DNA of 23,524 nucleotides, from IMG/VR virus record IMGVR_UViG_3300023184_000529, positions 1 through 23,524 of that record, one strand, 5' to 3'. Within the stretch, counting starts at the first letter, position 1; each line of letters begins with the position of its first letter. Made by a program: the position numbers and the translations under genes. The stretch is from a virus. The notes beneath the pieces were generated by a model. It made no database searches and was not told the origin of the DNA. It saw only the letters and a program-made list of their open reading frames with translations. This document shows, in pieces, positions 1-23,524 of the stretch.

Positions 1-712
1 CACGGACAATCTGGTAGGCGCCACCCTGCTTAGAAATTGCTGGAGCTTGCATCATCCACTGTCGCTTAATTTCTTTGCCGTCCTTATCCTTTTCCCCTGG
101 CGGAACTGGAATACCGCCAGGCAGGGTTTCAACAATCTTACCAGTAGAGTCCCAGACGCTTGCATCAAGTGTTTTAATAAAATAGGAGTGACGTAGGACA
201 AGGCTTATTTCCTTATATTTTGTGACGCCGTACATAGGATTTCTTACAGGACCACCACCACCGCCAAGGCCGCCTGTATCGGTAGGAGTGTATTTGGGCG
301 GCCATACAGCGTATCCGCCCTGATGATACCCCCCAAAGTCTTCTAATAATTTATCTATGCGTGGATGTAGCTCAATGTTCTTAGATTCAAAACCACAAAA
401 CATTTCAAAAGTGCCTTTGACCCCAAAATCAAACTGGTTGGTTGTGCCTGGTCCATTTTTGTCAGACTGGGATTCGTAGGTAACGTTTTGTTCGTAGGCG
501 GTGTCGTTAAGCCGGGTGTAAGATATATTGGTAGCAAGATACCCCTCTATGATTGGGGAGGTCTCTAGCTCTGTTACGCTAGTGACAAAGTATTTTTTAT
601 TAAGAATGGTTTTTCCGCGGCTATCCATACTCCCGCCACCGCCGAGGATTTCGATAGCGGTGCTAGCGGGTGCGCCACCACCCCCGCCACCTTGTTCAGA
701 CCCGCGAGCCAT
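1..712 (-). CDS. Tail-associated protein, partial (C-terminus beyond left edge)
   Basis: This reading frame starts at the ATG at 712, overlapping the tape-measure stop codon (TAATG), and stays open for 237 codons to the window edge. The N-terminus is glycine-rich (GGGGGGAPAS, then ILGGGGS). A region rich in beta-type and aromatic residues follows (NKKYFVTSVTELE, FDFGVKGTFEMFCGFESK), then a second glycine run near residue 160. No catalytic motif is visible. Its place directly downstream of the tape measure is where distal-tail and baseplate-hub proteins are encoded in siphoviruses, so a structural tail-tip role is inferred from position only. I do not recognise the family. Open frames on the opposite strand here look like shadows. 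Confidence 0.6.
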   Translation of the reverse strand, partial: MARGSEQGGGGGGAPASTAIEILGGGGSMDSRGKTILNKKYFVTSVTELETSPIIEGYLATNISYTRLNDTAYEQNVTYESQSDKNGPGTTNQFDFGVKGTFEMFCGFESKNIELHPRIDKLLEDFGGYHQGGYAVWPPKYTPTDTGGLGGGGGPVRNPMYGVTKYKEISLVLRHSYFIKTLDASVWDSTGKIVETLPGGIPVPPGEKDKDGKEIKRQWMMQAPAISKQGGAYQIVR

Positions 713-2118
713 TAGGAAAACACCCCAGCGTTTTTGATTAGCATATCTAATTTATCCATGATGCCTTTTAAATCGGGTGGGTTTTCTAGTTTCACGGGTT
801 GGATGGGTTTGGCCTCTGTGCTGGATGGAATGTCACGCAGTTGTGACGCCTGTGGAATTGCCCCTACTATTTTTTCGGTGGCGGCCTTGGCCCGACTAAA
901 TGATTCATTTCCAAAGCCACGGTCTTTTAACGTCTGTTCCTTAGACTTTTGTAACTCAAGGGCAAGTTTCTGGGCGTTAAAGACATCCTCGGCATTTCCA
1001 GTGGTTCTGGCCTTAGCGCTGGCGGCGGCCGCCCGTTCCTCTAGTAGCTTCATCTCTGCACCTGATCCTTGGCGCTGAGCCTGTAAATCCTCAATCTGTG
1101 GCATCAGCTCAGCCTTGCGATTGGCCATCTCGATCGCCCGGTCCAAACTGCGCTGGGCGTATTTTTCCTCAATCGCCTGCTTCATTTTCTCGGCCTCTTC
1201 TTTGCCAGAGATCTGGGACTCAATTAGTTTTAGTTCATGCCGGGCGGCCGCCTGCTCGCTTTTCTCAAAGGCTTTGTTTTCTTCCTCAATTTTTTTCTCG
1301 TCTACTACATTCTTTTCCATCCCAGCTCTCATCTTGCGCTCGTCTGCTATGGCTTTTTTCAATTTTTCTTCTCTGTCTTTAAGCGCCTTTTCAAAGCTAG
1401 GAGCCATAGTTTCCGTAAGCAGCAATGGGTTTTCTTTAAAAACAGCAGCAGCATCTAATAAAGCCCCAACGACATATGCAAAACCTTGAGATGCTTGGTT
1501 TTGAAATGTCCGCAAAGTGATGTTAGCCGCGTCCAAGCTAGAAACCATAGCGTCAGACATAACAATGCTGGATCCGCCAAGTTTTTCAAACTCTTCGCTC
1601 GTCATCCTTAGTATCGGCAGAAACCTTTGAAAGTCTTTTGCTAGAAGCTCATTAACTACCTTCAGCTCCTCTCCTGCTAAAGCCCCAGAGCTTACTGCTA
1701 TGCGTAGTTTATTAAATAACTGCTCTGGGTTAAGGCTTACAAGATCCTTACCCGTGACTCCTATTTTCTCAAATGTTTTAGCCAAATCAACGTTTCCTCC
1801 GGCGGCGTCCTGAGCGGCTTTGCCTAGCTTGCCCAGCTTGCTGCCAATCTCCTCAATCGATAAATTTGCTGTGACCCCCACGGCAGCAAGGCGCTGGATA
1901 CTTTCCGCGCTGATGTTAAAAGCATCGGACACGTCCTGCAGTTGCCCAGCTTTTGCCAGGATATTATCGATCCCAGCAACAAGGCCAGCAAGGCCACCAC
2001 CTAATCCCGCTAGGCCGAGGGCGGCTTTTCCGAAAGAGGTAATATCTTTTTCCATCCCGCGCAGGCCAGTCATGGCCGCGGCTTTGTTGAGCACTACATC
2101 GATCGCTAGTTTGGCCAT
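712..2118 (-). CDS. Tail tape measure protein (short)
   Basis: This 468-residue protein has the make-up of a tape measure. The N-terminal domain is rich in Ala, Gly and Leu with a hydrophobic stretch (ALGLAGLGGGLAGLVAGI, about residues 32-49). The motif AFNISAESIQRLAAVGVTA resembles the segment common in phage tape measures. A long charged coiled coil spans about residues 240-400 (EKALKDREEKLKKAIADE and similar). Tape measures set tail length at roughly 0.15 nm per residue, which would give a tail near 70 nm, at the short end for siphoviruses. The ATG follows the upstream stop by six bases without a clear Shine-Dalgarno site. The stop overlaps the next start (TAATG). Confidence 0.8.
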   Translation of the reverse strand: MAKLAIDVVLNKAAAMTGLRGMEKDITSFGKAALGLAGLGGGLAGLVAGIDNILAKAGQLQDVSDAFNISAESIQRLAAVGVTANLSIEEIGSKLGKLGKAAQDAAGGNVDLAKTFEKIGVTGKDLVSLNPEQLFNKLRIAVSSGALAGEELKVVNELLAKDFQRFLPILRMTSEEFEKLGGSSIVMSDAMVSSLDAANITLRTFQNQASQGFAYVVGALLDAAAVFKENPLLLTETMAPSFEKALKDREEKLKKAIADERKMRAGMEKNVVDEKKIEEENKAFEKSEQAAARHELKLIESQISGKEEAEKMKQAIEEKYAQRSLDRAIEMANRKAELMPQIEDLQAQRQGSGAEMKLLEERAAAASAKARTTGNAEDVFNAQKLALELQKSKEQTLKDRGFGNESFSRAKAATEKIVGAIPQASQLRDIPSSTEAKPIQPVKLENPPDLKGIMDKLDMLIKNAGVFS

Positions 2119-2124
2119 AAATTT

Positions 2125-2973
2125 TTAGAATCCGGCGGATTCGAGATCAGCCTGAAAGGCGTAATCCATAGCCCGCCGCATCTTTTCTGCCTGCATGTCA
2201 ATAGCCTGCTGGGCCTGCCCATCTGAGAGACAATTACTTACCCATGGTACGTGATTAACCATATTGATCCTACCGATCATAAAGTTTTCTGATTGATCGA
2301 TAACCGTCCCAGCCGCACGTTTCCCCGCGTGCCGCTTTACCCAAGCAGGAACCGCTTGCTGTTCAGTCCCTGAGATATTTGTGCCCATCCGGCCTCTAGT
2401 TCCTCCGAGCTTCATAGCACACGCGGCCCATCCGGCCTTGGCTATGCCCACCTTTTTCTGTACTTCTTTTATGTAGGCTTTGAGCTGTGACTTTTCATCT
2501 GTGATTAGTAAGGGCTCTTGCCTCTTTAACATCCTTGGTCTCTTAGGTATTGGCCTTAGAGCTTGCTTATGAAAGCTGCCGCTCATAGTTCCAATGTGCG
2601 CCTGTAGTAATCCTGATATGCGAAGGCGGACTAAAAGATTTCTGGCTAAATCAAAATCACCTTTTTTTACCATCGCATAAAACGCCCGGCCCGCTCCGAT
2701 TGCCTGCTTCTCAATCTTGTCGTAAACATCAGCAGGCGTGCGGATCACTTTTCTAATGTCGTCGGCCACCTTGCCTTCCCCTTGTGACTTTGCGCTGTCT
2801 TGCTGGCCGCCGATTGCTTTAGATCCTCCGAATGGTTGGGTCTGAAATGCAAGGTTCACCGCCATCAATCTTGCCTGTGCTCTCAATACTTCGGCTGGCG
2901 ACTTCTGGTATCTGTAAAACTTTTGTAGCGCTAACTGTAATGCGCGATCGTCTACGGTGATTTTCTCAATCAC
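2125..2973 (-). CDS. Tail-region protein of unknown function
   Basis: This is a basic 282-residue protein starting with GTG in a GTGA overlap with the gene upstream. It is rich in Lys, Arg, Gln and Ala and largely helical (ALQLALQKFYRYQKSPAEVL; AQQAIDMQAEKMRRAMDYAF near the C-terminus). The segment DDRALQLALQKFYRYQKSPA resembles the start of phage neck or tail-completion proteins that act on a protein axis, but I cannot assign a family. Its position between the putative chaperone and the tape measure places it in tail assembly. There is no signal peptide and no membrane segment. Confidence 0.65.
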   Translation of the reverse strand: MIEKITVDDRALQLALQKFYRYQKSPAEVLRAQARLMAVNLAFQTQPFGGSKAIGGQQDSAKSQGEGKVADDIRKVIRTPADVYDKIEKQAIGAGRAFYAMVKKGDFDLARNLLVRLRISGLLQAHIGTMSGSFHKQALRPIPKRPRMLKRQEPLLITDEKSQLKAYIKEVQKKVGIAKAGWAACAMKLGGTRGRMGTNISGTEQQAVPAWVKRHAGKRAAGTVIDQSENFMIGRINMVNHVPWVSNCLSDGQAQQAIDMQAEKMRRAMDYAFQADLESAGF

Positions 2974-3533
2974 TTCCCTGCCCTCCGGGCGCGGACTGCC
3001 TCGATAGCTACCAGCTCCCCTTCGCTAAGTAGATCCACGCTACTGCCTTTCTGCATCGCAAAGGCCACGTGATACCAGTACGCCTGGCCGATGGGCATGT
3101 TCCAGACGGTAGCCTCGGCCCACCCAGTAGATCCGCAGACGCTGGCCACAATGGCCAGTGACCAGGGTAAGCCCGTGGCTTCCCGGCCGCTGCTCTGTTT
3201 TCTCTCCGGCTGCCAGAGCTGGGGCAACGCATTAAAATCATCGAGGTAGGCGCGAAACTTAGTCGTCTCGATCAAGAACTCACAGCGCCAGCTTTTAAGC
3301 CAGTCCCAGAGCAGGCTTTTATTGGACAAGTCTGGTAAGCGCGGGAATACGGATCGGCAGATGTTAACCGCTAGGCGCAGATCCCTAGCACTAGGAAAAT
3401 TGCCGCCAGTAAAATAGGGAGACTGAGCCACCTCTAAGTTAAACATGTGCCAGAGGGACAGAGGGCGTAGTGGCAGGCCGAGGACGCGATGATCCTCCCT
3501 ATTTAAAAATGATTCTGCAAAGTGGCGATTCAT
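2970..3533 (-). CDS. Putative tail assembly chaperone-like protein
   Basis: This 187-residue protein begins at an ATG eight bases after the purine-rich site AAGG. The N-terminus (LGLPLRPLSLWHMFNLEVAQSPYF) has the pattern of phage proteins described as tail assembly chaperones or tail-tube-associated proteins, with leucine, tryptophan and a following SPF/SPY motif. Position also fits, since chaperones normally sit just before the tape measure. I looked for the programmed frameshift typical of lambda G/GT-type chaperones. No convincing slippery site leads into a downstream frame, and the next gene is simply coupled by a GTGA overlap. The function is therefore a positional inference. Confidence 0.5.
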   Translation of the reverse strand: MNRHFAESFLNREDHRVLGLPLRPLSLWHMFNLEVAQSPYFTGGNFPSARDLRLAVNICRSVFPRLPDLSNKSLLWDWLKSWRCEFLIETTKFRAYLDDFNALPQLWQPERKQSSGREATGLPWSLAIVASVCGSTGWAEATVWNMPIGQAYWYHVAFAMQKGSSVDLLSEGELVAIEAVRARRAGK

Positions 3534-3546
3534 CGCCGCCTTACTC

Positions 3547-3867
3547 TTACGTGGCTAGCGTGCTGTTGGGATTATAGACGCCAGTAACGCTGACTTTTAC
3601 CACATCGCCAACGGTCTTGGTAAAATTCTCTGCCGTTTTTACAAAGGTATTAGAACCAATAACAAAAGTAGCGGGAACGGATGCGCCCGAGCTAATTCCC
3701 TCCACGCTGATATTATAGCGCGGGTTATAGTAGGTGGTGACGGTAGGGGCAGTGTTTACAGTGCCGGGATCGATAACGATCTCAGTGAGCTCGCCCGTGA
3801 TGGTCATAGAAATGTATTCCTCAATGCCTGTGATGCTCGTTACTCCAGTAAATCCTTTGTATGGCAT
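3547..3867 (-). CDS. Probable small tail tube-type structural protein
   Basis: This is a 106-residue protein rich in Thr, Val, Ser and Gly with almost no long helices (SMTITGELTEIVIDPGTV, RYNISVEGISSGA, VKVSVTGVYNPNS). That is the profile of beta-sandwich tail tube or decoration proteins. The start ATG is preceded by a strong AAGGAAA site about eight bases upstream, consistent with high expression of a structural component. It follows a second small beta-rich protein with the same kind of ribosome-binding site. The two could be tail tube and a companion, or two related virion proteins. Which one builds the tube cannot be told from sequence alone. Confidence 0.5.
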   Translation of the reverse strand: MPYKGFTGVTSITGIEEYISMTITGELTEIVIDPGTVNTAPTVTTYYNPRYNISVEGISSGASVPATFVIGSNTFVKTAENFTKTVGDVVKVSVTGVYNPNSTLAT

Positions 3868-3879
3868 AAATATATTTCC

Positions 3880-4146
3880 TTAGGCGATGGTGGAGAAAGT
3901 AACGGCGGTGTTAGTCAGCCGGGCAAAGTCTGTGTTGGACAGGCGGAGCTCTTGGCGGAAAGCGGTAGCGCCAGATACGCTAGGGAAAACAAAGCTGGCA
4001 GGAAGGGTTTCTGTGACCGTCTCGACACGCTTGTACTTCTTAAAATGCTTTACGACGGTGCCATCTGTCCCAGTGATGTAGACGTACTCGTCTGCGTTAC
4101 TGATATTTTCTGAGATGCCCGCCGTTACCCCGTATGTCATTGCCAT
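3880..4146 (-). CDS. Small beta-rich virion protein
   Basis: This is an 88-residue protein (MAMTYGVTAGISENISNADE at the start) rich in Thr, Ser and Val with few charged residues. The start is supported by an AAAGGAAA ribosome-binding site about eight bases upstream, as strong as that of its downstream neighbour. The gap to the next gene is 12 bases. It sits between the tail-terminator candidate and the probable tube protein. A virion structural role is inferred from position, composition and the strong translation signal; no family is recognised. Confidence 0.45.
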   Translation of the reverse strand: MAMTYGVTAGISENISNADEYVYITGTDGTVVKHFKKYKRVETVTETLPASFVFPSVSGATAFRQELRLSNTDFARLTNTAVTFSTIA

Positions 4147-4165
4147 ATTGATTTTCCTTTAGGTG

Positions 4166-4564
4166 TCAACTGGGTTGAACAAAGGCGGTAAATTTTACAG
4201 AATCTTCCATGACCTTATCGTTAGATCCAGTGCTCTCCTCGCCCAAGTAACCGCCCATAAGGGTGGCCCCAGCTATGGTGGTCACAGCCGTGAGCTTAGT
4301 ATTCAACCAATCAAAGTTCGTACGATGAGCAGTGACGGTGCTGGCTACTTCCAAAGGCGTAAGGATGGAGCAGGTAAAAGTGACCTTGCGGGTGGTAGCT
4401 AGAGATCCTTCCACCACAGGCACGCTGGATTCTGCGTGAACTATGCAGGCGGGTAGCTGTAGATCTGAGATCCTGTGGCCTGCCTGGACGTAAAGCCCGG
4501 CGGGTTTACTGGCGGCCGTAAGGTAGGCGGCAAGGCCGTCCTCGCTAGTTAGGCGTAGGCTCAT
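4166..4564 (-). CDS. Putative tail terminator or minor tail protein
   Basis: This 132-residue protein overlaps the upstream stop by four bases (ATGA). The sequence alternates short helices and strands: SEDGLAAYLTAA at the start, then RKVTFTCSILTPLEVAST in the middle. This is the size and style of tail terminator proteins such as lambda gpU, which occupy the same position after the head-tail joining gene. It has no catalytic motif and no membrane segment. The assignment rests on gene order (head-tail joiner, terminator, tube, chaperone, tape measure), so it is moderate at best. Confidence 0.5.
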   Translation of the reverse strand: MSLRLTSEDGLAAYLTAASKPAGLYVQAGHRISDLQLPACIVHAESSVPVVEGSLATTRKVTFTCSILTPLEVASTVTAHRTNFDWLNTKLTAVTTIAGATLMGGYLGEESTGSNDKVMEDSVKFTAFVQPS

Positions 4565-4869
4565 CGCACGTCCTCAGGATCCGCTAACATGAGGGTGCTA
4601 ATTCCTTGATCCGCCTGCACCCCGGTAAGGCGCTTGGCGACCCCGCCGACGGTGACGATGCTAAGGAGGGACGGCAGGCTGACGGCGCTGGTTAGACAAA
4701 CAAACTCCGCGTTTTGCGGGTTCACAAATCCGCCCATGCCAAGCTCTGCGGTCTGCTCGCTGGGGGTGTAGACGCCTTGGACGGCTAGGCCGGAAATTGT
4801 GGCGGTGGTGGGTAAGGCGGAGATCATATCGGCCACGCCAGTAGTCATGAGTTGTTGGAGTTCGGTCAC
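4561..4869 (-). CDS. Putative head-tail joining protein
   Basis: This 102-residue protein starts with GTG after a good AAGGGG site six bases upstream. It contains a segment FVNPQNAEFVCLTSAVSLPS and a beta-rich C-terminal half ending ISTLMLADPEDVR. In size and position it matches small head-tail joining proteins (lambda gpFII place), which cap the head before the tail attaches. It is the first gene of the tail side after the modification cassette and the rightward moron gene. It is coupled to the next gene by an ATGA overlap. No sequence family is recognised with certainty. Confidence 0.5.
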   Translation of the reverse strand: MTELQQLMTTGVADMISALPTTATISGLAVQGVYTPSEQTAELGMGGFVNPQNAEFVCLTSAVSLPSLLSIVTVGGVAKRLTGVQADQGISTLMLADPEDVR

Positions 4870-4911
4870 GTCGTACCCCTTATGTCAAAACTTGCCGTCC
4901 CCCTGCTGGCC

Positions 4912-4917
4912 TATAAA
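4912..4917 (+). promoter_or_regulatory. -10-like box for the rightward MORN-like gene
   Basis: TATAAA lies nine bases before the ATG at 4926, so transcription would begin almost at the start codon. A TTGCCG at 4892-4897 could serve as -35 but is only 14 bases away. The gene has no Shine-Dalgarno sequence, which would fit a leaderless message. This is a weak, sequence-only call. Confidence 0.3.
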
Positions 4918-4925
4918 TTTAGCAG

Positions 4926-5186
4926 ATGGCTAAGTGGTTTTTTATTTTTGTTTTAATTTGTAGCGTGGCGCTGGGAGCTGATGCGGTGAGTGAAAAGCGG
5001 CTAAGCCTAGACGACGGAAAGTGGTGTCTAAAGGGAAAGCCGTTTTCTGGGGTGGCTTTTGTAGCGGAGGGCAACTGGCGAGCGGAGATGACTTACTTAG
5101 ACGGAGTGCTCGACGGGCCTGTGACAGTGATCGTGGCCAATAAACTATTCTCGCAGTTCAACTACTCCAACGGGGTAAGAAACTAA
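4926..5186 (+). CDS. Secreted MORN-like small protein (moron)
   Basis: This 86-residue protein is the only rightward gene inside the leftward structural operon. It opens with a Sec-type signal peptide (KWFFIFVLICSVALGADA, probable cleavage after ADA or LGA). The mature part reads like one to two MORN-type toxin-antitoxin/repeat units: LKGKPFSGVAFVAEGNWRAE, then YLDGVLDGPVTVIVAN and FNYSNGVRN, with the spaced G-x-F-S-G and D-G-x-L-D-G-P pattern. It probably acts in the envelope or periplasm of the lysogen or infected cell. Being reversed, single and flanked by its own promoter-like box, it fits the definition of a moron. Its stop codon overlaps the stop of the convergent methyltransferase gene. 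Confidence 0.65.
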   Translation: MAKWFFIFVLICSVALGADAVSEKRLSLDDGKWCLKGKPFSGVAFVAEGNWRAEMTYLDGVLDGPVTVIVANKLFSQFNYSNGVRN

Positions 5187-5197
5187 AGTTGCTTTAG
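5183..5197. terminator. Short hairpin at convergent gene ends
   Basis: CTAAAG and CTTTAG form a perfect 6-bp stem with a TTG loop exactly where the rightward moron and the leftward methyltransferase genes end. No U-run follows on either strand, so termination is uncertain; it may instead be a 3'-end stabiliser or a chance palindrome. Confidence 0.25.
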
Positions 5198-5746
5198 CCA
5201 GGAGTTTTCTAGTCCCTCGACTTCTCCGATGGTTTGTTGGACGGCTAGATCTACCCCGCCCCAGCCGCATCCGTAATCGTGCCCGCCGATAAGGCCGCCT
5301 GTTTTTACTTTAGGCAGCCAGGCTAAAATATCCGCCTTAACGTTTTCGTAATCGTGGGCGGCATCGATAAAGACTGAATCGAGAGATTGATCGGGAAAGA
5401 AATTAGCGCCTTTTAAGCTGGGCATGCGTAAGGAAACAAGCTGGCGGGAGACGGGTTTAACATTGTCCAGAAACTCTTGGTATAGGGTGCCGTTTTTTAT
5501 GCACTCTTCGCCTGCGTGTTCCTCGCTCCCTTCCCAAGTATCGACGGCGTAGATTTCTATCCGTGGAGATTTGTTCCATGCTTCCACAAGTAGGAAAGCT
5601 GTAGACCTGCCTTTCCAGCTTCCTACCTCGACGATTTTGCCGTCGGCCGGACAGGCCGCAACCATTCGGCGATAGACTTCGGCAAAGGTAAACCAATCCT
5701 CCCCAAACTCGTGCCCAGCGTGTAAGTGCGCTAGGTGAGTATCCAT
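5183..5746 (-). CDS. Class I SAM-dependent methyltransferase
   Basis: This 187-residue protein shows the core of a Rossmann-fold methyltransferase of the type often found in sugar and antibiotic clusters (Methyltransf_24-like). The SAM-binding loop is VEVGSWKGRST (residues 39-49). An acidic strand end (AVDTWEG, 67-73) comes next, then FIDAAHDYENVKADI (126-140), and the post-core GGHDY motif (154-158) has a likely metal or catalytic histidine. It lacks DNA-methyltransferase motifs (DPPY, NPPY or PC), so a sugar, O-methyl or protein target is more likely. It overlaps the glycosyltransferase gene upstream by 16 bases and is the last gene of the modification cassette. I infer that it methylates a sugar placed on the virion or on a host glycan. 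Confidence 0.75.
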   Translation of the reverse strand: MDTHLAHLHAGHEFGEDWFTFAEVYRRMVAACPADGKIVEVGSWKGRSTAFLLVEAWNKSPRIEIYAVDTWEGSEEHAGEECIKNGTLYQEFLDNVKPVSRQLVSLRMPSLKGANFFPDQSLDSVFIDAAHDYENVKADILAWLPKVKTGGLIGGHDYGCGWGGVDLAVQQTIGEVEGLENSWLKQL

Positions 5747-6405
5747 TTTGTTTTCTTATTTAATTCTGTAGCCACGCGGGTGGCGTGATGGTTCTCCTGG
5801 TGAAACTCTGGGCTAGGACAAAAGGCTCCGCGGGTGGCGCCGATATTCTGGATCCTACTTACCCTGGGGAAGATTTCCCCGTTGCCCATGTTTTCACGTA
5901 CACGCTGGACGCCACCATCCCAGAAAGAATTATTCCAGTTAGGTAAGAGATATTTTTCCCATGTGCTTTTCCACGTAGCCCAGCCCCAAGGGGTGAACCA
6001 GTGGCGAAAGCCTGCGACGCTGGGATCTGCATCGGCGCCGTGTTGGTTGTAGGCGGAGATGGTTAGGGTTTGCTTTGGGGCGTGTGTCCGCCCCCACTCC
6101 ATCCACCGCAGAAAGTCGGGGCTGGGCACGGTATCGTCCTCCAGATGAATATGGTAGTCGCTAACCCGAAAGCCCAGCGCCATGCAGTAGCGGATCATGG
6201 CGCCACATCCTAAGCGATCGAGCATGACCATGGCCTGCACTCCCTGCCCTTTACAAAATTCTGCGATCTCTGGAGTTTTATCGGATGGATCAAGAACGAC
6301 GACGACGTCGTACTCGCTAATCCCCTCGCACTTGGCCAGGGCTTTTAGGGTAATGGCGAAGTAGTCCGGCCTGTTGTAGCCAGAGAGTGTTAGGGTTTTG
6401 TTCAT
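5731..6405 (-). CDS. Glycosyltransferase, GT-A fold with EDD motif
   Basis: This 224-residue protein starts with TLTLSGYNRPDYFAITLKAL, the usual first strand and helix of a nucleotide-sugar transferase. VVVVLDPS (about 34-41) follows, and a DxD-equivalent EDD at 89-91 sits in HLEDDTVPSPDFLRW. This arrangement resembles the N-acetylglucosaminyltransferase I-like branch. The later HWFTPWGWATWKSTWEKY, with several tryptophans, matches the GWATW segment seen in bacterial members of these families. It is translationally coupled (ATGA) to the larger glycosyltransferase upstream and overlaps the methyltransferase downstream. Acceptor and donor sugars cannot be read from sequence. Its place in the head operon suggests the virion as substrate. 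Confidence 0.75.
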   Translation of the reverse strand: MNKTLTLSGYNRPDYFAITLKALAKCEGISEYDVVVVLDPSDKTPEIAEFCKGQGVQAMVMLDRLGCGAMIRYCMALGFRVSDYHIHLEDDTVPSPDFLRWMEWGRTHAPKQTLTISAYNQHGADADPSVAGFRHWFTPWGWATWKSTWEKYLLPNWNNSFWDGGVQRVRENMGNGEIFPRVSRIQNIGATRGAFCPSPEFHQENHHATRVATELNKKTKWILT

Positions 6406-8543
6406 CCCTTGAGCAAGGCGTAGGCCGCCAGATTTCCCCCAGTGGCTTTATTATTTTGCAGGGCATCTGCCCCCAGTCCTTCTGGACGGATGCGGATCCC
6501 GCCGGATCGCGAGAAGTCTGGCGTATTGCAAACAAGGGTGCGGACTCCGTTTTTCTGCAGTGCTTGGCTCATAACAAAATCGTCCGCAAGGAAGTGGGCA
6601 CGGCCCACCGAGTCCAGCCCGGCAAACTCCTTGGGACTCATCGCGGGCCAGAGATCTGCGCTGGGCATATCCGAGCGCCGACAGATGACGCCAGCAAAGC
6701 CCTCCAGGATCTCGGCGTGACCGAGGTGATCGGGCGCGATGGCGTAGCCTGTGGAGCCTGTCATAAAAAAGCCACAGATGCCGAGCGCCGCTTTTTGCGT
6801 TTTGTTTTGTTCGTCGGCGAGCACCTGCAACATCGTGGGACCGTAAAGGATATCGTCATCGCACCAGACGATCTGGGCGGTGGGATCCGTCTCGGCCGCC
6901 ATCGCACCGATAAACTTGGTGGCGGGGCCGTGGTCTAGGGTTCGGTTAATTTCTAATTTACCAGAATCGGCTAGGGCCTGTATCTCGGCGGGGATATCCC
7001 CAAAGCGTTCGCCTGTGCGGGCTAGTTTTTCTGGGACGGAAAGGATGATGCGATCGGCTGGGCGTGACTGGGCCAGCAAGCTCTGGATGGTGGGCATGAT
7101 CTTACCTATCCGAGTAGGTGTGGTGGTAAGGCCGACGACTATTTTGCCAGGGCGATCGACGGGATCGGGTAGTCGGACGGCTGCGGCCGGGACGGTGCCC
7201 TGGGTAATGAGATCTACGTCCCAGCGCAGTGGTGGGCAGGCGGTATCTTTATCACATTTTACGAAAAGCAGGATCCGGCCGAGAGCTGCGGCGGTGGCCT
7301 CCTCCGCATCCTTGACGATGTGGATTCGTTTGCCTGCGATCTCAGTGCCCGGATCGGTAATAAAGAGGTATTGAATGGCGGCCGGATTGTCCGAGGTATC
7401 CATAAAGAATTTCTGTAGGCGGAAAGCGTCTGCAAATGGGCCGTTGAACACGATGGTGATCTGGCCCCAGTTCCCCCGGAAGTTTTCACGTAGGCAGCGA
7501 TCCGCATCTGCGGTCTGGCCGACGGCTCGCAGGCACTGCTCGATGAGTAGCTTAGGCAGGTGGCCGTACCACTTAGCGTCCAGATTCCAGATAACACCTT
7601 GGGGACGCGGTAACGTCTCGACCATATTAAGCAGGCGGACGGCTTCGGAGAAGTTGCCCTCGTCGATAAGGATGGTGGCGAGGTGGCCGTAGGCTTCGCG
7701 ACGTGTTGGGCACCGGGCGATGCCCATGCCGAGGTACTTACGCTTTTTAACGTGATCCGCGCACATCACGCCAGCCATGCAGAAAAGCTGGTAGCGTTCC
7801 GTCTCGCCTAGATCTGGATGCTCTAGGCCGAGGAGCGTGGGGCCGATGCTCTCTTGGTAGAGGCCGCGTAGGTATCCCTCTTGGGCCAGATAATAAAGAT
7901 TCATCCCGGTATGTTCTAGGAGCGTGCCGAGGATCCGTTTATTGCGATCGCTAGAGTTTTTTTTGCAGGTGTTAGGCGCGTGAATTACTACGAGGTGATC
8001 GGCTAGGCCGACGCCCAAGCCAGGGACGGGTTTGACTCGTTCGTGGACGGCTCGTTCCCAGATGGCTGGGAGGGTTCCGTCGGGTTGGCGCCGGAAAAAT
8101 CTTTCTCTTCGATTATCCCTCATTCCACTATTTTGGACGTCATACCGGGTGACTAAAATTTCCCAGCCTTCTTTGGCTTGTTCACGGACGAGGACGGCGT
8201 CGCGGTGCAGTTTAGCCTGGCCGGGATCCAGCAGATCGTCCGCATCAAACCAGATGACGTACTTCCCTGTGGATAGGTTAAAGGCCATGTTGCGGGCAGC
8301 GGCGAAATTGTCGATATGAGGCCAATCAGCATGCTCGGGTGCATTCTGATACTCGCCCCAGACTAAAGCCTCGCCAGCGGCCTCCTGTGCGCAAATACGC
8401 ACACTCTGCGCATCATTTTTACCGCAAGCGGAGACCACGACGACTTCGTCCCATAGACCTGCGCAGGACTTAATTAAACGGGCGACGAGTTCCCCTTCGT
8501 TGGGGCCGACGATGAGTGCTAAAGAAATAAGGGGGGTTTTCAT
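6402..8543 (-). CDS. Large two-domain glycosyltransferase with central helical repeats
   Basis: This is a 713-residue protein with two transferase modules. The N-terminal one (about 1-230) is a family-2 glycosyltransferase: it has LALIVGPNEGELV at the start, DNFAAARN around 78-85 and WFDADD around 98-103 as the metal-binding DxD. The centre (about 235-350) looks like helical TPR-type repeats (HLATILIDEGNFSEAVRLLNM). The C-terminal module begins near residue 470 (KIVVGLTTTPTRIGKIMPTI) and carries VWCDDDILYGP near 560 as a second DxD-like motif. It starts 66 bases after the capsid gene, past a strong hairpin, without a recognisable Shine-Dalgarno site, which suggests lower expression than the capsid. 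It probably makes a multi-sugar structure with its two partners. Confidence 0.8.
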   Translation of the reverse strand: MKTPLISLALIVGPNEGELVARLIKSCAGLWDEVVVVSACGKNDAQSVRICAQEAAGEALVWGEYQNAPEHADWPHIDNFAAARNMAFNLSTGKYVIWFDADDLLDPGQAKLHRDAVLVREQAKEGWEILVTRYDVQNSGMRDNRRERFFRRQPDGTLPAIWERAVHERVKPVPGLGVGLADHLVVIHAPNTCKKNSSDRNKRILGTLLEHTGMNLYYLAQEGYLRGLYQESIGPTLLGLEHPDLGETERYQLFCMAGVMCADHVKKRKYLGMGIARCPTRREAYGHLATILIDEGNFSEAVRLLNMVETLPRPQGVIWNLDAKWYGHLPKLLIEQCLRAVGQTADADRCLRENFRGNWGQITIVFNGPFADAFRLQKFFMDTSDNPAAIQYLFITDPGTEIAGKRIHIVKDAEEATAAALGRILLFVKCDKDTACPPLRWDVDLITQGTVPAAAVRLPDPVDRPGKIVVGLTTTPTRIGKIMPTIQSLLAQSRPADRIILSVPEKLARTGERFGDIPAEIQALADSGKLEINRTLDHGPATKFIGAMAAETDPTAQIVWCDDDILYGPTMLQVLADEQNKTQKAALGICGFFMTGSTGYAIAPDHLGHAEILEGFAGVICRRSDMPSADLWPAMSPKEFAGLDSVGRAHFLADDFVMSQALQKNGVRTLVCNTPDFSRSGGIRIRPEGLGADALQNNKATGGNLAAYALLKG

Positions 8544-8560
8544 AGTTTTTGAGTAGGGAA

Positions 8561-8588
8561 GCCCAGCACACCCCCCGATGTGCTGGGC
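8561..8588 (-). terminator. Strong hairpin after the capsid gene
   Basis: GCCCAGCACA pairs perfectly with TGTGCTGGGC across an eight-base loop, between the capsid stop codon and the glycosyltransferase start. On the transcribed strand the stem is not followed by a U-run. It may act as a partial terminator or as a 3' stabilising structure that raises capsid mRNA above the downstream genes. Confidence 0.6.
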
Positions 8589-8609
8589 ACCCTGATGAAT
8601 CTCTAACTC

Positions 8610-9485
8610 TTAGACCAAGCGAACGAGCGAGGCTGTCGATCCACGTCCACATCCGAAGAGCAAGATGTAGGACCGATTACGCGTTCCGAGCGTAGGGTTA
8701 TAGAACTCGCGCATCTGCAGGCTGAGGCCGCTGACGGGTTCCGTTACGTTTTCGATGGAGCCGGGGTAGTCCGAAGGAACTTCGGGCAGGCGGGCCGCCA
8801 CCAAAAGCGCTTCCTGATTCGCCGCAAAGCCTTTAGAAATCGCGGATGGAAGCGAAGGATAACTAAATACCTCTATTCCGTTAACCAAGCCGACCGAGCC
8901 TGTGCGCACCGTATCCCCTTGGATCTGGGCGTTGGCCACGATCGAGCTGTCGTTCAACAAGCTCGCCTTATTGTTGGGCGAGACGATTGCGTAACGATTG
9001 CCTGAGGGCACTTTGTTTCCGTCGAGCACCACACCCATCGAAACGATGGAGCGGTAGCTGAGAACGTCGGCCGCCACGGTCATCGTGGAGGTGTAGGACG
9101 CTGCGCTGATGGTGCCGAGCAAGGTATCCACCATGGATTTGCCCAGGGCGTGTGCGGCGGAAGCGGCGAAACGCTCAATCAAATTGATCGAGGAGCTGGC
9201 TGCTTCGGAGTCATTGATGGCCACTGTGGAGTGGATCAAGTTGTCCAGCGACACGATGCAATCGGTCTGCGTGCGGTCTCCCGCGACGTAGCCGTTTGCA
9301 GTGCTGTAGGCCACCGCGGTTGCCGCGGTAATCAGGTGGGTGGTGACGATATCGCCCTTACGAGCGGAAGCGTCGGAGAAGTCCGAGTAGGCGGACGTGA
9401 GGAACGGGAACTGTTCGACAAGCAGGCTGAGCGCCCGTTGGGAAACTAACTTTCCGTTGCTGACTGATGCGAGACTATTTGCCAT
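8610..9485 (-). CDS. Major capsid protein
   Basis: This is a 291-residue protein with the composition of an HK97-fold coat protein: acidic to neutral, rich in Ala, Ser, Val and Leu. It has an N-terminal arm (NGKLVSQRALSLLVEQFPFL), a domain with TVAINDSEAASSSINLIERFAASAAHALGKSMVDTLL in its middle third, and a typical SYRSIVSMGVVLDGNKVPSGNRYAIVSP-type segment about residues 142-170, here described by its SGNRYAIVSP core. The best ribosome-binding site of the head operon precedes it (AGAAGGA, nine bases from ATG). It lies directly after the protease-scaffold gene and before a strong hairpin, as expected for the most abundant virion protein. No separate decoration protein gene is seen next to it. 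Confidence 0.85.
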   Translation of the reverse strand: MANSLASVSNGKLVSQRALSLLVEQFPFLTSAYSDFSDASARKGDIVTTHLITAATAVAYSTANGYVAGDRTQTDCIVSLDNLIHSTVAINDSEAASSSINLIERFAASAAHALGKSMVDTLLGTISAASYTSTMTVAADVLSYRSIVSMGVVLDGNKVPSGNRYAIVSPNNKASLLNDSSIVANAQIQGDTVRTGSVGLVNGIEVFSYPSLPSAISKGFAANQEALLVAARLPEVPSDYPGSIENVTEPVSGLSLQMREFYNPTLGTRNRSYILLFGCGRGSTASLVRLV

Positions 9486-9506
9486 ATATCTATCCTTCTT
9501 TCTTGG

Positions 9507-10469
9507 TTATCGTGCGAGCTGGTTTAGTTTTTGATAAATCACAGCCGCACGACTGGGATTTTTTTCATCGTTGAACTGCTTGAGCAGGTCAGCGCGTGAA
9601 AGTGTGGGTGCCACGATCTCAAGGGGTTGTGTGCCTCGGCTGGCTTCGAGATCAATTTTTAAGCGGCTGAGTTCGTTGTTCAGCGCGACGATCTTGGGAT
9701 CCTCTGCGAGTTCAACGGCTACTTCGGCCACGGCGGGAAGTTCGGCAGTAGCTTCGGTCACAACCTCAGCGGCGGGCGCGGGGGCGGGCTCGGCTACGAC
9801 TTCGGGTTCGGAGAGCTTGGCGCTCATGGCGGGGGCGACTTCCACAACGTCGGCGGAGGCGTCGGCTTTTAAGAGAGTAAGAATTTCGGCAAGCTGGGCC
9901 CTGTCAGAGGTGAGCATGGCGACAACATCGGCCAAGGTAGGCTCAGCCAATTTGGTTTCCAGAGCCGCTGGCGCGGGCGCGGTCACGATCTCCGGCGCTT
10001 GTTCAACTTTTGTATCGGTCATAAGCGACTGCACGCTGTCAACCTGAGCGCGAAATACGCCCGTGGGATTGGCCGCGGGATTTAAAACAAGATCGACTGA
10101 CCAGAGCTGGGACACGTTGGCAAGGACGGTGCCGTCCTTAGCTTCCCTAGGGATCCCAGCGAAGCTGATCGAGAAGCCGATCTGCGTGGGCAAGGTGCTA
10201 ATGATCTCGCTGAAGTAGGAAAAGCCGTCGTGCGATTCAAAGAGGACGAGATCGGCGCGGACGCGGCCGCCGTCTAAGGCAAAGCCTTCCAGATAGCCGA
10301 TGATGTTGGAGATCGAGGAGCTGTGGTCGCTTAGTACTTTTACTTGGCCAGCGGCGTTACCTGCCTGGACAACTTGGTCGAGGGTGTCGGCATCGACGAC
10401 CATGCCATGACCCAAAGCGGGTCCAGCAGTGATTACGGATACTTTACGAAATAACTTTGTTGAGGCCAT
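9507..10469 (-). CDS. Prohead protease fused to scaffold domain
   Basis: This 320-residue protein has two parts. Residues 1-145 form a serine protease of the prohead-maturation class: His49 in VLSDHSSS and Ser100 in QIGFSISF are the likely catalytic pair, followed by a conserved-looking VDLVLNPAANPTGVF that closes the domain. Residues 150-320 are rich in Ala, Glu, Val and Pro, end in a coiled coil (DPKIVALNNELSRLKIDLEA) and a basic tail, and should be the scaffold that guides capsid assembly and is then degraded. A protease with a C-terminal scaffold is the arrangement of lambda gpC/Nu3. It lies 21 bases upstream of the capsid gene. The start codon sits inside a 6-bp hairpin. Confidence 0.85.
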   Translation of the reverse strand: MASTKLFRKVSVITAGPALGHGMVVDADTLDQVVQAGNAAGQVKVLSDHSSSISNIIGYLEGFALDGGRVRADLVLFESHDGFSYFSEIISTLPTQIGFSISFAGIPREAKDGTVLANVSQLWSVDLVLNPAANPTGVFRAQVDSVQSLMTDTKVEQAPEIVTAPAPAALETKLAEPTLADVVAMLTSDRAQLAEILTLLKADASADVVEVAPAMSAKLSEPEVVAEPAPAPAAEVVTEATAELPAVAEVAVELAEDPKIVALNNELSRLKIDLEASRGTQPLEIVAPTLSRADLLKQFNDEKNPSRAAVIYQKLNQLAR

Positions 10470-10481
10470 GCCCGCGCATGG
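10466..10481 (-). promoter_or_regulatory. Hairpin covering the protease start codon
   Basis: CCATGC and GCATGG pair perfectly around CCGC, and one arm contains the ATG of the protease-scaffold gene. No clear Shine-Dalgarno site lies upstream. Such a structure could limit translation of the protease relative to the capsid, but this is inferred from base pairing only. Confidence 0.4.
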
Positions 10482-10500
10482 CGTGTCAAAGTGGGGCTAC

Positions 10501-10517
10501 CGTAAGAACTACTTTTT
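10501..10517. repeat. Direct repeat after the exported-protein gene (copy A)
   Basis: These 17 bases match positions 10977-10993 at 15 of 17. On the minus strand this copy lies just after the stop codon of the exported-protein gene and looks like a remnant of the portal gene's 3' end (CCTAAAAAGTAGTT). Confidence 0.6.
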
Positions 10518-10521
10518 AGGA

Positions 10522-10950
10522 TTATCGCAGGGACTGGTCTAAGAGTTCTTCTAGTTTTTTCGCCTCTTCTGACATCATATAACGTTTAGGAACTATGTCT
10601 CCAGTTTGATTCGGGTTATCCGACGGCAGGCGATAAGTAAACCCCCTCTGATCTATGAACCGAGATAGGGCGTCTAAAGTTAAGGATGCCATTTTTTCAA
10701 ACTTCAAAACATCTGACGAGGCTTTAGTTTTATTAGCCACCGCCGCTTGTTTTTTTGTTCTTTCATCTAAAAGTAAATAGACCGCCCCTAGCCCTTTCCG
10801 TTCGGCCCTGACCATTTCTAACTCCATCTGATTTGATTCTTCGGCCATTCTGTCATGATTCTGTTGATCGGCGGCGGCGGCTTGGTTTTGTTGTTCCTGC
10901 CCGTAAGCCAGACCAGAACATAATAAACTTAAAATAAGTATCTTAAGCAC
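10522..10950 (-). CDS. Exported coiled-coil protein, probable moron
   Basis: This 142-residue protein has an N-terminal signal peptide (MLKILILSLLCSGLAYG, probable cleavage before QEQQ). The mature part is helical and highly charged (MAEESNQMELEMVRAERKGL; a coiled coil to about residue 70), with a C-terminal helix EEAKKLEELLDQSLR. The cysteine in the signal is not in a good lipobox. The start is GTG; an AGGAG lies rather far upstream. The gene is more AT-rich than the portal and protease genes around it and has no counterpart at this place in lambda. It is bracketed by imperfect 17-bp direct repeats, so I read it as an inserted cargo gene. A periplasmic role, for example in lysis or exclusion, is only a guess. 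Confidence 0.6.
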   Translation of the reverse strand: MLKILILSLLCSGLAYGQEQQNQAAAADQQNHDRMAEESNQMELEMVRAERKGLGAVYLLLDERTKKQAAVANKTKASSDVLKFEKMASLTLDALSRFIDQRGFTYRLPSDNPNQTGDIVPKRYMMSEEAKKLEELLDQSLR

Positions 10951-10976
10951 ACCACAAGCCTGCTCCTAGTGGGAGC

Positions 10977-10993
10977 CGTAGCAACTACTTTTT
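10977..10993. repeat. Direct repeat at the portal 3' end (copy B)
   Basis: This 17-base copy covers the portal stop codon and the bases after it, and matches 10501-10517 at 15 of 17. A five-base hairpin (GCTCC/GGAGC, 10962-10976) borders it. Together with copy A it encloses the exported-protein gene. Confidence 0.6.
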
Positions 10994-12628
10994 CTTTTTA
11001 GGTTTCGGACGGTACTTACCGATGCCAAGGGCGGAGACGATCATTTCCTGCTCTGCCTTCGTCAGTGTAAAATCCGCATCGTCGCGCATGGTGTACGTAT
11101 CTGTGGACGGTGCGGGCGCGGGATCTGCAACTGGCTGAGGAATGGTCACGGGCTCCGGCTCGGCCATCGTCAGGTGCACGACTACTTCTTTTGCTTCTAG
11201 CGCTGGGGTGACGGTTGCATCCTGCGCGGGGGCAATCGCGGGAGGCGTATCGTTTACGACAGCGGCTGGGGCAGATGTGTTGTTAGGAATAAACTGGATA
11301 TCAGAGACGGGGATCCCCGCCTCTAAGCACTTGTTTTTAATGTAGACTTGTTCCGCGATCTTTTGATCGACGATCTCCTGCCAGTCGTCGCCACGCTCGG
11401 CGCTAATATCGGCCAGGGTGCGGATGCCCAGCTTAAGATCCTCGCGATCGGCGGCGCTGTCCCTGCCTGCATCGATGGTGGTGCGCTGGGGTGTGTGATA
11501 GACGGCGTTCCACCATTTATTCATTCCCTTGGGCGGGGTGAGATCCCCGCGTTTGATGGCTTTAGCCAGCGCCCAAAGACGAACGCGGCTGATCATCTGG
11601 GTGATGATGGCCTGGGCGACTTCATCAAAGCGGCGCTGAGCTTGTGCCAGGACAAAGCGCTGCGACGGGCCGGACAGATCCGCTTTCCACATGTACTCGT
11701 AAGGCAGTCCAAGTCCGGCGGCCGCGGCCCGCAGGTACTGATCCATGTGATCCATGATGTTCTGGGATGGGCGTTCATCCTTGAGCTCTACAATTTTGCG
11801 ACCTGCAGGAAGGTTCCAAATGGCACCGCCGCCCATAACGTCATCTGTGGTAATTCCTTCGGGGCTGGTACTTTCTGGGCCAAAGAATCCCATGCTACCG
11901 TCGCCCTCAAGGGCTAGGCCAATCTGGCCTGAGCGTTTGGCGGCTTGCATGGTGTAGTCCAAAATCTCGTCGCGATCTTGCAAAAGGTTCACACAGGTGA
12001 CTAGACGTGAGAGGGAGCGGAGTTCGTCCGGGCGATCGCGTTCCGCCAGGACAATAACGTCGGCGGCTTGAACTTCGGTGTAGGTATCGCCGTCGTTACC
12101 GCTTTTTAGATAGTAGGAAAGAGGGCGGCCGAGCGGGCTGACGCGTACGCCGTCGATTACTTTAGGATCGCGGATGTTGTTCGGTGTTTCGCATCGGTGA
12201 CTTTCCACCATCTGAATCATCGGGTAGCCGTCGCCGTTATCGGTCAGAAGCAAAAAGACTTCGTTATCACGGAGCATGGATCGGCAGGCGACTTGTTGCA
12301 TGGCGGACCAGTCCAAAATCCCGCGGACGTCGCAGGCCAGTGACCAGTTGGCCATCCATTCCTCGGTGGCTTTGTTCCATCCCTCGTCGGAGGTGCGGGC
12401 TTGGGCTTTAATGCCAGGGCCGATGGAGTTGCGGGTGATACTATCGATGGCGCCACGGACGACTGGGTTATTATAGTAAAAATATCTGGCCATGCCCAAG
12501 ACGGCACTACGGGAATTATTTGTGACGTCGCGTCGGGTGTCTTGAGGAGTCGGCTGGAGCCATCGACGACGATGCTGATCTGGTTGCCCCGCACGAATTA
12601 GACGGCCGAAAACACCAGTCCAATTCAT
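10985..12628 (-). CDS. Portal protein, lambda GpB-type
   Basis: This is a 547-residue protein of the lambda portal family (Phage_portal_2). Diagnostic features are ARYFYYNNPVVRGAIDSITRN near residues 47-67, NSIGPGIKAQA just after, and MQQVACRSMLRDNEVFLLL near 120. Further on come a GLPYEYMWKADLSG segment near 305-318 and an RRFDEVAQAII helix near 330. It forms the dodecameric ring for DNA entry and tail attachment. The C-terminal 100 residues are Pro/Ala-rich and end in a lysine run (KPKKKK), longer and more variable than the core. The ATG shares one base with the stop of the gpW-like gene (TAATG), the same neighbour relation as W and B in lambda. Confidence 0.88.
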   Translation of the reverse strand: MNWTGVFGRLIRAGQPDQHRRRWLQPTPQDTRRDVTNNSRSAVLGMARYFYYNNPVVRGAIDSITRNSIGPGIKAQARTSDEGWNKATEEWMANWSLACDVRGILDWSAMQQVACRSMLRDNEVFLLLTDNGDGYPMIQMVESHRCETPNNIRDPKVIDGVRVSPLGRPLSYYLKSGNDGDTYTEVQAADVIVLAERDRPDELRSLSRLVTCVNLLQDRDEILDYTMQAAKRSGQIGLALEGDGSMGFFGPESTSPEGITTDDVMGGGAIWNLPAGRKIVELKDERPSQNIMDHMDQYLRAAAAGLGLPYEYMWKADLSGPSQRFVLAQAQRRFDEVAQAIITQMISRVRLWALAKAIKRGDLTPPKGMNKWWNAVYHTPQRTTIDAGRDSAADREDLKLGIRTLADISAERGDDWQEIVDQKIAEQVYIKNKCLEAGIPVSDIQFIPNNTSAPAAVVNDTPPAIAPAQDATVTPALEAKEVVVHLTMAEPEPVTIPQPVADPAPAPSTDTYTMRDDADFTLTKAEQEMIVSALGIGKYRPKPKKKK

Positions 12629-12870
12629 TAAAATGTTTCCATTCTGTAAAATGGACGGCTGACGGATCCTGTGGACAGGGTGAGGAAGTCCTCCACTTGG
12701 GCAGACGTGGTGAAGTCTTTAACTTTTCTCCATGCGCAGTAGGCGAGCTGGGCGACGGTGGATGGGCTCATGCCTGGCTGAAGGGAGTAGCTAAAGGATT
12801 TACCCGCGACGCTGGCACTAACCATGACTCGGCCCCCGTTGGTCATGGTGGTGGTCTGATTGCTGGCCAT
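12628..12870 (-). CDS. gpW-like head-tail connector protein
   Basis: This is an 80-residue protein if started at the ATG at 12870 (MASNQTTTMTNGGRVMVSAS). The frame stays open upstream to a TTG at 12969, giving 113 residues. The core NGGRVMVSASVAGKSFSYSLQPGMSPSTVAQLAYCAWRK, cited here by its ends, has the beta-hairpin and helices of small gpW-type proteins that stabilise the filled head. Its place between the GpA-type terminase and the GpB-type portal matches W in lambda exactly. The true start is unresolved because the gene upstream runs into this one in another frame (see 12818-13120). Confidence 0.6.
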   Translation of the reverse strand: MASNQTTTMTNGGRVMVSASVAGKSFSYSLQPGMSPSTVAQLAYCAWRKVKDFTTSAQVEDFLTLSTGSVSRPFYRMETF

Positions 12871-13120
12871 TGCCTCCAGGGCAAGACGTAACGCCACCGG
12901 GTCTTTCGCCGCTGTGATCCAAAGGGAAAATATGAGGGCCCGCTCCACAAGGCGAAGAGGTGGTGTCAATCGATTGGCGGAGGGAAAGGCCGATGGCTTC
13001 GGCGCTGTTTAATATAGGGCGAATAAAGACGAGTTCCGTCCTATTACATCCCATCATATAAGAACGGATTTTACCTGTCAGGCTAAGGGAAAGTTTGTAG
13101 GTATCTTCTAGGTTATTCAT
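12818..13120 (-). CDS. Small protein coupled to large terminase, possibly frameshifted
   Basis: This 100-residue frame starts in an ATGA overlap with the large terminase. The first 50 residues look natural (EDTYKLSLSLTGKIRSYMMG, then NSAEAIGLSLRQSI). The second half (SGERPGGVTSCPGGNGQQSD and a HHHDQRGPSHG tail) looks like out-of-frame translation. Meanwhile the +1 frame over the same bases reads well (ALIFSLWITAAKDPVALRLA) and continues into the gpW-like protein. Either a base is missing or extra near 12900-12970, or two genes overlap, or a ribosomal +1 shift joins them into one protein of about 160 residues. Function unknown. Confidence 0.4.
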   Translation of the reverse strand: MNNLEDTYKLSLSLTGKIRSYMMGCNRTELVFIRPILNSAEAIGLSLRQSIDTTSSPCGAGPHIFPLDHSGERPGGVTSCPGGNGQQSDHHHDQRGPSHG

Positions 13121-14925
13121 ACGGGTACGGGCTCCTGTATTGGTGCTGGGGTAGGTTCTTTTATGGTCATGCTTTCAAGTAAAATAAGCTGCATCTTTTC
13201 GCAGTCGCCCAAGTGGTTGCCGCCGACTACTTCCCACTGGAGTTCTTTGTGGCCAAATTTCATGCGGCGCTCGACAAGACGTTCGGCGGTGAGCTGGGCG
13301 ATGTAGTCGCGCCCGGTATTCCGAGGGAGCCACCAATCTCCACCGTCGCGGTCTTTGATTTTGTTTAGATAGAGACGTTCTTTCCAGAGGTTGTCGTCGT
13401 ACTGGACCATCTTGACCAGGCGGCCGCGGTGCTCGATCGTCTGCTTCACTACACTGGATTTCATTCCGACGGTGACTCCCCTGCCCTTGCTCGCCCAAAA
13501 TCTGTTTCCACTATTCAAAACAAATTCGTAGACGCCACCTGTCCGGCGGGCCGCGTAGCCGGAGTCGACTAGGCCACCCATGCACTTCATCGTTTTGCCT
13601 GGGCAATCTTTGACCGTGTACTCCTCTTGGAATTTTGCAGAGATCGCGTCCCAACCCACACACGTACCGTAATCGATCATGGCCGTCCATCGCTTGCCTG
13701 CGGACATTCCAGAGGCGCGGATCAAATACCAGAGTTCGGTTTGCTGTACGTCTACCGTCATGAACATTGAGTCAGGTTCCCGCGGGATCTCGCCCATAAT
13801 GTATTCTGGTGACGCTTGAATCACGTCCTCTACGTTGCTCGACTTTACGGTGGTAGCAGACGGAGACCACGGACGGGCTAGGTAAGAGTTCACAAAATAG
13901 TGCAGACCGCGGGGGCTGTCTTTGTCTTGGAGAAAACGTTGGCTGAGTTCACCCCATTTCTTAAATGGACTATAGAGTGAGTTCAAATGGTAGCTTCGTC
14001 GGCCAGGCTCGCCCAAGGCGGTGGGCTTCCAATGGCCAGCGGTGAGCATAGCGGCCTTATGTTCGTGTCCGATCAGCTCCCTGCACCCTGGACACTCGTA
14101 TCGCGTAGACTCAGCGACACGCTCGTAATTCCAAGAGGCCGAATCTTCATCAAACGCGGCCTCGTCGTACTTAATCCCCTCCCACCCCAATTCTAATTGA
14201 TGCTTACAAAACGGGCATGGAACCATGTAGACCCTTTTGTCGCCACGCTCGTACTCGGTCCAAATGTTCACACCTCGATCAAGGGTCGGGGTCGATGCCA
14301 TGACGAAAAGCCAATCGGCAAAGGATTCCATGCGGGCGCCGACGAGCTGGAGGGGCGGAGCTTCTTTGTCGCCCCAGTCTGGAAACTTGTCGATCTCATC
14401 GGCAAAGACAAGACCAGCAGATCGACTGGAAAGATTTGCATCAGATCCAGCACCCACCCACCAGACGGTAGCGTCCTTAAATCTTTGTTCGTCCAATTTA
14501 ATTAGATCGCGATCGGCGGGCATCTTTTCCGTTAAGCACGGATTACACTTAACCAGCTCCAGCCATTTCTCCTGGCTGATACTCCGCGCCAATTTTAAAG
14601 AAGGCAGGACCATCATCGATGCCGTCGGGCGAGCGGCCACCCGGTGCGCAAGCATCACCTGAAGGGCCGTGGACTTGCCGGACTGCACGGCAAAACATAA
14701 AACCAACTCATGAACGCGAGGATCCGTGGAGGCATCGATTACCTCCCGCAGATAGGGCATGCGATCTAAACTAAACTTACCAGGCTGAACTTTTGAGTAG
14801 CGATCGCTGAACTGCAGATTTGATTCCGCCCATCCTGATACCGACCCAAAGCCGGGACGCATGTGCTTCGCACGCGCCTCTTGTTCTGCTTGATGATTAT
14901 TGACGGCCATAAAATCATGTTCCAT
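13117..14925 (-). CDS. Terminase large subunit, GpA family
   Basis: This is a 602-residue packaging motor of the lambda GpA type. The ATPase has a Walker A-like AVQSGKS (about 80-87) and Walker B LVFADEID (about 172-179) followed by a coupling MASTPT motif (about 210). A zinc-ribbon-like pair CPFC (about 238) and CPGC (about 278) comes next, as in many GpA proteins. The nuclease part begins near 385 with MTVDVQ, followed by LVDSGYAARRT with further acidic residues. It cuts and translocates DNA with the small subunit. It overlaps the small terminase gene by about 11 bases; an internal start at MAVNNHQ is possible. A GpA-type enzyme usually means cos packaging. Confidence 0.92.
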   Translation of the reverse strand: MEHDFMAVNNHQAEQEARAKHMRPGFGSVSGWAESNLQFSDRYSKVQPGKFSLDRMPYLREVIDASTDPRVHELVLCFAVQSGKSTALQVMLAHRVAARPTASMMVLPSLKLARSISQEKWLELVKCNPCLTEKMPADRDLIKLDEQRFKDATVWWVGAGSDANLSSRSAGLVFADEIDKFPDWGDKEAPPLQLVGARMESFADWLFVMASTPTLDRGVNIWTEYERGDKRVYMVPCPFCKHQLELGWEGIKYDEAAFDEDSASWNYERVAESTRYECPGCRELIGHEHKAAMLTAGHWKPTALGEPGRRSYHLNSLYSPFKKWGELSQRFLQDKDSPRGLHYFVNSYLARPWSPSATTVKSSNVEDVIQASPEYIMGEIPREPDSMFMTVDVQQTELWYLIRASGMSAGKRWTAMIDYGTCVGWDAISAKFQEEYTVKDCPGKTMKCMGGLVDSGYAARRTGGVYEFVLNSGNRFWASKGRGVTVGMKSSVVKQTIEHRGRLVKMVQYDDNLWKERLYLNKIKDRDGGDWWLPRNTGRDYIAQLTAERLVERRMKFGHKELQWEVVGGNHLGDCEKMQLILLESMTIKEPTPAPIQEPVPV

Positions 14926-15517
14926 GAATCATTCGAGCCATCAGCCGGGTGCAATACTCCGTAATCCATACGTTCACCTCTTCAGTCTTTAACATTTCTA
15001 AACGAGGCGGAGCCGTCCGCATCAAGTCATCCAGTCCGGCCCGCATTTCTCTAAACACCCGATCCATCGCTTCAACATGCGTCGATCGTGGCATCACAAA
15101 CCCAGCGGCCGTCCTAGCACGCTCGTAGTCGTTGTGCCGCTTGATCGCGTTGTCCTGTAGTTTTGGTAAAACCGAAAAAGCACCACGCATCCGCATCGGA
15201 TCCTTTGCCTCTGATGCTTCAATCAATTCTTTCACGCATGCCCAGACAAAACGGGCCGCCGCGTCGGCGTGCCTACGGTACTCAGCCACACCGGGATCCT
15301 CACCTGGTTGGATCGGTTCCATCGATGGGCGATCGGTATGCGTTGCGGAATGAGCGGACACGGCCGCGGCCAACTGCACCCGAGGCGCTCGCTGGCCGTT
15401 GACCGATCTCCATGCTGTAGCCTCTGCTAGATTATTAAGAGGCATCCCCTTAGCCACCCACTTGGCTACCGCTTGCCGTGAGCATCCCCACTCCCTTGCT
15501 ATATCAGTGGCCGTCAT
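14915..15517 (-). CDS. Terminase small subunit
   Basis: This protein has 200 residues from the ATG at 15517, or 207 from a TTG at 15538. The N-terminus MTATDIAREWGCSRQAVAKW is a winged helix-turn-helix start very like the DNA-binding domain of small terminases such as lambda Nu1, so I favour this ATG although no Shine-Dalgarno site precedes it; the TTG has an AGG nearby. The middle (about 70-180) is helical and charged (YRRHADAAARFVWACVKELI), fitting oligomerisation. It recognises the packaging site, and the heptamer array begins only about 130 bases upstream. Confidence 0.8.
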   Translation of the reverse strand: MTATDIAREWGCSRQAVAKWVAKGMPLNNLAEATAWRSVNGQRAPRVQLAAAVSAHSATHTDRPSMEPIQPGEDPGVAEYRRHADAAARFVWACVKELIEASEAKDPMRMRGAFSVLPKLQDNAIKRHNDYERARTAAGFVMPRSTHVEAMDRVFREMRAGLDDLMRTAPPRLEMLKTEEVNVWITEYCTRLMARMIHGT

Positions 15518-15568
15518 AACATGGACGCAACCTGTCAACCTTACCTAGCAGTTAAGTTCCTTACGCGG

Positions 15569-15574
15569 ATTATA
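15569..15574 (-). promoter_or_regulatory. -10 box upstream of the small terminase (late promoter)
   Basis: A perfect TATAAT on the minus strand lies 31 bases before the TTG and about 50 before the ATG of the small terminase. No good -35 is present at 17 bases, suggesting that an activator is needed. The palindromes at 15601-15648 lie just upstream, where such a regulator could bind. Confidence 0.5.
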
Positions 15575-15600
15575 CGGGGGTCGTTTCCACCGCAGAGTTT

Positions 15601-15648
15601 CTACTCAAGGAGACTCCTTGTGTAGACCGACCACCTTCTCTTGAGTAG
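15601..15648. promoter_or_regulatory. Nested inverted repeats, putative operator
   Basis: CTACTCAAG (15601-15609) is inverted as CTTGAGTAG (15640-15648). Nested at the left arm is a perfect 15-base palindrome, CAAGGAG-A-CTCCTTG (15606-15620). The centre is about 25 bases upstream of the TATAAT. This is a typical arrangement for binding of a dimeric regulator controlling late genes; the regulator itself is not identified. Confidence 0.5.
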
Positions 15649-15649
15649 C

Positions 15650-15904
15650 CACCATGTGCCGACCATGTGTCCGACCATGTAGGTGTGTAAGAGATACAAG
15701 ATAAGGAAGATACAGATGGAGTTACATGGTCAACATGGTCACTTGGGTATTTAAACACGCGCGCGCGGGTGCGCACGCGCACGCGAGGGTCATTCGCACC
15801 TTTATAGCAACCTACCATGGCGACCATGCGCAACCTCATGAAACATCTTGAGAGGGAGCGGGATCGGACTCTGCATGGTCAGACGCATGGTGGTCTACAT
15901 GGTC
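15650..15904. repeat. Mirrored array of ten CATGGTC-type heptamers (origin or packaging site candidate)
   Basis: GACCATG-type copies on the plus strand are at 15650 (CACCATG), 15661, 15673, 15813 (TACCATG) and 15822. CATGGTC-type copies are at 15725, 15734, 15874, 15886 (CATGGTG) and 15898. Spacings are 11 and 12, 9, 9, 12 and 12. Mirror pairs share a centre at 15776.5 (the outermost pair is off by one base). The centre is an alternating purine-pyrimidine tract, 15755-15767 and 15769-15785, prone to Z-form or cruciform structure. The right three copies lie inside the end of the primase gene, where they encode the repeated Asp-His pairs. A replication origin or a cosB-like small-terminase binding site are the main readings. 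I see no convincing gene in 15539-15835. Confidence 0.65.
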
Positions 15905-18349
15905 TGGATAGATCCTTGTGATGACTATCTCTCGGCTATGGCCCTCGCCTTTAATCGTTAGTATCCGATCACCGAACTGCCTGCCATCAAACCTAGCCAA
16001 GATCTTGCCAAAGGATGATCGCTCCTTACGCACCACGTCTTCCCTTTCGGGTATGTCCTCATCCAATACCCAGTGGAATAATCCCTTTTCCCTAGCATCA
16101 GCCATCAGAGTAGCTGCCCTGAATGAAGTAGAGGCTCCTGCAAAGAACTGTGTACCCACCAGCTTACTCATGTCGTGCAGGGTATCGTCAGTGCTTACCG
16201 TGGCCCGCTGGCATGGATGCACCCCCGTCACCATTTCAATAATCCCACCGATTTCAGCAGACCACCGCGGAAAGGAGCTGTTGGTCTGACTACCGCGTGG
16301 CCGCCCACTATTGTCCCAGTGCTTAGCCACCGCCCACATCGCCGCTAAGATAGTTCCTCGCGCCCTTAAAATATCCTCCTCACTAACATCCTTCTTGAAC
16401 TTTCTGTCCTCAATAAACGCCTCCTTAACATGTAACGCTAGGTGAAGCGTCCGCCTTCTCATGTCTGGATTTACCCTGGCACTGTTCGACGTGATAAAGA
16501 TCAGCGTGTTCTTATCCACCACAAAACTCTTCGACAATCCCAACAGCCTCCCCTTCCAAGTAGAAGCAGTGATGAACGCCTCCAACGGACTGCTCTTAAT
16601 TTCACCGCGCCAATTATCAAACACCAGGTAACGATCCCCAGCGATCGCGCACGCACTTAATAATTTAGCCAACTCATCTTGCCCTTTCGAGTCCGGCGGC
16701 GCCGTGATCTGCATTGGACCGAACACCGGGCACACCGCATATCTGCACAGCAACGTCTTGCCTGCACCTTCACTGTTAGCGCTAAAGATAAACGCCGGAC
16801 GCGGCTCCCGCACCGCCAGCAACAGATCTAAAAACGGAGCAAACATCGCGCCCAACGCCACCGCCTTACCTCTTGCATGCTCGGACGGTTCCTCTCCAAA
16901 AGGAAACTCGCTAATCAGTTCCAACAGATACGCCTGGGCATCTTCAAAAGCCATATCCCTGGCGAAGTCCTGCGACTCCTGCACGAGCACCTGACTCTCC
17001 TCATCATAACCAGTCGAAAGCAGATCCAGAGATCCATCCTTACGGAACACAGGCAAAGGCACCTCTGAATACCCACGGATGGGCCTTAGATGCCTACAAA
17101 ACTGCGACGATTCCAGAACACCTGCCGACGCCTTGTCGCTTAGCGATGCGTTCTCCTCACCACCCTGCGTCCGCTTGTAAGGCACCACATGAAGCTCCAG
17201 CCATGTGTGAAACTTCTCGCTGGGCATAGTTTCCAGCCGTCCGGCCGCCGTCACATACACCGGGATCCCGTCCCTCTGATACATCTTATCTTTAAGGGCC
17301 AACCCCAGCGCATCCGCCGTTTCACTCAATAGCTTTCCATTACCAGGCAACTCCACCCGCGTCCGTCCGTCCTTATCATCAGCCGCCTTCACCACCTCCG
17401 CCACGTCCCACTCATACCGATCTACCGCATCGTCTGAAGTCTCCATGTACGCGTCACGCACCTTACGGCCCAGCTCAGCCATCGTTTCACCATCACCATA
17501 CTTGGCCACGTACAAAGACAGATCCGCCTTCTCCGGCCGCCCCTCCGGCCAGATCTTAGACCAATCCAACACCCTCACCCGCCCGCGCTTCGATACCAAG
17601 GCCCTTGCTACCAACTCCGCATGAGACTCACCTTGGGCATCACTATCTTGAAAAACGTTTACCACACGCCCCGCTAGAGCAGCCGTGTAGCTGTCACGCC
17701 ACTTACCTGCACCCATCGGCACCGTCGTCGCCAGCCAGCCCATTTCCATCGCCAGATCCGCATCCTTCTCACCTTCACAAAACCAGACAGGCTCATCCGG
17801 CCTAGCGATTAACTCAGGCAGATTATAGAGCACAGGCTCCGTGCCCTTTAACGTCCACAACCACCACCCACCAAAATAATCTTTCGAGGCCGCCTTCTCA
17901 CCCACCCGATCCCCCTCCTTAGCAGGCCGCCGTTGCGAGAACCCCTTTGGCTCATACCGTAGCGTCTGATGAGCCAGCGTCCCGTCTGCGTTTAGGTAGG
18001 AATACGTCTTTACCAGATTACGCTTCGGCTTCGCACCAGGGGCCGCCTTCGGCCGGGTCGATCGCGCCTCACTCGTATCCCCTGCAAACTCGCGCAGAAT
18101 CTTAATCGCCTCGCCCTGACTCACACCCCGCACCTTTTCGATGAGAGTCACCTGATCGCCGCCATCACCAGTGCCAAAATCCTTCCAGCGTAAACCGTCT
18201 TTGCCCTCGTAGATATTGAACGATGGATTCTCATCCCCCGCTCTTATCGGAGAGCACATCTTTCCCGTGCCAGAAGGGAAATTTACAATACCCAGCTTCG
18301 CCGCTGTATCCGCCAGGGACACAGTGGCTTTTAATTCTAGGATGGTCAC
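15836..18349 (-). CDS. Phage primase-helicase
   Basis: This is an 837-residue replication protein starting with GTG in a GTGA overlap. Residues 1-90 resemble the DnaG-type N-terminal domain (CSPIRAGDENPSF, 32-44; WKDFGTGDGGD) but keep only one of the usual zinc ligands. A TOPRIM domain at about 185-255 has FCEGEKDADLA (catalytic Glu) and FQDSDAQGE (Asp-x-Asp). From about 440 onward comes a helicase-type ATPase: Walker A EGAGKT near 525, Walker B YLVFDNW near 570, and FITSNSARVNPDMRRR near 630 with probable sensor and arginine finger. It makes primers and unwinds DNA at the phage origin. The last 20 residues (PDHVDHHASDHAESDP) are Asp-His-rich because the heptamer array runs into the gene. Confidence 0.88.
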   Translation of the reverse strand: MTILELKATVSLADTAAKLGIVNFPSGTGKMCSPIRAGDENPSFNIYEGKDGLRWKDFGTGDGGDQVTLIEKVRGVSQGEAIKILREFAGDTSEARSTRPKAAPGAKPKRNLVKTYSYLNADGTLAHQTLRYEPKGFSQRRPAKEGDRVGEKAASKDYFGGWWLWTLKGTEPVLYNLPELIARPDEPVWFCEGEKDADLAMEMGWLATTVPMGAGKWRDSYTAALAGRVVNVFQDSDAQGESHAELVARALVSKRGRVRVLDWSKIWPEGRPEKADLSLYVAKYGDGETMAELGRKVRDAYMETSDDAVDRYEWDVAEVVKAADDKDGRTRVELPGNGKLLSETADALGLALKDKMYQRDGIPVYVTAAGRLETMPSEKFHTWLELHVVPYKRTQGGEENASLSDKASAGVLESSQFCRHLRPIRGYSEVPLPVFRKDGSLDLLSTGYDEESQVLVQESQDFARDMAFEDAQAYLLELISEFPFGEEPSEHARGKAVALGAMFAPFLDLLLAVREPRPAFIFSANSEGAGKTLLCRYAVCPVFGPMQITAPPDSKGQDELAKLLSACAIAGDRYLVFDNWRGEIKSSPLEAFITASTWKGRLLGLSKSFVVDKNTLIFITSNSARVNPDMRRRTLHLALHVKEAFIEDRKFKKDVSEEDILRARGTILAAMWAVAKHWDNSGRPRGSQTNSSFPRWSAEIGGIIEMVTGVHPCQRATVSTDDTLHDMSKLVGTQFFAGASTSFRAATLMADAREKGLFHWVLDEDIPEREDVVRKERSSFGKILARFDGRQFGDRILTIKGEGHSREIVITRIYPDHVDHHASDHAESDPAPSQDVS

Positions 18350-18516
18350 GAGCTTACTTCAGCCCCCAACAACACCGCATCCCGCGCCCGCACAGGATTT
18401 TCCAGATCCATCTGACCAGATTCCATGTCTGAGATTAACTTTTTCAGCTCAGCAATATGACGCTGTGCCCGCTCGTACTTTTCCGTCATTAACTCCATCG
18501 GCGTGCGGCCGCTCAT
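18346..18516 (-). CDS. Small coiled-coil protein between primase and upstream gene
   Basis: This is a 56-residue frame (MSGRTPMELMTEKYERAQRH at the start). It is joined by an ATGA overlap to the gene upstream and a GTGA overlap to the primase downstream, leaving no spare base on either side. It is mostly one amphipathic helix (EKYERAQRHIAELKKLISDM, residues 12-31) followed by a short Arg/Ala tail ending GAEVSS. Perfect coupling at both ends argues that it is a real gene. It may help the primase or act as a small DNA-binding or dimerising partner; no family is recognised. Confidence 0.65.
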   Translation of the reverse strand: MSGRTPMELMTEKYERAQRHIAELKKLISDMESGQMDLENPVRARDAVLLGAEVSS

Positions 18517-19163
18517 CCCTGCACCTCATTCTGTAAGAACGCCACTAGATCCACGATTGCCTTCATCTCAGCGAGCAGTTCCCTGTGCTTTTCCCTCGAC
18601 CAGTTTTCAATCGGGTCACGCGACTCCACCTGCCTATGCCATTCAGAGAAACTGCGCACCACCTCTTGAATTGTGTTCACACCTCCTTGCCTTTCTTCAG
18701 ATCCGCGGACTACTTCACCCTGAGCGATCGATCGTTTTAAATCCATCGGGGTCAGCTTCTCCACCTCCGCCACCTTCGCCCACTTATCTTGCTCCTTTAC
18801 CGTGGGCAGCTTTGTTAGAAACAGATAATGCTGGGCACTCAGCCCAGGGCGCCTGCGCTCCAGCGGCACCGCCGCCAAGCTCATCAGCAGATCATACTTA
18901 CCACCTACAAAATCAAACTCTAGCTGATCGACCGCCTCGTCCCAGTCAGTCTCCTCGTAGGACGCTTTACCGTACTGCATCCAATCCGCTTCCCACCACA
19001 GCGTAGCGGTCCGGGCCGCCTTCAGCATCCGGCCCACCTCCTTCCACTGCTCAATCGTCAGAGGCTTATCAAAGACCAACCCATTTGCAGTCATTCGCAC
19101 ACCGGGCACCTTTTCCACCGTCCTGCCTTCAGGATCCAGCCGCTTCAATTCTAGGATTTGCAT
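18513..19163 (-). CDS. Phage protein with WWxxDWxxYG core (replication operon)
   Basis: This is a 216-residue protein. The segment GLVFDKPLTIEQWKEVGRML (about 28-47), followed by ATLWWEADWMQYGKASYEE (about 53-71), matches a family I have seen in phage and plasmid operons. There the pattern is a helix, WWxxDWxxYG, then a domain in which ParB-like HTH features sometimes occur (here LERRRPGLSAQHYLFLTKLP and NTIQEVVRSFSEW). The start overlaps the upstream gene by 13 bases and has GGGAG as ribosome-binding site. Its place next to the primase suggests a role in replication or its control, probably by DNA binding. The family's biochemical function is not known to me. Confidence 0.6.
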   Translation of the reverse strand: MQILELKRLDPEGRTVEKVPGVRMTANGLVFDKPLTIEQWKEVGRMLKAARTATLWWEADWMQYGKASYEETDWDEAVDQLEFDFVGGKYDLLMSLAAVPLERRRPGLSAQHYLFLTKLPTVKEQDKWAKVAEVEKLTPMDLKRSIAQGEVVRGSEERQGGVNTIQEVVRSFSEWHRQVESRDPIENWSREKHRELLAEMKAIVDLVAFLQNEVQG

Positions 19164-19702
19164 ATTTTCAATACTCCCTTTTGGTTATCAGATTTAGTTT
19201 TCTCCACCCCCACCGACGCTCGGCGCCAATGGTTTCCACGTTGAACCGATCGGTAAGATTCCACTGCCCCTGCAGATTTAAAATTTGCGTTCGTACGTAT
19301 CCCCAGATGATCGCGCCACCATATCGTCCGCTTTGAGAGGGCCGCCACCGTCCAGCCAAACTCACGGGCCGCCGCCCGCATCGATGGCATCCCGTTCAGC
19401 GATCCAAGATCACAAGCAAAGCCCAGCGCCCAGCAGGCCATCTTCGTGTTGCCCGGCCGTAGCAAAACGGCCACCACGCGCGATATCGTTTGTGAGAGAG
19501 AAATCTTCACCTCTTCAGCCGCCCTTGCCTGCGTCCATTCGTACACGTGCCGGGCACAAGCCAGCGTCTGAGTTAGAGTCGCCCCTGGTATCTGCGCACA
19601 GATAATCTCGGCCAACATATCCTCGGGGCCGTCTACCTCACCAGCTATGTCCACCCTGTACGACGCCTCGGGCGCCGATGCCGGATCCATCACGGACTTC
19701 AT
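19151..19702 (-). CDS. Helix-turn-helix DNA-binding protein
   Basis: This is a 183-residue protein. The C-terminal half contains MACWALGFACDLGSLNGMPS followed by MRAAAREFGWTVAALSKRTI (about 112-142), a clear helix-turn-helix in which the first helix reads out the small residues and the second SKRTIWW. The remainder (RSVQRGNHWRRA) is basic. The first ten residues (MKSVMDPASA) are shared with the next upstream gene through a direct repeat. ATGA coupling joins it to that gene. It is likely a regulator of the early operon or an accessory replication protein. Proteins of this look are common in phage operons that I associate with Verrucomicrobiota, but the host link is unproven. Confidence 0.6.
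   Translation of the reverse strand: MKSVMDPASAPEASYRVDIAGEVDGPEDMLAEIICAQIPGATLTQTLACARHVYEWTQARAAEEVKISLSQTISRVVAVLLRPGNTKMACWALGFACDLGSLNGMPSMRAAAREFGWTVAALSKRTIWWRDHLGIRTNANFKSAGAVESYRSVQRGNHWRRASVGVEKTKSDNQKGVLKICKS
19678..19702. repeat. Direct repeat at gene start (copy A)
   Basis: These 25 bases encode the start MKSVMDPA of the HTH gene and match 19887-19911 at 23 of 25. Recombination between the copies would remove the 70-residue gene and leave an intact start. Confidence 0.75.
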
Positions 19703-19911
19703 TTCGTTATCTGTGCTGTTCGGCGGTTCTTATAACGCTCTGCCATTTTGTCCCAGTTTATGGTCTTAAGACCCTCAAAATCTGGTGTGTAACTTTTAAT
19801 AAGAATTTTAGCCACCAAATCTGAGGTTATTGGAATCGCGTAGATAATTTTTTGCCTGCGCTTCTGAAAAGCAGTTAGCGGGGCCAATGCCGGATCCATC
19901 ACAGACTTCAC
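19699..19911 (-). CDS. Small AT-rich protein of unknown function
   Basis: This 70-residue basic protein starts with GTG directly after the TAA of the gene before it, and its stop overlaps the next ATG (ATGA). The first eight residues MKSVMDPA are the same as those of the HTH gene downstream. The rest (FQKRRQKIIYAIPITSDLVA, then TINWDKMAERYKNRR) is unrelated and looks like a small DNA- or protein-binding fold. Two full lines of the gene count to about 37-38% GC, well below the primase-side neighbours. It appears to be a cargo gene bracketed by 25-bp repeats. Confidence 0.55.
   Translation of the reverse strand: MKSVMDPALAPLTAFQKRRQKIIYAIPITSDLVAKILIKSYTPDFEGLKTINWDKMAERYKNRRTAQITK
19887..19911. 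repeat. Direct repeat at gene start (copy B)
   Basis: This 25-base copy forms the first codons (MKSVMDPA, with GTG start) of the 70-residue gene; partner of 19678-19702, differing at two positions. Confidence 0.75.
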
Positions 19912-20151
19912 TTAAATTTCAATCGCCTCTAGTTCCTGAAGGATGGCTAAAGCATCTTCAGTAATGTGATATCTTGATTTGCTCTCACCCGAGTCCCAAT
20001 CGATATCCTTTAGAAATGGCATATCTTCAAAAATTACTTCGCCGCTGGGAGCTTTTTTGCCTGTCTCTACTTGCTTTAAATGGGTGTAGTGCCCGCTGGC
20101 GGCTAAGCCTGATATAATTAATGCTAATCGGTTTTTCTGATTTTCGTTCAT
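19912..20151 (-). CDS. Small acidic protein of unknown function
   Basis: This is a 79-residue protein with a good ribosome-binding site (GGGAGG seven bases before ATG) and an ATGA overlap with the upstream gene. The N-terminal helix NENQKNRLALIISGLAASGH is followed by a central basic turn (QVETGKKAPSG). The C-terminal RYHITEDALAILQELEAIEI resembles the last helix and wing of a winged-helix domain. It may be a small transcription or replication accessory protein. No family is recognised. Confidence 0.5.
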   Translation of the reverse strand: MNENQKNRLALIISGLAASGHYTHLKQVETGKKAPSGEVIFEDMPFLKDIDWDSGESKSRYHITEDALAILQELEAIEI

Positions 20152-20561
20152 TTTAACCTCCCATTAACGCGCGCCCACTTATCAGCCAAATTCTGAACTC
20201 GCACCGGGTACTTTTTGTAGTGTCCCCGCAATTCAGGAAATGCTTCAAATAAATGGCTAAGAGATCCGCGGGTAATTAATCGACGTTTAAACATCCGCTC
20301 CACTGCCCGGCCCCTTGCCTTCATCTCTTGGATCTGTCCGTTGTAACGGGCCCGCCAGTTGTTCATCTGGGCTTGCGTAGCCTTAGCCGTCATCACGTAG
20401 CCGTCCTTAGTGCCTATCACCATCCCGGCGCTGTGCTCCGCCCGGCGGCGCCAGGCACGACGACGGCCCCCGTACAGATCGCATAGCCGCTGGGCCTGCA
20501 CAGGCGTTTTCCGCCTGCGCAGGGCGCTCACCAGCTTGTTGGGCTTCGCCAGCTTAATCAC
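20148..20561 (-). CDS. Basic protein, likely nucleic-acid binding, unknown function
   Basis: This 137-residue protein is strikingly rich in Arg and Lys throughout (LVSALRRRKTPVQAQRLCDL; GGRRRAWRRRAEHS; MKARGRAVERMFKRRLITRG). It starts with GTG in a GTGA overlap that is part of a repeated junction sequence. Composition suggests DNA or RNA binding. The segments TQAQMNNWRARYNGQIQEM and SLSHLFEAFPELRGHYKKY are helical. There is no HNH, RuvC or other nuclease motif that I can see. Function unknown. Confidence 0.5.
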   Translation of the reverse strand: MIKLAKPNKLVSALRRRKTPVQAQRLCDLYGGRRRAWRRRAEHSAGMVIGTKDGYVMTAKATQAQMNNWRARYNGQIQEMKARGRAVERMFKRRLITRGSLSHLFEAFPELRGHYKKYPVRVQNLADKWARVNGRLK

Positions 20562-20578
20562 CGCCAGCTCTCCAGCAT
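20557..20578. repeat. Direct repeat at gene junction (copy A)
   Basis: These 22 bases match 21084-21105 at 20 of 22. They encode the end MLESWR and stop of the 175-residue gene and the start of the next. Together the two copies enclose an AT-rich gene. Confidence 0.75.
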
Positions 20579-21085
20579 TTTCATTGGTAATTGTGAAAGG
20601 ATGTTTTGTATGTCTTCACTTTCATCCTGATAAATTCTTAGTTTTTTGCGTACTATTTCCCTTTTCTTAAGCCAAAAAATCATATTACTCCATACGCCAG
20701 GATGAAAAATACGGATGTAAGTTGAACAGTTTTTTGCGTACAAATTGGCGTATCTAGTCATTCCAAGCTCACTAGGTGGTAGTTCGTTGTCGCTATAGTT
20801 AGAACAAATTAAAATTAGCTTTGATTTGCTTGTCTGATACATCTCCGGATGATCAACAACCCCAGTTGCTGGTTTTTCGCCTTCTTGGTTATGTAGAAAA
20901 AGGTTTTTGTTAAGGCTTTGAATATACGGAAACACGTTCACAGATTTTGTGATACAAAACTCTTCTACAAATTTGTTTCGGTTCTCAATTATTTCTTCAT
21001 CTTTAGAAAAGCGTTTATCCGTAACGCCCAATATCTTAGGATATTTATTTACAACCTTACCATCGATTGCAGGCGCCACAGCCAT
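20558..21085 (-). CDS. AT-rich cargo protein of unknown function
   Basis: This protein has 175 residues from the ATG at 21085, which overlaps the upstream stop (TGATG) and has GAGGAG nine bases before it; a start nine codons earlier at 21112 is possible. The body (ILGVTDKRFSKDEEIIENRN; FVEEFCITKSVNVFPYIQSL; KLILICSNYSDNELPPSELG) looks like a folded alpha/beta protein with several cysteines and aromatics. The segment GVWSNMIFWLKKREIVRKKL is a strongly amphipathic helix. Three full lines count to about 30-35% GC, far below its neighbours. It is bracketed by 22-bp direct repeats, indicating recent acquisition. I do not recognise it; a defence, counter-defence or exclusion role is possible but unsupported. 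Confidence 0.55.
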   Translation of the reverse strand: MAVAPAIDGKVVNKYPKILGVTDKRFSKDEEIIENRNKFVEEFCITKSVNVFPYIQSLNKNLFLHNQEGEKPATGVVDHPEMYQTSKSKLILICSNYSDNELPPSELGMTRYANLYAKNCSTYIRIFHPGVWSNMIFWLKKREIVRKKLRIYQDESEDIQNILSQLPMKMLESWR

Positions 21086-21105
21086 CACCGCCAGCTCCTC
21101 AGCAT
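21084..21105. repeat. Direct repeat at gene junction (copy B)
   Basis: This 22-base copy encodes the end MLRSWR and stop of the 31-residue membrane protein and the start of the 175-residue gene; partner of 20557-20578. Confidence 0.75.
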
Positions 21106-21180
21106 CGGCCATGCCATTACAAACAGCACCACCACCATCATCGGACCAATAATCCGCACCGCTGTATCTAGGATTTCCAT
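21085..21180 (-). CDS. Tiny single-span membrane protein (31 residues)
   Basis: The frame reads MEILDTAVRIIGPMMVVVLF and continues VMAWPMLRSWR. A hydrophobic helix (about residues 9-27) is followed by an Arg-rich end, the layout of a small bitopic inner-membrane protein with its C-terminus inside. A strong AAGGAG site lies about nine bases upstream of the ATG, and the stop overlaps the next start (TGATG). It could be a holin-like, exclusion or regulatory membrane peptide. No homologue is known to me, and its small size limits certainty. Confidence 0.5.
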   Translation of the reverse strand: MEILDTAVRIIGPMMVVVLFVMAWPMLRSWR

Positions 21181-21181
21181 A

Positions 21182-21394
21182 TTACTTTGCTCCTTGGGTT
21201 TGTTGTTTTTCCTTCAGTAAACTCGTCACCACTTCCTCTAGTCTCGCCAGCCGGGCCTCTAGCCCTTGGATCCGCATATCCCTGGCCGCATTAGCAAAGG
21301 CATCGAACACCCCGGCACTCCAGGCCACCGCTGGCTTGCACTCGCCCAGCACCCCTTCCTGTTCCAGATCCCGCACTTCAGTCGGCTCAATCAT
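21182..21394 (-). CDS. Small coiled-coil protein
   Basis: This is a 70-residue protein with an AAAGGAA ribosome-binding site ten bases before ATG. The first half (PTEVRDLEQEGVLGECKPAV) is acidic and the second is a regular coiled coil with heptads (IQGLEARLARLEEVVTSLLK). It ends one base before the start of the 31-residue membrane protein, so the two are probably co-translated and may work together. Function unknown. Confidence 0.5.
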   Translation of the reverse strand: MIEPTEVRDLEQEGVLGECKPAVAWSAGVFDAFANAARDMRIQGLEARLARLEEVVTSLLKEKQQTQGAK

Positions 21395-21395
21395 A

Positions 21396-21629
21396 TTATT
21401 TTGTTCCTTTATTTTTGTTACCGTTCAAAAAAGACATTTTTGGAGCAGGCCACGCCAACGGTAAAAAAGGGTTTTTGCGGGCGGGTATAAAGCCCAGGGG
21501 CCGCAGGAATTTTTCTAGTAAGGGGAACAGCCGACCTCCGCCACGGATAGAACGTGTGGAGGCCGATTCGCCGTCACCTAGCGCGGGGGCGCCAGGCAAA
21601 CGACCCAAGGGAAAGGAACGCAAAGTCAC
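21396..21629 (-). CDS. Possible small Pro/Arg-rich protein (doubtful)
   Basis: A 77-residue frame can start at a GTG that overlaps the stop of the membrane protein upstream (GTGA), and it ends one base before the next ATG. The sequence (FPLGRLPGAPALGDGESAST; FLRPLGFIPARKNPFLPLAW) is Pro/Arg-rich, with no domain visible. The coupling fits the operon's habit. However, another frame is also open on the plus strand and composition is unusual, so these roughly 230 bases could be non-coding. Nearby bases contain only a weak hairpin (CCTCC/GGAGG type around 21535-21560). Confidence 0.25.
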   Translation of the reverse strand: MTLRSFPLGRLPGAPALGDGESASTRSIRGGGRLFPLLEKFLRPLGFIPARKNPFLPLAWPAPKMSFLNGNKNKGTK

Positions 21630-21778
21630 AGATCCCACTCTTTGCGGCACTTGTCGATGAACCAGCAGGTAAAGGCCACGGCGAAGACCAGCCCACTCAC
21701 CGCCACCCCAAACAGCACCGCCCAACCAACCAACACGGCCGCCATACCGAACAGATCCTTTGCGAGCTGATAGTCCAT
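21626..21778 (-). CDS. Small hydrophobic membrane protein (50 residues)
   Basis: The sequence begins MDYQLAKDLFGMAAVLVGWA and continues through a long hydrophobic stretch (VLFGVAVSGLVFAVAFTCWF) to IDKCRKEWDL, so one long or two short membrane spans are likely. I place the start at the ATG at 21778, which follows GAGGA seven bases upstream and overlaps the stop of the previous frame (TGATG). The longer frame up to 21865 has no support. Small membrane proteins at the head of an early operon are often exclusion or regulatory proteins; holin is also possible. No family is recognised. Confidence 0.55.
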   Translation of the reverse strand: MDYQLAKDLFGMAAVLVGWAVLFGVAVSGLVFAVAFTCWFIDKCRKEWDL

Positions 21779-22041
21779 CAGATCGTCCTCATATCGGGCA
21801 TCCACTGCCCCTCTGGTCCGGCCTCGGCGGCGCGGGGGTGTGTTAAATCTTGCGCATAAAACCAAGCTGCGGTTCCGCGCTGGGGAGGTTGTTCACCGCC
21901 GTGAAATTTAGTCGAAGGCGGGACGTTTGCTACGGGCTTGCTACCGGATTCCCCTAACTTACTGATGCTAAGTAGTTGCGCCCGAGAGGATTTGAACCTC
22001 CAACTAAGTCGGAGTTCGTTGTACACAAGAGGAGCTTTCAT
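21778..22041 (-). CDS. Possible ORF running through the attachment site
   Basis: This 87-residue frame starts at the ATG at 22041 and reads through the tRNA-like core (residues 7-22, overlapping YNELRLSWRFKSSRAQ), then SKLGESGSKPVANVPPSTKF, ending GQWMPDMRTI. Its stop overlaps the start of the membrane protein (TGATG). The N-terminal part is a translated tRNA sequence and so is suspicious. The C-terminal part keeps coupling with the operon. It could be a spurious frame, or a leader whose 5' end is exchanged upon integration. Confidence 0.3.
   Translation of the reverse strand: MKAPLVYNELRLSWRFKSSRAQLLSISKLGESGSKPVANVPPSTKFHGGEQPPQRGTAAWFYAQDLTHPRAAEAGPEGQWMPDMRTI
21977..22022 (-). other. Putative attP: 3' half of a tRNA gene
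   Basis: On the minus strand a T-arm is present (stem 21997-22001 with 21985-21989, loop TTCAAAT at 21990-21996). It is followed by CGGGCGC and discriminator A (21984 to 21977), with no encoded CCA. The bases before it (ACGAACTCCG) resemble the anticodon loop and stem of an arginine tRNA, but the variable region does not fit well, so the isotype is open. No matching 5' acceptor GCGCCCG occurs upstream, so this is only a 3' fragment. Phages that integrate into tRNA genes carry exactly such a segment as attP, beside the integrase, as here. Confidence 0.65.
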
Positions 22042-22091
22042 GGTCTTCTTATAGTTCGCTAGGGAAGCGATGCGTATGCTACGCTTGCTAC

Positions 22092-23252
22092 GTGGCCTCT
22101 ATTTACACAAGAAAAGGTTCGGAGTGCTACTCGATCAGATACAAAGGACCGGGCGGAAAGTGGATGGGCAAGCCAACCCAGTACCGCATTGATTCCCAAC
22201 TGCACCGAGCGAAGGCACTGGCCGAGGCGGCTAAAATATCCGTAGTAGAAAAACAGCGCAGCTTTAGTGGCCACGATTGGGTTCTTAACCATATCCATAA
22301 CTGGCCTTCCAGCCCTCTCACCACGTCCCACTACTGTAATAGCTGGAACTGGCTCGAGATGTTTATGGCCGAGCACAAGATTCACCTGGAGGACTTCGGC
22401 CCCAGCCAAGCCGAGCTCTACATCACCTGGCGTTGTGCCGATCGACGGCCCGCCGACGCTCACCGCCACCGCTCCGGCCACCGCGTCCACCGTAACAGCG
22501 CCTTGCGAGATATTAAGTTCTTGAAGTGGATCCACCGCCAAGGCCGCCTGCTGGGTAAGTGCCAGACTGTTGCCCTTAACGACTACGCCATCAAGCCGTC
22601 TGCCCGCATCCGCATTTTCCCCACCTTTAGCCCTGCCCAGATCGCGGCCGTCCGAAATGCCCTGAGCCATAAAGTCGTCCCTAATTGGATGCGAATAAGC
22701 TTTGAGATCGGACTGGCCACTGGTTGCCGCCTGCGCGAAACTGCTATCCCTCTGGAGGGGGTGGATCTGATAGGCGGCACTATCACCTTCCCCACTCCCA
22801 AAGGAGGTACCAACATGGCCTTCTCCATTCCCATCCCAAAGGCGATCGTCCCACTCCTTTGCGACCTCAAGGCGAGCGGCGCGAAAGTCAGTTGCCAGAT
22901 CCCGCCCAAAGCTAGCTACTACTGGCGCCAGTTGTTTGATCGAGTTGGATTGAAGACGCACGTTTTTCATTCTCTAAGGGTCACGCGGGTGACAAATCTT
23001 CGGAAAGCGGGAGTGCCACAATCCTACGCCATGAGATTGGTGAACCACTCTTCTTCAATGGTGCACCAACTTTATCAAAGGCACGAAGTTGAGGACTTAC
23101 GGGACTATGTGGATTGCGGTTCCTCCGGGCCCATAGTTCCAGCGAGGACGGAAAAACCCGCCCGTGCACAAGGGGGAAATCTGGTTCGTCAAAAAGCTTT
23201 CGCGCGTAGGAATACGAGACTGAATAGCCCAACTGAAATTCCGTTATGTTGA
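22092..23252 (+). CDS. int: Tyrosine-type integrase
   Basis: This is a 386-residue site-specific recombinase starting with GTG, the first possible start in frame; no Shine-Dalgarno site is seen. The N-terminal IYTRKGSECYSIRYKGPGGK is a typical arm-binding or AP2-like start. A SAM-like domain follows (about 85-170). The catalytic set is complete: Arg213 with Glu216 in TGCRLRE, a Lys in TPKGG (about 240), His293 and Arg296 in HSLR, His319 in VNHSS, and nucleophile Tyr328 in LYQRH. The last 50 residues after the tyrosine are a loose basic tail antisense to another plausible gene. It would integrate the phage at the tRNA site about 70 bases upstream. TATAGT at 22050 is a weak -10 candidate. Confidence 0.9.
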   Translation: MASIYTRKGSECYSIRYKGPGGKWMGKPTQYRIDSQLHRAKALAEAAKISVVEKQRSFSGHDWVLNHIHNWPSSPLTTSHYCNSWNWLEMFMAEHKIHLEDFGPSQAELYITWRCADRRPADAHRHRSGHRVHRNSALRDIKFLKWIHRQGRLLGKCQTVALNDYAIKPSARIRIFPTFSPAQIAAVRNALSHKVVPNWMRISFEIGLATGCRLRETAIPLEGVDLIGGTITFPTPKGGTNMAFSIPIPKAIVPLLCDLKASGAKVSCQIPPKASYYWRQLFDRVGLKTHVFHSLRVTRVTNLRKAGVPQSYAMRLVNHSSSMVHQLYQRHEVEDLRDYVDCGSSGPIVPARTEKPARAQGGNLVRQKAFARRNTRLNSPTEIPLC

Positions 23253-23340
23253 GCGGACAATTATTTCTTACCCGGTCCAGGGCGATCTTAACGGAGGTGG
23301 GACTGGTCGGCACCCACTTACACGTAGATTGCGCAAACAT
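22981..23340 (-). CDS. Possible excisionase-like DNA-binding protein, antisense to int 3' end
   Basis: This is a 119-residue frame from the ATG at 23340. The middle part, LNITEFQLGYSVSYSYARKL (about 31-50) followed by FDEPDFPLVHGRVFPSSLEL and WARRNRN, follows the pattern of excisionase/AlpA-type winged-helix proteins: a helix-turn-helix, then D-P-x-F-P, a strand with a basic residue, then a terminal W helix. The part past residue 78 may not be functional. It overlaps the integrase gene by 272 bases on the opposite strand, and the integrase tail over this stretch is low-complexity. No Shine-Dalgarno site is present. A chance open frame cannot be excluded. Confidence 0.4.
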   Translation of the reverse strand: MFAQSTCKWVPTSPTSVKIALDRVRNNCPLNITEFQLGYSVSYSYARKLFDEPDFPLVHGRVFPSSLELWARRNRNPHSPVSPQLRAFDKVGAPLKKSGSPISWRRIVALPLSEDLSPA

Positions 23341-23378
23341 TATGTCAAGCGTTTAGTTAAAAATAAAAATATAAAATA

Positions 23379-23524
23379 ATGATTAAGAAAATTAGAAAAC
23401 AAAACACCAATCTTAGTCTCGACCCAAAGATTAAAAAAATGGCCGTTCTACGAGCTAATCAGGTAGGACAAAGCCTCTCTGCCTACATCACTTTTCTGAT
23501 TGTAAAAGAGCTAGAAAAAAAACC
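23379..23524 (+). CDS. Ribbon-helix-helix-type regulator, partial (runs off right edge)
   Basis: This 48-codon frame opens at the ATG at 23379 and leaves the window. The sequence NTNLSLDPKIKKMAVLRANQ followed by VGQSLSAYITFLIVKELEKK has the order of a CopG/Arc-type domain: a short strand, then two helices with the QSLSAYI turn. The upstream region is very AT-rich, with no Shine-Dalgarno site. It may regulate lysogeny genes or act as an antitoxin; only its first part is visible. Confidence 0.6.
   Translation, partial: MIKKIRKQNTNLSLDPKIKKMAVLRANQVGQSLSAYITFLIVKELEKK

Follow-up and report, generated by a model that had tools for sequence, protein, structure and literature searches.

Between the primase and small terminase (TerS) genes of a virus deposited in IMG/VR as IMGVR_UViG_3300023184_000529, ten short repeats are arranged in a mirror-symmetric order. 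This arrangement poses an obvious question: which of the two neighbouring proteins uses the repeats? The original prediction left two answers open, a replication origin for the primase-helicase and a cosB-like packaging site for the small terminase. We analysed the stretch at its full length of 23,524 nt (positions 1 to 23,524 of the record, hereafter the window) together with related and more distant phages, and an origin of the primase-helicase is the most likely of these readings.

Sites, symmetry and centre of the array

A recount of the window confirmed ten copies of CATGGTC or its complement at 15650-15904, seven of which are exact and three of which carry one change (those starting at 15650, 15813 and 15886; Table 1). 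The mirror order was also borne out: the start of the left copy plus the end of the right copy equals 31554 for the outermost pair and 31553 for the other four pairs. When ten non-overlapping sites were placed at random 136,920 times across this span, the five sums never came within 1 bp of each other, and this test leaves aside a further factor of 1/32 for orientation. Five sites lie on either side of the array centre, forming two iteron sets around a central region, and elsewhere in the window no more than 4 sites occur within 249 bp. The spacings given earlier (12/11 outside and 9 inside) need a small correction, the full start-to-start series being 11, 12; 52; 9; 79; 9; 52; 12, 12. The sequence between the copies had been regarded as free of conservation, and most of it has indeed diverged, except that GGGAGCGGG is near-invariant on the primase side and a GTAAG-like word is partly conserved on the cos side.

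Table 1 Features of the array and its neighbourhood, in window coordinates
Feature	Position	Strand	Remarks
Large terminase subunit (TerL)	13117..14925	-	lambda gpA type
Small terminase subunit (TerS)	14915..15538	-	HTH, phrog_57
Conserved cosN-TerS element	15533..15563	-	TAAGGAACTTAA ... TAAGGTTGACA; kept in L125 too
Putative cosN	15579..15590	-	12-nt 5' overhang GTGGAAACGACC; relatives' contig termini at the aligned base; fused to the array, not part of it
AAGGAGACTCCTT	15607..15619		occupies the place of the box AAGGAATCTTTT kept by relatives between array and cosN
Heptamer 1	15650..15656	-	CATGGTG, 1 change; cos-side outer triplet; pair with 15898-15904 sums to 31554
Heptamer 2	15661..15667	-	exact; outer triplet; paired with 15886-15892
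Heptamer 3	15673..15679	-	exact; inner triplet member; 52 bp to doublet, spacing conserved
Heptamer 4	15725..15731	+	exact; inner doublet, 9-bp period
Heptamer 5	15734..15740	+	exact; inner doublet
Central spacer between doublets	15741..15812		72 bp, 40% AT; 71-80 bp in relatives
Alternating CG/CA core	15755..15785		runs 15769-15785 (17 bp) and 15755-15767 (13 bp)
Heptamer 6	15813..15819	-	CATGGTA, 1 change; inner doublet
Heptamer 7	15822..15828	-	exact; inner doublet
Primase-helicase gene	15836..18349	-	837 aa; primase half and D5/SF3-like helicase half; proposed initiator
Heptamer 8	15874..15880	+	exact; primase-side triplet, within helicase 3' end
Heptamer 9	15886..15892	+	CATGGTG, 1 change; primase-side triplet
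Heptamer 10	15898..15904	+	exact; primase-side triplet
Helicase C-terminal winged-helix domain	15911..16195	-	proposed heptamer reader

Three copies do fall within the end of the primase gene, where they coincide with a run of Asp and His codons (15874-15904, DHVDHHASDH). The coding overlap itself is incidental, because the gene stops before the array in the more distant relatives G020, G021 and G025. A coding origin of the heptamers was ruled out on the same evidence, since these relatives keep the array beyond the gene end. An inverted duplication of one half is not favoured: the spacers of the two halves are unrelated, yet the sites hold register.

The alternating centre and its palindrome were both found, although the palindrome GTGCGCAC (15769-15776) is centred 4 bp to the left of the array centre. 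Among the alternating purine-pyrimidine runs of the entire window, those of 17 bp and 13 bp in this core rank first and second in length. The 72-bp centre is not AT-rich, its AT content being 40% compared with 47% for the window, and the centres of relatives range from 31 to 42%.

Conservation of the array and its association with helicase genes

Is this geometry peculiar to the window? A TerL search of IMG/VR yielded 37 loci, and the check suggested by the original prediction, a search for the same heptamer layout beside the primase and terminase genes of related phages, showed it to be present and conserved. Every relative spanning the region carries the array at the same place, with the exception of the chimeric L002 (IMGVR_UViG_3300020042_011790), which was rejected as an array-less counter-example because its assembly is chimeric, TerL being duplicated in inverted orientation. 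The geometry is shared by at least a dozen related contigs, in several of which the outermost pair is 1 base off, and it is base-exact in relatives whose TerL is 60-86% identical and whose spacers have diverged. Within each half-array the layout is fixed (triplet, 52, doublet of period 9), and the central spacer measures 71-72 bp in the close group of the window and 80 bp in other relatives. For one relative, G006, five of six pairs are mirrored, a result reached by 0 of 2000 random placements. A gene-blind pattern scan extended the array to phages with TerL only 30-46% identical, in which the mirrored core is kept, with single or clustered sites ~52 bp from 9-bp doublets, and the outer clusters are rearranged.

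Among the pattern matches in genome collections, only L104 and L125 proved to be true-looking arrays on inspection, and the remaining matches (L117 aside) mostly had the look of chance or tandem repeats. L104 (Betaproteobacteria MAG RFRK01000103.1), whose contig ends inside the array, encodes a helicase 58% identical to that of the window; it belongs to the phage family of the window and was binned into a bacterial genome, and its host assignment is uncertain.

The array overlaps the end of the helicase gene (15836), that is, it lies immediately 3' of the proposed initiator. A PDB sequence search with the helicase family of the window gave no match, so a fold comparison was required. The AlphaFold2 model of the helicase half, which is only rough given its pLDDT of 67.7, best matched the SaPI5 primase-helicase (Z 12.5), vaccinia (poxvirus) D5, SCCmec Cch and PriRep1 (Foldseek, VIA); on this moderate-confidence model, the cognate helicase is of the D5, self-loading type. 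Its sequence likeness to the VapE families is weak (hhalign probability 31%, E 5e-4). The C-terminal 100 residues are confidently modelled as a winged helix (pLDDT 81) with the order helix-strand-helix-helix-strand-strand, and this domain alone, compared with solved structures, returned general winged-helix matches only (Z < 8) and no specific relative. In relatives at 58% identity (L010, L012, L024, L028 and similar ones), the primase and helicase halves are two genes, which are fused in the window.

Two sets of comparisons show that the array goes with the helicase gene rather than with the terminase. In G021 and G022, the helicase is 42-43% identical to that of the window, its C-terminal domain 40-45% and TerL 29%, and the ACATGGT sites are kept, whereas TerS gives no usable BLASTP match to the window TerS. 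This case is strong but not absolute, because TerS of these phages still contains an HTH-like stretch. The other set comprises phages in which arrays of the same plan, built from words unlike that of the window, lie 3' of VapE-type or related helicase genes: G019 as well as Marinobacter PS3 and Pseudomonas U5/Haddon, the last two with the words GGTCACCCC and TGTCCCAC. In G019, which has no matching terminase, the array lies 65 bp past the VapE helicase stop, and the terminase genes follow from ~2.6 kb further; U5 has lambda-like packaging genes, and in U5, PS3 and G019 alike TerS is separated from the array by well over 1 kb. With the word of each phage picked by copy number and not by symmetry, 5/6 pairs are mirrored in G019 (equalled by a fraction of 0.0005 of random placements), 4/6 in PS3 (0.003) and 4/6 in U5 (0.008). 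In this unsupervised run, the window was represented by an overlapping word that masked its symmetry; its exact test is that of the 136,920 placements.

The plan has its limits. No repeat excess and no visible array were found in the examined 3' flank of the D5/VapE helicase gene in Persinger, Arya, BV741P4, Moulinsart and the satellite Javan154. The APSE-7, Staphylococcus, Paenibacillus, Acutalibacteraceae, SW6 and SMP phages have 3'-flank repeats, none of them significantly mirrored, and those of SW6 and SMP are no more numerous than in shuffles. The GC skew, which is confounded by gene strand, turns at the array in G021, within ~2 kb of it in PS3 and U5, and elsewhere in G019.

The alternating tract accompanies the array robustly. 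In the window, G011, G019, PS3 and U5, the alternating run inside the array exceeds all others in the sequence, and in G021 it is joint longest (6/6 tested). In 27 of 30 Pseudomonas VapE prophage loci surveyed (Acinetobacter yielded too few genes), the helicase gene is followed by such a tract of 11-24 bp, located at +485 to +528 from the stop; within the gene itself, the longest run averages 8.9 bp. Flexibility, a B-Z transition or a protein site may be the role of the core. In the open-access literature searched, no description of an alternating core or of an iteron origin in a Pseudomonas phage was found. The Pseudomonas prophages L161, L162, L173 and L181, which carry VapE, have alternating tracts of 20-24 bp, and their flanking repeats were not picked out by the 7-mer test.

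The cohesive end site, a satellite-like element and the rival readings

Another question is how the array relates to DNA packaging. Upstream of TerS, one aligned base, 49-50 nt from the GGTTGACA block (50 at the equivalent position of the window), forms the start of seven contigs that represent three or four species, and the complete contig G011 (31,510 bp) begins with GTGGCGACGACT and has the same 12 nt at its end. Such a repetition is expected from filled-in 12-nt 5' overhangs, and on this ground a putative cosN was placed at 15579-15590, where these assemblies point to 12-nt cohesive ends beside TerS. The site would be separated from the array by 60 bp in the window and by about 51-65 bp in relatives, and the two are fused in every region-spanning member of the phage family. 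A scan with the cosN-box pattern gave no further records beyond the known relatives. Between array and cosN, the window contains a near-perfect 13-nt inverted repeat with a 1-nt loop at 15600-15626 (TCTACTCAAGGAG/CTCCTTGTGTAGA), which it shares with L009, other relatives carrying AAGGAATCTTTT there. Elsewhere in the window, three successive genes among the virion genes (5183-8543) were likened, by eye, to a methyltransferase, a glycosyltransferase and a larger glycosyltransferase-like protein.

A further view of the segment is offered by L125 (CAJBOM010000046.1, positions 1-5038), a satellite-like element on a 5-kb contig of a Verrucomicrobia MAG. Its genes include an integrase (3720-4823), an HTH gene, an O-like replication initiator (1613-2455) and tRNA-Ala (4906-4978), and the contig contains no D5 helicase and no TerL/terminase or capsid genes. 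No relatives of its initiator were found in viral contigs. L125 combines a cosN (715-726, GTTGGAACGACC, 11/12 like the contig end of L004), the cosN-TerS element and a complete heptamer array (769-1031) with pair sums of 1800, 1800, 1800, 1800 and 1801, counting degenerate copies at 942 and 950; its core is an AT version of the alternating tract (TATATATATACATGTG), again its longest run. L125 is possibly a small phage satellite that has taken the origin-cos segment of its helper. If the array is an origin, L125 would borrow both replication and packaging from the helper; if it is packaging-related, packaging alone. The element fits the theft of origin and cos, yet it fits a packaging role as well.

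The cosB proposal is sensible inasmuch as a cos site really adjoins the array. An enlarged cosB/cosQ could be bound by TerS, with the half-arrays and the intervening bend positioning terminase at cosN; TerS contains an HTH, its recognition region is nearly identical in the window, G006 and G020, and L125 carries cosN and array without the helicase, as cos-type satellites carry the cos of their helper. However, given the inferred cosN, the packaged chromosome carries the array just inside its right (primase) end. This is the cosQ side, the far side of cosN from the terminase, rather than the interval between cosN and the TerS gene. The lambda cos (cosQ-cosN-cosB) shares the 12-nt 5' overhang inferred here and the lambda-type TerL and portal, but has cosB between cosN and TerS; lambda nu1 starts at 191, and TerS starts about 40-60 bp from cosN in the family of the window. 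The conserved element at 15533-15563 is a better candidate for cosB or a TerS site than the array, a TerS promoter being the alternative. Since the array-cosN distance also varies by ~14 bp, the same architecture occurs more than 1 kb from TerS in U5, PS3 and G019, and the word is kept where TerS is unrecognisable, we consider a packaging site unlikely.

A dual use, in which the complex on an origin array would also mark the chromosome end and so couple completion of replication to cosN cutting, would account for the constant fusion with cosN and for the joint retention of both in L125. Gene order explains the fusion more simply, the primase gene being last and the terminase first, and the arrays of VapE type lie away from the terminase genes; a coupling of this kind appears very unlikely. 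Mirrored operator clusters are common in phages, and a further reading would be a repressor/operator cluster or a centromere-like partition array with no tie to initiation. We regard this as the most improbable reading, because the array follows the helicase gene in phages with different other genes, its words vary by lineage, and the published origins of related helicases occupy the same position.

A probable origin of the primase-helicase

Thus, the array is probably the replication origin of a cos-type phage, used by the adjacent D5/SaPI-type primase-helicase. What argues for an origin rather than a terminase site is that the same architecture stands beside VapE helicases far from unrelated or distant terminases and that the word and the winged helix are kept where TerS is unrecognisable. 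The first of the two answers in the original prediction is supported by gene association, fold and literature; helicase loading, melting and bidirectional replication are proposed by analogy with SaPI, Cch2 and T-antigen. The primase-helicase, a self-loading AAA+ protein, would bind the CATGGT heptamers through its C-terminal winged helix, and one ring would nucleate on each half-array (triplet, 45 bp, 9-bp doublet). The mirror register would set two rings head-to-head around the central 72 bp, which they would melt before departing bidirectionally, and the alternating core, flexible and Z-prone, would stand in for the usual AT-rich melting region. Origin and cosN, 60 bp apart, would constitute a compact module. 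Several observations count against an origin: L125 keeps cosN and array with its own O-like initiator and without a D5 helicase, the centre is 40% AT, unlike those of PICI origins, some VapE/D5 phages lack a repeat excess or have repeats that are not significantly mirrored, and the sequences of the window helicase and the VapE families resemble each other weakly.

How does this site compare with known systems? In Streptococcus thermophilus phages of the Sfi21 type, the origin is an AT-rich, non-coding repeat region after the primase/helicase genes; phage SW6 has AGTTACC repeats there, which do not exceed shuffles and are not significantly mirrored. Alpha of satellite phage P4 is a primase-helicase initiator with its own cognate repeats (ori/crr). 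Alpha and its site are mentioned in PMC6092414. PICI origins consist of two iteron sets immediately 3' of rep with an AT-rich centre (PMC6092414), and the C-terminal domain of SaPI Rep recognises iterons directly downstream of its own gene, the protein apparently acting as two hexamers, and Cch2 does the same (PMC7581432). The origins of SaPIbov1, SaPI1 and EcCICFT073 have in common with the window the position 3' of the initiator-helicase gene and the two sets of short iterons flanking a centre (PMC6092414, PMC7581432), and the model of the window initiator matches the SaPI5 primase-helicase. The window array differs in belonging to a full-size cos phage, in its base-exact mirror order, in its CG/CA centre and in its fusion to cosN. 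For SCCmec Cch2, PMC7581432 describes a putative origin at which the helicase binds repeats downstream of its own gene via its C-terminal domain; these are three AAGTG iterons in a 23-bp direct repeat, and the description drawn on here mentions neither a mirror array nor an alternating core. The SV40 T-antigen origin shares with the proposed model two opposed helicase rings on one origin (PMC9894130), but initiators of the T-antigen type bind via their N-terminal domain (PMC7581432), and the site sequence is unrelated. The earlier statement that no known described phage site has such a geometry holds in detail, although the general plan is that of PICI/SaPI origins; the window array is set apart by the strict mirror order, the alternating core that is not AT-rich and the cosN fusion.

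A wider proposal can be made tentatively, and we consider it possible rather than probable: the origins of D5/VapE phage initiators might form a widespread mirror-symmetric type whose conserved alternating core, be it supercoil-sensitive, Z-prone or flexible, replaces the AT-rich melting region; in the family of the window, this origin would be fused to cosN in a module that a satellite has taken whole. The array also suggests where origins may be sought in many temperate phages: directly beyond the 3' end of the D5/VapE helicase gene, as mirrored iterons around the longest alternating tract of the genome. Ordinary phages would then share an origin plan that has been called unique to phage-inducible islands, and the strict mirror geometry would provide a template for the possible positioning of two helicase rings. 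Finally, the fusion of origin and cos would offer a satellite a simple route to borrow both the replication and the packaging of its helper.

Follow-up and report, generated by a model that had tools for sequence, protein, structure and literature searches.

An AT-rich gene of 175 codons in the early operon of a tailed phage lies between two 22-bp direct repeats, each placed on a junction of overlapping genes, and in both relatives whose sequence covers this operon the gene is missing and the repeat is present once. We propose that the gene is probably a recent lateral acquisition at an overlapping-gene junction, in which foreign DNA was joined non-homologously under selection for translation, the repeats being a by-product of its insertion.

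The window, i.e. the whole stretch of DNA analysed here, corresponds to an entire IMG/VR record, 23,524 bases long, and is a metagenomic contig. It carries an integrase gene (22092-23252) and a minus-strand early operon, which leads to the primase-helicase, terminase, portal and head genes. Two relatives, G001 (UViG_3300023184_000364) and G002 (UViG_3300037839_000340), were retrieved from IMG/VR with g137, g183 and the junction sequence as queries. Together with the window they are the three genomes of clade A that cover the operon, all of them metagenomic contigs; seven more clade A contigs were found by their terminase and lack the early operon. The primase of the sister clade (clade B) is about 57% identical to that of clade A. 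A genome scan for the host returned distant matches only.

Several other features of these genomes were observed. A stretch adjoining the integrase (21975-22030), common to the window and G001, resembles the 3' terminus of a tRNA (TTGGAGGTTCAAATCCTCTCGGGCGCA, minus strand), and ARAGORN reported no whole tRNA there; it is likely to be the core of an attachment site. The 837-aa primase-helicase (15836-18349) is encoded by one gene in the window, G001 and G002, and by two genes with an ATGA or GTGA overlap in all 11 sister-clade contigs examined (among them L014, 8422-10904, and L018, 10001-12474), a difference that reads as fusion or fission at a stop/start overlap. Between the head and tail genes (5183-8543) the window encodes proteins of 713 and 224 aa, glycosyltransferase-like by eye, and a 187-aa methyltransferase-like protein (PHROG 2675). 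Many terminase-bearing contigs (L059, L060, L061 and others) start some 650 bases ahead of the large terminase gene, and this common start suggests a packaging or genome end.

Table 1. Positions in the window of the genes, repeats and insertion sites discussed in the text
Feature	Position	Strand	Remarks
Upstream (original) junction repeat, ATCACCGCCAGCTCCTCAGCAT	21084..21105	-	TM31 3' end (MLRSWR, stop), Shine-Dalgarno GAGGAG, GTGA
Downstream junction repeat, ATCACCGCCAGCTCTCCAGCAT	20557..20578	-	175-aa gene 3' end (MLESWR, stop), Shine-Dalgarno GGAG, GTGA start of g137
AT-rich orphan cargo gene, 175 aa	20558..21085	-	176 aa if the start is GTG 21088
TM31, gene of a 31-aa membrane peptide	21085..21180	-	Conserved in both clades
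g137, 137-aa gene 3' of the cargo	20148..20561	-	Coupled directly to TM31 in G001 and G002
g79, AT-rich gene, GC 0.41	19912..20151	-	In G002; two other AT-rich genes instead in G001
Second cargo gene, 70 aa, GC 0.43	19699..19911	-	Absent from G002, one repeat copy there
34-bp repeat, upstream copy	19880..19913	-	Supplies the start and first ten codons of the 70-aa cargo
34-bp repeat, downstream copy	19671..19704	-	Native start of g183
g183, conserved operon gene 3' of the 34-bp repeat	19151..19702	-	
Third site, empty version, AAGGAGCAAAGTAATATG	21178..21195	-	In G001, AT-rich 290-aa gene between two 18-bp copies
Possible fourth case, variable 142-aa gene (10522-10950)	10500..10993	-	3' of the portal gene

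The 175-aa gene and its empty sites

The gene is situated between TM31 and g137 (Table 1). The sequence-only reading had placed 22-bp repeats sharing 20 of 22 bases at its two operon junctions, and the copies (91% identical, spaced 527 bp apart) stand exactly there; on the minus strand they encode the near-identical ends of the TM31 and 175-aa proteins that it had described. A search of the window allowing up to three mismatches found these two copies only, and none in 100 shuffles. The window has three local 20-bp repeats with up to two mismatches, where shuffles average 0.05.

Whether both junctions have the same stop/start overlap, as was also claimed, depends on the start codon. The overlap before g137 is GTGA and that before the 175-aa gene is GTGATG; the latter is again GTGA with a start at GTG (21088), but TGATG with a start at ATG (21085). 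As the insert overlaps both neighbours in this way, it leaves no intergenic room for a promoter or terminator of its own, such as a classical moron has.

With a GC content of 0.37 and a GC3 of 0.35, the gene is clearly AT-rich compared with the old operon genes (0.53-0.58 and about 0.6-0.7, respectively), but its codon adaptation of 0.68 is only slightly low relative to their 0.66-0.79. Of the two measures that the sequence-only reading had suggested, the strong signal thus comes from composition and not from codon bias. The protein had no significant match in Pfam, PHROGs, NCBIfam, PADLOC, PDB sequences, phages, plasmids or IMG/VR; two weak matches in Chryseobacterium phages were rejected, being antisense to annotated genes. 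That this orphan serves host takeover or exclusion, as an accessory early cargo gene might, is only a guess.

In both G001 and G002, TM31 passes directly to g137 through a single copy of the repeat, which is the 527-bp-shorter version predicted from the repeats. An analysis of overlapping BLAST segments accordingly shows a 527-bp insertion in the window, with 22-23 bp shared, against either relative. When the insert is removed in silico, TM31 is unchanged and g137 starts at its own GTG, with 4 substitutions in 131 bases relative to G001; excision between the copies would therefore leave both neighbours intact and coupled, as had been foreseen. The upstream copy, at TM31, is identical over all 22 bp to the single copy of G001 and G002, while the downstream copy has two adjacent base changes, both in its cargo-facing half. 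The allele of the downstream copy (the GGAGAGC form), which a donor might have carried, was absent from all fetched loci except the window.

In the sister clade TM31 is followed directly by g183, without cargo genes between the two and also without g137. As g137 is missing, an empty TM31/g137 junction is not visible there, which leaves room for loss of the cargo through the repeats.

Further insertions of the same anatomy

Two more insertions, beyond the one noted in the sequence-only reading, have the same structure. The first is a 70-aa gene between 34-bp copies that are 88% identical. Relative to the single copy of G002, changes in the upstream copy are confined to the vicinity of its cargo end, and those in the downstream copy to the half that faces the cargo. 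No homologue of the 70-aa protein was found; a tblastn match to g183 looks driven by the duplicated first codons and was not counted as homology. The second is a 290-aa gene of G001 (2373-3247), flanked by AAGGAGAAAAGTAATATG and AAGGAGCAAAGTAATATG, a site at which the window and G002 are without the gene and have the repeat once. This gene has a GC content of 0.38, and its protein belongs to PHROG 5931, with distant homologues in many phages.

Each copy agrees with the empty site on its outer side, most of the differences being on the side that faces the cargo. Copies that were identical at first and drifted where they had ceased to be needed would give this pattern, and a donor whose flanks differed slightly would do so equally well.

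There are three clean gene-sized insertions in the clade A operon, and all three are repeat-flanked (22, 34 and 18 bp). In the wider family about ten other gene-sized insertion loci, counted by eye, share 0-7 bp, often just the stop/start ATGA; the longer overlaps among them (13 and 33 bases) come from ends of alignments that match poorly. The difference between three of three and none of about ten corresponds to p of about 0.004, a rough value since the loci were grouped after the data had been seen. These family insertions count against our explanation, in that junction duplication is not general, and the explanation gives no reason for the clustering of three cases in this operon.

A possible fourth case is the 142-aa gene downstream of the portal gene, with flanking 18-bp repeats (10976-10993 and 10500-10517) that are imperfect (16/18) and not significant alone. 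The gene is AT-rich, hairpin-like sequences stand on both sides of it between the portal gene and the next one, and its site is occupied by other genes in G001, G002 and G013 and by none in G014. The start regions of g70, TM31 and g216 also resemble each other (21392-21409 with 21178-21195, and 21167-21184 with 19150-19167; 16/18 each, singly not significant) and are perhaps the remains of older junction duplications.

At g79, where no repeats were seen, G001 (L004, 3648-4554) has two AT-rich replacement genes, one of them PD-(D/E)XK or homing-endonuclease-like (Pfam PF11645, PADLOC HEase).

Translation signals and the origin of the repeats

All three repeats include the start codon of the downstream gene, and the 22- and 18-bp repeats also hold its Shine-Dalgarno sequence, which is embedded in the final codons of the upstream gene. 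The anti-Shine-Dalgarno sequence pairs with the 22-bp copies at -8.4 and -6.4 kcal/mol (-6.4 being the downstream one) and with the 18-bp copies at -8.5 and -7.9 kcal/mol, whereas the cargo DNA directly preceding the second copy yields +0.4 and -1.3 kcal/mol, respectively. If the second copy were missing, the downstream gene would be deprived of its ribosome-binding site, and if the first were missing, the upstream gene would lack its end; in these two cases the presence of two copies is therefore accounted for.

On the other hand, about 30 bases of the 34-bp repeat lie within g183, and no Shine-Dalgarno sequence is present in its downstream copy. As it is longer than translation needs and the second copy lacks this signal, its duplication is not explained by necessity. 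Coupling through the ATGA overlap is the likely substitute for a Shine-Dalgarno sequence at g183. No Rfam families were detected.

Based on these observations, the acquisition may have proceeded as follows. At the ancestral TM31/g137 junction the upstream stop, the downstream Shine-Dalgarno sequence and the start would have lain within about 20 bp, and a harmless insertion there would need the junction twice, or a newcomer with its own Shine-Dalgarno sequence. Non-homologous recombination that put foreign DNA between two phage DNA ends overlapping at the junction would duplicate the latter, and selection would retain the product from which all three genes can be translated. The newcomer would then be driven by the upstream copy and g137 by the downstream one. 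The same process may have acted on other junction sequences, of 34 bp for the 70-aa gene and of 18 bp for the 290-aa gene of G001.

The sequence-only reading held that cargo genes both enter and leave at junction repeats. Reversible exchange of this kind, in which recombination between the repeats moves genes in and out and the junction is a docking site for circular or linear donors, would yield empty sites with exactly one copy, as found, and the in silico excision does give a working operon. Similar short-repeat events in mycobacteriophages have also been read as short-homology recombination (PMC3029335). The single-copy empty sites and the two additional AT-rich flanked genes agree with this claim as far as it goes, but turnover itself is not borne out. 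The three repeat sequences are unrelated and lack a shared core, so that they offer no common recombination site; repeats of 18-34 bp with 1-4 mismatches are short for general recombination; and in the compared genomes no pair of repeats was seen to enclose a second, different cargo gene. Moreover, for a gene that one of the three genomes carries, a single gain is at least as good an account as two losses. We consider reversible exchange unlikely, though the use of the repeats for excision is possible.

A second alternative is that the clade A ancestor already had the 175-aa gene, and that it disappeared from G001 and G002 through slippage at the repeats. Bacterial genomes commonly vary by deletions of this kind, between short direct repeats (PMC2884548), and the product of one would match the empty sites exactly. 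However, this scenario requires the 175-aa gene to have been lost twice independently and the other cargo in events of its own, sits poorly with the strongly AT-rich cargo (GC 0.37-0.43 against 0.53-0.58 in the old operon genes) and with a sister clade that has no 175-aa gene between TM31 and g183, and leaves the origin of the repeats unexplained. Ancestral loss seems rather unlikely. In these three genomes parsimony, composition and the cargo-free sister clade favour gain over loss as the direction of change.

Target-site duplication by a mobile element or a homing process, with the cargo as a passenger, would also produce symmetric flanking repeats and a single copy in the empty site, and a homing-endonuclease-like gene is present nearby in G001. 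That gene, however, is not repeat-flanked, and to our knowledge homing does not normally produce such duplications. The three inserts contain no recognisable transposase or nuclease and no terminal inverted repeats, and the duplications, which are long for transposases, have no fixed length (18, 22 and 34 bp). A transposon or insertion sequence and a homing endonuclease cassette were both rejected on these grounds. Target-site duplication is thus improbable, and given the differing repeats a dedicated element behind the insertions is unlikely. Finally, mis-joining of contigs at short repeats, conceivable since every record is a metagenomic contig, is highly improbable, as different genes in two contigs from different datasets show the same arrangement, the cargo boundaries leave every reading frame and start site functional, and a 22-bp repeat is shorter than typical assembly overlaps.

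Recent acquisition with duplication of the junction, the reading we prefer, suggests a rule: where a ribosome-binding site lies inside the neighbouring gene, a harmless insertion either duplicates the junction or brings its own site. A base-level view of how packed viral operons gain genes without damage to translation is seldom available, and here three insertions can be read against their own empty sites. It is conceivable, but quite doubtful, that such junctions form a renewable docking site, in which each gain duplicates the stop, Shine-Dalgarno sequence and start and leaves both an excisable cassette and a new junction for the next gene. If so, cargo would turn over while translational coupling is never broken.

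Comparison with known systems

Variable segments flanked by short repeats are common in bacterial genomes (PMC2884548), and phages offer several parallels. Mycobacteriophage LRRHood differs from Cali by a 1.35-kb insertion between 29-bp direct repeats, which are single-copy in Cali; the authors favour gain (PMC3029335). The likeness consists in extra genes between short direct repeats with one copy in relatives, and the 175-aa gene, too, is present or absent among close relatives and flanked by direct repeats that are reduced to one copy at the empty site. The exact 29-bp repeat could be located again in the record of LRRHood, where it falls inside the end of gp42, at some distance upstream of gp47. 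Unlike the repeats of the window, it ends 13 bases before the gp42 stop and does not include the gp47 start, and hence is not a stop/start junction. In addition, the LRRHood segment comprises four genes in one event, whereas clade A has single-gene inserts in three cases.

The mycobacteriophages Island3 and Brujita differ by a segment attributed to recombination at sequences of about 50 bp, for which the authors were unable to tell insertion from deletion (PMC3029335). The presence or absence of a segment bounded by short repeats is the common trait; the repeats are longer, general recombination is invoked, and the passage on these phages describes no translation junction.

The Start Associated Sequences of Cluster K mycobacteriophages are repeats at the Shine-Dalgarno/start regions of many genes with a shared 13-bp consensus (PMC3203893). 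In contrast, the repeat pairs of clade A are local, each pair has a different sequence, and no such consensus is shared. PeSLs, which reportedly comprise promoter and terminator motifs, are said to lie at gene junctions and to be linked to gene shuffling. They have been described as mobile regulatory cassettes of T4-type phages (Arbiol 2010 and Comeau 2014, as cited in PMC4503421). Both systems are repeated at gene junctions, but those of clade A hold a stop, a Shine-Dalgarno sequence and a start only. While gene insertion between short repeats as such is already known, what is new here is its recurrence on the translation junctions of one operon.
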